Assembly: GCA_000531095.1 (NCBI GenBank)
Contig: HG799471.1
Span: 141,295-205,294 of the forward strand
DNA length: 64,000 bases
Reading direction: 5' to 3'
Source: Gemmata massiliana
Lineage (GTDB): Bacteria > Planctomycetota > Planctomycetia > Gemmatales > Gemmataceae
Positions 1-64,000 of the stretch are shown here, in pieces; position 1 is the first letter of the stretch; each line of letters begins with the position of its first letter. Below the pieces are notes generated by a model that did no database searches, was not told where the DNA came from, and saw only the letters and a program-made list of their open reading frames with translations. A program made the translations under genes and the position numbers.

Positions 1-1
1 G

Positions 2-175
2 TGGGTGTGCTTGGCACTCCAAATCGCACGCGCCCAGAACCGGAATGCGTGGGTGCGCGAACTCCCGTTGGTCGAGATGCTCGACTGGCTCACACTACGG
101 ATCCGCTCGCGATACCCACGCACACGATGTATCACACTGACCCACAATACACTTACACACGCGGCAGCGCCTTGA
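2..175 (+). CDS. Possible 3' end of a CDS cut by the window edge
   Basis: The second forward frame is open from the first base of the window to a TGA at 173-175 and reads as about 57 residues, with a plausible helical stretch (ALQIARAQNRNAWVRELPLV). Third codon positions are mostly G or C, as in the real genes here. No start is visible because the reading frame enters from outside the window. I do not recognise a family, and a chance open frame in GC-rich DNA is possible. Confidence 0.25.
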   Translation, partial: WVCLALQIARAQNRNAWVRELPLVEMLDWLTLRIRSRYPRTRCITLTHNTLTHAAAP

Positions 176-187
176 AACTACTGTTGT

Positions 188-243
188 GGTCGCGGCTCGT
201 TGTAAGCAGGTTGCGGCTCCCGCTCCCTTGCGGTCGCGGCTCG
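188..243. repeat. Intergenic repeat with 12-bp direct repeats
   Basis: GGTCGCGGCTCG occurs at 188-199 and again at 232-243, flanking a segment with CGGCTCCCGCTCCCTTGCGG. The block sits between the stop of the DUF1559 gene and the putative upstream gene. The GCGACCGCAAGGGAGCGGG type of sequence resembles short dispersed repeats of planctomycete genomes as I remember them. Copy number elsewhere cannot be seen from here. Confidence 0.4.
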
Positions 244-267
244 CTACAAGGAAACGGAAATAGTGGG

Positions 268-1287
268 TTACTGGCCGCCCATCGCGTCGAAGTTGACCGG
301 CACCCCGTCCGACGTACCGCCCGCGTACACCGCGTTCTTCCAGGCGTCCGTGTACCAGCCCGCGTACCAGTCCTTACCCATCTTGCGGACCGAGCGCACC
401 GACCCGTCGCCGTAGGAGAACTGAGCGACCCCGGTGTGCCGGCTGCCGAACGACGACCAGCCCGAAGGACCGGGATCGGTGACGCCGTACAGGAAGGTGA
501 ACGTCCCGGCGCCCATCCACGAGAGCCGCTCGTTACCGGCGGTGCCGACCGTTTCGCCGAACAGAATCGTCTGGGACGTGCCGTCCGGGAACGTGGCCAG
601 CTTTTGCTTCGTGTTCAACCCGAACGGCCCCATCAGCGACCGCCATGAGACGGTTGTGGACCCGTATCCGGGGCCGTTCCCGTCGGACATGCCGTTTCCA
701 CCGGCCGAAGCGACGTAGTTCGTCACACCCGGGTTCCCGCCGGCCGCGGTGAAAGTCGGCAGACCGGTCCAGTTGTAGTTGATGAAGTACCCGGAGCCGG
801 GCACGCAGATCGCCGTGGTCGCCGCGATCCAGTACGGCATATTGGCCGACGGGTTGTCCGACGGGCACTCGAACATGGTCACGCGGTTGAGCGACACCTT
901 CAGAGTAGTGGCGTCATTGGTCCACAGATTGGTGATCGCCGGCGCGCCGCCCCCGGCGTCCGCCGGGGACGCGGTGGGTACAATCAACAGCGCGGGAGTG
1001 ATCTGCCGGTAGATGTTGTCCTGCTCGATGAACGGCAGGAGGTAGGTCAGCGTCCCGATGCCGCTCGCCGTGTTCGTCCCGGGCGGCAGGTTGTTGTAGG
1101 CGCTCTCGTAGTTGTGGGCGGCGAGGCCCATCTGTTTGAGATTGTTCTGGCACTTCATGCGGGCCGCGGCCTCTCGCACCTTCTGCACCGCGGGTAACAG
1201 GAGGCCGATCAGAATCGCGATAATCGCAATGACAACCAGGAGTTCGATCAGCGTGAACCCTCTGGCCTTTCGGGTCGGCGCGTTCAT
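268..1287 (-). CDS. DUF1559 domain protein with type IV pilin-like N-terminus
   Basis: This is a 339-residue pseudopilin-like surface or secreted protein of the planctomycete DUF1559 (SBP_bac_10-type) family. The N-terminus has a short basic leader followed by the prepilin peptidase motif [17 protein letters not shown] (cleavage after the Gly, Glu at +5) and then [14 protein letters not shown], which is diagnostic of the family. The C-terminus carries the family signature with His in GSRHTG followed by YGDGSVR near residues 285-300. Expected processing is by prepilin peptidase, leaving a helical N-terminal spine in the membrane. Dozens of paralogues usually occur per genome and the precise role is unknown. 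The ATG start is preceded by a long upstream gap, so the gene is probably transcribed alone. A second family member lies at 29028-30011. Confidence 0.92.
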
Positions 1288-2193
1288 GAAAAATCACTCC
1301 GTCGCAAGAATAAAAGCAATGACGCAATCAAACGGGAGAATTTTGCCGCGGAGAGGTGGGCGTTTCGTCTCGTGAGGCCCGCAAGGGAGGCGTGGCGGGC
1401 AGCGGAGTCACTCTAAGTCGACCCGCGCAGAAGCAAGGGCGATTGTGAGAACCCGTTAGCAGATACACGACCGCAGTTTTTACAGGAGGGAAGTATACTT
1501 TATGAGTAAACCTTGAATCTTGACCGGGCGCTGACCCAGAACTGCATTTTGCGCACAACCACGATGGGGTTCGCAGCCCGCCCTCCGGATTACGTGAGTC
1601 AGAGCGATCGGCACCATGGGTCCGAGTTAAGTTCTGCGCCTTATTCCGCACTTCAACTCAACTGGCGGACTCGCCCGCGCCGCGTATCCGGCCCCAACGA
1701 AGAAACATTTTCAGAAACGCCCGGAACCGCTTGTAACACTTTGTACACTACTATACAATCTGGAAATCGCGTTCGGTCCGGTGACCGGTGGCAGCAATAG
1801 GGAGATGCGAATTGTGCGATCCGCGCGGTCGTCACGACAGACAAACGAGCCGTTTTGGTGAAATCAGCTACGCTGCGGAAGCGAACCGATCAGTATTCGA
1901 CCCGAAATCGCGAGATTGTTAGCATTTGTTAGCGTCTGGCCCGAGGTTGCAAAAACGAATCCGTCGCATTAAATCGTTTAATTATCAACACTTGTGGCGA
2001 ATCGATTTGTATTTCGGCGGCCCAAAGGCCCGGCTCGGCAAAACGTGAGCCTTTATTAGCAAAGCCCTTCACGGCGGCTCCACCAACGTTGACCTAGGAG
2101 CGCACGCGAGGTAGCGTTACGGCGCTCAAATAAGTACCAAGTTCGCCCAGGCCCGACGCGGTGCGGCCGACACCGCGATTCAAGGACGCAGCG
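1288..2193. other. Gene-free divergent intergenic region, about 900 bp
   Basis: The region separates the minus-strand DUF1559 gene from the plus-strand kinase gene, so it should hold both promoters. Open frames inside it have no start context and no recognisable protein. It is AT-richer than its surroundings around 1480-1510 and 1900-2000. The only structured element I find is the direct repeat at 1916-1933. Confidence 0.6.
1916..1933 (+). promoter_or_regulatory. TTGTTAGC direct repeat, 10-bp period (possible operator)
   Basis: TTGTTAGC occurs at 1916-1923 and again at 1926-1933, exactly one helical turn apart, about 260 bp upstream of the kinase/pseudokinase start. The same octamer with the same 10-bp period recurs in the other orientation at 7802-7821. 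Such spacing suits a protein dimer binding one face of the helix, but no regulator is identified. Confidence 0.4.
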
Positions 2194-4002
2194 ATGACCG
2201 ACCCACTGGCCACCGGCGACTGGTCGGCGCCCACGCGGGCGGACCCGGAGCGCCCCGTCGTTCCCGGCTACGAGATTCACAGCGAACTCGGGCGCGGCGG
2301 GATGGGTGTCGTTTACAAGGCCCGGCAGGAGAAACACGACCGGTTCGTGGCCCTCAAACTCCTGCGCGACGGCGCGCTCGCCGGGCCGAAAGACCGTGCC
2401 CGCTTCCGGGCCGAAGCCGAAGCCGCCTCGCGCCTCCAGCACCCCAACGTCGTCGCGGTCCACGAGGTCGGCACGTACAGCGGGCTGCCGTACTTCGCGA
2501 TGGAACTCGTCGAAAGCGGGAGCCTAGACCAGTACCTGCGCGGGCAACCGCAACCCGCGCCCCGGGCCGCCGAACTGATCCGCACACTCGCGGCGGCCAT
2601 TCAACACGCACACGATTTCCAGATCGTTCATCGCGATCTGAAGCCGAGCAACATTCTCCTGAGTGCGGAACCGACCACCGGCGCCGCGCCGCTCGTTCCG
2701 AAGGTGTCCGATTTCGGCCTCGCGAAGCGTCTCGACAGCGACAGCACCGTGCTGACCCAGGACGGGGCCGTTCTGGGCACCGCGAGCTACATGGCGCCCG
2801 AACAAGCGGCCGGTCGCGTGCGCGAAATCGGCCCCGCGGTGGATATTTACGCCCTCGGTGCGGTGCTCTACGAGCTGCTCACGGGCCAACCGCCGTTCCG
2901 CGGCGAGACGTGGAACGAAACCGTCGATCAGGTGCTCTACGACGAACCGGTCGCGCCCTCGCGATTGCGCGCGGATGTGCCGCGCGAACTGGAAACGATC
3001 TGCCTCAAGTGCCTCGAAAAAGACCCGACTAGGCGATACGCCACGGCGGACGCCCTTGCGAACGACCTGGGCCGGTTCCTCCAGGGGGCGCCGGTGGTCG
3101 CGGTTCCCATTAACGAAGCGGAGCGCCTCGCGCGGTTCGCGGCCCGGGACGGGTTCCAGATCGTCGGCGAGATCGGGCGCGGGCCGCGGAGCGTCGTGTA
3201 CCGCGCTCAGTTCGGCCCCACGAAACAAGTCGTCGCGTTGAAAGTCTTTGCGTCCGGCGTGTGCTCGCGCGAAGAGTGGGACGCCCGAACCGCACGCGGT
3301 GGCCAACAAGCGGCGGCACTGTCGCACCCACAGGTCGTGCTCGTTCACCGGACCGGGTGGTGGGACGGTGCGCCGTTCGCGGTGATGGACCTCGTCCCGC
3401 ACGGGAACCTGACGACCCTGCGCGGCGAAAAACGGTACCCACTGCGCGACGCCCTGCACCTCGTCGCCCAACTAACGGAGATCATCTGTTACTTGCACCG
3501 CCAGGGTATCGTTCACGGCAACCTGAAGCCCACGAACGTGTTGCTCGCGGCTGACGGCATTCCCCGCGTCGCGGACTTTCAGCCGACGGCCGGACTGAAC
3601 TCTGCTCTCTCGTTCGTGGACGACCAAGACGTACCCGGCGTCGCGTACTTGGCGCCCGAACTGCTCGAACCGAAGGCCGAAGCACGGCTCCACACGGATG
3701 TGTACGGGTTGGGCGCGATCCTGTACGAACTCCTGACGAATCGCCCCGTCGCGAGTGGCTCCACGGCGATCGAAACGCGCGACACCATCCGCACCCAGGA
3801 ACCCGCACCGCCGTCGAACTTCAACTCCGAAGTGACGCCGGGCGTCGAACAGGTGTGTATGCGGTGCTTGCGGAAAGACCCGTGGCGCCGGTACCCGCGG
3901 GCTTACGACTTACTCTTGAGGCTGCGGCAGTTGCACGAGGATCCGAGCACCCCGGTCGAACCGTGGGGGCTCCGCCGTAGACAGGGGCACGGGGATAGTT
4001 GA
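2194..4002 (+). CDS. Ser/Thr protein kinase with tandem kinase and pseudokinase domains
   Basis: This is a 602-residue cytoplasmic Hanks-type kinase. The first domain (about 26-295) is complete: glycine loop ELGRGGMGVVY, VALK lysine K55, HRDLKPSN with catalytic D148, DFG at 173-175 and APEQ. The second domain (about 320-590) keeps the loop EIGRGPRSVVY and K350, but the catalytic loop reads HGNLKPTN (441-448) and the metal-binding DFG reads DFQ (461-463), so it should be catalytically dead. No transmembrane segment follows. The ATG at 2194 is chosen over an earlier in-frame GTG at 2161 because AAGGA sits 7 bases upstream of it. Inference: the pseudokinase is a regulatory or scaffold module in cis. 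No phosphatase or sensor gene is adjacent. Confidence 0.9.
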   Translation: MTDPLATGDWSAPTRADPERPVVPGYEIHSELGRGGMGVVYKARQEKHDRFVALKLLRDGALAGPKDRARFRAEAEAASRLQHPNVVAVHEVGTYSGLPYFAMELVESGSLDQYLRGQPQPAPRAAELIRTLAAAIQHAHDFQIVHRDLKPSNILLSAEPTTGAAPLVPKVSDFGLAKRLDSDSTVLTQDGAVLGTASYMAPEQAAGRVREIGPAVDIYALGAVLYELLTGQPPFRGETWNETVDQVLYDEPVAPSRLRADVPRELETICLKCLEKDPTRRYATADALANDLGRFLQGAPVVAVPINEAERLARFAARDGFQIVGEIGRGPRSVVYRAQFGPTKQVVALKVFASGVCSREEWDARTARGGQQAAALSHPQVVLVHRTGWWDGAPFAVMDLVPHGNLTTLRGEKRYPLRDALHLVAQLTEIICYLHRQGIVHGNLKPTNVLLAADGIPRVADFQPTAGLNSALSFVDDQDVPGVAYLAPELLEPKAEARLHTDVYGLGAILYELLTNRPVASGSTAIETRDTIRTQEPAPPSNFNSEVTPGVEQVCMRCLRKDPWRRYPRAYDLLLRLRQLHEDPSTPVEPWGLRRRQGHGDS

Positions 4003-4069
4003 CAATCGCGGCATTGAACGTCTTCTTGTCGTCCGCGATTGACCGAAATCAACCCAACCTCGGAGCCTC

Positions 4070-4867
4070 ATGCGCCCCAACTTCGAGCCGTTCGCGTTGT
4101 GTCTCGTGTTTCCGCTATTAACCGGGTGCGGGGGCGCTGATGGCCCACCCGCAACGTTGCTTACCGAGCCACCGAACGTGATTTCGTTTTCGTCGGTCAG
4201 CGTACCGTCCAACCCGAGCCAAGTGCGCGCGGCGGACTACAGCATCCTGTTTGTCGGCAACAGTCACACGTCCGGCCACAACTTACCGGGGTTGGTCAGC
4301 GAGATGATCCGGTTCCGCAAGCCCGGCAAAACGACCTACGCGCACGTGCTCAGCGTCGGGTTCCTCGAAGACGTGGAGCGCAACCCGAGCTACCGCGAGG
4401 AGATCGAATCGCGCCCGTGGAAGTTCGTTGTGCTCCAGGCGCAGAAAATCAGCACGAGCGGTACGCACGAGTACTCGCGCAACGAGGGCATCGACCTCGC
4501 GAAACGGGCGAAAAAGCACGGCGCGAACGTGTTCTTCTTCTCGGAGTGGGGGCTCAAGGACAAACCCGGCGACGGCCCCCGCCAGGAGAAGGTGTACGCG
4601 GAAATGGCCCGCGCCGCGGGCGTGAACCTCGCCGGGGTCGGGCGCGCGTGGGACATCGCACTTTCCGAGCGCCCGAACCTTACCCTGCACGAAGCGGACG
4701 GCAACCACCAGTCCCCGGTCGGCGCGTTCCTGACGGCCGCGTTTTTGTGCGGGAAAATCACCGGAGAGTGCCCCGAAGCCCTCGGCACGTTCCCCGACGC
4801 GACGCTGGGCGAGGCCGACCGAAAATTCCTCGCACAGTGCGCGGCAAAAGCGGTTAAAATACCGTAG
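4070..4867 (+). CDS. SGNH-hydrolase-like lipoprotein
   Basis: This 265-residue protein has a lipoprotein signal peptide ending in LLTGC (lipidated C20). The mature part fits the SGNH fold: block I reads VGNSHT with nucleophile candidate S65, a central VVLQAQ strand corresponds to the block III region, and block V reads DGNHQSP with D210 and H213 in the catalytic DxxH arrangement. It is most similar in layout to the DUF4886-like group, whose substrates are unknown; esterase or glycan-deacetylase activity would be typical. It lies 67 bp downstream of the kinase gene in the same direction and may be cotranscribed. The exposed location at a membrane is inferred from the lipobox. Confidence 0.7.
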   Translation: MRPNFEPFALCLVFPLLTGCGGADGPPATLLTEPPNVISFSSVSVPSNPSQVRAADYSILFVGNSHTSGHNLPGLVSEMIRFRKPGKTTYAHVLSVGFLEDVERNPSYREEIESRPWKFVVLQAQKISTSGTHEYSRNEGIDLAKRAKKHGANVFFFSEWGLKDKPGDGPRQEKVYAEMARAAGVNLAGVGRAWDIALSERPNLTLHEADGNHQSPVGAFLTAAFLCGKITGECPEALGTFPDATLGEADRKFLAQCAAKAVKIP

Positions 4868-5133
4868 CCCGAAAGGACACGTCCGCCGCGGCAACGACCG
4901 CGAGAAACACAAGACGCAGCGTAACTTTCGCGGTTTGCAGTTGCCAACGAGTCCCGGGACCGCACCCCCGGCCCAAAAATTAGCAGCCAAGTGCCCCGAT
5001 TTTTTGGGAGCAAAACGGAATTCGGCGCAATCGCGGTTAAATGCGGTCCCGCGGCCAGCGAACAATCTGGTATCAACGGCAGGAACCCGGTGTTCGGGAC
5101 GGCCGGCCGGCACTTTCAACGTGAGGGTCTGCG

Positions 5134-5970
5134 ATGCTCAAAAAGATGGTGATTCTGGCTGCAGTCGGCTTCGCCGCCGTGAGCGTGATCGGCGCCAAAG
5201 ACATCCGGTCACACTTCTCGAAAATCCGCTCAGACATCCGCGCAGAAATCCGTGAGGCTCGCGAAGAAGCGAAAAACAATGTTCCTCCTGAAGAGGAGAT
5301 CGCGCGCCTCAAGAAGGAAGTGACCCTGCTCGACAAAGACATCCGGACGCTGGTGAACCACCTCGCCAAAGAACGGGTAGAAGTGAACCAGCTCAAGGAC
5401 AATGTTGACGGGATGGTCGCGAAACAGAGCCGCGACAAGGAACTGCTCAGCGTCCGTGCAGACGCGATCAAGAAGGCCGAAGGGCAAGTCGTCTTCGGCG
5501 AACGCAAGATCAGCGTCGCCGCGGCTAAGGCGGAACTGGAAGAAGGTGTGAAGCGGTACGGTACCAACCAAAAATCGCTGGACGCACACGAATCGCTGCT
5601 CGCCAACCGTATCAAAGTGCGTGACACCCTGGAAAAGCAGCTCGAAACGATGAAGAACCAGAAGTCCGAGCTGTCTAACCAAGTGGACGCGATGGAGGCC
5701 GAACTCGCGGTGCTGAAGCTCCAACAAATGGAAAGTAAGTACCAAACCGACGACACCCGGCTGGCTAAGATCAAGGAAGACATGCAGAAGCTGAAGACGC
5801 GGGTCGAAGTGGAGCGCGAGAAGCTCAAGCTCCTGCCGGCCGCCCTCGATGAGGCCCCCGCGATCGGCAGCAACGGCAGCAAGAGCGTGGACGACATCAT
5901 GGCCCCGCTGACCGCCCCGGCCAAAAAGCCGGAAACCAAGACCGACAGCAAGCTGCCGATGGTTGACTAA
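5134..5970 (+). CDS. Secreted or anchored coiled-coil protein of unknown function
   Basis: The 278-residue product starts with a hydrophobic segment (KKMVILAAVGFAAVSVIGAKD, 19 residues after the start region) that can act as a signal peptide or single anchor. It then has nearly continuous heptad-rich, charged coiled coil from about residue 30 to 245 (for example EEEIARLKKEVTLLDKDI), and ends in a short Pro/Lys/Thr tail. There is no enzymatic motif. Such elongated coiled-coil proteins could act as envelope spacers or scaffolds, but nothing here tests that. It appears monocistronic: 266 bp separate it from the upstream gene and a strong intrinsic terminator follows at 5994. Codon use matches the neighbours. 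Confidence 0.75.
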   Translation: MLKKMVILAAVGFAAVSVIGAKDIRSHFSKIRSDIRAEIREAREEAKNNVPPEEEIARLKKEVTLLDKDIRTLVNHLAKERVEVNQLKDNVDGMVAKQSRDKELLSVRADAIKKAEGQVVFGERKISVAAAKAELEEGVKRYGTNQKSLDAHESLLANRIKVRDTLEKQLETMKNQKSELSNQVDAMEAELAVLKLQQMESKYQTDDTRLAKIKEDMQKLKTRVEVEREKLKLLPAALDEAPAIGSNGSKSVDDIMAPLTAPAKKPETKTDSKLPMVD

Positions 5971-5993
5971 CCCGGAGCGAGTTTGACAACCCG

Positions 5994-6028
5994 AGCACCC
6001 CGGTCTAACCGACCGGGGTGCTTTCGTT
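5994..6028 (+). terminator. Rho-independent terminator
   Basis: A perfect 12-bp stem (AGCACCCCGGTC at 5994-6005 with GACCGGGGTGCT at 6011-6022, loop TAACC) is followed by TTCGTTT. It lies 23 bp after the stop of the coiled-coil gene. It also argues against any start for the next gene upstream of about 6030. Confidence 0.85.
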
Positions 6029-6119
6029 TCTCCAAGTTGTCCAAAGAGTTACCGGTCGGGCGCCGAATGATCTGGTACACTACACGCTGTTGTCCGTGTC
6101 ACCCGCGCCACTTGGTCCC

Positions 6120-7619
6120 ATGCCCGCATCCCCGTGGTTGGTGCTGCGTCAGACTCAGGAAGCGGTCGCCGCCGGCCGCCCGGACGAGGCGCACCGGCTC
6201 CTGGAACCGCTCATCGCCGAGGGGCACCGGAAGGCGCACAGGGTCGCCCGCGAAGTCGTCAAGGCGTACCTCGCGCGGGCACATAAGGCACTCGACCAGC
6301 ACAACCCCGACACTGCCTGGCGCGACCTGATCGCGGCCGAATCGCTCAACACGGGCGAGCGGGCCGTGACGGAACTGCGGCACGCGCTCGCGCGCCTGTC
6401 CGTCGTTCAGGCGAAGGCGATGCTCGAAGCCGGGCGCCCCATCGACACGATCGACCAAATCACCAAGATCCGCGATCGCGGTGTGCGCCACCCGGACCTT
6501 GAACGTCTCGAAACGGCCGCACAAGATTGGGTTCAAGCCGCTGAGTTGGCCGATCGCGGAGAGTTCCTGCGGGCCGCGGCCGAACTCGAACGCATCGGCC
6601 CCAAACTCCCCTGCCCCGCAACCGGGCTCGACCGGTTCCGCAGTGAAGTCGAGAACCGGCACACCCGGTTCCGTGAGGCCGTCGCGCGCCTGCTCGACGC
6701 GGCCGAAGCGAAACACTGGCGCGAGGCGGTCGCGGTCGCAGCGGAGGTGCTCGCCGTCGCACCCGACCACCGGGAAGCGAAGGCCGTTCGTGGGAAGGCG
6801 TGGGTCGTCGCGACCCCGGAAACAGCAGATTTCGTCGCTTCGCTCCCCCCTCCACCCGCGGTCAACGGTACCGTCAGTGCACGGTCACGAAGCGCTTCGG
6901 CCGTGAGCGGCGCGCGCGAAACGCGATGGGACTCCGTTCGCCCGCCCGCGATCCCCGAACACGCCTTGTCTCGTGCGGCTAACGGAAGTGCAGCCGCATC
7001 ACTCTCGTCCACCGGCGGGGCTGCGCTCCCAAAGCGCTTCCTGCTGTGGGTCGATGGCGTGGGCGGCTATCTCGTGTGCCTGTCGAGTCGCGTCACGTTC
7101 GGGCAAGCGACCGCGGACGGCCCGGTCGACGTCCCACTGTTCGCGGACGTGTCGCGCACGCACGCCGAGTTGACGCGCGACCCGGAGGGATACGTCATCG
7201 AGTCCGGGCGCGGCATCCGCGTGAACGGGGCCGAGACGAAGCGCGCGGTGCTGTCCACGAACGACCGCGTCACGCTCGGCACGAGCTGCCAGTTCCTGTT
7301 CCACCGGCCCGTTGCGGTCAGTTCTTCGGTGCGCCTGGAACTGACGAGTGGCCACCGACTACCAGTTGCGGTGGACGGCGTGCTCCTCATGGGCAACGAA
7401 CTGATCCTGGGGCCGGAACCGGATGCCCACATCCCGCTCAGAGTACCCGCTCCAGTGCTGATCTACCGCTCGCGCGAGGGGTTGAGCGTGCGCATTCCCG
7501 ATTGCCGCTTCACCATCGACGACCAGCACCACACCGACCGCGCAACTCTTCCACTTCCCGGCGTCGTTTCGTGCGACGCTTTCACGTTCGCGGTCGAACC
7601 CGTCAGCGGGCGGCTATAA
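6120..7619 (+). CDS. FHA-domain protein with helical N-terminal repeats
   Basis: This is a 499-residue protein, probably cytoplasmic. The N-terminal half (about 1-230) is helix-rich with AxxAL-type repeats resembling TPR or HEAT-like tandem helices. A low-complexity linker (about 240-310) follows. A forkhead-associated phosphothreonine-binding domain lies at about 318-395, with the signature SRTHAEL and the following VNG loop. A further beta-rich segment (about 400-499) follows and may be a second, diverged FHA-like sandwich. The ATG at 6120 is preferred because an earlier in-frame ATG (6018) overlaps the terminator hairpin. FHA domains bind phosphorylated targets of Ser/Thr kinases, so the kinase at 2194 and others in the window are plausible upstream partners (inference). 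Confidence 0.75.
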   Translation: MPASPWLVLRQTQEAVAAGRPDEAHRLLEPLIAEGHRKAHRVAREVVKAYLARAHKALDQHNPDTAWRDLIAAESLNTGERAVTELRHALARLSVVQAKAMLEAGRPIDTIDQITKIRDRGVRHPDLERLETAAQDWVQAAELADRGEFLRAAAELERIGPKLPCPATGLDRFRSEVENRHTRFREAVARLLDAAEAKHWREAVAVAAEVLAVAPDHREAKAVRGKAWVVATPETADFVASLPPPPAVNGTVSARSRSASAVSGARETRWDSVRPPAIPEHALSRAANGSAAASLSSTGGAALPKRFLLWVDGVGGYLVCLSSRVTFGQATADGPVDVPLFADVSRTHAELTRDPEGYVIESGRGIRVNGAETKRAVLSTNDRVTLGTSCQFLFHRPVAVSSSVRLELTSGHRLPVAVDGVLLMGNELILGPEPDAHIPLRVPAPVLIYRSREGLSVRIPDCRFTIDDQHHTDRATLPLPGVVSCDAFTFAVEPVSGRL

Positions 7620-7673
7620 GCCCGTCTCTCTCTATTAATCAAGCAATCATCTACCAAGCAGCAGCCCGCCGCA

Positions 7674-7688
7674 GTAACAATTGCTAAC
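7674..7688 (-). repeat. Single imperfect TTGTTAGC-type repeat
   Basis: GTAACAA at 7674-7680 is directly followed by TTGCTAAC at 7681-7688. On the minus strand this reads GTTAGCAATTGTTAC, an imperfect version of the 10-bp-period repeat found at 7802 and 1916. Confidence 0.35.
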
Positions 7689-7801
7689 CTTTTGGGTTGT
7701 GGGGGTGAATGCGTGCCCAACCCAAACGATTCACCAAGCTCAAAGCTCAACACCTCAAGCACTTACAGCACGACACCCTTTTCGACGCCCTCGTGCTGAT
7801 G

Positions 7802-7821
7802 GCTAACAATTGCTAACAATT
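7802..7821 (-). repeat. Perfect tandem repeat of GCTAACAATT (10 bp, two copies)
   Basis: The decamer GCTAACAATT occurs twice back to back. On the minus strand this is two TTGTTAGC octamers 10 bp apart, matching the motif at 1916-1933. Here it lies between convergent genes, which is an odd place for a promoter operator. Confidence 0.45.
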
Positions 7822-7992
7822 CCCGCTCAAATACCGCACGCGGATTCAGGCAAATCTCGCTTCCGAATTTTTATCTCGACCGCATCTCTCCAGATTATAC
7901 CACAGTGAACAAACGATTACAATCAATTCCTTCGGTTTCGCGTACATTGGGCGAATAAACACTGTGGCACTCGTTCGCGAGCGACCCCGGTG

Positions 7993-9981
7993 CTACTTTT
8001 TCTCCACTTCCGCCGAGAAATCCCAGAAGCCGAGGCGCGTTTCCCTCTCTCCGTTGGGTTCGGCAACGACGAGCAGCGGGCGCGTGGGGTGAAATGCAAA
8101 TACCGCTGTCGCCATCCTCCAAGTCTTCAATTTGCGCCCCGTGGATGTATCCCAAACGGCGAGCTTGTTCATTTCGGTCATGGCCAACAACCGACCGTCG
8201 GAATTGAATACAATCCGGCTCCAACTGGGATCACCCTCAAGAGCCACAACGAACTTTCCGGTCAGAATATCAACGATGAATCCTTGGTAGGATGATTGAT
8301 CGGATCCGCGAAAAACGACGAGCCGATTGCCGTCCGGAGAAAAAACGCACGGCAGCAGCATCGTGTCGCGCCTGGTGTCCACTTTGTCCGGCAGGGTAAG
8401 CACACTCAACTCGGGCTTGTCTCTATTATCGAGGTCATACACTCGCACACGCAATTTGTTAGACGCCATAAACGCCAAACGTTTGCCATTTGGCGACAGG
8501 GCGCAGGGAACCCGAGGGATCGTCGCGAGCGGTTTCCCCGCTTTACCGGTCGCCGTATCCACTTCGACCACGTCCAGCGTTTTGGGCGCTTCGTCCGTAC
8601 CTGGTTCGTAGCTCATTGCACGAAATGTCTTTCCAGTCGAGTCAAAGATGTAAGTGCCGTCTATATCGCCGCCGTCGAAGTTTACTGTTCGGAGTTTGGC
8701 CTTATCCCCAAGTGTCGGCGCACCGCGCCGCGGATTCGCTTCGGCCTTCTCTGGATCCCAGTACACTAATTGGTGAAGACCACTGAGAAGGTGCCTCTCG
8801 CGTCGGTCGGTGATAAGGTGTTTCCCGTCGCGGGTAAACCCAACGACAGAGCCGTTCTTTGGCACTTGCGTGTAGATTGGTGCCCCCTCCAAATCCGGCT
8901 TGTCGGTGTACTTCACGAGGATAAATGTCGATTCAAATGAGCCCTTGTTCTGTCCACCCACTGAGCCGACAACCGCAAGCTGATCTCCGGACGAAGCCCA
9001 AATCACTCGTTCGGGCAAGCAGAGTGGCAAATCCCAGCCAGCAATAATGCGCGGCACGGTCGCGAGTGCGTGGAGGGCTTTCTGCTCACTCTGTGGTCGC
9101 GTTACGTCCTCCATCTTCGCCGTGACCGGAGGTTTCGGTGGGTCCGCGGGCGGCGCGGCGATCGGGTTCGCGGCGAGCACGGCTCCTGTGATTGCCGCAA
9201 CCACGACCAGCCCGAACACGAGTGTCTTGCGCACAACGAGTCCTCTTTTGGTGAGTTCGGTCAGTGGGCCGGGGATCGTGCCACTCGAAGCGTAATCCGT
9301 CACGAGCCCGCACGTTTTTCTGAGCAACTCAATCGGAACCGTGGTCGCGCCCTGCGTTTCCGCAACCGCGATCGGGAGCGCTACGACTGAGAGCGCGATG
9401 CCGCGCTTCGTGAGCCGGGCCGCGAGTTTCTTGCGCCCGTTCGCCAGTCGGCTCGATAGCGTTCCTTCGGGAACCCCCAGGGCCGTGGCCGCTTCTTCGC
9501 GCGATGCCCCGCGCAGGTCGCACAGGATGATCGCTTCCCGGTAGCACTCCGATAGCGCCGCCAGTTCCTCGTCGAGAATCGATCCCAGTTCCGGCTCTTC
9601 CGGGGAAGGTCGTGGCGCCTGCGGTTCGGGCAGTTTGGACACCAGAACCTCCCGCACGCGCCGTCGCAGTGCCGCGCGCCGGGCGCGCCACGAGACCCGG
9701 AACGCGACGCCGTACAACCAGCTCCACAGTCGCACGTCGCTCCGCAGCGTAACGGCCTTCTGCGCGAGCACGAGGAACGTGGCCTGGAATGCGTCCTCGG
9801 CGTCCTGCGAGTTCCGGGTCACGCGCCGGCACACGCCCAGAACCAGCGCCCCGTGTCGGCGCACCAGTTCCTCGAACGCAACCGCGCTCTTTGTGAGAAC
9901 GAACTGCGAGAGCAACTCGACGTCCGGCGCGCCGGTGTGCTCCAACTGACGCAAGATTTCTGTCGGTCGCGCCACACTCAT
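7993..9981 (-). CDS. ECF sigma factor fused to transmembrane segment and propeller-like C-terminus
   Basis: This is a 662-residue fusion. Residues about 25-190 form an ECF sigma-70: region 2 contains NSQDAEDAFQATFLVLAQKA (promoter -10 recognition) and region 4 contains the helix-turn-helix SREEAATALGVPEGTLSSRL. A linker (195-250) leads to one transmembrane helix (about 252-270, LVFGLVVVAAITGAVLAA). The remaining 390 residues have WD40/propeller-like strands (GFTRDGKHL, SPNGKRLAF, SPDGNRLVVF, NSDGRLLAM) and would lie outside the cytoplasm. This matches the planctomycete ECF01-Gob type, in which sigma and sensor are one polypeptide. No separate anti-sigma gene is adjacent. Inference: ligand sensing or regulated proteolysis controls the tethered sigma domain. 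Confidence 0.88.
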   Translation of the reverse strand: MSVARPTEILRQLEHTGAPDVELLSQFVLTKSAVAFEELVRRHGALVLGVCRRVTRNSQDAEDAFQATFLVLAQKAVTLRSDVRLWSWLYGVAFRVSWRARRAALRRRVREVLVSKLPEPQAPRPSPEEPELGSILDEELAALSECYREAIILCDLRGASREEAATALGVPEGTLSSRLANGRKKLAARLTKRGIALSVVALPIAVAETQGATTVPIELLRKTCGLVTDYASSGTIPGPLTELTKRGLVVRKTLVFGLVVVAAITGAVLAANPIAAPPADPPKPPVTAKMEDVTRPQSEQKALHALATVPRIIAGWDLPLCLPERVIWASSGDQLAVVGSVGGQNKGSFESTFILVKYTDKPDLEGAPIYTQVPKNGSVVGFTRDGKHLITDRRERHLLSGLHQLVYWDPEKAEANPRRGAPTLGDKAKLRTVNFDGGDIDGTYIFDSTGKTFRAMSYEPGTDEAPKTLDVVEVDTATGKAGKPLATIPRVPCALSPNGKRLAFMASNKLRVRVYDLDNRDKPELSVLTLPDKVDTRRDTMLLPCVFSPDGNRLVVFRGSDQSSYQGFIVDILTGKFVVALEGDPSWSRIVFNSDGRLLAMTEMNKLAVWDTSTGRKLKTWRMATAVFAFHPTRPLLVVAEPNGERETRLGFWDFSAEVEKK

Positions 9982-10410
9982 CCGCTCCTCCGACCCGAAT
10001 ATTCCCCGCTCACGCCGAGCGCGTCGCGCAAAAATCCCGAGAACGCGGACGATAATACCCGGTCGTTTTGCGCGAATGTTCGCGGACGGGTAAGTTCGGC
10101 ACCTTCGTTGTGTATCTGAAAGTGGGTGCTGAGACGTCGGCGAGAGGGGTTAAGGTCCGGTTAAAACGACGTGGGGCTTATGCGCAACGTGTTTGCCGGC
10201 CGAAGCGTGCGATAGTACGGCCCGAGATTCATATACCTCATAGAGTGCGCATGCCCGCACGACCCGACTCGCCGTCACTTTAACTACACGCGCTTTCACA
10301 AGTGCGCGCTGGCGTTCTACTCCCCGGGGAGCTATCGTCAAACAAGCTCCCGAACGCCCCGACTGTGGGAACTTTACCGTTGCGTTGGCCCGGCCGCGGA
10401 GCAAGAGCCT
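9982..10410. other. Divergent intergenic region, no gene seen
   Basis: About 430 bp lie between the ECF fusion (minus) and the large kinase fusion (plus), and the region must hold both promoters. A GGAACTT element (10368-10374), similar to the -35 box of many ECF promoters, lies 37 bp before the GTG start at 10411. I cannot pick out a matching -10 and would not call it a promoter. Confidence 0.45.
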
Positions 10411-13400
10411 GTGTTCGCATTCCCGACCGATAACGATCCCGACTCGCCGGCGCCGGACCCGTCCGCGCAGCCCGAGCGCGGCGACTCGCCCCCGGTCGAT
10501 CCGAAGAACGAGTCCCAGCACCAGGAAACCCAGCGCCTCAACATCCAGCCCGGGCTTCCCGAACCGGACAACATTCTGGCCGATCTGATCGCGGCCTTCG
10601 GGGAGCGGTACGAACTGGGGAGCAAACTCGGTCAGGGCGGGTTCGGCGCGGTCTACCGCGGGTTCGACCGGTCACTGAGCCGGGCCGTTGCAGTCAAAGT
10701 AGCCCGCGTCGAGCGGACGAAGGCGGGCGACGTCGGACAGCTGCTGCTCGAAGCCCGGCAACTCGCTCAGTTACGGCACCCGGGCATTGTCACGGTTCAC
10801 GACGCGGGGACAGGCGGACAGCGGTGCTTCATCGTTTCCGAACTCCTCACCGGTCCGACACTGGCCGCGTGGTTGCGGGACCACCGCCCCACCTGGGCGG
10901 CCGCTCTGGAATTCGCCGCGGCCATCGCCGACGCTCTGGCGCACGCCCACACCCGCAGCATCGTCCACCGGGATGTCAAACCCTCGAACGTCGTTCTGCT
11001 TGATGGGTCACGCCCGGTACTGGTCGATTTCGGGATCGCGCTCTCGGACACCACGGTCACGGGTTCCCGGGGCGTCGTGATAGGCACCCCCGAATACATG
11101 TCGCCGGAGCAGGCCCGGGGGCAGGCGCACCGGCCCGACGGCCGGACCGACATTTACAGCCTCGGGGTCATGCTCTACGAGATGCTCTGCGGGCGCCCGC
11201 CGTTCCGCGGGGACGATCCGTGGCTGATCCTGCGCCAGGTTCAGGAAGACGACCCGCAGCCGCCGCGCCAGCTCCGCCCCGACCTCCCGCTGGACGTCGA
11301 GAAGATCGTTCTCAAGGCGATGGCGAAGCTCGCCGCCGACCGGTACACGACCGCGTCCGACTTCGCAACCGACTTGCGGCGCGCGCTGCACCGCGCGGAA
11401 CAGTCCTCGACCACCGCACGCCCGATCCGCACGCCGATGAGCGGCGGGCACTCGACCAACTTGCTGAACGTTCCGCCCGCTGAAAAAGACACGGACCGGG
11501 GGCGCCCGACCGATTCCGTCCCGACCGGGCCGACGCGCCCGATGCGCGGGGCCGAGCGCCGGCACCTCACCGTTTTGTACAGCGAGTTTGAACCGTCCGG
11601 CGACCCGGACGACGTGGACGACGCACACGAGCGATTCCTGGCGTTTCAGGCAGCGTGCCGGGAATGCGTGGGGCAATTCAGCGGGCTCGAACTGCCGACC
11701 ACCGGAACCGCGTTCCTGGCGTGCTTCGGGTACCCCGTCGCCCGCGAAGACTCTGCGCGCCTTGCGGCCCGCGCCGGCCTCGCGATCGCGACCGGGGCGC
11801 CGGCCAACGTCGGCGGGACGGTCCGGGTCGCGGTCCACACCGGCCCCGCGGTCGTGACGGAGTCCGCGAGCGGTCAGCCGGCGGTTGTAGGGGACGTGGT
11901 CAGTGCGGTCACGCGCTTCGTTCCGTTCGGTACCCCGGGCGGTATTATTCTGAGCGGGGCTGCCAAGCGTCTCGTCGAAGGGTACTTCGAGTGCGAACCC
12001 GCGGGCGAAACACAGATCCGCGCGGGCGGTCCGCTGACGGCCCTATTCCGGGCGACCAGTGAGCGGTCCGCGTACAACCGGGTCGAAGCCGCCGATCCCG
12101 CCCGGCTCACCCCGCTCGTCGGCCGGGACCGGGAAGTCGAACTGCTCCAGGAGCGGTGGGAACTGGTGCTCGAAGGCATCGGTCACGTGGTGCTCCTCGT
12201 GGCCGATCCGGGGCTGGGTAAGTCGCGCCTCGTGCGCGTGATCCGGGGCCACGTGCGCGGGTCTGAACCGCACCCCGATAGCGACCACTTCGGCGCGGAC
12301 GGTTCGGCTATCGTTTGGTACTGTTCGCCGCACCACGAGGGCAGCCCGTTCTACCCGGTAATCGATTCCTTTACTCGAACTTTTGGGCTGGCCCGAGAAC
12401 CGAACCCCGCGCTCCGACTCGAACTACTCATCGCCCGGCTCCGCGAGGACGGTGTAACCGACCCCGAGCGCGTCGCGCTGTTCGCTTCGGCGCTCTCGAT
12501 CCCGTTCGCCGGCCGGCTTCCGGAACTGAGCTACAGCCCGGACCGCCAGCGCGAACTCTTCCGCGCCGCGGTGCTCGACTGGCTCCGCGACCGGGCCGTT
12601 CGGCGCCCGGTGCTGTTCGTGGTGGAAGACCTGCACTGGATCGACCCCTCGACCGAAGAATTGCTCAAAGAATTCATCGAGCGGTGGCACGAGGTACCGA
12701 TTCTTGCGGTGTTCACCACGCGCCCCGAGTACGAGCCACCGTGGAGGGGTAGGACGAACCAAACCGCGGTCGCGCTGACGCGCCTGACGAAGCGGCAAAT
12801 CGGCGAAATGATGCGCGGCGCGACCGGGAAAGACGACATTCCGCCCGCGGTGGTTTCGCAGGTGGCCGAGCGCACCGACGGGGTGCCGCTGTTCGTGGAA
12901 GAGTTCGCGCGCCTGCTCGCCGAGGGCGGGAACTGGACGACCGGGCTGATCCCGGCCACGCTCCAGGATCTCCTGCTGGCTCGGCTCGACCGCATGGCCA
13001 GCGACCGGGACGTGATCCAGTTCGGCGCCGCGATCGGGCGCACGTTCTCTTACGAGACGCTCCGCGCGGCCGGTGAGTGGGACGAGCCCGCGCTCCGTGG
13101 CGAGTTGGAAAAACTGGTTCGAGCCGGGGTGCTTTTCGCAAAGGGCGCACCGCCCCAGGACACCTACACGTTCAAGCACGCGCTCATTCAGGACGCGGCA
13201 TATCACTCACTGGTACGGAAGCGGCGCCAGCAAGTTCACCACCGAATCGCCGAGGCCATCGAACAGACCCTGCCCGACACCGCGGAAACCGAACCGGAAC
13301 TACTGGCCCACCACTACACGGAAGCAGGTCGGGTCGAAACCGGCCTCGACTATTGGACAAAGGCCGGGAACCGTGCCCGAGAACGGTCGGCCTACGCCGA

Positions 13401-14625
13401 ATCGATCCGCCATCTCACGCGCGGGCTGGGACTACTGATCGATCTCTCAAGTGGTCCGGAACGCGACTCCCGCGAGTTCGGGCTGCGGCTCCCGCTCTGT
13501 TCGTGCTTCCTGGCCACGTTCGGGTACGCGGCCCCGGAGGTGGAAACCGAAATCATTCGCGCCCGGGGGTTGTGCGAGCGCCTCGGCCCGGCGTTCCCGC
13601 TCTTTGACGTGATGATGGTGTCCTGGGCACTGCGCTTCATCCGCGGCCGGAACGCGGTCGCCCAAGAGATTTGCGACGAACTCTTGTCCCTGGCCGACGT
13701 TCGGGACGACGGGTGCCGGACCGAAGCGCACTGGGCGTGGGGGTGTACCGCGTGGTGGGCCGGCGACTTTACGGGCGCCCTGGAGCACCTCACGCTGTCG
13801 GCGGAACTGTACCGGCCCGAAGCCGCGGCCGAGCACGCGAAGTTCACCCAGCAGAACTCCGGCCCGCTGACCACGTCTTACGCGGGGCTGTCGCTCTGGA
13901 TGCTCGGTCGGCCCGATTCCGCGCGCCAAAAAGCGAACGAAGCGCTGGCCCTCGCGGAGCAGTTACGCCACCCGTTCACCCAAACGGTGACCATCTGGCA
14001 AACCGGGCTTATGTTGCAGCTCGGCGGCGATTCCGTTGCGGCCCTGGCCGAAGCCGAGAGATCCCTCGCGATCGCCCGCGAGCAGTCGTTTGCCTTCTGG
14101 ATCGCGCTAGCAACCTCGTTGAAGGGCGCTGCGCTCGCACAACTCGGCCGGCCCACCGAAGCGATTCCGCTGCTCCGCGAGGGGCTCCGTGCGGTCGAGG
14201 CGACCGGGTGCGAGATGGTTCACCAGCACTTCCTCGGGTGCCTGGCCGAAGCGTGTTGGGCCGCGAACTTGCGGGACGATGCGTGGGACGCGCTCAACCG
14301 GGCGTTCGAGTTGACCGTGCGCGACCGGGAGCGGTACGTCGAGTCGGAACTGTACCGGCGTAAGGCCACGTTCCTCCTCGGTGAATCACCCGCGAACGTC
14401 AACCAAGCCACCGAGTGCCTCGAAACCGCACTGCGCATCGCGCGCGACCAGCGGGCCAAGTTCTTCGAGCTGCGTGCGGCCGTCGCCCTCGGGGGCGTAT
14501 GGCAGGCTGCGGGGCGCGCGGACGAGGCCCGCGGGTTGGTTCAGCCGGTCCTCGATTCGTTCACCGAAGGGACCGACTCACCCGACCTCATGCGGGCGCG
14601 CGAGTTCCTTGCGCAACTGAACTAA
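10411..14625 (+). CDS. Ser/Thr kinase, degenerate cyclase, AAA ATPase and TPR fusion protein
   Basis: This is a 1404-residue multidomain signalling protein. Domains in order: a Hanks-type kinase (about 66-330: KLGQGGFGAVY, VAVK K96, HRDVKPSN with D188, DFG 206-208); a class III nucleotide-cyclase-like domain (about 380-540, starting RRHLTVLY); a STAND/AAA ATPase module (about 565-900, P-loop ADPGLGKSRL near 596, Walker B VLFVVEDLHWID near 734); and TPR helices from about 950 to the end. The cyclase part lacks the usual metal Asp residues (SEFEPS where CDLVGS is usual, TGTAFLACFGYP where GDGLLVYFGYP is usual). The start is GTG with GGAG 9 bases upstream, and no alternative start precedes the kinase. 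The architecture resembles the kinase/cyclase fusions linked to TOMM clusters, but no TOMM genes are nearby. Confidence 0.88.
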   Translation: MFAFPTDNDPDSPAPDPSAQPERGDSPPVDPKNESQHQETQRLNIQPGLPEPDNILADLIAAFGERYELGSKLGQGGFGAVYRGFDRSLSRAVAVKVARVERTKAGDVGQLLLEARQLAQLRHPGIVTVHDAGTGGQRCFIVSELLTGPTLAAWLRDHRPTWAAALEFAAAIADALAHAHTRSIVHRDVKPSNVVLLDGSRPVLVDFGIALSDTTVTGSRGVVIGTPEYMSPEQARGQAHRPDGRTDIYSLGVMLYEMLCGRPPFRGDDPWLILRQVQEDDPQPPRQLRPDLPLDVEKIVLKAMAKLAADRYTTASDFATDLRRALHRAEQSSTTARPIRTPMSGGHSTNLLNVPPAEKDTDRGRPTDSVPTGPTRPMRGAERRHLTVLYSEFEPSGDPDDVDDAHERFLAFQAACRECVGQFSGLELPTTGTAFLACFGYPVAREDSARLAARAGLAIATGAPANVGGTVRVAVHTGPAVVTESASGQPAVVGDVVSAVTRFVPFGTPGGIILSGAAKRLVEGYFECEPAGETQIRAGGPLTALFRATSERSAYNRVEAADPARLTPLVGRDREVELLQERWELVLEGIGHVVLLVADPGLGKSRLVRVIRGHVRGSEPHPDSDHFGADGSAIVWYCSPHHEGSPFYPVIDSFTRTFGLAREPNPALRLELLIARLREDGVTDPERVALFASALSIPFAGRLPELSYSPDRQRELFRAAVLDWLRDRAVRRPVLFVVEDLHWIDPSTEELLKEFIERWHEVPILAVFTTRPEYEPPWRGRTNQTAVALTRLTKRQIGEMMRGATGKDDIPPAVVSQVAERTDGVPLFVEEFARLLAEGGNWTTGLIPATLQDLLLARLDRMASDRDVIQFGAAIGRTFSYETLRAAGEWDEPALRGELEKLVRAGVLFAKGAPPQDTYTFKHALIQDAAYHSLVRKRRQQVHHRIAEAIEQTLPDTAETEPELLAHHYTEAGRVETGLDYWTKAGNRARERSAYAESIRHLTRGLGLLIDLSSGPERDSREFGLRLPLCSCFLATFGYAAPEVETEIIRARGLCERLGPAFPLFDVMMVSWALRFIRGRNAVAQEICDELLSLADVRDDGCRTEAHWAWGCTAWWAGDFTGALEHLTLSAELYRPEAAAEHAKFTQQNSGPLTTSYAGLSLWMLGRPDSARQKANEALALAEQLRHPFTQTVTIWQTGLMLQLGGDSVAALAEAERSLAIAREQSFAFWIALATSLKGAALAQLGRPTEAIPLLREGLRAVEATGCEMVHQHFLGCLAEACWAANLRDDAWDALNRAFELTVRDRERYVESELYRRKATFLLGESPANVNQATECLETALRIARDQRAKFFELRAAVALGGVWQAAGRADEARGLVQPVLDSFTEGTDSPDLMRAREFLAQLN

Positions 14626-14659
14626 CCGACGTTCCAACAGCGAATCGAAAGGCCCGCCG

Positions 14660-15751
14660 ATGAAAGCGGCTTGGGACAAGTTCAAGCTCTGGTTCTGGGG
14701 GAAGTTCTTCATCTTCCTCATTGCCCTGGGATCGGGTTCGCAGCGCCGGCGGATGTCACACAATAACGGGATCGCCGGGCGCGGGAAGCTGCGGATCGTC
14801 ACCAACCCGCAGTTCCCGGAAACCGAGTTCTTCGAGCCGGGGCGCGAGTTCACGATCCGCTTGCGGCACGCGAGTTCGGGATACATGGACGACGCCATGA
14901 GCCCCGTGCGCAGCGCGACCATCAAGTTCGCCGACACGCGGTTCAAGAGCCCGCTCGACATCCAGATGAACACGGGCCGGCACTGCTTCTTCTGGAACGC
15001 CGCGAGCTTCCTCGAATTCGCCTTCGACCGCAACGAGCACGCCGGCGTCGAGTACATCAAGTACCACACCAAGTACGCCGACGGGCGCAAGTCGGCCGCC
15101 GACGCCCAGATCAAGGTGCCCGCGTCGTTCTCCACCATGTACTACCACAGCCATACCCCGTTCGCGTGGAAGGCGAAGGACGGGAAGGCGCGGTACGTCC
15201 GGTTCCGGCTGATCCCCGGTGACCGCGCGCCGGAACAGCCGCCGCCGAACCCGGCGTGGGTGGCCCAGGTGCGCGACGACCCGGCCCTCGCTCCCATTGC
15301 GGCCGATCAGCGTGCGGTGCCCGGCGAAACGCGGGACGTGAACTACCTAAAGAACGAGTGGGCCGCGCTCGTGGGGAGCGGGCCAGTTCACTACGTCCTG
15401 CAAGTGCAGTTCCACGAAGTAAAATCGGACGACCCGGACGTGATCCGCAACCCGCTCGAACCGTGGGACGAATCGACTCACCCGTATGTGGACTTGGCGA
15501 CGGTGGAAATCACCGAGCTGCTTTCGCACAAACAGCAGGACCAGATGGCGTTTGAAGTCACGAACATGCCGCCGAGCATGGACTTCCTGCCCGCGGCGTC
15601 CGTTCACGATTACAACTCGCTCAACTACATGCGCCGACAGGCGATTTGGGCGATCCGCGCCCGCTGGCTGTTCGCGATGGTGCTCGGCGTTCAGAAGCCG
15701 ATCGCTGACGGCGACATGTCCGTGCGCAACCGGCGCCTGCCGGGAACGTGA
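14660..15751 (+). CDS. Catalase / allene oxide synthase-like heme-fold protein
   Basis: The 363-residue protein matches the catalase-like superfamily in the short form typified by coral allene oxide synthase. It has the VTNPQFPETEFFEPGREF and RLRHASS region with the distal His at H70, then IKFAD, LDIQMNTG, FFWN, and near the C-terminus PWDESTHPYVDLATVEI. It lacks the longer catalase C-terminal domains. In this family the proximal heme ligand is a Tyr four residues after an Arg; here that segment reads MRRQAIWAI (R325 or R326, then I329 or W330), so no Tyr is present. The first 30 residues (WFWGKFFIFLIALG) may form a membrane anchor. The gene begins 34 bp after the kinase fusion and is probably cotranscribed. 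Peroxide or fatty-acid hydroperoxide chemistry is only inferred. Confidence 0.72.
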   Translation: MKAAWDKFKLWFWGKFFIFLIALGSGSQRRRMSHNNGIAGRGKLRIVTNPQFPETEFFEPGREFTIRLRHASSGYMDDAMSPVRSATIKFADTRFKSPLDIQMNTGRHCFFWNAASFLEFAFDRNEHAGVEYIKYHTKYADGRKSAADAQIKVPASFSTMYYHSHTPFAWKAKDGKARYVRFRLIPGDRAPEQPPPNPAWVAQVRDDPALAPIAADQRAVPGETRDVNYLKNEWAALVGSGPVHYVLQVQFHEVKSDDPDVIRNPLEPWDESTHPYVDLATVEITELLSHKQQDQMAFEVTNMPPSMDFLPAASVHDYNSLNYMRRQAIWAIRARWLFAMVLGVQKPIADGDMSVRNRRLPGT

Positions 15752-15770
15752 CGCGAGATCGGGTGAAGAG

Positions 15771-17279
15771 TTAGGTGAGGATCTCGGTGATCGGGCGCCC
15801 GCGTTCGAGGTCCAGGCGCTTCCGCCCCGGCACTTCGAGGCGCTGGGGGTCCAATCCGAGTTGGTGCAAAACGGTCGCGTGGAGATCCGTCACGTAGTGA
15901 CGGTTCTCCGTGGCGTGGAAGCCGAGTTCGTCGGTCGCGCCGTGGGTGATCCCGCCCTTAACGCCCCCACCGGCCAACCACGCCGAGAACCCGTAGATGT
16001 GGTGGTCGCGCCCGCGCAGTTCCTCCGGATCGTTCTCCCCGTCCGGGCGCGCTTCGACGTTCGGGGTCCGCCCGAACTCGGTGGCCCAAACGACGAGCGT
16101 ACTGTCGAGCATCCCCCGCTGTTTCAGATCCTTCAATAGCCCACTGATCGGACGGTCCACTTCCCGGCACCGCTCGCTCGTGTTCTTCCGCAAGTCCTGG
16201 TGCGAGTCCCATAATCCGTTCTCGTCCTCGGCCGATCCGCCGTGGTAAATCTGCACGAAGCGGACGCCCTGCTCCACCAGCTTCCGGGCCACGAGGCACT
16301 GCCGGCCCAACGGTGCGGTGATGGGGTCGTCCAACCCGTAGAGCGCCTTCGTTTTTTCGGCCTCGTCGGTCAGCTTCACCAGCTCGGGGAGCGCGGTCTG
16401 CATGCGGAACGCGAGTTCGTAAGACTTGATCCGCGCCCGGAGCGCGGGATCGGCCGGGTACTCCACTTCCGTCAAGCGGTTCAGATCGTTCACCAACTCG
16501 AACTCGGCCTTTTGTGCTTCGCGTGTCAGTCCCGCTCCCTGTGGCGGGTAGGGCACCGCGCGATCCGGTTCGACGTCGATCGGCACGCCGTCGTGTTCCG
16601 GTCCCAAATAACTCGCTTGGTGCGACAGGCGCCCGCCGCCGAAGTCACTTGGGGGCCGACCCATCACGACGAACTCGGGCAAGTTCCGGTTGAGGGTACC
16701 CAGACCGTAATGCGCCCACGACCCCAGGCTCGGCTCGCGCCCGTCGATGAGGAGGCGCCCGGTGTGCGTGAGCGATTGGGCCGTGTGGTTAAAGTCGGTC
16801 GTCCACAGGGACCGCACCACCGCCAGATCGTCCACGCAGTCCCCGATGCGCGGGAGCCAATCGCAGACCTCGGTTCCGCACTGGCCGCGCTTCCGGAACC
16901 CGATCTGCGGGCGCAGGATTTTCGTTTCGAGCCGCGCGGCCCCCGCGAACATGCGGAAATTCTTGGCCACTTTGGGGTCTTGAACGACGTTCTTGAACGG
17001 CGTTTCGGCGATCGTCTTGCCCGCGAACTTGGTCAGCACGGGCTTCGGATCGAAGGTTTCGATGTGGCTCGCCCCGCCAACCATGAACAGCCAGATCACG
17101 CTCTTGGCGCGAGCTTTGATCGACCCCGCGCTGGCTCCGGCGGGTATCTCCTTCGCCGCGCCGCCCTCAAAGAGCATGGCGGAGAGCGCGGTACCCGTGA
17201 ACCCCATTCCGAGGTCGGCTAGGAACCGCCTCCGTCCAATTCGGGGATCAAAGCCGGCGCGGGAATCTTGTGAGAACAT
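15771..17279 (-). CDS. DUF1501 domain protein with Tat signal
   Basis: This 502-residue protein belongs to the DUF1501 family (sulfatase/alkaline-phosphatase-like fold) abundant in planctomycetes. The N-terminus carries a twin-arginine motif (GRRRFLADLG) followed by a hydrophobic stretch, so export by Tat is expected. The core has VIWLFMVGGASHIETFDPK near residue 65 and the C-terminal RDHHIYGFSAWLAGGGVKGG block characteristic of the family. It lies 17 bp downstream of the DUF1549/DUF1553 gene, the usual planctomycete partner, and the two are surely one transcription unit. The pair is thought to act on extracellular polymers or sulfated glycans, but the biochemical role has not been settled. 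The C-terminus reads ITEILT and the length is typical. Confidence 0.93.
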   Translation of the reverse strand: MFSQDSRAGFDPRIGRRRFLADLGMGFTGTALSAMLFEGGAAKEIPAGASAGSIKARAKSVIWLFMVGGASHIETFDPKPVLTKFAGKTIAETPFKNVVQDPKVAKNFRMFAGAARLETKILRPQIGFRKRGQCGTEVCDWLPRIGDCVDDLAVVRSLWTTDFNHTAQSLTHTGRLLIDGREPSLGSWAHYGLGTLNRNLPEFVVMGRPPSDFGGGRLSHQASYLGPEHDGVPIDVEPDRAVPYPPQGAGLTREAQKAEFELVNDLNRLTEVEYPADPALRARIKSYELAFRMQTALPELVKLTDEAEKTKALYGLDDPITAPLGRQCLVARKLVEQGVRFVQIYHGGSAEDENGLWDSHQDLRKNTSERCREVDRPISGLLKDLKQRGMLDSTLVVWATEFGRTPNVEARPDGENDPEELRGRDHHIYGFSAWLAGGGVKGGITHGATDELGFHATENRHYVTDLHATVLHQLGLDPQRLEVPGRKRLDLERGRPITEILT

Positions 17280-17296
17280 CGGGCCAAGCTCCGTGC

Positions 17297-19609
17297 TCAG
17301 CGAATGGTGATGAAATCGTTGTGGTTCAACAGCGCGTGAACGAGGTACTCGCGTGCGCGCTTCGCTGCATCAGCCGCGGGCGCGACGGACGGGAGCAACT
17401 TGGCCGTGCCTAAAACGAGTGGCAGCCCCGGTCCCTGTTTCGGGGCCTCGGTCACCCTCGAAGCGGTTGCGGAAATAGCCGGAAGCGGCGTCAATCGAGA
17501 CGGATCGGCCAAGAGTGCTTCTTGTCGCACGAGGAACGTTTCACACGCTTCAACTTCCGCGGCCAAAGGTGCGCGCCCCAAAATGTGCTCGAACGCGACC
17601 GCCACAAACGTAGTCGAATCGGGTGCGTTGACTTCGAGCCGCCGGGCGATCCGGCGCGCCTGGCTCCAAGAAAACTCGCTGTTCTCCAGTGCCAGCGCTT
17701 GCTGCGGAACGATGCTCTGTTCGCGCCGGTAGCACTCCTCCACACCCGGCGCATCGAAGGCCGTCAGGAACTCCATTTTGTCTTCGCGCGAGTATCGGTA
17801 GTACAGGCTGCGTCGGCCCGTGTCAGTCCCGCGAACGGGATCAATTGGCGGCCCTCCAACCGTGGGATCGAGCACCCCAGCCAAAGAGAGGAGCGAGTCG
17901 CGCACCACTTCGGCTTCCATCCGGCGCGTGTTCGCTCGCCAGTAGAACCGGTTGTCCGGGTCCACGGTCAGGTTCCCCGCGGTCGCGTCACGGGTCGAGG
18001 AGTTCATTCGGTACGCGGCCGAAGTCACAATCAGCCGGTGAAGATGCTTCATACTCCATCCGTGATTCATGAACTCGACCGCGAGCCAGTTGAGAAGTTG
18101 CTGTTGCGCGGGCGGGGCCGTTCGCGTTCCGAAATCGGTCACGTTATCGACCAGCGGGCGCCCGAAGTGACGCGCCCAAATGTGGTTCACTGCAACCCGG
18201 GCCGTGAGCGGATTGTTGCGATCGACAATCCACCGCGCGAGCGCGAGTCGGCGGCCCGTGCTCCCCGAAACTGGGGGCGGCACCACAGCGGGTGTCGCAC
18301 CCAGCGCTGGCGGAATCCCCGGTTCCATTCGGGCCGATTTATCCGGCGTCCTCACGTCCCCGCGGACGAACAACCACGTGGGTTCGTCGGGCTTGGCGTC
18401 GTATGCGCGGGCCAGTTGAGCCGCCGGTCCCGTTTCGCCTGCCACCGGGTCCGTGCGAATGTCGTGCGGCTCGAAATAGGCCCGGAACCGGTAGTAGTCC
18501 TTCTGGCTGATCGGGTCGAACTTGTGGTCGTGGCACCGCGCACAACCGATCGACAGCCCCAGAAACGCTTTGCCGGTATGCTCGACCGTGCTGCTGAGCC
18601 AGATGTTGCGGTCGAGCTTGAACCAGTTCCGAACCAAGAAGCCGGTCGCAGCGAGCGCTTGCGGATCTTCGGGGGTCAGCTCGTCCCCCGCGAGCATCTC
18701 CAGCACCATCCGGTCGTACCCCTGATCCGCGTTGAGCGCCCGCACGATCCAGTCGCGCCAGCGCCAGAGGTGCGCGCTGCTCCACCAAATGTCAGCCTTC
18801 GCCTTCCGACCGTCCGCGTCGGAGTAGCGCCACACGTCCATCCAGTGCCGGCCCCAGCGCTCGCCGTAGCGCGGGTCGGCGAGGAGGCGCGCGACTACCT
18901 TCTCGTATGCTCCTTCGGAAGTGTCCGCCAGGAACGCGGAAAGCTCCTCCCGGGTCGGCGGGAGGCCAATGAGGTCGACGTAGACGCGGCGCAACAGAAC
19001 CGCACGCGGCGCGGGTGGGTTGGGAGCCAGTCCGTGCTGTTCGCGACCGACGGCGAGAAAAGCGTCGATCGGGTGCTCTGTGGAACCCGAACTCGAACTG
19101 ACTGGCACGGGTGGCGCCACCGGCGCACGAAACGCCCAGTGACTACTTCCCGCGTTAGATGGGGCTACTTCCGATTCTTTCTCGGTCGGGGTCGGTGCCC
19201 CGAGGTCGATCCACTTTTTAATGAGCGCGATCTGTTCGGCACTGAGCGGTCCCCCGGTCGGCGGCATTTGAGTGCCGTCCTCCGTGCTGCTCAGAACGGT
19301 CACAAGTGGGCTGTTGGCCCCGTTACCAGGAATGATGATCCCGCCGCTATCCCCGCCCTTTCGGATACCTGCGACTGTATCCAACCGCAGACCGGCTTTG
19401 CTCTTGGTTGGCCCGTGGCACTGGTAACAGCGTGCTTCCAGAATGGGCTTAATATGGCGGACGTAATCGACAGTGGCTTCCGCTTGCGGCTGTGGTTTCT
19501 TCGCCCGGCGCGACTTCTTCGGAGAACGTGCGGTGGCGTAAGCGACTACGGCCAAAACGAGAACCAGCGACGCGAGCGCGAGGTACCGGCGTTTCGGGCG
19601 CACTCTCAT
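17297..19609 (-). CDS. Planctomycete cytochrome c domain, DUF1549 and DUF1553 protein
   Basis: The 770-residue product has an N-terminal hydrophobic segment (YLALASLVLVLAVVAYATA), then a planctomycete cytochrome c domain (PSCyt1) with the heme site CYQCHG near residue 65. It continues with DUF1549 (region including LIGLPPTREELSAFL and YGERWGRHWMDVWRYSD), a further CARCHDHKFDP heme-type motif, and DUF1553 in the C-terminal part (NHIWARHFGRPLVDN). It probably sits on the outer face of the cytoplasmic membrane. The ATG at 19609 is chosen because GAGGAA precedes it by about 6 bases and the signal segment follows. An in-frame ATG at 19756 would add 49 residues without a signal-like start. The DUF1501 gene follows directly. 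Confidence 0.9.
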   Translation of the reverse strand: MRVRPKRRYLALASLVLVLAVVAYATARSPKKSRRAKKPQPQAEATVDYVRHIKPILEARCYQCHGPTKSKAGLRLDTVAGIRKGGDSGGIIIPGNGANSPLVTVLSSTEDGTQMPPTGGPLSAEQIALIKKWIDLGAPTPTEKESEVAPSNAGSSHWAFRAPVAPPVPVSSSSGSTEHPIDAFLAVGREQHGLAPNPPAPRAVLLRRVYVDLIGLPPTREELSAFLADTSEGAYEKVVARLLADPRYGERWGRHWMDVWRYSDADGRKAKADIWWSSAHLWRWRDWIVRALNADQGYDRMVLEMLAGDELTPEDPQALAATGFLVRNWFKLDRNIWLSSTVEHTGKAFLGLSIGCARCHDHKFDPISQKDYYRFRAYFEPHDIRTDPVAGETGPAAQLARAYDAKPDEPTWLFVRGDVRTPDKSARMEPGIPPALGATPAVVPPPVSGSTGRRLALARWIVDRNNPLTARVAVNHIWARHFGRPLVDNVTDFGTRTAPPAQQQLLNWLAVEFMNHGWSMKHLHRLIVTSAAYRMNSSTRDATAGNLTVDPDNRFYWRANTRRMEAEVVRDSLLSLAGVLDPTVGGPPIDPVRGTDTGRRSLYYRYSREDKMEFLTAFDAPGVEECYRREQSIVPQQALALENSEFSWSQARRIARRLEVNAPDSTTFVAVAFEHILGRAPLAAEVEACETFLVRQEALLADPSRLTPLPAISATASRVTEAPKQGPGLPLVLGTAKLLPSVAPAADAAKRAREYLVHALLNHNDFITIR

Positions 19610-19826
19610 ACCGTTCCTCACCGCTCCGTGCATCGGGCACCGGGCGATCGCGCCCAGTAACCCGGTTCCCGCCACTCGCCTCCAACTCCGGAAGAGCGGC
19701 GACGGTTTAGCAAACTTGGGAACGGTGGGGAAGGCCGAATCCGACGCGGCGTTCATCCGCGGATTCGGTGCAGTTTTGCGTGAGAAATTGAGGGAGGAGT
19801 CACAAAGGTGGCGGAATTAACCCGGA

Positions 19827-20894
19827 TCACGCCGTGATGACGTTCACCGGAACGCGGATCGCGTCGAACGAGATCTCCTTCCCGCTCCGTAAAAGGGCCG
19901 CCGTCGTGAGTTTGACCAGGAGTTCCTCGTGGGTGCGCCCGATCGCGAGCAGGCCGTTCACGAGCGCGAGGCTATTCAGATACGGGTTCGGGTTCACTTC
20001 CAGAACGTAGAAGTTGCCCTCCGCGTCCATGCGCACGTCAATGCGGGCGTAGTCGCGGCACTGGAGCGCGCGGAACGAGCGCTGCGCGATGACCGAGAGC
20101 CGGGCGAAATCGTCGGCCGGGATCGTGACCGGCGCACGCAGCGGCGCGGACTGGTACTCGTCGCTGTGCTCGTCCCACTTGGCGATGAACGTGTACACGG
20201 CCCACTTTCCCGGTCGGTCGTTCTTGAACGCGATCTCGGCGAGCGGCAGAACGAGCGGTGGGGCGTTCGGCGCGGCCCCCGGGTCTTCGATCATGTTCAC
20301 GTGGAACTCGCGCCCGGACACGTAGCGCTCCACGAGTACAGGAGGCCCGTAGGTCGCCAACACGTGCGCCACGCGGTCTTCGAGTTGCGCCTGGGACGTG
20401 ACCACACTCTCCTGATTGATGCCGACGCTCGCGTCCTGGTACGCGGGCTTCACGATCGCGGGCCACGGGTGGACCCAGAGAGGGACCGGCAGCGCATCAA
20501 TGATCGCGTAATCCGGCGTCGGGATTCCGGTCGCGGCGAGGATGTGCTTGGTCCGGATCTTGTCGCGCCCGAGTGCCAGCGCGGGCGACGGGCACCCGGT
20601 AAACGGCACGTTCAGCCATTCGAGTAGTGCAGCAACCGACACTTCCGTCGAGGTCTGAGTGGCGATGCCCTCAAACAGGTTGAACACCGCGTCGGGGCGC
20701 GCCTTCTTGAGCACGTCGAGGAGCGGTTGCGGATCGTAGTTGATGCCGAGCTTGGTGGTCTCGAACCCCGCGGCCTTGAGCACCTTGAACGTGTCGTTGA
20801 CAGTGTCGAGGATGTCGTGCTCGGACCCGGCGTCCGGGTGATCGGCCGGGAGCACGGGTTCGTTGTAGAGGATGAGTACAGAAGGCGCGGTCAT
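19827..20894 (-). CDS. ATP-grasp ligase, D-alanine-D-alanine ligase family
   Basis: The 355-residue protein has the D-Ala-D-Ala ligase arrangement: an N-terminal Rossmann-like part (VLILYNEPVLP, PDAVFNLFEG), the GCPSPALALGRDK segment where the lysine-containing central domain begins (about residue 98-112), and the ATP-grasp core with RIDVRMDAEGNFYVLEVNPNPYL near the C-terminus. The Asp, Glu and Asn of the last motif bind magnesium. It could make the cell-wall dipeptide, but it lies away from any mur genes and the N-terminal half diverges from classic Ddl, so another peptide-like ligation is possible. No neighbour suggests the substrate. The ATG start is supported by conserved sequence beginning directly at it. 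Confidence 0.75.
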   Translation of the reverse strand: MTAPSVLILYNEPVLPADHPDAGSEHDILDTVNDTFKVLKAAGFETTKLGINYDPQPLLDVLKKARPDAVFNLFEGIATQTSTEVSVAALLEWLNVPFTGCPSPALALGRDKIRTKHILAATGIPTPDYAIIDALPVPLWVHPWPAIVKPAYQDASVGINQESVVTSQAQLEDRVAHVLATYGPPVLVERYVSGREFHVNMIEDPGAAPNAPPLVLPLAEIAFKNDRPGKWAVYTFIAKWDEHSDEYQSAPLRAPVTIPADDFARLSVIAQRSFRALQCRDYARIDVRMDAEGNFYVLEVNPNPYLNSLALVNGLLAIGRTHEELLVKLTTAALLRSGKEISFDAIRVPVNVITA

Positions 20895-21178
20895 GGCAGA
20901 ACTCGAACCCGTGCGCCCGGCGCACTGTGCCGGGAATGCCGTCTTTATCGTCCGAGCGCGGCGGTCATCGGAGATGTTCCTGCGAATCTAGCCGCGCTGA
21001 GGAATGCGTACTAGGCGAAAAGCCGCACGAACCGCACAACCGGATAGTTTCCGGACCACTCGGCGCAGGTTTGCAGCACAGCCGGCAAATCGAGATGTTC
21101 GCTCCGCCAGTACATTGCGGGCGCTCACATGCGGTGCATTGCGAGTCAGCAACGATCGAGCGCCCGCGACCCGCGGTA

Positions 21179-22474
21179 TCACGCCTTCCGCGGAACAATC
21201 ACGTCCTTCCCGACCCACGGGCGCAGCACTTCGGGGATCACCACCGAGCCGTCGGCTTGCTGGTAGTTCTCCAGGATCGCGACCAGCGCCCGGGTACACG
21301 CGACCGCGGTGCCGTTCAGCGTGTGAACGAACCGCGTGCCCTTGAATCCCTTGCCCTTGTAGCGGATGTTGAGGCGCCGGGACTGGAAGTCGGTGCAGTT
21401 CGAGGTGCTGGTGACTTCGCCGTAAGCGCCGCCGTCGCCGCGACCGGGCATCCACGCTTCGAGGTCGTACTTGCGGTACGCCGGTCCGCCGAGATCGCCG
21501 GTCGCGGTGTCGATCACGTGGAACGCCAGCCCCAACCCGGTGAAAATCTTCTCTTCGAGTTCCCGGATCTCCTGGTGGATCGCGTCACTGTTCTCCGGGG
21601 TGCAGAACGCGAACATTTCCACCTTCGTGAACTGGTGAACGCGGTACAGCCCACGGGTGTCGCGCCCGGCCGCTCCCGCTTCTGTCCGGAAGCAGTGCGA
21701 CAGCCCGACGTAGCGCTTCGGCAACTCGGACTCGTCGAAGACCTTGCCCATGTGCATCCCGCCGAGCGTGATCTCAGCCGTCCCCACGAGGCACAGGTCC
21801 GTGTCGGCGACGGTGTAGACCTGGCGCGTTTCCGGGTTCGGGTCGCGCGGCATGAAGCCGATGCCTTCGAGCACCGTCACGCGAGCAAGGTCCGGTGTGA
21901 TGACAGGGGTGTAACCGGCTTTCACCGCGGTCTGCATCGCGTACTGCACGAGCGCGACTTCGAGCAGTGCGGCCTCGTTCTTGAGGAAGTAGAACTTCTG
22001 GCCCGCGACAGTGGTTCCGGCTTCAAAATCGGCGAGGTCGAGCGCGTCGCAGATGTCTACGTGGTCCTTGGCCTTGAAGTCGAACTTGCGCGGCGCACCG
22101 AACTGCGACACGACCTTGTTCGCCGCCTCGCCCCCGACCGGTGCGTCGGGGTGCGTCATGTTCGGGATCTGATACAGGTTCAGCAGCAGGTCACCTTCGA
22201 TGATCTTCAGTTCGTCGTCGATCGCCCCTACTTCCTTGTCGATAACCGCGGCTTGGTCCTTGAGGGCTTGCTTATCTTCGGGAGTCTTCGCAAGAGGGAA
22301 TTGTTTGCTAATTTCGTTCTTCTTCGCTGCCGTTTCACCGCGCTTTTGGGACAGCTTCTTGCGTTCCGCCTCGAACGCGACCACGCGCTCCACGGGAACC
22401 TCGGACACGCCGCGGTTCTTGCAGTTGGCTTTGACCGCATCCACATTGTTGGCGATGAAACCGGCGTCGAGCAT
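21179..22474 (-). CDS. serS: Seryl-tRNA synthetase
   Basis: This 431-residue class II aminoacyl-tRNA synthetase charges tRNA-Ser in the cytoplasm. The N-terminal tRNA-binding arm is a long coiled coil (about 25-105: ERKKLSQKRGETAAKKNEI). The catalytic core shows motif 2 (FRTEAGAAGRDTRGLYRVHQ, then FTKVEMF) and the C-terminal TSNCTDFQSRRLNIRY and LNGTAVACTRALVAILE motif 3 region. Length is normal. The ATG at 22474 (MLDAGFIANN) is chosen since the family begins there; an in-frame upstream extension to 22936 has no homology and overlaps the DinB-like gene on other codons. The gene follows the DinB-like gene by 92 bp. Confidence 0.96.
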   Translation of the reverse strand: MLDAGFIANNVDAVKANCKNRGVSEVPVERVVAFEAERKKLSQKRGETAAKKNEISKQFPLAKTPEDKQALKDQAAVIDKEVGAIDDELKIIEGDLLLNLYQIPNMTHPDAPVGGEAANKVVSQFGAPRKFDFKAKDHVDICDALDLADFEAGTTVAGQKFYFLKNEAALLEVALVQYAMQTAVKAGYTPVITPDLARVTVLEGIGFMPRDPNPETRQVYTVADTDLCLVGTAEITLGGMHMGKVFDESELPKRYVGLSHCFRTEAGAAGRDTRGLYRVHQFTKVEMFAFCTPENSDAIHQEIRELEEKIFTGLGLAFHVIDTATGDLGGPAYRKYDLEAWMPGRGDGGAYGEVTSTSNCTDFQSRRLNIRYKGKGFKGTRFVHTLNGTAVACTRALVAILENYQQADGSVVIPEVLRPWVGKDVIVPRKA

Positions 22475-22566
22475 GATTGAGGTTCCGTAGAGCGGACCGT
22501 GCCCGCCCGAAACGAATAGCGGCGGGCCGCGCCCACCCAACAAGATATGCGGGAACCGCTCCGGGT

Positions 22567-23061
22567 TCACCAGATGGGCTGTTGACCGAGCATCCGGCGA
22601 ATCATCGCGATCTGCCCGCAGTGGATCATTTCGTGTAGCGGGGCGTAACGTAGCGCCGCGATCCGCGTGTGAAACAGCGGGTGCGGTTTCAGCGGCGGCA
22701 GATCGAGGTCCGCGTCCGGGTAACTCGCCAACTCTTCCAGCACGCGAGTGTGGACGCGATCGTAAACCGCGCGAATTTCTTCGGCGGTGTAGCCGGTCAC
22801 AGCCGCGGGGAGCGATTCGCGGCTGAATACTTTGAGGAACCCGTCCGGGATCAGCACTTCGTCTTCCGCCGTGCGCGGGCGGAGCCGTTCGAGACAGAGT
22901 CGGTACTCGGACGACGCCGTGTGCCCGACCTGCCACGCCATGTGCGACACGCTACCGGCCGGGACCGCGAACCAGTCCGCGAGCGGAACCGTGTCGACGC
23001 GCTCGCGCGTGTAGCGCCGGGCGAAGTCGATCTGTTCGAGCGCCTCCGACAGACGAGACAT
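22567..23061 (-). CDS. DinB-like four-helix metal-binding protein
   Basis: The 164-residue protein fits the DinB/YfiT superfamily. It has an N-terminal helix with ALEQIDFARRYT, a His in the second helix (SHMAWQVGHTASSEY, about residues 39-53), and a C-terminal helix with two His (PLHEMIHCGQIAMIRRMLG, about 141-159). The three His positions would bind one metal. Family members include thiol transferases and S-transferases with bacillithiol or mycothiol, and many are uncharacterised. It lies between citrate synthase and serS on the same strand, but a palindromic repeat separates it from the former. Role not known. Confidence 0.75.
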   Translation of the reverse strand: MSRLSEALEQIDFARRYTRERVDTVPLADWFAVPAGSVSHMAWQVGHTASSEYRLCLERLRPRTAEDEVLIPDGFLKVFSRESLPAAVTGYTAEEIRAVYDRVHTRVLEELASYPDADLDLPPLKPHPLFHTRIAALRYAPLHEMIHCGQIAMIRRMLGQQPIW

Positions 23062-23079
23062 GACACGAGCCCCAAGTTC

Positions 23080-23163
23080 AAAATCCGAAGTACAAAATCC
23101 GAACGGTCAACTGTTACGATCGCCGACCCGCTTTCGGATTTCGTACTTCGAGTTTCGGATTTT
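23080..23163. repeat. Palindromic repeat with iterated TCCGAA units
   Basis: The left arm (23080-23103) contains AAATCCGAAG and AAATCCGAAC. The right arm (23132-23163) contains the reverse units TTTCGGATTTCG and GTTTCGGATTTT with GTACTTCG between them, so the element can fold into a long imperfect hairpin. It fills the gap between the DinB-like gene and citrate synthase. Its design resembles the element inserted in a coding gene at 52734-52828. It may act as a processing or termination hairpin, or simply be a dispersed repeat. Confidence 0.6.
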
Positions 23164-23172
23164 CCGCACGGC

Positions 23173-24321
23173 TCACGCGCGCTGTTCGAGCGGAACGTAC
23201 TTCACGTCCGTCTTGCCGATGGAGATCTGCTCCGGGCGGAAGATGCGGTTGCCGACGAGCTGCTCCGTCCAGTGCGCGAGCCACCCGGAGACGCGGGCGA
23301 TGGCGAAGATCGGCGTGAACACGTCGGTCGGGATGCCGAGCGATTGGTACACCACGCCGGAGTAGAAGTCGACGTTCGGGTAGATGCCCTTCGGACCGTA
23401 GATCCCGGCGCAGATGCGTTCCACTTCAAGAGCCGTTTCGTAAGCCTTCGGCCGGCTCGTTTCGGCGAACACGTGCTCGGCGATCTCCTGGAGCACGGTC
23501 GCGCGGGCGTCCTTCACCTTGTACACGCGGTGCCCCAACCCCATCACCTTGTACTTCGGGTCGGCGGCGCGCTTGGCCTCGATCCACGGCTTCACCTTTT
23601 CGGGTCCGCCGATCTCCTCGAATTGGCGCAGCGCCTCTTCGTTCGCCCCGCCGTGCAGCGGCCCGGACAGCGACCCGATCGCGGACGCGATCGTCTGGTA
23701 CGGCGACGCCAGCGTGGACCCGGTGACGCGGGCGGTGAACGTGCTCGCGTTCATCTGGTGCTCGGCGTGCAGGATCAGGCACGCATCGAGCACCTTGCGG
23801 GTGGCCGGCGACGGTTCCTTGCCGAAGAGCATGTAGTAGAAGTTGGCGGCGTGATCGAGGTCGCTGCGCGGGTCGATGATCTCCTCGCCCCGGCGCGTGC
23901 GGGCGAACGCCGCGACGACCGTCGGCATGGCCGCGATCAGCCGGCACGAGGCGTCCCAGTTCTTCGCGGGGTCGGTGACCGTGTGACACGGGTAGAACAT
24001 ACCCAGGGCCGCGACGCTCGCGTGCAGCGCGTCCATCGGGTGCCCGTCAGCGGGCATGCACTTGATGAGGTCTTTGAGCCGGAAGTGAATGGCCCGGCGC
24101 TGGCGCAGGTCGTGGTCGAACTCGGCGAGCTGCTTCTGAGTGGGCAGGTCGCCCTTGATGAGCAACCACGAGACTTCCTCGAAGCTGCTCTCCTTCGCGA
24201 GCACTTCGACCGGGATGCCGCGGTACTCCAATACCGCTTTCTTACCGTCGAGGAAACTGACCGCGGATTTCGCGGCCGGAACGTCCTCAAGTCCCGGTTT
24301 GTATTCGATTTCGGTGCTCAT
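23173..24321 (-). CDS. gltA: Citrate synthase
   Basis: This 382-residue enzyme condenses acetyl-CoA and oxaloacetate to citrate at the entry of the TCA cycle. The diagnostic segments are visible: SGPLHGGANEEAL (His of the active site), VMGLGHRVYKVKDAR (second active-site His region) and the C-terminal PTDVFTPIFAIARVSGWLAHW. The length fits the short, dimeric bacterial/archaeal type (citZ/2-methylcitrate synthase-like) rather than the longer NADH-regulated hexameric type of enterobacteria. A 2-methylcitrate synthase function cannot be excluded, but no prp genes adjoin. ATG start with the typical MSTEIEYKPGLEDVPAAKS N-terminus. Confidence 0.94.
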   Translation of the reverse strand: MSTEIEYKPGLEDVPAAKSAVSFLDGKKAVLEYRGIPVEVLAKESSFEEVSWLLIKGDLPTQKQLAEFDHDLRQRRAIHFRLKDLIKCMPADGHPMDALHASVAALGMFYPCHTVTDPAKNWDASCRLIAAMPTVVAAFARTRRGEEIIDPRSDLDHAANFYYMLFGKEPSPATRKVLDACLILHAEHQMNASTFTARVTGSTLASPYQTIASAIGSLSGPLHGGANEEALRQFEEIGGPEKVKPWIEAKRAADPKYKVMGLGHRVYKVKDARATVLQEIAEHVFAETSRPKAYETALEVERICAGIYGPKGIYPNVDFYSGVVYQSLGIPTDVFTPIFAIARVSGWLAHWTEQLVGNRIFRPEQISIGKTDVKYVPLEQRA

Positions 24322-24404
24322 GACGGTCTCGATTCGCGGCGGGTGGGATGCGTATTGGGAATGTTATGGCGGGCGGGGGTCAGGGGTCAGGGGCGAGGGC
24401 GGGC

Positions 24405-24445
24405 GGAAAAAAGGGAAGCCGGTCCGAGCGAACGCTCGGACCGGC
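24405..24445 (-). terminator. Rho-independent terminator of the DUF1080 gene
   Basis: A perfect 13-bp stem (24418-24430 with 24433-24445, two-base loop) on the minus strand is followed by TTCCCTTTTTT, 21 bp beyond the stop of the DUF1080 gene. The hairpin strength plus T-run is a standard intrinsic terminator. Confidence 0.85.
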
Positions 24446-24466
24446 CGCATCGTGGCCTCCGTTATC

Positions 24467-25183
24467 TTACTTTTTCGGGGTGATTTTGATATTCCGAAAC
24501 GCCACCGGGCCGTGGTCCCCCTGGAACATCACGGGACCGGTTGCGCGCTCTTTGCCGGTCAAGCCACCCGGCGTTTGCTGCTTCACCTCGACGTTTTCGT
24601 GAAGAACCGTGTCGTTGAGCGTGACTTTGACGAACTTCGCGTTCGCGGTCTTCTTGTCGCCCTCGAACTTCGGCGCCCGGAACTCGATCACAAACTTCTG
24701 CCACTCGCCGGGCTTCTTCGCGACGTTCTTTTTGGGCGCCGCGGTGCTGTAGAGGGAGCCCAAATCTCCCTGCGTGAGTTTGTCGTCCGGCTTGCCGTAA
24801 CTGTCGAGGATCTGCACCTCGTACTCGCCCATCAGGTAGATGCCGGAATTCGACCCCTTCGGCACCATGAATTCGAGTTCGAGCGCGATGTCACCGAACT
24901 CCGCTTCGGTGTAAATGTCCGTGCCGCTCTTCATGTTCACCAGCAGCACGTCCTTGATGAGCGTGTTGGACGCGCCCGTGTGAACGAACTGCGACGGGTT
25001 CTTCGAGTCGAGATCCACCGCGCCGAGCGCGAGAACTTCCCACTTGTTGCTTTTTTCGTCCTTGAGCTTCCAGCCCTTCAGGTCTTTGCCGTTGAACGGC
25101 TCAATGGGCTTGGGATCGGCCGCGTGCGAACCCGGAACGAGCGCCAGCACCACCGCGAGAACGGGAACGAATGCACGGAACAT
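24467..25183 (-). CDS. Secreted DUF1080 (3-keto-disaccharide hydrolase-like) protein
   Basis: This 238-residue protein has a signal peptide (FVPVLAVVLALVPGSHA) and a single DUF1080 domain, a concanavalin-like beta sandwich. Marker segments are IEPFNGKDLKGWKLK near the mature N-terminus, LELEFMVPKGSNSGIYL (about 125-141), GEYEVQILDSYG and the C-terminal GPVMFQGDHGPVAFRNIKI. Members occur in large numbers in planctomycetes and some hydrolyse 3-keto-glycosides. The ATG at 25183 follows AAGGTG and starts the signal peptide; the longer in-frame start at 25297 would bury it. It stands alone and ends in a strong terminator. Confidence 0.9.
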   Translation of the reverse strand: MFRAFVPVLAVVLALVPGSHAADPKPIEPFNGKDLKGWKLKDEKSNKWEVLALGAVDLDSKNPSQFVHTGASNTLIKDVLLVNMKSGTDIYTEAEFGDIALELEFMVPKGSNSGIYLMGEYEVQILDSYGKPDDKLTQGDLGSLYSTAAPKKNVAKKPGEWQKFVIEFRAPKFEGDKKTANAKFVKVTLNDTVLHENVEVKQQTPGGLTGKERATGPVMFQGDHGPVAFRNIKITPKK

Positions 25184-25722
25184 GTCGCACCTTGCGAGAG
25201 AGGTGATTCGGGCGAGAAACGCGAAAGCGATGGTAACCGTCCGACCGTGAAATAGCGAGCGACTGGCGCCTCGAATTGGGAGCCGATGCCGAGACAAGGC
25301 TCAAAAGAAATCGACGAGTGACCACGTGACTGTCGCGCCAGTCCGACATGAAACGCGGGTCGCCCGCCGACTCGATTGAAAGGGCCGATGATCCCGGTGC
25401 TACTATGAGATAGACCTCGATGCGCTCAAATCGGTGAAGCGGCGTGTTGTTACCTGAAAGTTCCTGTTTGCGCGAAACCTGCCTGAAACGGCACATCCGA
25501 AGCCTTGCGCGAATTGCCCCTGCGAACGAGGCTCATCGACCATCGTAGCTCTGTCGCGCGACAAACTGTTGAACGCGCGACGTTTACGAAGCACAAACGC
25601 AGTGCATTAGGGCACCTCAACACCCGCTGGCGGTGGCCGTTCCGAGTCGTTTGTCGGAATTCGTGAAAAAATATCGCACTTTGCGCAAGAAATTGATGAC
25701 GGGTCGAGGGAGGCCCCTTGCG
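25184..25722. other. Divergent intergenic region, no gene seen
   Basis: About 540 bp lie between the DUF1080 gene (minus) and the second ECF fusion (plus). No credible coding frame is present. It must contain both promoters. I do not see a clear consensus element or a hairpin. Confidence 0.5.
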
Positions 25723-28700
25723 ATGTCCGGGACGATTTCCAAGACCGTGACGGGATGGGTGGCCCGGTTGACTGCCTCAAATCCAGAGGCGGAAGCCGAG
25801 TTGCTGCACCGGTACGCCACGACCGGCGATCAGGAGGCGTTCGCCACCCTGACCGAGCGGTTCGCGCCCCTCGTTTGGGGCGTGTGCAGCCGCTCGTTGC
25901 GTCAATCCCAGGACGCCGAAGACGCCTTCCAAGCAACGTTTCTCGCCCTCGCTAAGCAGGCCGACGGCCTGACCGGTCGGGGACCGCTCGCGCCCTGGCT
26001 CCATCAGGTCGCGCGACGGTCGGCCGCACTCGTGTACCGCCAGAACCAGCGACGGCGGGAGGTTTCCGTGGGCGAGACACCCGCCGTTGCAGCACCCGTT
26101 ATTGCCGACCCCGAACTCGTGACCGCGCTCGACGAAGAAATCGGTCGGTTGCCGGAGAAGTACCGGCGCCCGGTCGTTCTGTGCCACTTGCAGCAACAGA
26201 CTTACGCCGAAGCCGCCAAAGCACTCGGGTGCTCGGTCCCGACGATCTGCCGGCGGGTCACGCAGGGGTGCGAACTGCTCCGCGACCGACTGTCGCGTCG
26301 GGGACTGGTTCCGGCCGCGGGGCTGGCGGTGCTGTTCACGGCCCTGATTCAACCGGCTTCGGCGATGCCGGCCGGGTTGGTCGCGCGAACAGTTCAGGCC
26401 GTGGCGAGCGGGTTCGTGGGCGGCTCATCGGTCGTTGCCGACACCGTGCTCGCATCAATGCGGTGGGGGCGCACGGTCAAGTACGTGGTCGTGTTGTCCG
26501 CGATCGCGTTGGCCGGAGCCGTCGGCGCCGGGCTGGCTGCTCGCGCGACCGTTCCGAACGCAGTTTCGCCTGCGATTGAAACGCCCGTCGTCACGCTGAG
26601 TCCGATCGGTCCGCGGCTCGACCGGCTCGGTGACCCGCTCCCGGATGGAGCGGTCGCTCGTATCGGGACGCTTCGGATGCGAGGGGAGGGCGGCGGAGCG
26701 GGTGACGTCGTCTTTCTGCCAGGGGGCAGCACTGTTGCTTCGGTCCACGGCCGCTCGGTCGTTTCGGTCTGGGACATCGACACCGGAAAGGAACTTCACC
26801 GGCTGGCGGCTCCGGTACGCAGTCACCAACTGTCTCTCCATCCGGACGGTCGAGTTCTGGCCGTCTGTGGAACGGACGAAGTGCGGCTGCTGAACGTCGC
26901 GAACCCGGCCGCTGCAACGACGCTGTGGTCGTGGACTTCAAAAGTGGGTACCGGTTGGCGCGTAACGGCAGTGGCGTTCGCTCCGGACGGCCGAACCATA
27001 GCTGTCGGCGACGCAGCATCGAAGGTCGTGCGCCTATTCGACACCGCAACGGGTCGAGAGCTTCAGACACTTACTGGCAGTGTGGTTCACGGGTTGGCGT
27101 TCAGTCCGGACGGGAAGGTGCTAGGCGGTTTGGGTGCGGGCCGCGTGACGAACGGCATCGGTGACGGTTATCGATTGCTGCTGTGGGATCTGGCGACCGG
27201 CCTGCCGCGGAAGACGCCTTCGGCCGCGACCGGTCCCATTCGACGGTTCGCGTTCATCGGCGGAAGCGTGGTTGTCACCGACGCTCGGGGCGAGCGCCAG
27301 GCAAGACTCTTCGACCTGGAAACCGGCCGCGAAACCGGGCACTGGACGGACCGCGGGCTGCATTCGATTCTCGCACCGACCCCGGACGGGACCGCACTCG
27401 CGGAACTGGCTGGCGGCAAGGTCACGGTCCGGGATTCGGTGACGGGCAATGCGGTTCGAGCAAGTGGAGCAATTAGCGAACTGGCGATCGTGGACCGGCA
27501 GGTCGACATCTTCGGCTGGCGGTTCTCGCGCGACGGTCGGTTCTTTGCTGCGGTCGCGCGGGGCGGACAGGTGTGGATCTGGGACGTGGTGGCCGGGCGA
27601 CAAGCCGGGCCACACGGTCGCATCCACGGCGCGGTGCAGTCACTGGCATTCTCGCCGGATGGAGGAACGCTCACCACGCTGCACGGGACAGCGGGGCGAT
27701 CGTGGGCGGTCGGTTCGGGGGTACCGGCCGCCCCGCTCGCCGGGAACGATGAGGGCGAAGTCGCGGCGCGCGAGGTCGTATTCCCGGACGCGACCGGGCC
27801 GACCGTGATTCAGTTCCCGACGCCGGCCGATCGCACGCTGCGGGCCACGACGTGGGATGTGGGGAGCGGGGTCGCGGCCGACCGGGTGCCGATTCCCGCC
27901 GACGTGTGGCAAACCGGCGCGGCGAACGGGGCCGCGTCTCCGGACGGGCGGTGGATCGCGTGGGGCACTCCGACCGTGGTTACGCTTGTCAACCGAGCGA
28001 CTGGACAGGAGGCGCGCCGGTTGATCCCAGCACACACCAACCCCGCCGTTCTCCAGTTCTCGGCCGACGGCGGCACGCTACTCCGGCTTCCGTTCGGTAA
28101 GAACGCGGTCGAGGTGTGGGATACAGAAACCGGGACACACCGGGCCACCGTCCCCCTGCTCCCCAAGTACCGGGACCGTAACTCACTGCACGTCGTCAAG
28201 TTGTCGGCAGACGGGCGGTGGCTGGCATCGGCCGGGAAGGACGCGGACGGCTCCCAATCCCTGATCGTGACCGAGGTGAATACCGAGAAAGGCTACCGAC
28301 TGCCCACTCCTCCGGGAGCAGGACCGCTGCACGCGCTGGCCTTCTCACCCAACGGCCGCCTGCTGGCCGCAGCCGCCGAGGACGGTTCTTTACGGGTGTG
28401 GGATCTGGCAAACGGAAAAGAACTGCGTGCGTACCGGGGGCATAAAGGGCGGGCGCTGGCCGTCCTGTTCTCGCCGGACGGTACCCGGATCGCGTCGGGC
28501 GGGTTCGATGGGACCGGGTTGATCTGGATCGCTCCGACTCCGACCGACGTTCGCACCACACGCAGTACAGACGAAGTGTGGCGCGATCTCACCAGCGTCG
28601 ACCCCGCGGCGGCCCACCGAGCGACGTTCGAGGCAGCCATTCCTGCGATGGTACCGGTGATCGCGCAGCAGCTCCGCACGGAAACCGGCCCGTCCGCAAC

Positions 28701-28836
28701 ACGGGCAGTCGTGGCCCTCGAACGAGTCGGCTCACCAGCCGCCAAAACCGTGCTTGAAGAATTGGCCGCGCGAACCGACGGCAACATCCCAAGTCGAGAC
28801 GCGGCGGCCGCGCTGCGCCGACTCCTTGTGCGATGA
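25723..28836 (+). CDS. ECF sigma factor fused to transmembrane segment and WD40 propeller
   Basis: This is a 1037-residue fusion of the same plan as the protein at 7993-9981. The N-terminal ECF sigma has region 2 (SQDAEDAFQATFLALAKQA) and region 4 (QTYAEAAKALGCSVPTICRR). A hydrophobic helix at about 248-270 (VVVLSAIALAGAVGAGLAA) precedes a long WD40 section of roughly 12 repeats with FSPDGK-type turns. The last clear repeats read VWDLANGKELRAYRGHKGRA and FSPDGTRIASGGFDGTGLIW. A C-terminal HEAT-like tail of about 85 residues (VVALERVGSPAAKTVLEELA) follows. The ATG at 25723 is chosen with GGGAGG about 9 bases upstream; in-frame ATGs at 25633 and 25696 are possible. No anti-sigma gene is next to it. 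Confidence 0.88.
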   Translation: MSGTISKTVTGWVARLTASNPEAEAELLHRYATTGDQEAFATLTERFAPLVWGVCSRSLRQSQDAEDAFQATFLALAKQADGLTGRGPLAPWLHQVARRSAALVYRQNQRRREVSVGETPAVAAPVIADPELVTALDEEIGRLPEKYRRPVVLCHLQQQTYAEAAKALGCSVPTICRRVTQGCELLRDRLSRRGLVPAAGLAVLFTALIQPASAMPAGLVARTVQAVASGFVGGSSVVADTVLASMRWGRTVKYVVVLSAIALAGAVGAGLAARATVPNAVSPAIETPVVTLSPIGPRLDRLGDPLPDGAVARIGTLRMRGEGGGAGDVVFLPGGSTVASVHGRSVVSVWDIDTGKELHRLAAPVRSHQLSLHPDGRVLAVCGTDEVRLLNVANPAAATTLWSWTSKVGTGWRVTAVAFAPDGRTIAVGDAASKVVRLFDTATGRELQTLTGSVVHGLAFSPDGKVLGGLGAGRVTNGIGDGYRLLLWDLATGLPRKTPSAATGPIRRFAFIGGSVVVTDARGERQARLFDLETGRETGHWTDRGLHSILAPTPDGTALAELAGGKVTVRDSVTGNAVRASGAISELAIVDRQVDIFGWRFSRDGRFFAAVARGGQVWIWDVVAGRQAGPHGRIHGAVQSLAFSPDGGTLTTLHGTAGRSWAVGSGVPAAPLAGNDEGEVAAREVVFPDATGPTVIQFPTPADRTLRATTWDVGSGVAADRVPIPADVWQTGAANGAASPDGRWIAWGTPTVVTLVNRATGQEARRLIPAHTNPAVLQFSADGGTLLRLPFGKNAVEVWDTETGTHRATVPLLPKYRDRNSLHVVKLSADGRWLASAGKDADGSQSLIVTEVNTEKGYRLPTPPGAGPLHALAFSPNGRLLAAAAEDGSLRVWDLANGKELRAYRGHKGRALAVLFSPDGTRIASGGFDGTGLIWIAPTPTDVRTTRSTDEVWRDLTSVDPAAAHRATFEAAIPAMVPVIAQQLRTETGPSATRAVVALERVGSPAAKTVLEELAARTDGNIPSRDAAAALRRLLVR

Positions 28837-29027
28837 GAGCAGCAATGACGACGTGTACCGAGAGCACCCACCCCGTGGCCGATTCGTAACCGCGAACGGC
28901 CAGTAGTTGCTGGGTCCGTTTTATCTCCCCGGACCCGGGTTTTAGATCGTTTAGTCCGACGAAGCCTTCCATCCCGGCGGCCACCCGCCCGGGCCTGGGA
29001 ACTATTTATCCTTACGGAGAGGTTGCT

Positions 29028-30011
29028 GTGCCAAAGTTCATTCCGGTCCGCCGCACCCGGCTCTCGTCACCGGGCGCGTTCACGCTGATCGAGTTGCTCG
29101 TCGTGATCGCGATTATCGCGATTCTCATCGGGCTCCTCCTGCCCGCGGTGCAGAAGGTGCGCGAGGCCGCCGCGCGCATCAAGTGCTCCAACAACATGAA
29201 GCAGATCGGGCTCGCGTTCCACAACCACCACTCGGCGATGGAAGGGTTCCCGGTTTCGACAATGCAGAAGACCGTGACCGGGTACTCGGGAACGGTCATC
29301 GTGAACTGGCCGGTGCAGATCCTCCCGTACCTGGAGCAGGAAGCGATCCGCTCCCAGTGGAACTTCGACCGCGGGTACTCCGACGACGTGAACGCCACGC
29401 TCAACAAGAACAAAGTTTCGACGTTCCAGTGCCCGTCGGGTCAGTCGGACCGGCTCGACCCGCTGTACAACACCGGCGCGGCAATGGACTACGCCTCCCC
29501 GTCCCGAATGTCCGCGGTGATGACGAACGCGGCCCCGGCCGGCTACGGCCTCCCCGCCCCGCCGTCCGGCGTGTTCGACGGGTGCCTCGCGAACTCGCAG
29601 GGGATCAACTACAAGGGTGCGCCCAAGTACAACCGGTTGCTCCAGTTCCAGGACGGCTCGTCGAACACGATCATGCTCTACGAACTCACCGCGCGCCCGG
29701 ACTACTACACCGGCCGGTCCGTGTATCTGGCGAACAACCTCGGCGGCATCGGCTGGGCGGCTCAGCAAGCGACTCAACCCCGCGGGACCAACCCGGACGG
29801 CAAATGGACCGGGTTCCCGACGGTCAGCAAGGCGTTCGGGCCGAACATGATTAATGTCAACAACTACATCGGCATGTACTCCCTCCACACCGGCGGGCTG
29901 AACGTGGCCATGTGCGACGGATCGGTGCGCTACTTGCGCGACGGCATTACCGCCCCCGAAATGATGGCCCTCATCACCCGGGCCGGGGGCGACTTCGCCA
30001 CGATCGACTAA
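29028..30011 (+). CDS. DUF1559 domain protein with type IV pilin-like N-terminus
   Basis: This 327-residue paralogue of the protein at 268-1287 has the same prepilin motif ([18 protein letters not shown]) and the [16 protein letters not shown] continuation. It uses a GTG start with GGAGAGG 5 bases upstream. The cleavage residue before FTLIE is Ala in place of the Gly of the other copy, which is unusual for prepilin peptidase substrates and could slow or prevent processing. The C-terminal family motif is present ([19 protein letters not shown]). It lies 190 bp downstream of the ECF/WD40 gene and 102 bp upstream of the thioredoxin-like gene, all on the plus strand. Confidence 0.92.
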
Positions 30012-30113
30012 CCACCCGTGTATCGAGTTGCGTCTCACTTCCGCGCGGCAGTCACATGACCGCCGCGCCGCGCCCGCCCGTTCTCACACGACCCAAGATT
30101 CCGGGTAACCGAA

Positions 30114-32156
30114 ATGAACTTCACACCGCTTCTGTTGACGGTCGCGCTGACGGCTGCGCCGGGGGACAACCCGGCCGGTACGTTCGACTTCAAGAAACAC
30201 TCGATCGATTTCCAGGTTGCGCGGAGCAAGGCCGCAAGTGCAGCTAAAACTCTGGACGGCGAACAACCGCCGTTCAGCGCTCTGCTCCCGCTGCTCGAAC
30301 GCGAACAGAAGGCACTGGCAGACGCGCCCAATTCGGCTGACGCTACCGCGATTCGGCGACACCTTGCCACGTACTTCGGCCTGTACCCGACCGAGCCCAA
30401 AGCACGCGAACTGCTGGCTAGCACGCTGGCTGACATGACACCGCTCGAAGCCGCGTCCGCTCGCTTGCAAGCGGTGCAGGCGATCGACCGGGCCGTGGGC
30501 AACCCCGTGACCCCGCGTGCCGACGTGCCGAAACTGCTGACCGAGGCCGAAGCGCTGTTAGCCCAGGCTGAAAAAGACATGGCCGGGGCCAACGAGGAAC
30601 AGGCCAAGAAGTTCGCACGCAGAGTGGAATCCGTGCGACACGTCATCAAGAACCTCGTGCCCGGAAAGACGGCCCCGGCCATTGAGTGCCGCGACCTCGC
30701 CGGGAAGCCGGTGAAGCTGAGCGACTACACCGGGAAGGTTGTCGTCCTGGACGTGTGGACCACCGGCTGCATTCCGTGCCGGAAGATGATCCCGCACCAG
30801 CGCGAGATGGTCGCCCGACTCAAGGACCTGCCGTTCGCGCTAGTCAGCGTCAGCTTCGACGCGGAACCAAAGGTCGTGACCGACTTCCTGAAGGACACGC
30901 CGATGCCGTGGGAACACTGGTTCAACGGCCCGGACGGTGGCATGACCGAGGCGTACAAGATCAGTCACTTCCCGACCATTTACGTGATCGACGGCAAGGG
31001 AGTGATTCGGTTCAAAGAGGTTCGCGATAGCCGGTTGGACGAAGCCGTAAATGCGCTGTTGATCGAAGCCGGTGTGCCGGCCGCCAAGTTGAAGGCCCAC
31101 ACCGACGCCGCCCCCGCACCGACCGGGCGCGAGGACCGGCTGAAGGCGCTGCGCGCGGAGTACGCCAAGCAGAACTCGAGCGCAATGCAGTTGCCCCGTA
31201 CCGGCACACCGGAACAGCAAATGAAGGCTTACGAAGCGGCCCTGCCAAAGATGCGCGACTTCGCCCCCCGAGCGCTGGCCATCGCGAATGAGGGGCCGGC
31301 CGATGAGATCGCGCTGGAGGCGCTGGCGTTCATCGCCATGACGGGCCAGGATTCGCCCGAAGGGGCCGACGCATTCCGGCAAATGGCCGAGCGGTTCGCG
31401 ACCGCGCCGGGGGTCGGCAAGTTACTGGACCGGCCGACGATCCAGCGCCCCGCCGTTCGCCCGTTCGCCGAGCGAGTGATTGCCGTTCACCCGGACCGGG
31501 CGACTCGTGCGAAGGCGGCCGTCGTACTCGCCAACAACGCGATCCGCCAGACCGAGCGTGGCGACACCCCCGCAGCCTCGGCCGCAGCGAGTGCCGAAGC
31601 GGAAGCGATCCTGCGGCGAATCATCGAAGACTTCGCCGGGGCCAACCTCGGCGGCCGACTCGGGACCGCCGATGCGTGGGCAAAGTCGATGCTTCCCGAG
31701 GTGGTCGATTTGGCCGTCGGCAAGCCGTTCCCGGACGTCACCGGAGAGGGAATGGACGGCAAGTCGGTCAAGCTGTCCGACTACCGGGGTAAGGTCGTGG
31801 TCTTCGACGTTTGGGCGACGTGGTGCGCACCGTGCAAGGCCATGATCCCGCACGAGCGCGAACTGGTCGCCCGATTGAAGGACAAGCCTTTTGTTCTCCT
31901 GAGCGTGAGCGGGGACAACGAGAAGAAGGTACTGACGGAGTTCCTGAAGACCGCGGACATGCCGTGGGCGCACTGGTGGGGCGGCGGCGACGAGCGGAAG
32001 TTGCTCAAGGCGCTCCACATCCAGCACTACCCGACGATCTTCGTACTGGACCACAAGGGGACGATCCGGTACCGGGGCGTCCGCGGGAAGCAAATGGACG
32101 CCGCAGTCGATGCGTTGTTGAAGGAAATAGAAGCCGGTGCCAAACCGGGCAGCTAA
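30114..32156 (+). CDS. TlpA-like protein with two thioredoxin domains
   Basis: This is a 680-residue exported redox protein. After a short N-terminal hydrophobic stretch (NFTPLLLTVALTAAPG) comes a helical segment to about residue 180. The first TlpA/AhpC-type thioredoxin domain (about 183-320) has the motif CIPC at 219-222. A helical spacer follows (about 330-535), then a second thioredoxin domain (about 540-675) has CAPC at 571-574. Both carry the cis-Pro region FPTIYVID and YPTIFVLD. Such domains reduce or oxidise disulfides outside the cytoplasm, for example in cytochrome c maturation. Duplication inside one chain is uncommon. The signal peptide is short and a lipobox is absent, so soluble or membrane-attached location is uncertain. 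Confidence 0.85.
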   Translation: MNFTPLLLTVALTAAPGDNPAGTFDFKKHSIDFQVARSKAASAAKTLDGEQPPFSALLPLLEREQKALADAPNSADATAIRRHLATYFGLYPTEPKARELLASTLADMTPLEAASARLQAVQAIDRAVGNPVTPRADVPKLLTEAEALLAQAEKDMAGANEEQAKKFARRVESVRHVIKNLVPGKTAPAIECRDLAGKPVKLSDYTGKVVVLDVWTTGCIPCRKMIPHQREMVARLKDLPFALVSVSFDAEPKVVTDFLKDTPMPWEHWFNGPDGGMTEAYKISHFPTIYVIDGKGVIRFKEVRDSRLDEAVNALLIEAGVPAAKLKAHTDAAPAPTGREDRLKALRAEYAKQNSSAMQLPRTGTPEQQMKAYEAALPKMRDFAPRALAIANEGPADEIALEALAFIAMTGQDSPEGADAFRQMAERFATAPGVGKLLDRPTIQRPAVRPFAERVIAVHPDRATRAKAAVVLANNAIRQTERGDTPAASAAASAEAEAILRRIIEDFAGANLGGRLGTADAWAKSMLPEVVDLAVGKPFPDVTGEGMDGKSVKLSDYRGKVVVFDVWATWCAPCKAMIPHERELVARLKDKPFVLLSVSGDNEKKVLTEFLKTADMPWAHWWGGGDERKLLKALHIQHYPTIFVLDHKGTIRYRGVRGKQMDAAVDALLKEIEAGAKPGS

Positions 32157-32227
32157 CGACTTGGGTTCAGAACCCGTTGGTGTGAGCCGACCGGTGTTAA
32201 TGAAAGTGTTCTGACCAAAGCGGAACA

Positions 32228-32297
32228 CGACGGGATCGGGTAGTGGTGGTTGAGACGCTTAATTGAAAGGCGTAACCACCACTACCCAATCCCGTCG
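32228..32297. terminator. Long hairpin between convergent transcripts
   Basis: Arms 32228-32251 and 32274-32297 are 24 bp each and complementary at 23 positions, with a 22-base loop that has a further ACGC/GCGT pairing. The hairpin lies between the 3' end of the thioredoxin gene and the 3' end of tRNA-Leu. It can serve as a bidirectional terminator though it lacks a clear T-run; alternatively it is a dispersed palindromic element. Confidence 0.55.
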
Positions 32298-32318
32298 CAC
32301 TTCACCCGAGTGTTTAGG

Positions 32319-32399
32319 TGGCCAAGGTGGGACTCGAACCCACACGCCTTGCGGCGCTCGATTTTGAATCGAGTGCGTCTGCCATTCCGCCACTTGGCC
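32319..32399 (-). tRNA. tRNA-Leu (anticodon CAA)
   Basis: A complete class II tRNA of 81 nt is read on the minus strand. The acceptor stem is GGCCAAG with CTTGGCC and discriminator A. The D arm is GCGGAATGGCAGACGC. The anticodon stem CTCGA/TCGAG encloses TTCAAAA, giving anticodon CAA for UUG codons. The long variable arm CGCC-GCAA-GGCG is typical of tRNA-Leu, and the T arm is GTGGG-TTCGAGT-CCCAC. The 3' CCA is not encoded (CCT follows), so it must be added after transcription. Confidence 0.96.
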
Positions 32400-32485
32400 G
32401 TGACTCACTCAAAATAGGTGGCGCGCTGGTGAGCAGCAAGTCTCCTCCCCACCCGAAAGTGAACCGCTCAGCACTATTCTTCCGA

Positions 32486-33157
32486 TCACGCGGTCAATTC
32501 CAGCACCACGAGCATCGGCCAATCAACATACTTGGACGCACGCGGATAGCGAGCGGCGAATTCCGTACTGGGAGCGAACTCTTCCACATTCGAGATCGAA
32601 AAGCCGGCCCGGACCGCAGCCATTACAAACGCCGCAACCGAGTGCGGAACGCTCCCCGGCACCACCAGTTCGCCCGAACTCGGATCGGTGAATCGTGCCT
32701 GCGTTCCGCGGAGGAACATGGCAGGGTGCATCGCTGAAATGACCGCCCGACCACCCGGTTTCAGTACGCGCCGCGCTTCTGCAAAGAAGTGATTCAAATC
32801 GCGTAAGTGCTCCAACACCAACCCGCTCACAACCAGATCGAATTCGGCCGTGAACGGGAGTGACGTGCGCAAATCATGGGCGATGAAGGTGATCGCGTCC
32901 GCACCCGGTTTGCGCCGCGCTTCAGCCAGCATACCTTCGGAAAAATCCACTGCGGTAACGACCGCTCCGCGTTCCGCGAGCCACAGCGAGTGGCGCCCGG
33001 TACCGCACCCGAGATCGAGCACGCGCAGGCCACGCACCTCACCCACTACGGCCCGCACAACGGGCTCTTCAAGCCCCTGAAGCGGGTTCCCGTCGTGGTC
33101 GTAGACTTCTGCCCAGCGATCATATCCCGTTTGTACCGATGAAATTGCGTCCGTCAT
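32486..33157 (-). CDS. Class I SAM-dependent methyltransferase
   Basis: The 223-residue protein shows the Rossmann methyltransferase motifs: motif I VLDLGCGTGRHS (about residue 46-57), acidic end of strand 2 VTAVDFSEGML, motif post-I IAHDL, and motif III region RRVLKPGGRAVISAMHP. The UbiE/Methyltransf_11 group is the best fit and the substrate is unknown. The ATG at 33157 has GGAGAG 5 bases upstream; a longer in-frame start would overlap the upstream gene. It follows fhcC by 19 bp, so the two are probably translated from one message. A role in C1 metabolism is only suggested by this neighbour. Confidence 0.85.
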   Translation of the reverse strand: MTDAISSVQTGYDRWAEVYDHDGNPLQGLEEPVVRAVVGEVRGLRVLDLGCGTGRHSLWLAERGAVVTAVDFSEGMLAEARRKPGADAITFIAHDLRTSLPFTAEFDLVVSGLVLEHLRDLNHFFAEARRVLKPGGRAVISAMHPAMFLRGTQARFTDPSSGELVVPGSVPHSVAAFVMAAVRAGFSISNVEEFAPSTEFAARYPRASKYVDWPMLVVLELTA

Positions 33158-33176
33158 GTCGCTCTCCGAGCCGGCG

Positions 33177-33986
33177 CTACCTTCCGACAAGCACCTCACC
33201 GTTTCCGCCAGTAAGGAGGTCGCCCCGGAAGCAGCGCACTGTTCCGACACCGAACGCGGGCGGAAAGTTCACTCCCATCTCTCGGAGGTCACGGAGGTAC
33301 AGTGGCAGAAAAGACGGTTTGTAATCGCACGAGAAGCGGAACGACGGCGGCAAGAGCGGTTCGCGCGTCGCGAGAATGGTGCCGCGTTTCATACCGGCCC
33401 CGCAGCGCTCGCCGACGTCGCCGAGCAGCACGAGCGTCCCCGCGATCATGGACGCACCCGCGAACTTACCACACACGCCCTCCACGACGATCGATCCGCG
33501 GCGCATGAGTAACCCGAGCTCGTCACCGACCGAACCGCGAACGTGGATCGTTCCACCCGTCATCCCGCGGCGCGACCCACGGTACGTGGCCCCCACCTGA
33601 TCGCCCGCTTCACCACGGACTTCGATCGAGCCGCCCCTCATCTCCGCGCCGAGCCAGTCCGCAGCGCCCGCGTCGAGAATCAGAGAGCCACCGCTCATTT
33701 GCGCGCCCGCGTGTAACCCGACCCGTCCTTCTGCAAAAACTCTCCCGCGCGTCATCCCGGCCCCGATGTACTTCACGTTCCGCGTATCACCCGAGAAGTG
33801 CAAATCCGCCATTCGGTACGGGTCGGGAATCACCTCGAAGAACTCGCCGAGCGGTTCCGAACGATTTCCGTGCTGGACCGGCAGTTTCGCCACTTCCAGA
33901 ACCGACAGTCCCGCAACCTTATCTGGGGTAATGCCCTCGAGTTCGAGGGGAATAGCGGAAGGCGCGCGAAGCGTGAGTCTGAACAT
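33177..33986 (-). CDS. fhcC: Formylmethanofuran dehydrogenase subunit C homologue
   Basis: This 269-residue protein belongs to the FwdC/FmdC/FhcC family, part of the formyltransferase/hydrolase complex that releases formate from formyl-methanofuran analogues in H4MPT-linked formaldehyde oxidation, a pathway conserved in many planctomycetes. Tandem right-handed helix repeats of the form GAxMxxGxIxVxG dominate residues 70-220 (IGAGMTRGRVFAEG, LGAEMRGGSIEVRG, MTGGTIHVRG). The C-terminal block has RDLREMGVNFP. The genes for subunits A, B and D are not in the window, so the cluster is split or elsewhere. The ATG at 33986 (MFRLTLRAP) matches the family start. A MITE-like repeat lies directly upstream. 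Confidence 0.88.
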   Translation of the reverse strand: MFRLTLRAPSAIPLELEGITPDKVAGLSVLEVAKLPVQHGNRSEPLGEFFEVIPDPYRMADLHFSGDTRNVKYIGAGMTRGRVFAEGRVGLHAGAQMSGGSLILDAGAADWLGAEMRGGSIEVRGEAGDQVGATYRGSRRGMTGGTIHVRGSVGDELGLLMRRGSIVVEGVCGKFAGASMIAGTLVLLGDVGERCGAGMKRGTILATREPLLPPSFRFSCDYKPSFLPLYLRDLREMGVNFPPAFGVGTVRCFRGDLLTGGNGEVLVGR

Positions 33987-34025
33987 GAAGAGGTCCGCAC
34001 AACCCGATGAGACAGACAAAATTCG

Positions 34026-34165
34026 CCGCGGATGAACGCAGAGAATCGCAGATCAGAATCGGACCTGACGGCGTTCTCAATTCAAATCCTGTTTATCCCG
34101 TTAATCCTGTCAAAAGCTCTTCTCTGCCCTTTGCTTGAATCCGCATTCTCTGTGTTCATCCGTGG
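34026..34165. repeat. MITE-like element with 21-bp terminal inverted repeats
   Basis: Arms at 34026-34046 and 34145-34165 are 21 bp long and complementary at 19 positions (CCGCGGATGAACGCAGAGAA type). The interior holds ATCCTGTTTATCCCGTTAAT at 34086-34105. I recall closely similar ATCCTGTTTATCC-type units as dispersed repeats in many bacterial genomes. It sits between the small membrane protein gene and fhcC. There is no transposase gene inside. Confidence 0.7.
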
Positions 34166-34180
34166 CCGATTCGCGGTCCG

Positions 34181-34768
34181 TTACGGGAAGTTGGGGATCG
34201 AGAATACCTTGGTGCGATCGATGAACTCGAACGCCTTGAGTGCGGTCAACTTAAATGAGCCATCCGACTGTTTACCGAACGTCGCCCGCATGTAAACCGG
34301 AACCGTTTTCCCTTCGGCCTCGGCCTTGGCGATGAATCCGAGTTCGATCGTGTTATCGTCGATTACTTTCACGTCGTCACGAGAAAAGCCCGATACGGTC
34401 ACCGCTACCTGGAACTGCCGGAGCATTCCCCAAAATGCGGACTTCTTGAGTTCGTCCCGCGTTGCGACTTTCGTCTGGTTCGTATCCGTCTGCACGCTCA
34501 CTTTGTCAGCGACCTGCTTGACGAATGTGTCCGGGTTCTTCGCGTTCGCGGCCGCACCCATTTCCGTGAGCCGGCGCACCGCCTCCTCGCGCGGGCTGTC
34601 GTACAGCCTGTCAATCAGGAGCACGAGTAGCAGGAGAAGCGCCGCGATCCCAAACGGTATCGCGGATTTGCGGTCCTGCCGCTTGGCCGCGATTGCGCCC
34701 GTCACAGCGAGTGCGACAGCGAGGATGAGGTACAAAACGGGCGGGGGGTCACTGAGAATTGAGGGCAT
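34181..34768 (-). CDS. Small membrane protein with C-terminal soluble domain, function unknown
   Basis: The 195-residue product has two transmembrane helices near the N-terminus (VLYLILAVALAVTGAIAA and FGIAALLLLLVLLIDRLY), then a soluble domain of about 130 residues with a helix-helix-strand pattern that may be NTF2-like (a typical line is FTVKQ-like FVKQVADKV, then strands VAVTVSGFSRDDVKV and TIELGFIAKAEA). ATG 34768 is chosen over the GTG at 34789, which has no ribosome site. It lies between enolase and fhcC on the same strand, but a long hairpin and a repeat isolate it. I do not recognise the family. Confidence 0.65.
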   Translation of the reverse strand: MPSILSDPPPVLYLILAVALAVTGAIAAKRQDRKSAIPFGIAALLLLLVLLIDRLYDSPREEAVRRLTEMGAAANAKNPDTFVKQVADKVSVQTDTNQTKVATRDELKKSAFWGMLRQFQVAVTVSGFSRDDVKVIDDNTIELGFIAKAEAEGKTVPVYMRATFGKQSDGSFKLTALKAFEFIDRTKVFSIPNFP

Positions 34769-34795
34769 GGTCTCACCGACAAAGGTCACAAGGGC

Positions 34796-34848
34796 GCGAG
34801 TCGTAAAGTCGGAGACCGAGAGGGTCGCGTGGCGACTTTACGACTCGC
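34796..34848 (-). terminator. Perfect 16-bp hairpin after enolase
   Basis: GCGAGTCGTAAAGTCG at 34796-34811 is perfectly complementary to 34833-34848, with a 21-base loop. It begins 9 bp past the enolase stop on the minus strand. No T-run follows, so it may be a Rho-dependent or mRNA-stabilising 3' hairpin. Confidence 0.6.
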
Positions 34849-34856
34849 CCCGCGCC

Positions 34857-36677
<1,821 letters not shown>

Positions 36678-37552
36678 TCACCCGGCACGCGCGATACCGC
36701 TCGCGGCGAACTTGCGCAGTAGCGCGAGGTTGACTGCGTCCATCTCGTCACCGTCATCGTTTTTCTTGGGCGTTTCGAGGATCATGGGGCGATCGAGGAA
36801 CCGCGGGTCGGTCACGAGCCGGCGGAACGCTTCGGGTCCGATCTCCCCAACCCGATACCCGCGTGCCGGTCCACGCGACTGCCCAGTGCCTTCGCGCTAT
36901 CGTTGACGTGAAACAACTTCAGTCGATCAAGGCCGACGAGGTCGTCGAACTGCTGAAACGTGCTCCGGTAATCCGAATCTGAGCCGAGCGGGTACCCGGC
37001 CGCGAAGATGTGGCACGTATCGAGGCACACGCCCGTACGGTCGGCGCACTTCGCGCGATCGAGAATCGTGGCGATGTGCTCGAACCGGTGCCCGAGCGAC
37101 GTTCCTTGTCCCGCAGTCGTTTCGATCAACACGCGCACGTTGAAACCGGCGCAGCGCGCGTGAACCTCCTCGAACCCTTCGATCACACGAGCCAGCCCTG
37201 CGTCTTCACCACTGCCGGTGTGTGCCCCCGGGTGCGTGACGAGGTAGTCCAGCCCGAGCGCTTCGGCACGTTCCAGCTCATCCACGAACGCTTCGACCGA
37301 TTTCGCGTAGACCGAAGTATCCGGCGACGCGAGGTTGATGAGGTACGAGTCGTGCGCAGTCAGGTGCTTGAGGCGTGACGCACTAGCCGCCCGGCGAAAC
37401 TGAGTGATGGCTTCCGGAGAAAGCAGTTCTGCGGTCCATTTGCTGGCATTTTTGGTGAAGATCTGGACGGTATCGCACCCGAGCGCGGATGCTGCGGAGA
37501 TCGCGTTGTGCAGCCCGCGACTGATCGAAAGGTGAGCGCCGAAAAGTGGCAC
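36678..37552 (-). pseudogene. nfo: Endonuclease IV with a single-base frameshift
   Basis: This gene encodes an AP endonuclease of the Nfo family (base-excision repair, TIM barrel with three zinc ions). The frame from the GTG at 37552 (AAGGAGG 8 bases upstream; GAHLSISRG start) is intact through HPGAHTG, LIETTAGQGTSLG, CLDTCHIFAAGYP, FHVNDSAKALGSRVDRHAGIGLG. In a CCCC run (36845-36848, G run on the coding strand) one base is missing. The other frame then continues correctly with EIGPEAFRRLV and ILETPKKNDDGDEMDA to a stop at 36678. As written the product is truncated and loses the metal-binding Glu of the EIG motif. A homopolymer sequencing error is a likely alternative. The restored length would be 291 residues. 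Confidence 0.85.
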
Positions 37553-37936
37553 CGGTCCGTCCTCCTTGAGAGTAAAGGGGAGATATTGTGTCGGACCGGG
37601 CACCGAATTGCAGTGTCCGTTGCGGAAAGAAAATTTGTGAGGCCCAAGACACGTGTTGCGCGTGAGTAGTGTTGGTTTCAGGGAGAGTCAAGTCACACGG
37701 GGATTCGCCATAAGTACAAGGCCGGCGTGCCCCCGCCGGTTCGGTCTCCTCACGTTCATTCCGTGCTGCCGGCACGAGTGTTGCTTTCAAACTCGCGACT
37801 CTCCGCACGGCAGTACGCACCCCCGCGACAATGCTCGTCAAAAGCGGTCTGCCGGTCCGGTGCGATGTTGGACTGGATCGCGCCACGCGGTATCTTCGGA
37901 ACGGGGCGAAGCGGAGCGGTCGAACGTGGAGCTACC
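37553..37936. other. Divergent intergenic region upstream of the RND operon
   Basis: This 384-bp region lies between the start of the endonuclease IV gene (minus) and the RND adaptor gene (plus). It contains no credible gene. It should carry the efflux operon promoter, but no regulator gene (for example a TetR or MarR family repressor) is adjacent, and no operator-like palindrome stands out. Confidence 0.5.
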
Positions 37937-39178
37937 ATGTCGAAACGGGCGCTTTGGGGCGGATCGTGTTTGGGGGCGCTACTCATCGCATTCACCGCCG
38001 GCTGCCGCCAGAAGCCGGCTCAACAAGCCGGTCCCACACAACCGGTGGTGCCGGTTAGCCACCCCGTTCAGCGCGAAGTCACAGAATTCGTCGAGTACAC
38101 CGGACGAACCGACGCGGTCCAGGCGGTCGGCATTCGCGCCCGCGTCACCGGGTACCTAGTTCGCTCCCCGTTTAAGGAAGGCGATATCGTTCGGGGGCCG
38201 TCCACGATCTTCGGGGCGCGGCTCCGGGAAGGTGATCTCCTCTTCGAGATCGATCCGCGCCCGTACAAGGCTCAACTGGAGCAGGCCCAGAGCCAAGTGA
38301 AACTGGGCGAAGCGCAGCTCAAACTCGCCGAAGCGAACTACGCGCGGGCGAAGGACACGTTCGATAAGGGGGCCGGGAGCAAGCAGGATCTCGATACGGC
38401 AAAAGCAACGGTCGATGAGGCGAACGCGCGGATCGAAGCGGCCAAATCCTCGGTCAAACTGTACGACCTGAACTTGAGTTTCACGCAGGTTCGCGCGCCG
38501 ATCAGCGGACAGGTGAGCCGGTATTATTACACGCTCGGCAACCTGATTAACCAGGATTCCACGCTGCTGACGACGGTCGTTTCGGTCGACCCGATGTACG
38601 CCTATTTCGATCTGGACGAGCGCACGCTCCTGCGGGTCCGAACGGCCATCAACCAGGGCAAGATTCAGGTTCCCGCGCAAAGAACCGAACTCCCGGTCGC
38701 GATGGGATTGGAGGGGGAAACCGGGTTCCCGCACCAGGGGACGATCGACTTCGTCAACAACGTCGTTAACCCGTCCACGGGGACGATCGCGGTTCGCGGG
38801 ATCTTCCCGAACCCGAAACCGGAGAAAGGGAGCCGATTACTCTCCCCGGGCATGTTCGTGCGCATCCGGGTGCCCATCGGCCAACCGCGCCCGGCGCTCC
38901 TCGTTGTGGACCGCGCGCTCGGTTCCGACCAGGGGCAGAAATACGCCTATGTGGTGAACGAGGAACACAAAATCGAGTACCGCCGCGTCAAAGCGGGCGC
39001 GTTACAGGACGATGGGCTGCGGGTGATCGAAGAGGGGCTGAAGCCGACCGACTGGGTTGTGGTCGGTGCGCTCCAGCAGTTGAAGCCCAAAATGGAGATC
39101 GATCCCGAACAGACCGCCATGCCGGTTCCCGGCGCGCCGGCGCAAGATCCCAGCGCCCCCGCTCCCCCCAAACAGTGA
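37937..39178 (+). CDS. RND efflux periplasmic adaptor (membrane fusion protein)
   Basis: This 413-residue lipoprotein of the AcrA/MdtA family links an inner-membrane RND pump to an outer-membrane channel. It has the signal peptide WGGSCLGALLIAFTAGC with lipidated Cys, a lipoyl/barrel-sandwich domain beginning EVTEFVEYTGRTDAVQAV, an alpha hairpin (about 105-175: QAQSQVKLGEAQLKLAEANY), then LSFTQVRAPISGQVSRYYYT and the beta-barrel and membrane-proximal domains. The ATG at 37937 has GGAG upstream and begins the signal; an earlier in-frame start is 70 codons upstream. The first permease follows after 9 bp. The Pro-rich C-terminus (APAQDPSAPAPPKQ) is unremarkable. Confidence 0.93.
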   Translation: MSKRALWGGSCLGALLIAFTAGCRQKPAQQAGPTQPVVPVSHPVQREVTEFVEYTGRTDAVQAVGIRARVTGYLVRSPFKEGDIVRGPSTIFGARLREGDLLFEIDPRPYKAQLEQAQSQVKLGEAQLKLAEANYARAKDTFDKGAGSKQDLDTAKATVDEANARIEAAKSSVKLYDLNLSFTQVRAPISGQVSRYYYTLGNLINQDSTLLTTVVSVDPMYAYFDLDERTLLRVRTAINQGKIQVPAQRTELPVAMGLEGETGFPHQGTIDFVNNVVNPSTGTIAVRGIFPNPKPEKGSRLLSPGMFVRIRVPIGQPRPALLVVDRALGSDQGQKYAYVVNEEHKIEYRRVKAGALQDDGLRVIEEGLKPTDWVVVGALQQLKPKMEIDPEQTAMPVPGAPAQDPSAPAPPKQ

Positions 39179-39187
39179 GGACCGACC

Positions 39188-42100
39188 GTGTTCTCACGTT
39201 TCTTTATCGACCGACCGATCTTCGCATCGGTCCTGTCGATCGTCATCACGCTCGCGGGGGTGCTGGCGCTCCTCAACCTGCCGGTCGCGCAGTACCCGGA
39301 AATCAGCCCTCCGTCGATTTCGGTTTCGATCAGCTATCCCGGGGCGAGCGCCCAAGTCGTCGCCGACACTGTGGCCGCCCCGATTGAGCAGCAGGTGAAC
39401 GGCGTCGAGGGCATGCTCTACATGTCCTCGCAGTCCGGCAACGACGGCTCGTACTCGCTGAGCGTCACGTTCGAGATCGGAACGGACCTGAACACCGCAC
39501 TGGTGATGGTCCAGAACCGGGTGATGCTCGCGATGCCGCAACTCCCCTCTGAGGTCCAGCTCCAGGGCATCACGATCCGCAAGAAGACGCCGGACATCTT
39601 GCAGGTCATCAGCTTTTACTCGCCCGACGACCGGTACGACATCATCTACATGAGCAACTTCGCCACGGTGAACGTGCGCGACGAGTTACTGCGCATTGAT
39701 GGGGTATCGGACATTAACGTGTTCGGGCAGCGCGACTATAGCATGCGCGCGTGGTTGAACCCGCAAAAGTTGGCCGCCCGTGGACTGACCGCGACCGATG
39801 TGGCGGCGTCGGTTCGGGCACAAAACAAAGAGGCCGCTCCCGGACAGATCGGACTTCCGCCCAGCGTGGGCGGGCGAGCGTTCCAGCTCACGCTCGACAC
39901 GCGCGGCCGATTGGTCGCGGAGGACGAGTTCGGCGACATCATCATCAAAGCCGGACGAGCCAGCCGGCCACAGGCCCTGATCGCGAGCACGAGTACCGGG
40001 AGCGGCGCGCGATCAGCCGGTACGCTCGGCGGCAGCTTCACTGGAGGTGCGGCGACCAACACCGGAACGCTGGGCGATGCCCCGAACCTGAGCGCCATAT
40101 TCCCCACAACGACGAGTGCAACAAGTTCCACCGGCTCCTCGTCGATGCCGGCGACGTTCAGTTTCCCGAGTTACGTCACGAATGCGTCCCCGGGCAGTTC
40201 CGCCACCGGCTCAGCGACTCTCGCCATCGGTCCCGCCACGACCGGCCCGGCACTCAGCATGTCGTCTTCGGCCGGAGCTTCGGGGGCAACCAGTTCGACC
40301 GATCCGACCGGAACGACCTCGGACGTGACGGACAACGGGAGCGGAATGTCCGCGAATTCACCGTTGGGCACGGCTGTGTCCGGGATGAGTTCTTCTGCCA
40401 GCGCGACGCGAACCGCGCCCGTGACCGGCGGAACCGCCGGGACCAGCGCGCTCAACGGCGGATCTCTGGACGGTGGAACGACGCCCTCTGCCGCCATCGT
40501 GCGTTTGCGCGACGTGGCGCGGCTCGAACTCGGGTCGCAGTCCTACACGAACGGCGCGACGTTCGATGGCAAGCCGTCAGTCGGGTTGGCGATCCACCTG
40601 CTCCCCGGCGCGAACGCATTGGACGTGGCCGAGCGTGTCCGCATGAAAATGGACGAATTGAAGGGACGGTTCCCGGACGGGATCGAGTACCAGATCGCCT
40701 ACGATACGACGCCGTTCATCCGCGAGTCGATCCAGGACGTGGTGCAAACGCTGTTCGAGGCGATCGCGCTCGTCGCCCTCGTCGTGCTGCTGTTCTTGCA
40801 GAACTGGCGCGCCGCGGTGATCCCGCTCGTTGCAGTACCGGTCGCGATCATGGGCACTTTTGCCGTGATGCTCGCGCTCGGGTTCACGGTCAACAACATC
40901 TCCCTGTTCGGTTTGGTGCTGGCGATCGGGATCGTGGTCGATGACGCGATCGTGGTGGTCGAGAACGTCGAGCGCTGGCTCGAACAAGGTCTTGAGCCGC
41001 GTGAAGCCGCGTACAAGGCGATGGAAGAGGTGACGGGGCCGGTCGTCGCGATCGCGCTAGTGTTGTGCGCCGTGTTCGTGCCGTGTGCATTCGTGGGCGG
41101 TATTACGGGCCAGTTCTACCGCCAGTTTGCAGTCACGATCACCGCCTCCACGGTGTTCTCTGCACTCAATTCGCTCACCCTCAGCCCGGCACTTGCAGCG
41201 ATCCTTATGCGGAAGCGAGAAGGGAGCCGCGACTACCTGACGCGGGGGTTGGATTTCACTCTCGGCTGGTTCTTCCGACTGTTCAACAACGGCTTCGAGT
41301 TCGGCACGCGGATGTACACAGCAACGGTGGGTTGGTTACTCCGGCTCAGTCTGATCGTGCTCGTTTTTTATGGCGGGTTGCTCGTCGCGACGTACTGGGT
41401 TTTCCAGAAGGCGCCCACCGGCTTCGTCCCCGACCAGGACCAGGGCCGGCTCATCGTCAGCATCCAGTTGCCCGACTCGGCCTCGCTGGAACGCACGCAA
41501 GAGATCATGGCGCGCGTGGACCAGCTCGCGCTGAACACGCCCGGCGTGCAGCACACCGCGTCTGCGGCGGGCATGTCGCTGCTCATGTCGGCGAACAGCT
41601 CGAACTTCGGCACCGTGTTCCTCATCCTCGATCCGTTTGAGAAGCGCCAGCGCCCGGACCTCACGGCCGACGCAATCATGGCGAAGCTGCGCAAGGACTT
41701 CGCCCGCGAGATCCGTGATGCGGACGTCAAAATCTTCGGCGCGGCCCCGGTGCCCGGGTTGAGTGTGGCGAGCGGCTTCAAAGTGATGGTGCAGGATCGC
41801 GGTGGGATCGGGCTTGCTGAACTCCAGAAGCAAACGGACGCGGTCGTCGGCAAGCTCCAACCGAACCCCGCGACCGTGGGGGTGCTCACGCAGTTCCGCT
41901 CGAAGACGCCGCAACTGTACCTCGACGTCGACCGGACCAAAGCGCAAGCGCTCGGCGTGCCGCTCAACGACGTGAACCAGGCGATGCAGATCTACCTCGG
42001 GTCGCTCTACGCGAGCAGCTTCAACGAGTTCGGCCGCCACTGGCAGGTGACACTCCAGGCCGAGGGGCGCTACCGCACGCGGATCGAAGACGTGAACCTG

Positions 42101-43051
42101 CTTCAGGTGCGTAACAAGTGGGGCGAAATGGTGCCACTGGGCACGCTCGTGCAGCTCCGCGAGATCAACGGGCCGGTGTCGGTGACGCGGTACAACCTCT
42201 ACACCTCGGCCGCGGTGAGCGGGAACGTGCCCCCCGCGGTCAGTTCCGGGGAAGCGATCAACGCGGTCAACGCGACCGCCGAACAGACGCTCCCGCGCTC
42301 GATGAGCATCGAGTGGACCGAGCTGATGTACCTCCAGTTGCGGGCCGGGAACACTGCGATCTACGTGTTCGCGCTCGCGGTCGTGTTCGTGTTCCTGGCG
42401 CTGGCGGCGCTGTACGAGAGCTGGGCGCTTCCGCTCGCCGTCATTCTGGTCGTCCCGCTGTGCTTGTTGTGCTCGATCGGTGGCGTACTCATCGCGCACA
42501 AGGCCGTGGACGTGTTCGTGCAAATTGGATTGGTAGTGTTGGTGGGGTTGGCGTGTAAGAACGCCATTCTCATCGTCGAGTTCGCCGAGGTGCTGCACCG
42601 CGAAGGGAAACCGCGGCGCGAGGCCGCGCTCGAAGCGTCGCGGTTGCGCATCCGGCCCATCCTGATGACCTCGCTCGCGTTCATCCTGGGCGTGCTGCCA
42701 CTCGTGGTCGCATCGGGCGCTGGTGCAGAAATGCGCCGGAGCCTGGGCATCGCGGTGTTCAGTGGCATGCTCGGCGTTACGCTCTTTGGGGTATTCCTCA
42801 CGCCCGTGTTTTTCGACCTCATTCAGCGCGGCGTGGATTCCAAGGTCTTTTCCGAAACTCTGAGCCGCGGGGCGGGCGCGGGGCTGCTCGGCGCGCTACT
42901 GGGGTACACGGTGGCTCACGTGCTCGTGGGGCTACAGCTTGGCAAATCCCCGTGGGCGGAAATTGTCGGCGGAGTTTCCGGCGCGGTGTTGGCGAACGTG
43001 ATTCCTCCCGCGTGGCGGTGGATCAAGGGGCACGTGAAGTGGGAGCGGTAA
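39188..43051 (+). CDS. RND multidrug efflux permease with large Ser/Thr/Gly insertion
   Basis: This is a 1287-residue inner-membrane pump of the AcrB/HAE1 family. The N-terminus (FSRFFIDRPIFASVLSIVIT) and TM4 motif GIVVDDAIVVVENVER, with the proton-relay Asp pair, are intact. A low-complexity Ser/Thr/Gly/Ala-rich insertion of about 175 residues lies between residues 258 and 435 (nt about 39960-40492), just before VRLRDVARLELGS. This is in the region equivalent to the docking subdomain of AcrB. After the last standard helix there is a C-terminal extension with an extra hydrophobic pair (LLGALLGYTVAHVLVGL). GTG start with GAGGA 7 bases upstream. No outer-membrane channel gene is present in the operon. 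Confidence 0.93.
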   Translation: MFSRFFIDRPIFASVLSIVITLAGVLALLNLPVAQYPEISPPSISVSISYPGASAQVVADTVAAPIEQQVNGVEGMLYMSSQSGNDGSYSLSVTFEIGTDLNTALVMVQNRVMLAMPQLPSEVQLQGITIRKKTPDILQVISFYSPDDRYDIIYMSNFATVNVRDELLRIDGVSDINVFGQRDYSMRAWLNPQKLAARGLTATDVAASVRAQNKEAAPGQIGLPPSVGGRAFQLTLDTRGRLVAEDEFGDIIIKAGRASRPQALIASTSTGSGARSAGTLGGSFTGGAATNTGTLGDAPNLSAIFPTTTSATSSTGSSSMPATFSFPSYVTNASPGSSATGSATLAIGPATTGPALSMSSSAGASGATSSTDPTGTTSDVTDNGSGMSANSPLGTAVSGMSSSASATRTAPVTGGTAGTSALNGGSLDGGTTPSAAIVRLRDVARLELGSQSYTNGATFDGKPSVGLAIHLLPGANALDVAERVRMKMDELKGRFPDGIEYQIAYDTTPFIRESIQDVVQTLFEAIALVALVVLLFLQNWRAAVIPLVAVPVAIMGTFAVMLALGFTVNNISLFGLVLAIGIVVDDAIVVVENVERWLEQGLEPREAAYKAMEEVTGPVVAIALVLCAVFVPCAFVGGITGQFYRQFAVTITASTVFSALNSLTLSPALAAILMRKREGSRDYLTRGLDFTLGWFFRLFNNGFEFGTRMYTATVGWLLRLSLIVLVFYGGLLVATYWVFQKAPTGFVPDQDQGRLIVSIQLPDSASLERTQEIMARVDQLALNTPGVQHTASAAGMSLLMSANSSNFGTVFLILDPFEKRQRPDLTADAIMAKLRKDFAREIRDADVKIFGAAPVPGLSVASGFKVMVQDRGGIGLAELQKQTDAVVGKLQPNPATVGVLTQFRSKTPQLYLDVDRTKAQALGVPLNDVNQAMQIYLGSLYASSFNEFGRHWQVTLQAEGRYRTRIEDVNLLQVRNKWGEMVPLGTLVQLREINGPVSVTRYNLYTSAAVSGNVPPAVSSGEAINAVNATAEQTLPRSMSIEWTELMYLQLRAGNTAIYVFALAVVFVFLALAALYESWALPLAVILVVPLCLLCSIGGVLIAHKAVDVFVQIGLVVLVGLACKNAILIVEFAEVLHREGKPRREAALEASRLRIRPILMTSLAFILGVLPLVVASGAGAEMRRSLGIAVFSGMLGVTLFGVFLTPVFFDLIQRGVDSKVFSETLSRGAGAGLLGALLGYTVAHVLVGLQLGKSPWAEIVGGVSGAVLANVIPPAWRWIKGHVKWER

Positions 43052-43085
43052 TCCTCGGCTCAGTTAACGACGGAGGACTTCGGGC

Positions 43086-46000
43086 GTGATTTCCCACTTC
43101 TTCATCGACCGGCCCATCTTCGCGGCGGTGCTGTCGATCGTCATCACGCTCGCGGGGGCCGTGGCCGTATTCAATTTGCCCGTCGCGCAGTACCCCGAAG
43201 TCACGCCGCCAACTGTAGTCGTCACCGCGTCGTATCCCGGCGCGAACGCGCTGACCATGCGCGACACCGTGGCCGCGCCCGTTGAGGAGCAGGTGAGCGG
43301 GGTCGAGGGCATGATGTACATGTCCTCGCAATGCACCAACGACGGAACGTACACGCTCACCGTCACGTTCAAGTTGGGCACCAACGCGGACATGGCCCAG
43401 GTGCTCGTGCAGAACCGCGTGAGCCTCGCGCAGCCGGTCATCCCCACGCTCGTCCAGCGCGAGGGGATCACGGTCAAGAAGCAGTCGCCGAGCACGCTCA
43501 TGATCGTGAACCTCGTTTCCACCAACGACCGGTACCGCGATCTCGAACTGAGCAACTACGCCACGATCGAGATCCGCGACGAACTCGGCCGGCTCCCCGG
43601 GGTGGCCGGTATGGGGTACCTGGGCCAGCGCGACTACAGTATGCGGGCGTGGTTGGACCCGGAGAAACTCGCCGCGCTCAACCTGACCGCGGCCGACGTC
43701 GTGAGCGCGATCGGCGCGCAAAACATCCAGGTCGCAGCGGGGCAAATCGGCCAGCAGCCCGTTCCGAAGGGCCAACAGTTCCAGCTCACGATCAACACCC
43801 GCGGGCGGCTCATTGAGCCGGACGAGTTCGCGGACATCATCATCAAAGTGGGCCAGGGCGGACCGGCCGGTGCCCAGACGTCGCAGATGACGACGAGCGG
43901 AGCGACCGCGAGCGGAGCCAGTAGTTCCGGGACTTCGGGGAGTTCATCTCAATCCACTTCGACCGACCAGGCAGGGACCGCGGCCAGCCCCACGGGGCAG
44001 TCGGCGGCGGTCGTCCGGCTGCGCGATGTCGTAACCCCGCGGCGCGAAATCACCGACGAGACCGGACGCAAGCAAACCGTCGGCGGGGTCGAACTCGGTG
44101 CCCAGCAGTACGACCAGTCCGCGACGCTCGACGGTCAGCCGACGGTGGCCCTCACCATCTACGGCCTGCCCGGAGCAAACGCGCTCGATACGGCCAGCGG
44201 CGTGTACAAGAAGATGGAAGACTTGAAGAAGCGGTTCCCGGAGGGAATGGATTACCGCATCGTTTATGACACGACGCCGTTCGTCCGCCAGTCGGTCAAC
44301 GAGGTGTTCAAAACGCTCCGCGACGCGATCATCCTCGTGGCGATCGTGGTGCTCGTGTTCCTCCAATCGTGGCGCGCGGCGCTCATCCCGCTCGTAGCGG
44401 TTCCGGTCGCGGTGATCGGCACGTTCGCGGTCATGGCTGCGTTCAAGTTCTCGCTCAACAACCTCACGCTGTTCGGTTTGGTGTTGGCAATCGGGATCGT
44501 GGTCGATGACGCGATCGTGGTGGTCGAGAACGTCGAGCGCTGGCTCGAACACGGCTTGGAACCGCGCGAGGCCGCGCGCAAGGCAATGGACGAGGTGACC
44601 GGCCCGGTCATCGCGATCGCGCTGGTGCTCACGGCCGTGTTCGTCCCCGCCGCGTTCATTACCGGCGTGACGGGGCAGTTCTTCCGCCAGTTCGCGGTGA
44701 CGATCGCGGTCAGCACGCTGATTTCAGCGTTCAACTCACTCACGCTCAGCCCGGCTCTCGCGGCCCTTTTGCTAAAACCCAAAGACGCGCCGAAGGACAT
44801 GCCGACGCGGGCACTCGACTTCGTGCTCGGGTGGTTCTTCAAGCTGTTTAACAAGGGGTTCGGATTGACCACCGAGTGGTACGCGGGCGGGGTGAAGTGG
44901 CTCGTGCGCCTGAGTCTGATTGTGCTCGCGGTCTATGGTGGTCTGCTCTTCCTGACGTACCGCGAGTTCACTCACACTCCGACTGGCTTCGTGCCCCAAC
45001 AAGACAAGGGCTACTTACTTCTCAACGTGCAACTCCCAGATTCGGCCTCGGTCGAGCGCACCCGGCGAGTAATGGCGCGCATCGAGGCGATCGCCAAGAA
45101 CATGCCGGGCGTGGACCACACGGTCGGCATTTCCGGTCAGTCGCTCATTCTGAACGCGAACGCTCCGAACCTCGGATCGCTGTACGTCATGCTCAAGCCG
45201 TTCGCTGATCGAGCCGGAGACAACCAGACGGCGGACGAGATCGCGGCATCAATCGAAGCACAGTGCCGCAAAGAGGTTCGCGGTGCGAACGTGTCGGCGT
45301 TTGGTGCCCCACCGATCGAGGGGTTGGGAACGACCGGTGGGTTCAAGATCATCATCGAGGACCGCGGGAACTTGGGCCTCGCCGACCTCCAAAGGGCGAG
45401 CGACCAGATCGTCGCCGACGGGAACGCGACTCCGGGCCTCCAGGGGTTGTTCAACAGTTCGCGGTTCGACACCCCCTGGGTCTACCTCGACATCGACCGC
45501 ACCAAGTGCGCCGCACTCGGTCTGTCGATCGACGACGTGTTCAACACGCTCCAGTACAACCTGGGGTCGTACTACGTGAACAACTTCAACGAGTTCGGCC
45601 GGAACTGGCAAGTGAACGTGCAGGCCGATCCGATGTTCCGTGACCGGGTGCGTGGGATCGGGCAACTCCAGTTGCGCAACGCGCAGGGGAACATGGTGCA
45701 GTTGCGCACGGTAATGACCGTGCGCGACACGAGCGGACCGGTAATGGTGCAGCGGTACAACATGTACGCCGCCGCCGCGATTACCGGGAACGTCAGCCCG
45801 GGCACGAGCACCGGGCAGGCAGTCCCACTCATGGAGGGCGTCACCGCGCGTGCGCTCCCGCAATCGATGGCGACGGACTGGACCGAACTGACCTTCCTCC
45901 AAAACCAGGCGGGCAACACCGCGGTGTACGCCTTCGTGCTGGCCGTGGTGTTCGTGTTCCTGGTGCTCGCGGCTCAATACGAGAGCTGGAAGCTCCCGCT

Positions 46001-46544
46001 CGCCGTTATCCTCGTGGTGCCGATGTGTTTGCTGTTCGCGGTCGTCGGAGTGAACGTGGGGCACCAGGACATCTCGATCTTCACGCAGATTGGGCTGATC
46101 GTGCTGGTGGGACTGGCGTGTAAGAACGCGATCCTCATCGTCGAGTTCGCCAAACAGCGCCAGGAAGACGGCATGTCGCGTCAGGAAGCGGCCGTCGAAG
46201 CGAGCCGCCAGCGGCTGCGGCCCATTCTGATGACGAGCTTCGCGTTCATCCTGGGCGTGGTGCCGCTCGTGATCGCCGAAGGTGCCGGGGCCGAGATGCG
46301 GCGCTCGCTGGGGATCGCGGTGTTTAGCGGCATGCTCGGCGTGACGCTTTTCGGGATCTTCCTGACTCCCGTGTTCTTCTCGACTATTCAGTCGATCGGC
46401 TGGAACTCAAAACCCGCGCCCGAGCACAAAGAAGCACCGCACGATTCGCACGTGGAGGGCGAGAAGACCCCTCCCCCGGCGCTCCCCGCGGCCGAAAAAC
46501 CACAACCACAACAATCGCCTACGAATACAGCGAAGTCGGAGTGA
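43086..46544 (+). CDS. Second RND multidrug efflux permease
   Basis: This 1152-residue paralogue of the preceding permease begins 34 bp after it (GTG start, GGAGG 9 bases upstream). It retains the TM4 GIVVDDAIVVVENVER motif and the periplasmic porter domains. At the same site as in the first pump it has a shorter Ser/Thr/Gly-rich insertion of about 52 residues (257-308, nt about 43853-44010). The C-terminus is a Pro-rich, Glu/Lys-containing tail (about 40 residues). Two permeases behind one adaptor recall the MdtABC arrangement, where the two permeases form a heterotrimer, so a mixed pump is plausible (inference). Confidence 0.94.
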   Translation: MISHFFIDRPIFAAVLSIVITLAGAVAVFNLPVAQYPEVTPPTVVVTASYPGANALTMRDTVAAPVEEQVSGVEGMMYMSSQCTNDGTYTLTVTFKLGTNADMAQVLVQNRVSLAQPVIPTLVQREGITVKKQSPSTLMIVNLVSTNDRYRDLELSNYATIEIRDELGRLPGVAGMGYLGQRDYSMRAWLDPEKLAALNLTAADVVSAIGAQNIQVAAGQIGQQPVPKGQQFQLTINTRGRLIEPDEFADIIIKVGQGGPAGAQTSQMTTSGATASGASSSGTSGSSSQSTSTDQAGTAASPTGQSAAVVRLRDVVTPRREITDETGRKQTVGGVELGAQQYDQSATLDGQPTVALTIYGLPGANALDTASGVYKKMEDLKKRFPEGMDYRIVYDTTPFVRQSVNEVFKTLRDAIILVAIVVLVFLQSWRAALIPLVAVPVAVIGTFAVMAAFKFSLNNLTLFGLVLAIGIVVDDAIVVVENVERWLEHGLEPREAARKAMDEVTGPVIAIALVLTAVFVPAAFITGVTGQFFRQFAVTIAVSTLISAFNSLTLSPALAALLLKPKDAPKDMPTRALDFVLGWFFKLFNKGFGLTTEWYAGGVKWLVRLSLIVLAVYGGLLFLTYREFTHTPTGFVPQQDKGYLLLNVQLPDSASVERTRRVMARIEAIAKNMPGVDHTVGISGQSLILNANAPNLGSLYVMLKPFADRAGDNQTADEIAASIEAQCRKEVRGANVSAFGAPPIEGLGTTGGFKIIIEDRGNLGLADLQRASDQIVADGNATPGLQGLFNSSRFDTPWVYLDIDRTKCAALGLSIDDVFNTLQYNLGSYYVNNFNEFGRNWQVNVQADPMFRDRVRGIGQLQLRNAQGNMVQLRTVMTVRDTSGPVMVQRYNMYAAAAITGNVSPGTSTGQAVPLMEGVTARALPQSMATDWTELTFLQNQAGNTAVYAFVLAVVFVFLVLAAQYESWKLPLAVILVVPMCLLFAVVGVNVGHQDISIFTQIGLIVLVGLACKNAILIVEFAKQRQEDGMSRQEAAVEASRQRLRPILMTSFAFILGVVPLVIAEGAGAEMRRSLGIAVFSGMLGVTLFGIFLTPVFFSTIQSIGWNSKPAPEHKEAPHDSHVEGEKTPPPALPAAEKPQPQQSPTNTAKSE

Positions 46545-46844
46545 TGTAGTTTTACCGCTTCCGCTGTTACTTCTTGTGGTCGGGAATGTAGGCACCGTAG
46601 CCCGATGGGGAATCGAATTCGAACCCGACAGCGAACGGGTATCACCCTCGCACCTGCTCGTCACTCCCGAGCCTTCGGTCACATCCCCAACGCCCCGACC
46701 GGTTCGCCGTTCCGTAGGATCGACGTGATCTTGTAAGTGGGACGCCCGAGGGGGTTCGTGTGCCACTGTCGGGACGGGTGCGGGCTTGGTACGCTCAACG
46801 TTTTCAGCAACGCGGCGTACCACTCAATTCAATGGAAAGAACAC
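46545..46844. other. Gene-free gap after the RND operon
   Basis: 300 bp without a credible gene; the promoter of the metallopeptidase-like gene must be here. A segment with TCGAATTCGAACC (46612-46624) looks tRNA-like at first sight but has no cloverleaf. No terminator hairpin is obvious. Confidence 0.45.
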
Positions 46845-47780
46845 GTGATCGAATTCGTTCGCCCATCAGGGCTTATTCCCGTCTTTCTTGCACTTGCTCT
46901 TTTACCCAACGTCACGCTCGCCCAGGAATCCGCTCCAAACGCGGGACCGTCTCCGCTGGAGGCGATTGCTCGGGCGTACCAAATCGAAGTCGCCGCCAGC
47001 CCCACGTTTCCTGTGCGAGCCAGTTACGGCACCATTGACGGAAAAAGTGCGGACCGCGGGGCCGTGGAGCGCTACACATCGCTGTTCGTCGCGGAATTTG
47101 CCCTCTACCCGCGCGAGCTGATTCAGCGAGCAAAGCTCAAGCGCGTTGTGTTGTGTGCCGAACTGTCGTTTGCCGGTCAACGGAGGAACGCGATCCCGGA
47201 CTTCGAGCACGATACGCTGTACTTCGATGTCGAGCGCGGTGCCAGCAATCGAACGTACTTGCGAAAAGTGATTCACCACGAGTTCTTCCACATCATCGAC
47301 CTGCGCGACGACGGTCAACTCTACGCGGACAAGGAATGGGCCGCGCTGAACCCGCGTGCGTTCAAGTACGGGAGCGGCGGGGCGAACGCTCAGGGCGTGG
47401 CCAACACGTCCACGCTGACGGACGCGGTACCCGGGTTCCTGAACCACTACTCCACGACCGGTGTGGAGGAGGACAAGGCCGAGGTGTTCGCCAACCTGAT
47501 CGTCGATTCCGCTTACATCGAGAAGCGAATCAAAACGGACGCCGTGCTCGATGCCAAGGTCGAGCGCATGAAGGCGCTGATGAAGCGCTTCTGCCCGGAC
47601 GTCGACGAACTGTTCTGGGACGCGGCGAAGAAGATCGATCGCCGCGACCGGCCCCGCGCTAACGAAACCGAGGCGCAAATTGCGGAGTTGCGCCCCGAAT
47701 GCCTCTGCCCGCCGGCGTGCGTCGCACATCGGTGGCGCCTCTTTCCACTTTCCCACCGTTCGCGGTTCTGGTTCCGATAA
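46845..47780 (+). CDS. Putative secreted zinc metallopeptidase (HExxH)
   Basis: The 311-residue protein has a signal peptide (IEFVRPSGLIPVFLALALLP, then cleavage near LAQ) and a soluble domain with HHEFFHIID, giving the HExxH motif at H145-E146-H149. A likely third ligand is E213 in EEDKAEVFANL about 64 residues downstream, as in gluzincins. The spacing and the acidic helix resemble the putative zinc-binding metallopeptidase families found near cell-envelope genes. GTG 46845 is chosen because it starts the signal peptide; earlier in-frame ATG 46737 would add 36 hydrophilic residues. The C-terminal 30 residues are Cys- and Arg-rich. No substrate is suggested by neighbours. Confidence 0.65.
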   Translation: MIEFVRPSGLIPVFLALALLPNVTLAQESAPNAGPSPLEAIARAYQIEVAASPTFPVRASYGTIDGKSADRGAVERYTSLFVAEFALYPRELIQRAKLKRVVLCAELSFAGQRRNAIPDFEHDTLYFDVERGASNRTYLRKVIHHEFFHIIDLRDDGQLYADKEWAALNPRAFKYGSGGANAQGVANTSTLTDAVPGFLNHYSTTGVEEDKAEVFANLIVDSAYIEKRIKTDAVLDAKVERMKALMKRFCPDVDELFWDAAKKIDRRDRPRANETEAQIAELRPECLCPPACVAHRWRLFPLSHRSRFWFR

Positions 47781-48477
47781 TCGAATGGAGGAAATGACTC
47801 GGATGTGTCGTTCTGTTTACACCACCCGAGTCCGCGTTGAGGGCGGAGCACGAAATCAAGCCCCGAACACACTCCATTCGTAAAGCAAGCCGGCCGATCG
47901 TACAAGATCATGGGCATCCGTTGAATTCGAGTCCGTGTCACGAAAAGCGTGACACGAATTCATCTCCGATGTCGATTGGTTCTTCAGACGCGATAGGGAA
48001 CCAATCGCACTCAGCTCGGAGATCTCAGCCGTGGTCAAATCGCCCCGTCAATTCGCTCACCAATCAATCGGCACTTGCAACAACGAGAAGAGTGAGGTTC
48101 GGCCCGCAGATGCCTGGTTCAGTTGGTGGGCCTGGTGGCACGCTCACGACACCTGCGCTCTGGTGGCACACCACGTCGAGCGGTGATGCGGAAGAGTATC
48201 GAGTGCCGTCTTGAAGCCGCGAAGCAGCCGGAGTTGAATTCTCACATCGATTAGAAGTGCTTACAGCAGTCGCGCGTCCGAGGTTATGTCAGGGGTTGCG
48301 ATCGGATACATCGTTCCAACGACACCATCTATTAGCCGATCCGTTCTGAAACAATCCGAGCGCGGTCCCCACAGGACCGTGAATTGGATGTGCGTATTGG
48401 GCTGATCGAACTCGCAATTGTCAGCTCTTGTGCAGCGAGTTGCGTTGCGGCAGTCACATCAAAAACGACCCAGATAA
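47781..48477. other. Gene-free region of about 700 bp
   Basis: No open frame in either strand looks like protein: the longest (about 125 residues from 47837) is Ser/Arg-rich and has no start context. The region contains a near-perfect palindrome GTGTCACG AAAAG CGTGACAC (47935-47955, flanked by GAATTC on both sides) that could be a terminator or operator. Confidence 0.5.
47934..47956. terminator. Palindromic hairpin CGTGTCACG/CGTGACACG
   Basis: Nine-base stem (47934-47942 with 47948-47956) and an AAAAG loop, with GAATTC outside both arms. It lies 154 bp after the metallopeptidase-like gene. No poly-T follows, so operator or repeat function is equally possible. Confidence 0.35.
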
Positions 48478-48774
48478 TTACGGCTCCTCGTCCGCTCCCG
48501 ACTGACGCGACGTGGGCTTCGCCTCGACATCCTTGCGCGTCCGGACGACGGGCGTAGAGGGTAGGGCAGCAAGCCCGGGTTCCGGTTGGGGGTGAACGAC
48601 AGGTGTCGTGTTCGCCACTGGAGTATTTGCGGGTAGCGCCGTTTGTATCGAAATTTGCTGCTGCGATTGAGTTTCTGGTGCGCCCGATTGTACGGGCGGC
48701 TTCGCCAGGAACACGGACGCCCCGACGACGCCGAGAACGCCGACAAGCATGCCGAATTTGGCGTCATTCGTCAT
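48478..48774 (-). CDS. Small single-pass membrane protein, Pro/Gln-rich tail
   Basis: A 98-residue product with a short N-terminal part, one transmembrane helix (MLVGVLGVVGASVFLA, residues about 9-24) and a Pro, Gln, Thr-rich exposed tail (QSQQQISIQTALPANTPVA). The ATG at 48774 has GAGG 8 bases upstream and directly starts the TM segment; a longer frame to 49047 would overlap the DcuC-like gene on the other strand. No homologue comes to mind. It could be a small envelope or LysM-less anchor protein. Confidence 0.55.
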   Translation of the reverse strand: MTNDAKFGMLVGVLGVVGASVFLAKPPVQSGAPETQSQQQISIQTALPANTPVANTTPVVHPQPEPGLAALPSTPVVRTRKDVEAKPTSRQSGADEEP

Positions 48775-48947
48775 CGGGAGTGCCTCGTGAACTGATGGTT
48801 CATTTGAACTATTCCAAACAATCCCGCGCGCGGAAGGTTGACTTGAACACTTTTTGGGGAAACGCTCATCCATCTGCCGCGCAGTGCCGCGCATCGCGCG
48901 CGGCCCGCATTGGCGGTACAACTTGACGCGGGCGCGTGGAGCAGCGC

Positions 48948-50444
48948 ATGGAATTCGCGGGGGCGGTGGCACTACTGGTTGTGGGCGCGGCCATTGTGCT
49001 GGTGGTGAAGGGGTGGGACGTGCGCCTCGTGCTGCTCGCGGCGGCACTCGTAGTCGCCACGGTCGCTGAGGTCACGATCGCGACGAAACCCAGCAGCACG
49101 GGCGGACCTGTTGCGCGCGTGCTGCAAACGTTCCTGGCGACGTTCTCGAACGAGAAGTTCGTCGTTCCCATTTGCACCGCGATGGGGTTCGCCCATGTGC
49201 TCAAACACACTGGCTGCGAACGGCACCTCGTTTTGTTGCTGGTACACCCGTTGCGGTACGTGCGCGGGTTGATGGTACCGGGTGTGATCGTGGTCGGGTT
49301 CCTGGTGAACATTCCGCTTGTGAGCCAGACCAGCACCGCCGTGTGCCTCGGCGCGGTCGTGGTGCCTCTCATGCGCGCCGCGGGGTACTCGATGGGGACC
49401 ATCGGCGCGTGCCTGCTGCTCGGTGCATCGGTCGGTGGGGAGTTGCTGAACCCCGGTGCGCCGGAACTGCTCACCGTTGCGAACCTGACCAACGTCCCGA
49501 CGATCGTGCAAACGCAGCGGTACCTCCCGGCGCTGGTGTTCACGCAGCTCGCGGTTGCGACCGCCGTCATTTGGCTGATGAGCGTGTGGTGGGAGCGGAA
49601 GGGAGGGGGAACAGAAAGGCAACCTAACTCCCTAACCCCCTTCCCTAAGAAGGAAGGGGGAACTGAACCAAACGCACAGACAATCGCACCCCAAGCGTCT
49701 GTCTTAAGCCCCTCTCCGTTTAGGGGAGGGGTTGGGGAGGGGTTACAGCCTACCTCCGAGCGCATCAACGTGCTGAAAGCGCTCGTGCCGCTGGTTCCGC
49801 TCGCGCTGCTGTTCGCGTCTGCGATGCCGGAGCCCTACAACCTGTTCGAGATCCCGGATGCATGGGTGGTGCCGAAGAGAGCGGATGGCTCGCGCGACCC
49901 CGCGTACAACAGTCGGCTCATCGGGTTCGCGATGCTGATCGGGGTGCTGGTTGCAGCGGCAGTCACGCCCAACAAGGCGCGTGACTGCGTGAAGGAATTT
50001 TTCTCTGGGGCCGGGTACGGGTTCGCCAACATCGTCAGCCTCATTGTCATCGCCAACTGCTTCGGGGAAGCCATTAAAGCCGCGGGGCTGGCGGAGGCAC
50101 TCGGTACGCTCATCAAGAGCGCACCCGGATTGATGCAACCACTGGCCGCGCTCGTGCCGCTCGTGTTCGCGGCGATTTGCGGTTCCGGGATGGCGAGCAC
50201 GCAGAGCCTCTACGGGTTCTTCCACGGACCCGCTGAGGCACTCGGACTCGATCCGGTCGCGGTCGGTGCGATGGTGTCGCTCGGGAGCGCGGCGGGGCGC
50301 ACGATGTCGCCGGTCGCGGCCGTCGTGCTAATGTGCGCGACCCTCACGGGAACGAACCCGTTCACGCTGGTGAAGCGGGTGGCCGTGCCGCTCCTCGTCG
50401 GAATCGCTGTAGTAGTTCTGCTCCGGCTCGCGGGAGTCCTGTGA
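48948..50444 (+). CDS. DcuC-like C4-dicarboxylate carrier with in-frame repeat insertion
   Basis: This 498-residue polytopic membrane protein has about 12 hydrophobic segments and the motif LLGASVGGELLNPGAPELLTV (18-20 residue stretch near residue 160), typical of the DcuC family of anaerobic C4-dicarboxylate carriers. The N- and C-terminal halves are joined by a cytoplasmic loop at about residues 222-268. This loop is encoded by a repeat-like palindromic sequence (49621-49745) and reads as low-complexity (NSLTPFPKKEGG, SPSPFRGGVGEGL). ATG 48948 has GGAG 7 bases upstream and is preferred over the in-frame GTG at 48936. Substrate is inferred only from the family. It is followed after 43 bp by the fusion oxidoreductase. 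Confidence 0.75.
   Translation: MEFAGAVALLVVGAAIVLVVKGWDVRLVLLAAALVVATVAEVTIATKPSSTGGPVARVLQTFLATFSNEKFVVPICTAMGFAHVLKHTGCERHLVLLLVHPLRYVRGLMVPGVIVVGFLVNIPLVSQTSTAVCLGAVVVPLMRAAGYSMGTIGACLLLGASVGGELLNPGAPELLTVANLTNVPTIVQTQRYLPALVFTQLAVATAVIWLMSVWWERKGGGTERQPNSLTPFPKKEGGTEPNAQTIAPQASVLSPSPFRGGVGEGLQPTSERINVLKALVPLVPLALLFASAMPEPYNLFEIPDAWVVPKRADGSRDPAYNSRLIGFAMLIGVLVAAAVTPNKARDCVKEFFSGAGYGFANIVSLIVIANCFGEAIKAAGLAEALGTLIKSAPGLMQPLAALVPLVFAAICGSGMASTQSLYGFFHGPAEALGLDPVAVGAMVSLGSAAGRTMSPVAAVVLMCATLTGTNPFTLVKRVAVPLLVGIAVVVLLRLAGVL
49621..49745. repeat. Palindromic repeat inserted in the DcuC-like gene
   Basis: Two stems: CCCCCTTCC (49636-49644) with GGAAGGGGG (49652-49660), and CCCCTCTCC (49709-49717) with GGGGAGGGG (49723-49731). 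The flanks AACCTAACTCCCTAAC and GGTTGGGGAGGGGTTA are also mutually complementary in part. The sequence is of a kind I recall as a dispersed intergenic repeat in several phyla. Here it is read in frame through a gene. Confidence 0.7.
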
Positions 50445-50487
50445 GCGGACGTGACCAACGACGCGCCCGTCCCGTATACCCGACCTC

Positions 50488-53400
50488 ATGGACTTCGCGA
50501 CCGCACGCCGGGATTCTCTGGTCCGCTACCTGCGCCGACACATCAGCGGCGAGGTGCGGTTCGATGACACGTCACGCGGATTGTACTCCACCGACGCGAG
50601 CCACTATCAGGTCCGGCCGCTCGGGGTCGTGTTGCCGAAAACCATCGACGACCTCACGAGCACGGTGCAGATCGCGTCCGATCTGAACGTACCGATCACC
50701 GCACGCGGCGGCGGAACGAGCCTGTCCGGGCAGAGCATCGGTCCGGGCATCGTGATCGATTGCTCAAAGTACCTCAACGCGGTCGGCGAAGTAGATGTCG
50801 CCAACCGCCGCGTGCGCGTGCAGCCAGGGGTGGTGCTCGACCACCTGAACCGCGCACTCGCCCCACACGGTCTGATGTTCGGTCCGGACGTGGCGACCGC
50901 GAGCCGGGCCACGCTCGGCGGCATGATCGGGAACAACTCCGCCGGCGCGCGGTCGATCGTGTACCGGCAAACGGTCGATCACGTCCGCGCGCTCACCGCC
51001 GTGCTGTCCGACGGCGCGCGGACCGAGTTCGGGCCGCTCACGGCACTGGAGTATGAGCGCAAGCTCGAATTGCGGACGCGCGAGGGTGAAGCGTACCGGA
51101 CCGTCGATTCCACCGTGCGCCAGGCCGCGAGCGACATTCTCGCGCGCACGCCGAAGATCGTCCGCAAGGTGAGCGGGTACAATCTCGCGGCGCTGGTCGA
51201 GCGTACTCCGGTCGGGCTGGTGGAGCGAACCCCGGCCGCAAGGCCGGGGGCACCCACTGGAGCCGAGGGGTACCCCGGCCCCGGTGGACCGGGTTCGCCT
51301 CACTCACTCGTTCCGCTCCTCGTGGGGAGCGAAGGAACGCTCGCCGTCACCGCGGAAGTCGAACTCGCCGTCGTTCCGCGTTTGAAGCACCGCGGACTGC
51401 TCGTTCCGCAATTCGCGTCGCTCGGGGCGGCCCTGGACGCACTGCAAGCGTGCCTCGAACTCGAACCGTCCGCTGTCGAGTTGATGGACCGGATGCTGAT
51501 CGACCTCGCGCGCAACCAGCGATCACTCAAAAACACGATGGCCGCGGTGCGCGGGCGCCCCGAAGCGCTTCTGATGGTCGAGTTCAGTTCCGACGACCCC
51601 GCCGAGGTGTCGTACCGTGTTCACGAACTCGATCGGCGCCTCGCCGGGTGCATGGGGCTGACCGCCAGTGTCCCCGCGCTCGACGCGGCCACACGCGACC
51701 CGCTCTGGGCGCTGCGAAGTTCCGCGGTGCCGCTCCTGTACGGGATGCCGGGGGACGCGAAGCCGGTCACGTTCTGCGAGGACGCCGCGGTCGACCCCGA
51801 GCGCCTGCCCGAGTTCGCCGCCCGCTTCCGCGAAATCTTTCACAAACACGGTACCGACGGCGCCTTCTACGGGCACGCGAGCGTGGGCTGTTTGCACATC
51901 CGGCCCGTGCTGAATATCCACGAGGAAGCCGGCGTCGCGACCATGCGGAAGATCATGGAGGACGTGACCGACCTCGTGCTGGAGTTCAACGGCAGTTTGA
52001 GCGGCGAGCACGGCGACGGGCTGGTGCGCAGCGAGTGGAACCGCAAGATGTTCGGGCCGGTCGTGTACGAGGCGTTCCGACAAGTGAAGCGCGGGTTCGA
52101 TCCGGGCAACGTGCTAAACCCGGGCAAGATCGTGGACGCCCCCGCGATGGAAGACAACATGCGTGTGCCCCCGGGCCGCATGCCCGCGTCCGATCCGCCA
52201 ACCGTGCTCGATTTCTCAAAGCAGGGCGGGTTCTTCCGCAGTATCGAGCTGTGCAACGGCGCCGGCGTGTGCCGCAAAACGCAGGGCGGCGCGATGTGCC
52301 CCTCGTACCGCGCCACGAAGGACGAACAGGATACCACTCGCGCCCGCGCGAACGCGCTGCGCCTGACGCTTACAAACGAGACGCCCCAAAAGAGCCGGCA
52401 CGCGCCGATCGCTCAGCGGTGGATCTCGGACGTGATGGACCTGTGCCTCTCGTGTAAGGCGTGTAAGTCCGAGTGCCCGAGTAATGTCGACGTCGCGAAG
52501 CTGAAGTCCGAGTTCCTGCACGCTTTTTATGCGCGCCGCGCCCGTCCGCTCGGGCACCTGTTCGTGAAGCACATCCACCGCTTGAGTCCGCTGGCGGCGC
52601 GGTTCGCCGGGGTGAACAACTGGTTCGCGCGGCGGTCGTGGGCGCGGCGCGCGATGGAGAACCTCGCCGGCATCGACCGCCGACGCAGCCTTCCGGAATG
52701 GCACCGCGATCACTTCCGCAAATGGTTCTATCAAACGCGGAATTCGGAGCGCGGAACGCGGAACGGCAAACAAGAGGGCGAAAGTTCGTCGGTTTCCGTT
52801 CCGAACTCCGAACTCCGCGCTCCGCGTTCGGTCGTGCTGCTCGACGACTGTTTCACTACGTTCCAAGAGCCGAACATCGGCCGCGCCGCGGTGGCACTGC
52901 TGGAACGTGCCGGGTTCACGGTGGAACTCGCCGGGATCTGCTGCGGCCGGGCGATGCTCTCGAAGGGTTTCCTTACCGACGCACGGAAGCTTGCCCGAGA
53001 CGGCATCGCGAAACTCGATCACTTCGCGGCGCAGGGGATTCCGATCCTGGGATTAGAGCCGAGTTGCGTTCTCTCGCTGTCTGATGAGTGGCCGGAACTG
53101 GTGCCCGGCCCGGCGGCGAAGCGCGTCGCGGCGGCCGCGGAGATGGCCGACGGGTGGCTTGTGCGCCAGGTGAGCGACCACGGATTGGCCCTGGATATCG
53201 CCCCGCTTACGGGCAAGGCACTCTTACACCCGCACTGCCACCAGAAGGCGCTGGTCGGGTCGAAGGGTACCCAAAACGCTCTCCGCCTCGTGCGCGGACT
53301 GGACGTGACCGTTCTCGACGCGGGTTGTTGCGGAATGGCCGGGGCGTTCGGTTACGAGAAGCAGCACTACGACGTGAGCGTGAAGATCGCGAACCTCGAC

Positions 53401-53532
53401 CTCGTCCCCGCGGTCAGCGCGGACCCAGCCGCGACCGTGATCGCGACTGGAACCTCGTGCCGCCACCAGATCCGCGACCTCACCGGCCGCGTCGCGCGTC
53501 ACCCGCTCGAAGTGCTCGCGGGCGAGGCATAA
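50488..53532 (+). CDS. FAD-binding and Fe-S oxidoreductase (GlcD/GlcF-type fusion)
   Basis: This 1014-residue fusion joins an FAD-linked dehydrogenase and an iron-sulfur electron-transfer half. The N-terminal FAD_binding_4 domain has RGGGTSLSGQSIG (about 72-84) and NNSAGARSIVYRQT. The FAD_oxidase_C domain extends to about residue 545 (with HGDGLVRSEWN). The Fe-S half has CxxxxxC then CPSY near 585-607, CLSCKACKSECPSN (about 652-665), and CCG domains (GICCGRAM, DAGCCGMAGAFG). The architecture matches D-lactate or D-2-hydroxyglutarate dehydrogenases of the YdiJ type, feeding electrons to quinone or cytochrome. Two low-complexity insertions (about residues 238-271 and 749-781) coincide with palindromic DNA repeats. 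ATG at 50488. A DcuC-like carrier upstream suggests dicarboxylate or hydroxyacid use (inference). Confidence 0.88.
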   Translation: MDFATARRDSLVRYLRRHISGEVRFDDTSRGLYSTDASHYQVRPLGVVLPKTIDDLTSTVQIASDLNVPITARGGGTSLSGQSIGPGIVIDCSKYLNAVGEVDVANRRVRVQPGVVLDHLNRALAPHGLMFGPDVATASRATLGGMIGNNSAGARSIVYRQTVDHVRALTAVLSDGARTEFGPLTALEYERKLELRTREGEAYRTVDSTVRQAASDILARTPKIVRKVSGYNLAALVERTPVGLVERTPAARPGAPTGAEGYPGPGGPGSPHSLVPLLVGSEGTLAVTAEVELAVVPRLKHRGLLVPQFASLGAALDALQACLELEPSAVELMDRMLIDLARNQRSLKNTMAAVRGRPEALLMVEFSSDDPAEVSYRVHELDRRLAGCMGLTASVPALDAATRDPLWALRSSAVPLLYGMPGDAKPVTFCEDAAVDPERLPEFAARFREIFHKHGTDGAFYGHASVGCLHIRPVLNIHEEAGVATMRKIMEDVTDLVLEFNGSLSGEHGDGLVRSEWNRKMFGPVVYEAFRQVKRGFDPGNVLNPGKIVDAPAMEDNMRVPPGRMPASDPPTVLDFSKQGGFFRSIELCNGAGVCRKTQGGAMCPSYRATKDEQDTTRARANALRLTLTNETPQKSRHAPIAQRWISDVMDLCLSCKACKSECPSNVDVAKLKSEFLHAFYARRARPLGHLFVKHIHRLSPLAARFAGVNNWFARRSWARRAMENLAGIDRRRSLPEWHRDHFRKWFYQTRNSERGTRNGKQEGESSSVSVPNSELRAPRSVVLLDDCFTTFQEPNIGRAAVALLERAGFTVELAGICCGRAMLSKGFLTDARKLARDGIAKLDHFAAQGIPILGLEPSCVLSLSDEWPELVPGPAAKRVAAAAEMADGWLVRQVSDHGLALDIAPLTGKALLHPHCHQKALVGSKGTQNALRLVRGLDVTVLDAGCCGMAGAFGYEKQHYDVSVKIANLDLVPAVSADPAATVIATGTSCRHQIRDLTGRVARHPLEVLAGEA
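51230..51290. repeat. GC-rich hairpin repeat inside the fusion oxidoreductase gene
   Basis: CCCCGGCC (51230-51237), GCAA loop and GGCCGGGG (51242-51249) form a perfect 8-bp stem with a GNRA tetraloop. A second palindrome GGGGTACCCC and a further CCGG-rich segment follow to about 51290. The encoded protein segment (VERTPAARPGAP, GYPGPGGPGS) interrupts the conserved spacing between VSGYNLAALV and VGSEGTL. Confidence 0.65.
52734..52828. repeat. Palindromic repeat with iterated CGGA units in the oxidoreductase gene
   Basis: Arms of 33 bp (52734-52766 and 52796-52828) are complementary at 25 positions and are built from repeated CGGAAC or CGGAGT units. It is translated in frame as NSERGTRNGKQ to PNSELRAPRS. 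The unit design is like the intergenic element at 23080-23163. Confidence 0.65.
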
Positions 53533-53723
53533 AACGGTGCTACCTGAGCGCCGGCTTCTGTTACCAAACCAGAGCGGACGGCGGGTTTCGGGCGTCGTGC
53601 CATTGTGGTATTCTGGCAGATTAAGCAATCAGGCCAATAGGTGGCCTTATTCTGCACACAAAAAGCCGAAGTCCGGCATCTGATACGACACAAGCGATTG
53701 GCCCGTAAGGAGATGTGTTCAAG

Positions 53724-54584
53724 ATGAAATATATCGACCCGCACATCCACATGATTTCGCGGACCACGGACGACTACCAGCGGATGGCGTATTCGCAGTG
53801 TGCCGCGATTTCGGAACCCGCGTTCTGGGCCGGGTTCGATCGTGGGACCGCACAGGGGTTCCACGACTACTTCCGCCACCTCACCGAGTTCGAGCCGAAA
53901 CGAGCGGCGCAGTTCGGCATCAAGCACTATTCCTGGTTGTGTATCAACGCCAAGGAAGCCGAGAACGTGTCGCTGTCGCGCGAAGTGATTTCGATGATCC
54001 CGGAGTTCCTGGGGCGCCCGGGTGTGCTCGGGATCGGCGAAATCGGTCTCAACAAGAACACCGCGAACGAGGCCACCATCTTCCAGGAGCACCTCGACCT
54101 TGCCGCGAAGACCGACGAGCTGATTCTGATCCACACTCCGCACTTGGAGGACAAATACAAGGGCACGCGGATGATCGTGGACATGCTCAAGAACGACCCG
54201 CGCGTCAAACCGCACCGCGTGTGCGTCGACCACGTCGAGGAGCACACCGTTAAACTCGCACTCGATAACGGGTTCTGGTGCGGGATGACGCTGTACCCGG
54301 TCACCAAATGCACCCCGGCACGCGCGTGTGACATCATCGAGATGGTCGGCACGGACCGTATCATGGCGAACTCGGCCGGCGATTGGGGCAAATCGGACCC
54401 GCTCGCGGTACCGGAACTCATTCAAGAGATGAAGCGGCGCGGGCACAAGGAATCGGAGATCAAGAAAGTGGTGTACGACAACCCGCTGAGTTTCTGGAGG
54501 CAGGCGAACAACTGGAAAGAGTGGCCGCCGGAACCCAGCACCAACGGCGTCGCGACGCACGCGACCGCGAAGGCGGGGTACTAG
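53724..54584 (+). CDS. TatD-family metal-dependent hydrolase, EboB-like
   Basis: This 286-residue TIM-barrel hydrolase has N-terminal metal site IDPHIHMISRTTDD, then GIGEIGLNKNT (Glu ligand), ILIHTPH, CVDHVEEHTV and a C-terminal NSAGDWGKSDPLAVP with the metal Asp. These details fit the EboB branch of TatD proteins more than DNase TatD. EboB is part of the ebo clusters for prenyl-linked transport of small molecules, but no eboA, C, D, E or F homologue is nearby. The start is uncertain: ATG 53724 (12 bases after AAGGAG) or GTG 53715 (3 bases after it). A weak hairpin (AGGCCA...TGGCCT) lies in the leader. Confidence 0.8.
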   Translation: MKYIDPHIHMISRTTDDYQRMAYSQCAAISEPAFWAGFDRGTAQGFHDYFRHLTEFEPKRAAQFGIKHYSWLCINAKEAENVSLSREVISMIPEFLGRPGVLGIGEIGLNKNTANEATIFQEHLDLAAKTDELILIHTPHLEDKYKGTRMIVDMLKNDPRVKPHRVCVDHVEEHTVKLALDNGFWCGMTLYPVTKCTPARACDIIEMVGTDRIMANSAGDWGKSDPLAVPELIQEMKRRGHKESEIKKVVYDNPLSFWRQANNWKEWPPEPSTNGVATHATAKAGY

Positions 54585-54668
54585 TCGGCAACAACCTCGC
54601 GGGAACCAACGGGTTCGTTCCGCGAAGCCGCCACGGAGTGGCGGACCACTTTCTTACGAGAACACGAC

Positions 54669-55949
54669 ATGGCTCGTCGCAAACTGGACCTCGCCGAAAC
54701 GATCCGCACCGCACTCACGAAACCGGAAGCTGCCAGCTTATCCGAAGCGCTCGAACCCTGGGACGATAAGGAGCTCACGCTCGCGGACGCCGAAGGGCTG
54801 GTCAGCGCGCTGGCAGCAATCACCGACGTGAAACCGCTCATCGACGCGAAAGTCCACGGCGAAACCGGCACACCGCTCCAGACACTCGCGGTGCTGTTCC
54901 AAAACGAATCGTCCGACGACGCCACCCGCCTGCTCCGCGATCGCGGAATGACGGAGCTGATGCGCCTCTTCGACGCGGCGATTACGGTGCCGGAGTGTCC
55001 GTCCGATCCGATCCTGACGATCTGCAAGATGTTCGCGGTGTACGTGTCGAAACCGGGGCTGGAGCGCATCGTTGCGGCCGTGCGCCGGTTCCCCGACGAG
55101 TACATGTGGGAGATCGTGTTCGGCGTGTTCGCGGACGAGGGGCACCCGCTCGGCACGGAGCTGATCGACCGGCTCCGCGACCCGCTCCCGACCGATTTCG
55201 CCGCGGTCGCGTACCTCGATCTGGTGAACGCCGCGGCGCGCGAAAAGCGGCTCGACGCGCACCCGTTCGACACGGAAGAAGGGCACAAGCGCCTGGAAAC
55301 GTGGCTCGCGGACTCGAACTCGGAGCACTTCAGCTACGCTCACAGTGCCGCCGCCGCGCTCCCGTTCATCGAATCGAAGGCACGGAATTCACTCGCGTCG
55401 CTGGCAATGGACCACTCGGATACCGGAGTCCAGATGGAAGCGGCCTGGGCGTCGGCGTACCGCGGGGGCACGGCGGGCCTCACGGTCCTGGCGCGCATGT
55501 GCGAAGACCCGCACCACAGCATCATGGCGCAGCAGTACCTCGAAGAGCTCGAACAGTCCGACCGTATCCCGGCCGCGGCCCGGGAACCGGACTTCAACGC
55601 GCTCGCACAGATGTGCCAGTGGCTCCGGCACCCGAACGAGTTCGGCGAGCCGCCGACCGAGGTCACACTGTACGACACGCGCGAGCTCGACTGGCCGCCG
55701 ACGAACGACCGGCGCCGCGTGTGGCTGTTCAAGTACACCTACGCCGGCCGCAACGAAGATGGCACGGACGAGGTCGGGCTGGGTATGGTCGGTTCCATCA
55801 CCTTCGCGCTGTTCGGGGAAACGAACGCGACCATGAGTCCCGAGGACGCTTACGCGATCCACTGCTGCTGGGAACTGGACGTGAACGACGACCCGCGCGC
55901 GCCGAAGAAGCGCTCCGTGAAAGCGGGGCGCAAACTGCTCGGTATCTGA
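54669..55949 (+). CDS. Helical-repeat (HEAT-like) protein of unknown function
   Basis: The 426-residue soluble protein is mostly alpha-helical with repeats of about 40 residues reminiscent of HEAT/Armadillo units (for example AAALPFIESKARNSLASLAM and MEAAWASAYRGGTAGLTVLARM), and a C-terminal beta-containing region (about 330-426: VTLYDTRELDWPP, WLFKYTYAG, VGSITFALFGE, CCWELDVND). No signal peptide or catalytic motif is visible. It starts 85 bp after the TatD gene and 17 bp before the first DUF4240 gene, so the four-gene run is probably cotranscribed. I do not recognise the family; a scaffold role is only suggested by the repeats. Confidence 0.65.
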   Translation: MARRKLDLAETIRTALTKPEAASLSEALEPWDDKELTLADAEGLVSALAAITDVKPLIDAKVHGETGTPLQTLAVLFQNESSDDATRLLRDRGMTELMRLFDAAITVPECPSDPILTICKMFAVYVSKPGLERIVAAVRRFPDEYMWEIVFGVFADEGHPLGTELIDRLRDPLPTDFAAVAYLDLVNAAAREKRLDAHPFDTEEGHKRLETWLADSNSEHFSYAHSAAAALPFIESKARNSLASLAMDHSDTGVQMEAAWASAYRGGTAGLTVLARMCEDPHHSIMAQQYLEELEQSDRIPAAAREPDFNALAQMCQWLRHPNEFGEPPTEVTLYDTRELDWPPTNDRRRVWLFKYTYAGRNEDGTDEVGLGMVGSITFALFGETNATMSPEDAYAIHCCWELDVNDDPRAPKKRSVKAGRKLLGI

Positions 55950-55965
55950 TGCGCTGGAGTCGCCC

Positions 55966-56514
55966 ATGACGCTCGACGAATTCTGGGACCACATCCAAAA
56001 GAGTAAACGCAAAGACCCGGACGCCCACGCGGAGCGATTGGAACAGCGGCTCACGAAGTTACCACCGGACGAGATCCTCGACTTCAATCACTGGTGGGAA
56101 CTGATGATGGGCGAGGCCTACAACTGGAACTTGTGGGGCGCGGCGTACCTCATCAACGGTGGGTGCTCGGACGACGGGTTCGAGTATTTTTGCCGGTGGC
56201 TCGTTCTGCGCGGGCGCGACGTGTTCCAGACCGCGGTCACGGCCCCGGATACTCTGGCTGATGTGGTCGATCCGGACGACGTTGCCGTCGAGTGCGGGTG
56301 CTCCCCAGCTCAGAGCGCGTGGTTCACCGCGACCAAAACCGAACAGGACGACACCGGGTACGAGGCTTACAGCGCGGCGGAAAGAGCCCGGCACCCGAAC
56401 AGTCCGCGGCACCCCGAACTGGGCGCGAGCTGGGACTTCGATAACGACGCGGAGATGCGAAAGCGGCTCCCGCGCCTCTCGGCGCTTTACATGGACAGGG
56501 GCGCGGGCGAATAA
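55966..56514 (+). CDS. DUF4240 protein
   Basis: This 182-residue protein is of the DUF4240 family. The hallmark is the central LWGAAYLINGGCSDDGF segment (about 45-61) with FxxFxxWLVxRGRxxF following, and the C-terminal WDFDNDAEMRKRLPRLSALY. The N-terminus (TLDEFWDHIQKSKR) is the family start. No function is known for DUF4240; predicted structures are small helical domains. It begins 17 bp after the helical-repeat gene. The paralogue at 56549 shares the central block exactly, so the pair arose by tandem duplication or keeps it under selection. Confidence 0.85.
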   Translation: MTLDEFWDHIQKSKRKDPDAHAERLEQRLTKLPPDEILDFNHWWELMMGEAYNWNLWGAAYLINGGCSDDGFEYFCRWLVLRGRDVFQTAVTAPDTLADVVDPDDVAVECGCSPAQSAWFTATKTEQDDTGYEAYSAAERARHPNSPRHPELGASWDFDNDAEMRKRLPRLSALYMDRGAGE

Positions 56515-56548
56515 TACGCCAAACCCGACGCTCTCCGTGAGGTGCTCG

Positions 56549-57076
56549 ATGGACTGGAAACCGTTCTGGAAGGTCATCGAGGACGCATATCGGCCGGACC
56601 CGATCGATCACTTTGAAGCGCTCAAGGAGCGGCTCGGCGATTTAAAGTGGTTCGAGATCATCGAATTCCAGGCGCGCTTCGACGAGGCCGTCTCGTCCGC
56701 GAACCTCATCGATTTGTGGGGCGCGGCGTACCTCATCAACGGCGGGTGCTCGGACGACGGGTTCCGCGACTTCCGCGTGTGGCTCGTCGGGCGCGGGCGC
56801 CGCGCCTACGAGCACGCGCTCCGCGACCCGGATTCCCTCGCTGACATTCTCGACGGCGATCCCGTGGACGGCTTCGGGCTCGATGCCGCCGCGCTGCGCG
56901 TGTACGAAGAGAAAACGGGCATGAGCGACTTCTACACGCGACTCGATCGCGCAGAAGCAGACGCACCTCCTCCACCACCCGAGGGCGCAGACTGGGACTT
57001 TGAAGACGAGTCCGAGATGCGCAAGCGGTTCCCGAAGCTGTGTCACTTGTACCTGATTCCGGAACGCGACGAGTGA
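56549..57076 (+). CDS. DUF4240 protein, tandem paralogue
   Basis: This 175-residue paralogue has the same block LWGAAYLINGGCSDDGF at about 50-66 and the terminal WDFEDESEMRKRFPKLCHLY. The two proteins differ mostly between about residues 85 and 145. ATG 56549 has GAGG 7 bases upstream; the frame is open for 130 codons upstream (overlapping the first DUF4240 gene), but nothing in that extension resembles protein. It starts 34 bp after the first copy. Function unknown. Confidence 0.85.
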   Translation: MDWKPFWKVIEDAYRPDPIDHFEALKERLGDLKWFEIIEFQARFDEAVSSANLIDLWGAAYLINGGCSDDGFRDFRVWLVGRGRRAYEHALRDPDSLADILDGDPVDGFGLDAAALRVYEEKTGMSDFYTRLDRAEADAPPPPPEGADWDFEDESEMRKRFPKLCHLYLIPERDE

Positions 57077-57116
57077 CACGAGTTCTCTGGGTCACTGAGA
57101 GAGGAAGTGCCACCCG

Positions 57117-57878
57117 ATGAGCGCATTTAAAGACCATTTCTCCGGACACGCGAGCGACTACCGCACGTTTCGGCCAACGTACCCGCCCGAGTTGTTCACG
57201 TTTCTCGCGTCTGTTGCGCCGGCCCGCGATCTCGTGTGGGATTGTGGTACCGGAAATGGTCAAGCCGCAGTTATCCTTGCCGAGCACTTCAAGCGCGTCT
57301 TCGCTACAGACGCCAGCGCCGAGCAAGTGAAGAACGCAACGCCACACCCGAACGTCGAGTATGCGGTCGCGCCCGCTGAACAGTGCCCGCTCGCGTCCTA
57401 CAGCGCGGACCTCGTCACCGTTGCGCAGGCGCTTCACTGGTTCGACATCGATCGTTTCTTCGTCGAGGTCAGCCGCGTTTGTAAGCCGGGCGGAGTAGTC
57501 GCGGTGTGGAGCTACGACCTGCACTCCGTGAACGCGGACGTCGATCCTGTGCTCGACCGGCTCCAGAGCGAGTTCGTTGGCCCGTACTGGCCACCGGAAC
57601 GCGCGCTCGTGGACACCGGCTACCGCACGATCCCGTTCCCGTTCACAGAAATCCCGGTCCCTCGGTTGGAGATGACCGCGCGTTGGGACTTGCCCACACT
57701 CGTTGGGTACATGAACACGTGGTCCGCGACGAAACGGTTCGAGAAGGCGAACGGCTTCAACCCGCTCGACCGGCTGAGTGAGGCATTCACTGCCGCGTGG
57801 GGAGAACCCGCGACCGTGCGCACGGTGCGATGGAAGTTGGCCATCCGTGTCGGGCGCGTCGGGAACTCACAATCGTGA
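57117..57878 (+). CDS. Class I SAM-dependent methyltransferase
   Basis: The 253-residue protein has a Methyltransf_11-type core: motif I LVWDCGTGNGQAA (about 38-50), FATDASAEQV, VAPAEQCPL and the helix LVTVAQALHWFDIDRFFVEV. This is the arrangement of the family around trans-aconitate methyltransferase-like and UbiE-like enzymes. It follows the DUF4240 pair by 40 bp and may be cotranscribed. Substrate unknown. The next gene runs in the opposite direction and the two stops are 10 bp apart. Confidence 0.85.
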   Translation: MSAFKDHFSGHASDYRTFRPTYPPELFTFLASVAPARDLVWDCGTGNGQAAVILAEHFKRVFATDASAEQVKNATPHPNVEYAVAPAEQCPLASYSADLVTVAQALHWFDIDRFFVEVSRVCKPGGVVAVWSYDLHSVNADVDPVLDRLQSEFVGPYWPPERALVDTGYRTIPFPFTEIPVPRLEMTARWDLPTLVGYMNTWSATKRFEKANGFNPLDRLSEAFTAAWGEPATVRTVRWKLAIRVGRVGNSQS

Positions 57879-57888
57879 ACGGTAATTC

Positions 57889-60594
57889 TTAGCGCGTACC
57901 GAGGCGGAAGCCAACCAGTGTGAGCAACGAGCCAAGCATCAGCGATACGTGGTAATCCCGGAACGGCTCCACGGTGTGGATACCGAACTGGTGCCCGATC
58001 GCTGCGACCGCGGCGCCGATCAGCACGAGCACGCTCATCAAATTTCCGCGGAAGAAGAGAGAGGCGAGCAACATCAGCCCGGCCAGCCCCACGTTGAAAC
58101 TGTCGACCCACCCCAGCACCGGCGCCGGTACGCCGGGGAACACCAGCGGCTTCGTCGCGCGGGTCGCGTCGAGCGCAACCGGCTGTTGCAGAGCGGACAG
58201 ATCCTGGCTCTCCATTGCTTGCGTTGCTTGAGCACGAAGTTCGGCCCCGGGAACAAGGCCGTTCTGATGAGCCCACAGCGCGCACGCGGCGAGCAGTAGA
58301 GCCGCTCCGATCGTCCGCACGTGCGGCCCAACGAACAGCGAAATTATGGTCCCGAGCGGGTCGCGCTTGCGCGTCGGCACGAACACGAAATCGTCCGGTT
58401 GTTCGGCCGCGCGGAACAGCGTGCGCACGCTCGTGGGCGCGTGTGCGGTGGCACCTCCCGGCGCGTGAGCCGTTTCCGCGCGCCGGATCTCGTCCGCCGC
58501 ACGTACCATCGCGTCCGCCGCAGCCCGCGCTTGATCTTCCGCGGTCTGGGCGTTCGCACCGGCCGCGAGCAGGTTCGCACGTTCGACAGCGAGCAACAAC
58601 TTGCGCTCGCGCGAGTCCTTACGAGACTTCTCGATCCTCTCCATTGTCGCGATGATCGGTTCGCGCCACGCCGCGTGCGTTTCGCGCACCCCGGCCGCCC
58701 CCCCGCGGAGCAGCACCGTGCGCGCGGCCAGCTTCGCCTCGTACCCGAACAGTGTCTCGAAGAATTCTTCCCAGTCGCGCCCGGCGAACTTCGCCACGAA
58801 CTGGCGCAGCGCCTCTTCGTCCAACCCGCGCGCCCGCATCCGCCGGAGCTGCCGTTCGCACCCCTCAATGATTTCCCGGCGCTCTTCGACCAGCGCGCGG
58901 TCCATACCGTAGCGCAGCGCGAACGCGATTCCGATCCCGATCAATCCGAAACCGATCCACATCCAGAACACTTTCAACAGGGCGAGCAGCACGCAGAACA
59001 TCGCGAAGCCCGACAGCCCCACGATCCAGTCCCCGCGCCCCAAACCCGAAATGAAGCGCCGCGTGCAACTGAAGAGGTGCCCCTTGCGCGTGATCCCGTC
59101 GAGCACGAAGTACGCGAGCGTCGTTTCCAGCGCGAGTCCGAAGATACCGAACGCCCACCCGATCTTTCCGAAGAACGCGAGCAGCACGGCCATCAGCGCA
59201 ACTGTGCCAAAGAACCCCGAAATGAGCCGCCCCCGCAACACCGCGGTGCCACAGGTGTTGAACCGGAGCACGGCCGTTTCGAGTCGCGAAATCTGCTCCT
59301 CGTGCGGTGAAAACGTACCCGCATGGTAAACCCCGAGCCACGCTTCGAGGGTCCGGATCACCTCGCTCATGTCCTGGTAACGGTCGTCCCGGCTCTTCGC
59401 CATCATCCGCTGAATGACCGCGGAGACCTCCTTCGGCACGCGGGCGACGATCTGCTCCGGCGGCACGAGCGGGTCGTAAGCGTGCTTCGACATCAACTCG
59501 ACGGCCGTCGTCCCGTCGAACGGCGGGCGGCCGGTCACGAGGACGTAGAGCGTGCAACCCAGGGAGTAGATGTCGGCGCGGTGGTCCACGGTCGCCGCGT
59601 CGCGGCACTGTTCGGGCGACATGTACGCCGGCGTTCCGAGCGCGATCCGCGCGCCGGTCATATCGGGCGGCAGCGAGAGCAGCCCGCTCCGCGCGCTCGG
59701 GTCCGCGAGCCGATCGTCCGCACGCGACACGGCCGGGGTCTTCACCAACCCCAGGTCCGCGACTTTGACCAGGCCCTGTACGTCGAGCAGCAGGTTATCG
59801 GGTTTCACGTCGCGGTGAATCATCCCGCGATCGTGTGCGTGTTTCAGTCCTCGTGCGGCCTGAAGAATGTACCCGACCGCCGTTTCCGGATCGAGTTTCC
59901 CCTGCACTTTCAGCAGGTCCGCGAGCGATTTCCCGCGGACGTACTCCATGCTGAAGAAGCGCGCCCCGTCGACCTCACCGATATCGTGAATCTGAACGAT
60001 GTTGGGGTGCGAAAGTTGAGCTGCGGCGAACGCCTCGCGCGTGAACCGGGCCACGAACACCGGGTCGGTGGCCCAGCGCTTACTCATCACCTTCAGCGCG
60101 ACCGGCCGATCGAGCGAGAGCTGCGTCGCGAGGTACACCGTCCCCATGCCCCCGCGCCCGAGTTCGCGCTCAATGGTGTACCCGCGAACTTCCGTGTGCG
60201 GCGCGATGCCCGGATCTTCCGCGTCACCGCTGATCGGACCGGGAGGCGGGGTCGCGCTGCGATGGTTCGGATCGGGATTCGTGCTGGCAAAGCCGAATAC
60301 GTGCGAAGACGGGAACGGCGTCCCGCCCGACGGAGGATTTGAAGGTCTTGCTGCCGGCGGCGGGGTCACGAGTTCAACGCCCACCGCAGACGCCGCGGCC
60401 TGCTCGCGCGAGTCACGGGTTTGCACGCCGCTCGGGAGCGCCTGAACCTGCAAGGCGCTCCCGGGTTCGTCCGGCACGCACAACATGAACGGCTGAGAGC
60501 ACGCGGGGCACCGAGGCCGGTATCGGCCGGGCTTCGCAGACTTCAGATTCAATCGGTGGGCGCAATACGGACAGGCGATGGCCACAGAGGGCAC
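57889..60594 (-). CDS. Membrane Ser/Thr protein kinase with N-terminal zinc ribbon
   Basis: This 901-residue kinase starts with a zinc-ribbon of two CxxC pairs (CPYC at 8-11, CPAC at 29-32), a Pro-rich linker (about 55-130), then a Hanks kinase domain (about 137-405: ELGRGGMGTVY, VALK lysine, MIHRDVKPDN, DLG in place of DFG, APEQ-type SPEQ). Two pairs of TM helices (about 455-500 and 520-560) follow, then a coiled region with RRMRARGLDEEAL and three to four C-terminal TM helices (about 755-895). GTG at 60594 is the longest start; GTG at 60585 fits a GAGGG site better. It is divergent from the kinase at 60866, 271 bp away, and may share its promoter region. Confidence 0.85.
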   Translation of the reverse strand: MPSVAIACPYCAHRLNLKSAKPGRYRPRCPACSQPFMLCVPDEPGSALQVQALPSGVQTRDSREQAAASAVGVELVTPPPAARPSNPPSGGTPFPSSHVFGFASTNPDPNHRSATPPPGPISGDAEDPGIAPHTEVRGYTIERELGRGGMGTVYLATQLSLDRPVALKVMSKRWATDPVFVARFTREAFAAAQLSHPNIVQIHDIGEVDGARFFSMEYVRGKSLADLLKVQGKLDPETAVGYILQAARGLKHAHDRGMIHRDVKPDNLLLDVQGLVKVADLGLVKTPAVSRADDRLADPSARSGLLSLPPDMTGARIALGTPAYMSPEQCRDAATVDHRADIYSLGCTLYVLVTGRPPFDGTTAVELMSKHAYDPLVPPEQIVARVPKEVSAVIQRMMAKSRDDRYQDMSEVIRTLEAWLGVYHAGTFSPHEEQISRLETAVLRFNTCGTAVLRGRLISGFFGTVALMAVLLAFFGKIGWAFGIFGLALETTLAYFVLDGITRKGHLFSCTRRFISGLGRGDWIVGLSGFAMFCVLLALLKVFWMWIGFGLIGIGIAFALRYGMDRALVEERREIIEGCERQLRRMRARGLDEEALRQFVAKFAGRDWEEFFETLFGYEAKLAARTVLLRGGAAGVRETHAAWREPIIATMERIEKSRKDSRERKLLLAVERANLLAAGANAQTAEDQARAAADAMVRAADEIRRAETAHAPGGATAHAPTSVRTLFRAAEQPDDFVFVPTRKRDPLGTIISLFVGPHVRTIGAALLLAACALWAHQNGLVPGAELRAQATQAMESQDLSALQQPVALDATRATKPLVFPGVPAPVLGWVDSFNVGLAGLMLLASLFFRGNLMSVLVLIGAAVAAIGHQFGIHTVEPFRDYHVSLMLGSLLTLVGFRLGTR

Positions 60595-60865
60595 CCTCGC
60601 TACGAGTTGGGCGGGGAGTGCGAAAGCAGGCGCACGGTGTGATCGGAATCCGAGCGTTCTGCCACACCGAATTCGTAGGTCACAATCGCCGAACAGGTCG
60701 GCGTTTCGGACGTGCTCGTTCGCTCGCGTTTGCGCGCCGGGCTGAAAAAGAGTGAGGGATTTTCAAAAAGTGTGCGGCTTTCAGGCGTGCGCGAAGCCGA
60801 ACCGCTTCTGGCACGCTCCGGGGAGTGTGGGTAGCATGATTCGATCGCCCTCTCGGGAGATTGGT

Positions 60866-63385
60866 GTGAAACTGTCCGCCGATCAGTTCGCGACCGTTGT
60901 TCGCAATCTGCCCCTCCCCAACGACCAAGCAGCGGCCGCGGCCGAAGCGCTCGCCCAACCCGCAACGGATGAACTTCCCGGCGAGCTGATTCGGCGCGAG
61001 ATCCTGACCGAGTACCAAGCTCGAATGATCCTGTCCGGCCACGCCGACGAACTCACCATCGGGCGGTACACGATCCTTGATGAACTCGGCGAAGGCGGAA
61101 TGGGCCAAGTGCTCAAGGCCCGCGACACGGCAATGGACCGCGTGGTCGCGGTGAAGCTGATACGCGACGACCGGTTCGGGAGCGAATCCGCCGTTCGCCG
61201 CTTCGAGCAAGAAGTGAGAGCCACCGCCCGACTCGCGCACCCGAACATCGTCCGCGCCTACGACACGGGGGTGTTCAACGATCGGCACTTTCTGGTGACC
61301 GAGTTGATCGCGGGTTCCGATCTGGGGCACGAACTGGCACGTCGAGGTTCGTTCCCTGCGGGCGAGGCGTGTCACTACGCGCACCAAACCGCGCTGGGAC
61401 TCCAGCACGCTCACGAACACGGGCTGATACACCGCGACATCAAGCCATCGAACCTATTGTTCAGCGCGGCGGAACGAACGGTGAAGATCGCGGATTTCGG
61501 CCTCGCGTACTTGGGCGATTCCGGCGCCGGCAGGTTGACGGCAGCCGGAGCGGTGATGGGCACACCGGATTACATTGCACCGGAACAAGCGAGTTCCGCG
61601 TCCGCAGCCGACATCCGCTCGGACCTGTACTCGCTCGGATGCACGCTCTATCAGTTCCTTACGGGCCGGGTGCCCTTCCCCGCCGATAGCGCGCTCGCGA
61701 AGCTGGTCGCGCACGCGAGCGAAGCCCCGCCCCCACTCGATACCGTGTGTCCCGGTCTGGCCCCCGGATTAGCCGCCGTGGTCCAGAAAATGATGGCGAA
61801 GAGCCCGAACGAGCGCTACCAATCGCCGCTCGAAGTTGCCGAAGCCCTCGCCCCGTTCTGTGACCCGAGAAATGCCCGTATCGCAACGAACTCGGCGCGC
61901 GCGATCGCGGTACCGCCCCATTCCACGCTCAACAACGCGGCCGATCTCACCGCGCACTCAGCCCCACATCCGGAACCGAGTCGGCGCGAACCCAAGGCTC
62001 GATCCCCGCGCCGCAGAACCGTCGGACTCGTTGCAGGTGCCGGCGTGTTGGTTGCAGTAATAATCGCATTAGTTTTCATCAGTAGACCGACCCCATCCGA
62101 GTCGCCCGACGTTCGCCCCGTTCAAATAACGGTGAAGCTCGACGACTGGCCCTCCGCGCGCGAACCCGGAGCGGTCATCTATCTCAGCGGCGCATCGCTC
62201 CCGACCAGTGAGAGTGAGAAGGCACGCACCAGCGATGATCTCAAACGCCCACTCGAACTCGCGCCGGGAACATACGGACTCACGCTGAGAATTGGCGGAG
62301 AAATCATCGAGCGGCGCGAGTTCAACGTAACTTCAGAAAGTGCGCATCGGGCCATTGCGCTGGGACCGATTGTGCCCGAAGTGGTAGCGGCCACGATCAC
62401 GAACGGGAGGGAGGTGAAGCGCTGGGAGGCACTGGGGCCGGTCTCGGATCTCGTGTTTCTCCCCGACGGCAAGAAGTTCGTTTCGATGGAACGACCAACG
62501 GGCGTCTTCCGGCGCCCGCAGGCTCACGAACTGACAATCAGCGGGGCACTGTACGCCACCGAAACGAACGAAATCTTCTCGCGCTGGGACACGGTCGGCA
62601 GCGGTCGCGTCGCACTGTTTCCCAAAGCCGGCGCGGTCGTGGGATGCCAGTTTCCGGACCCGGCTCTCAAAAGCGATGCGTACCGATGGTGGGCCGTACC
62701 GCTTTCTAGCGGTGAAACACCGACCAACGACGGGTCGGTGGTCGCTGGCGCGAGCACCCAGAAGCACCGCACCAGTCTGCTCACCGCGTCCGCGGACGGC
62801 ACACGCCTGTTGCTGTCCTTTGTCACGCAACCCGGCGACAAAGCAGTTGGAACGGTTCAACTGTGCCCAGTTACATTCACCGACGCGCGCACGATTGCAG
62901 TCGGCGAACCGAAGCTCTTCCCCGGTGACACCGCTTGCTTCGATCCGAGCGGACACCGCCTGCTGGTCGCAAACGGCACGGCGCTCGCGCTCTACGACCA
63001 AGACACAGGCAAGCCGATGGCGCCGGAGTTTACTGGGGCCACTGCGAGCATTCAGGACGTCGCAGTAGCTCCGAACGGTAAGTACCTCGCTGCGGGATGT
63101 GCTGACGGGGCGGTCTACTTCTGGCGGACGGGCACGAAAGAACCGATAGCGGTCGGTAGGGGGCACAAGGGCAAGATAAACGTGTTGAAATTTACTCCGG
63201 ACGGCGCTCGTGTGGTCAGCGCGGGCGAGGACGGCACCGTTCGCGTGTGGCTAACGGAGACCGGAAAAGAAATCGCCCAGTTCAAGCACGACGGCTCTGT
63301 AAACGCCCTCGCGATTTCCCCCGAGGGCAAGCGCGTCCTCACCGGTAGCGCGGACGCGACGATTCGGCTCTGGCAACTGCCGTAA
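60866..63385 (+). CDS. Ser/Thr protein kinase with transmembrane helix and WD40 propeller
   Basis: This 839-residue protein has an N-terminal segment (1-65, LIRREILTEYQARMILSG) common in planctomycete kinases, a Hanks kinase (about 67-330: ELGEGGMGQVL, VAVK K97, HRDIKPSN D191, DFG 210-212), a single TM helix (about 388-408, VGLVAGAGVLVAVIIALVFI) and an extracytoplasmic propeller whose C-terminal repeats have clear WD40 features (APNGKYLAAGCADGAVYFW, FTPDGARVVSAGEDGTVRVW, SADATIRLWQLP). GTG 60866 with GGGAG 6 bases upstream is preferred over in-frame ATGs at 60752 and 60836. It ends 2 bp before the convergent trpS. Confidence 0.85.
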   Translation: MKLSADQFATVVRNLPLPNDQAAAAAEALAQPATDELPGELIRREILTEYQARMILSGHADELTIGRYTILDELGEGGMGQVLKARDTAMDRVVAVKLIRDDRFGSESAVRRFEQEVRATARLAHPNIVRAYDTGVFNDRHFLVTELIAGSDLGHELARRGSFPAGEACHYAHQTALGLQHAHEHGLIHRDIKPSNLLFSAAERTVKIADFGLAYLGDSGAGRLTAAGAVMGTPDYIAPEQASSASAADIRSDLYSLGCTLYQFLTGRVPFPADSALAKLVAHASEAPPPLDTVCPGLAPGLAAVVQKMMAKSPNERYQSPLEVAEALAPFCDPRNARIATNSARAIAVPPHSTLNNAADLTAHSAPHPEPSRREPKARSPRRRTVGLVAGAGVLVAVIIALVFISRPTPSESPDVRPVQITVKLDDWPSAREPGAVIYLSGASLPTSESEKARTSDDLKRPLELAPGTYGLTLRIGGEIIERREFNVTSESAHRAIALGPIVPEVVAATITNGREVKRWEALGPVSDLVFLPDGKKFVSMERPTGVFRRPQAHELTISGALYATETNEIFSRWDTVGSGRVALFPKAGAVVGCQFPDPALKSDAYRWWAVPLSSGETPTNDGSVVAGASTQKHRTSLLTASADGTRLLLSFVTQPGDKAVGTVQLCPVTFTDARTIAVGEPKLFPGDTACFDPSGHRLLVANGTALALYDQDTGKPMAPEFTGATASIQDVAVAPNGKYLAAGCADGAVYFWRTGTKEPIAVGRGHKGKINVLKFTPDGARVVSAGEDGTVRVWLTETGKEIAQFKHDGSVNALAISPEGKRVLTGSADATIRLWQLP

Positions 63386-63387
63386 CA

Positions 63388-64000
63388 CTACACCGGGTTG
63401 GGGTGAATCCCCACGGCCTTGCGAACAGTTTGCAACGTGATTTGAGCGAGCGCCCGTGCCCGCTTCGCCCCAGCAACGAGCACTTCCTCCACGAACCCAG
63501 GGTCGCGAGCGAGTTGCTTTCGGCGCTCACGCGCCGCAGCGAAATAGGCGTCGATCTTCGCGAGAAGCTGCGTCTTGGCGTCGCCGTAACCGAACGGCCG
63601 CCCGCCGCGTAGTTCCGCACCCTTCATCGGGTTGCGGTACAGATCGGCCATTTCCGCTTGTTCGGCCGCGGTTGAGAAAAGCTTGTAGAGTGCGAATGCG
63701 TTGCACTTCTCCGGGTTCTTCGGCTCTTCGACCGGCGTCGAATCGGTGACAACACTCATCACCGCGTTCTTGAGCGCCTTCCCCTCGGCGAAGATTTCGA
63801 TCGTGTTCCCGTAGCTCTTGCTCATCTTCTGGCCGTCGGTCCCGGGCACAACGGCTGCTTCGTTGTAAACGCCATCGGGAAGCGGGAACACCTCGCCGAA
63901 TGCGTGATTGAATGACCCGGCAATGTCTCGCGTCATTTCGAGGTGTTGTTCCTGATCCTTGCCCACCGGCACGAGGTGCGAGCGGTAGATAAGGATGTCT
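63388..64000 (-). CDS. trpS: Tryptophanyl-tRNA synthetase, C-terminal part (5' end outside window)
   Basis: This class I synthetase charges tRNA-Trp. The visible part (about 203 residues, frame open to the window end) shows LVPVGKDQEQHLEMTRDIA, GTDGQKMSKSYGNTIEIF (KMSKS signature), and a C-terminal helical bundle (YGDAKTQLLAKIDAYF) with ARALAQITLQTVRKAVGI at the end. It terminates with TAG at 63388-63390. The upstream HIGH region must lie beyond 64000. The neighbouring kinase gene is convergent with 2 bp between stops, with no terminator in between. Confidence 0.95.
   Translation of the reverse strand, partial: DILIYRSHLVPVGKDQEQHLEMTRDIAGSFNHAFGEVFPLPDGVYNEAAVVPGTDGQKMSKSYGNTIEIFAEGKALKNAVMSVVTDSTPVEEPKNPEKCNAFALYKLFSTAAEQAEMADLYRNPMKGAELRGGRPFGYGDAKTQLLAKIDAYFAAARERRKQLARDPGFVEEVLVAGAKRARALAQITLQTVRKAVGIHPNPV

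Follow-up and report, generated by a model that had tools for sequence, protein, structure and literature searches.

Gemmata massiliana carries inside a transporter gene a palindromic repeat that is very probably one copy of a short, dispersed and non-autonomous repeat of the genus Gemmata, surviving in frame within genes. The window analysed here is a stretch of 64,000 nucleotides (contig HG799471.1, positions 141,295 to 205,294 of the forward strand), and the finding, a genus-level set of in-frame palindromes, is broader than what a sequence-only reading of the same DNA had seen. In the following G000 stands for the window's own draft genome (9.27 Mb, 22 contigs), and G008 and G012 for two close relatives.

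The element in the transporter gene

The copy in the window and its host gene comprise the following features (window positions, with the strand where one applies):

48936..50444, + strand: 502-aa ORF of a DcuC-family C4-dicarboxylate transporter with a GTG start, uninterrupted by the element
49620..49742, + strand: 123-nt palindromic element with two arms, read in frame as 41 residues (about 229-269)
49636..49660: left-arm hairpin CCCCCTTCC...GGAAGGGGG, full palindrome CCCCCTTCCCTAAGAAGGAAGGGGG
49661..49708: centre separating the two arms, variable (copies of one genome about 57% identical)
49709..49731: right-arm hairpin CCCCTCTCC...GGGGAGGGG, full palindrome CCCCTCTCCGTTTAGGGGAGGGG
49734..49742: second purine block GGGGAGGGG, forming with 49709-49731 a pyrimidine-purine-purine block of the intrastrand-triplex type
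49602..49619: 18 nt similar to the tail of a left arm, missing in the 97% identical G008 orthologue

The sequence-only reading had placed the repeat at 49621-49745; the repeat itself is real and its borders are refined here to 49620-49742. What had been said about the gene is borne out, as the frame 48936-50444 runs over 502 aa with no stop inside the element and its product is indeed DcuC-like, matching Pfam DcuC (PF03606) and NCBIfam DcuC_1. Both models match the ORF in two stretches, and the better DcuC_1 stretch begins at residue 274, directly past the insert. The openness of the element is unremarkable as a signal, 24.5% of shuffles having as many open frames. Patterns derived from CCCCCTTCCCTAAGAAGGAAGGGGG and CCCCTCTCCGTTTAGGGGAGGGG (at most 3 mismatches) are expected by chance 0.00 and 0.12 times in the window, and all their matches in the window fall within the element. 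The 149-nt strand folds better than 200 of 200 dinucleotide shuffles (DNA parameters, z -3.1), and in the predicted fold of the element the outer flanks of the two hairpins pair together. The DcuC slot is 18 nt longer in the window than in G008, and the 18 nt at 49602-49619 may be what is left of an element inserted before. An AlphaFold model of the transporter, calculated with 27 orthologues as input, has a mean pLDDT of 84.3. The pLDDT drops below 50 at residues 225-227 and 229-271, and the insert is predicted to be a disordered loop separating two helical halves. We infer that the insert is translated; the predicted peptides spanning its borders include LTPFPKKEGG and LSPSPFRGGVGEG.

Copies and their reading frames

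An initial BLAST search in G000 gave at least 52 matches (40 of 123 candidates scored). Using the right-half pattern (at most 3 mismatches) we found 72 sites in G000, 64 in G008 and 50 in G012, compared with 3, 2 and 4 for the reversed controls, and the left-half pattern gave 33, 61 and 54 sites with a control of 0. Left-half matches are present in 12 of 18 genomes tested. The census holds 184 classified copies (70 from G000, 64 from G008 and 50 from G012) and includes 70 of the 72 right-half sites of G000, the remaining two having been fetched later and not added. Among the 134 copies in which both arms were recognised 54 are 123 nt and 29 are 99 nt long, and 123-nt copies within one genome have arms that are on average 87–92% identical and centres that are about 57% identical. 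Some single genes harbour tandem elements (L255, L206, L210 and L246), and two 99-nt units in G012 stand in place of one 123-nt unit in G008. In arrays the element often has a palindrome of a third type (ACCTACCCCCCCGNCCCCCTCCCTGAAGGGAAGGGGG-like) directly beside it (e.g. L186, L187 and L188).

For the analysis of the reading frame, 240 nt on each side of a copy were scored with a codon model trained on long ORFs of the window, which recovered the frame used in training for 148 of 159 chunks; the thresholds were our own and the control was run afterwards. The 114 copies of G008 and G012 divide into 54 stop-free ones whose two flanks share a coding frame, 4 with a frame change, 45 with coding support on one side only and 11 with support on neither side. 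That genic copies mostly keep the frame was thus confirmed for these two genomes, with 54 of 58 both-flank copies in frame as against 32% of simulated insertions of real elements; in the same control, restricted to spots with both flanks coding on the same strand, untouched spots at these loci were in frame in 89%. After merging of orthologous sites 41 are in frame and 3 are not (p 1e-16 against one third), and the frames of the 61 merged internal sites are +0 in 29, -2 in 27, +1 in 4 and -0 in 1. The G000 draft has 29 copies with both flanks coding, of which only 13 are in frame, 15 show a frame change and 1 contains a stop.

Walking outward along the ORFs classified 44 of the 64 copies in G008 as internal with coding support on both sides, 19 as one-sided and 1 as having none or no open frame. 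The corresponding numbers are 35 of 50, 9 and 6 for G012, and for G000 they are 17 of 70, 24 and 29 with support on neither side. A further 25 left-half sites, which come from 20 selected regions among the matches listed, comprise 10 internal and 10 one-sided sites and 5 without coding support. The one-sided copies may be terminal extensions or gene neighbours. The repeat had been taken for one of a usually intergenic type, which is wrong for this genus, as 51 of the 78 classified G008 copies are ORF-internal and have coding support in either flank.

The length of the slots is preserved in the same way. From 84 ortholog pairs found, 75 between genomes were measured for slot length, and between G008 and G012 the differences are multiples of 3 in 20 of 21 cases, with a range from -93 to +204 nt (18 of 19 if only non-zero differences are counted, p 3e-8). 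Comparisons with G000 gave multiples of 3 in 17 of 35 cases against G008 and in 7 of 19 against G012. A targeting of genes by the insertions is not needed, since the in-frame share of the copies (54 of 114 in G008 and G012) is near that of random spots, which lie in frame with both flanks coding in 54%. The same share is higher than the approximately 35% derived by hand for random insertion followed by purging, and this mild excess of in-frame copies in genes may reflect a further factor at work.

The frame breaks seen in G000 suggest sequencing error and not biology. All 17 homopolymer indels inside elements (8 against G008 and 9 against G012) leave G000 shorter, whereas 9 pairs between G008 and G012 show no homopolymer indel at all, which disfavours a biological origin of the G000 frameshifts; these nine pairs contain 6 other gaps that are not multiples of 3 and one that is. 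Flank indel counts were noisy and were left out of the homopolymer comparison. Because the indels all go in one direction, homopolymers appear to be undercalled in this draft, and if so, G000 understates the preservation of the frame. Runs of N in the G000 assembly (e.g. at L307), along with the one-way homopolymer indels, also point to its draft quality. More generally, sequencing error may lie behind frameshifts that older drafts show in such GC-homopolymer inserts.

Insertion and exchange of elements

Comparison of filled and empty sites at loci other than DcuC identifies the elements as insertions and not as native loops. The site of G008_L161 is filled in G008 and empty in G000 with flanks that are 96% identical, and the site of G012_L160 is filled in G012 and empty in both G008 and G000. 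G012_L174 is filled and the matching sites in G000, G008 and G010 are empty, although these may be paralogues because the flanks belong to a repeated gene family. The element at G008_L155 is reduced in G000 and missing in G012. Inspection by eye of three sites for the target duplication expected of a MITE moved by a transposase revealed a possible imperfect repeat of 5–6 nt at one of them and none that is clear at the other two, with no consistent pattern.

The loop of the transporter was compared in an alignment of 17 same-genus sequences, including that of the window, and 10 sequences from other genera. Occurrence of the same loop in distant genera had been named in the sequence-only reading as an argument against an inserted element; none of the 10 orthologues outside the genus has a palindromic insert and their loops are 14–28 residues long. 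Within the genus 7 of 17 sequences carry a two-arm palindromic insert there (G000, G008, G012, G010, G003, G001 and G005), and those of G010, G003, G001 and G005 are built on other arms than the window element, with the insert of G001 folding nearly end to end. G015 and G007 show by eye a short hairpin-like insert. Left-half matches are found in the genomes of G015, G004, G002 and G016, which nevertheless have no two-arm insert in DcuC, and G009, G011, G013, G014 and G017 have neither left-half matches genome-wide nor a DcuC insert. On a tree calculated without the insert columns the presence of the insert requires at least 5 changes, 4 of them forced by well supported branches. A single gain followed by several losses may account for this distribution, but repeated filling of the slot is favoured because the elements differ between species.

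The gene next to the transporter contains two further inserts:

52734..52829, + strand: inverted-arm insert of another repeat family, likewise in frame, in the gene that follows (50488-53532); 36-nt arms 75% complementary
51220..51303, + strand: further linker, variable and in frame, whose inverted arms are imperfect, same gene (50488-53532); 36-nt arms 72% complementary

The insert at 52734-52829 has short matches elsewhere in G000 and G008 and lies in the linker of a FAD-oxidase / 4Fe-4S / CCG protein, in which other species carry different inserts, and the linker at 51220-51303 is almost missing in G001 and G010. Elsewhere in the window two adjacent long stretches (39187-46544) are 68–80% alike as DNA and are apparently duplicated genes, which we take to be efflux-pump genes.

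Slots also change their content. Nine of the 34 same-length ortholog pairs available at the outset had unalignable flanks and were removed, and of the remaining 25 pairs 20 contain the same element and 5, representing four distinct slots, a different one. The right hairpin is flipped in place in two ortholog pairs between species, and in the slot of G012_L252, as recognised by flank matches, G008 (L204) and G000 (L021) carry an element in the opposite orientation. Unrelated palindromes are found as well: at the slot of G008_L203 the G012 genome (L316) has an in-frame palindrome with perfect 29-nt arms, which is also present in frame in the G003 orthologue of the gene next to the transporter (L356, linker 52734-52829), and the slot of G008_L214 is occupied in G010 by another one.

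Constraint, host proteins and possible explanations

In 15 in-frame ortholog pairs dN/dS is 0.44 for the element (dS 0.17, dN 0.077), both values being raised because the pairs include some slots with exchanged elements, and 0.12 for the coding flanks (dS 0.37, dN 0.044). The 20 same-element pairs diverge by 3.7% and 5.1% in the arms, 8.6% in the centre and 8.8% and 9.2% in the flanks. In these alignments the nucleotides of the arms are kept more than their surroundings and the inserted peptide diverges faster than the rest of its host protein, a combination that fits a constraint on DNA or RNA, or exchange between copies, rather than a selected peptide. We scanned 30 host proteins with internal G008 copies against Pfam and obtained a match in 28 of them, with matches flanking the insert on both sides or spanning it in 20 (in two of these 20 one match lies under the Pfam cut-off). 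By Pfam the hosts include homologues of RecD2, HrpB, UvrA, SMC (insert within the hinge), RNase R (within RNB), the CCA-adding enzyme, ParA, an antiporter-like complex I subunit, AcrB and a type III polyketide synthase.

We propose that the element, with a full form of 123 nt and a 99-nt form, usually offers one stop-free frame per strand, so that about one third of the insertions into genes would stay translatable. Insertion would be close to random, with gene-breaking copies being purged, and the survivors would add about 33–41 disordered residues rich in Pro, Gly and Lys to loops and linkers of ordinary as well as essential proteins. The arms would be held near constant as DNA, either because their hairpins or triplexes have a function or because copies exchange sequence, and the encoded peptide would be left to drift. 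Loops that tolerate an insert would then serve as slots that are filled, exchanged and emptied repeatedly, by the family of the window element or by unrelated palindrome families. It is conceivable, and we put it forward tentatively, that several unrelated palindrome families circulate throughout the genus by way of shared loop slots. These slots would be vacated and refilled in frame, with either orientation allowed, and the arms would be homogenised at the DNA level over dispersed genic copies. Genes would act as refuges for the repeats in such a traffic because imprecise deletion would break the host gene.

The constancy of the arms could also mean that the DNA or RNA structure has a job of its own in recombination, replication pausing, nucleoid or mRNA folding, and that genes are merely the places where palindromes persist. 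We regard this as unlikely, even if it agrees with the lower divergence of the arms (3.7%/5.1% versus 8.6% in the centre and about 9% in the flanks of the 20 same-element pairs), with a dS below that of the coding flanks (0.17 and 0.37), with the identity of the arms between copies of one genome (87–92% compared to about 57% for the centres) and with the two right-arm hairpins flipped in place between species. Exchange between copies would explain constant arms equally well, five genomes of the same genus do without left-half matches, and elements come and go at single sites, in slots that also take unrelated palindromes. A selected peptide would be expected even less: several Gemmata species retain the DcuC slot with an insert in it, but the relaxed constraint (dN/dS 0.44 versus 0.12), the functionally unrelated hosts and the presence of different peptides or none in one slot make it very improbable that the inserted peptide has acquired a functional role in its host. 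That the transporter gene is a decaying pseudogene whose frame is open by chance can hardly be maintained, as nothing beyond the insertion itself speaks for it, whereas the frame of 502 aa is open, its halves are conserved (97% identical in G008 and 86% in G012) and the flanking codons show a dN/dS of 0.12 in the pooled in-frame pairs.

Two hairpins in inverted orientation with a variable centre between them are also what a REP dimer (REPIN-like) moved by RAYT, a Y1 transposase, would look like, and Y1_Tnp matches occur in 17 of 21 genomes searched. Intragenic REP dimers are already known (PMC3733652). RAYT as the mover is nevertheless unsupported: G008 with its 64 right-half copies has zero Y1_Tnp matches, 10 Y1_Tnp loci scanned for the arms gave one match only, which is weak, and by eye the window copy has no GTAG tag at the stem base, its stems being preceded by CTAA and TAAG. 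An origin as a REP dimer is therefore doubtful. The reading as a dispersed repeat with in-frame survivors remains the one that we prefer.

Relation to known repeats

The sequence-only reading had likened the repeat to the Rickettsia palindromic elements (RPEs), the original papers on which are reportedly those of Ogata from 2000 and 2002. This likeness stands for the manner of working, with 54 of 58 copies in frame and unrelated hosts, and we set the two side by side by behaviour and not by sequence. The Gemmata element is RPE-like in its size of 123 or 99 nt, its two arms and its many copies (72, 64 and 50 in three genomes), in lying in frame in unrelated genes (54 of 58 in G008 and G012, simulated 32%, draft G000 13 of 29), and in being absent from orthologues (0 of 10 for the DcuC loop outside the genus, empty sites at the DNA level at other loci). 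RPEs are described in PMC10969869 as tolerated in-frame palindromic repeats of about 100–150 bp in unrelated genes, belonging to several families. In contrast to them, the Gemmata element resides in a free-living, GC-rich planctomycete genus and its slots are refilled by other families.

With the intragenic REP dimers the element shares hairpin pairs in opposite orientation inside ORFs. It differs from them in its length of 99–123 nt, in the ORF-internal position of most G008 copies, in the missing GTAG tag (window copy) and in having no link to RAYT. According to PMC3733652, most REPs are intergenic with units of 20–40 bp, Opitutus terrae (also from the PVC group) is richest in intragenic GTAG repeats, and two Xanthomonas species have different REPs at nearly the same position in recB.

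The right arm, which consists of a pyrimidine block, a loop, a purine block, a loop and a second purine block, resembles the intrastrand-triplex TM repeats of E. coli. For the latter, PMC4666352 gives a rule for class II pyrimidine-purine-purine blocks (at least 6 triads), and states that they are always intergenic in MG1655 and sometimes occur in inverted pairs of two types. The right arm in the window agrees with this rule (9 triads, one mismatch), as it does in 147 of 184 copies, which were however chosen by that very arm; for the left arm the number is just 7 of 134 copies. Unlike TM repeats the Gemmata copies are mostly ORF-internal (51 of 78 classified in G008), and the second purine blocks point outward, whereas they seem to point inward in the E. 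coli pairs listed in that source, judged from the printed coordinates. Long inverted repeats within translated genes are also known from mitochondria of Nematomorpha, where coding palindromes lie in conserved protein sequence; the relevant sections of PMC6649704 do not describe them as copies of one dispersed element, which distinguishes them from the Gemmata repeats. Listings of open-licence literature contained no report of such elements in Gemmata that we could find, and the word 'Gemmata' is absent from PMC3733652 and PMC4666352.

Conclusion

In-frame palindromes have been known chiefly from Rickettsia and from scattered REP cases. In the free-living lineage studied here, lying within a gene and in frame is the usual condition of the repeat. 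As empty, filled and swapped alleles exist in close relatives, insertion, tolerance and replacement can be traced site by site, and the sites are natural maps of where homologues of SMC, RNase R, UvrA and RecD2 accept 33–41 extra residues. The most interesting points are the exchange of slots between unrelated families and the conservation of the arms as DNA within coding sequence.
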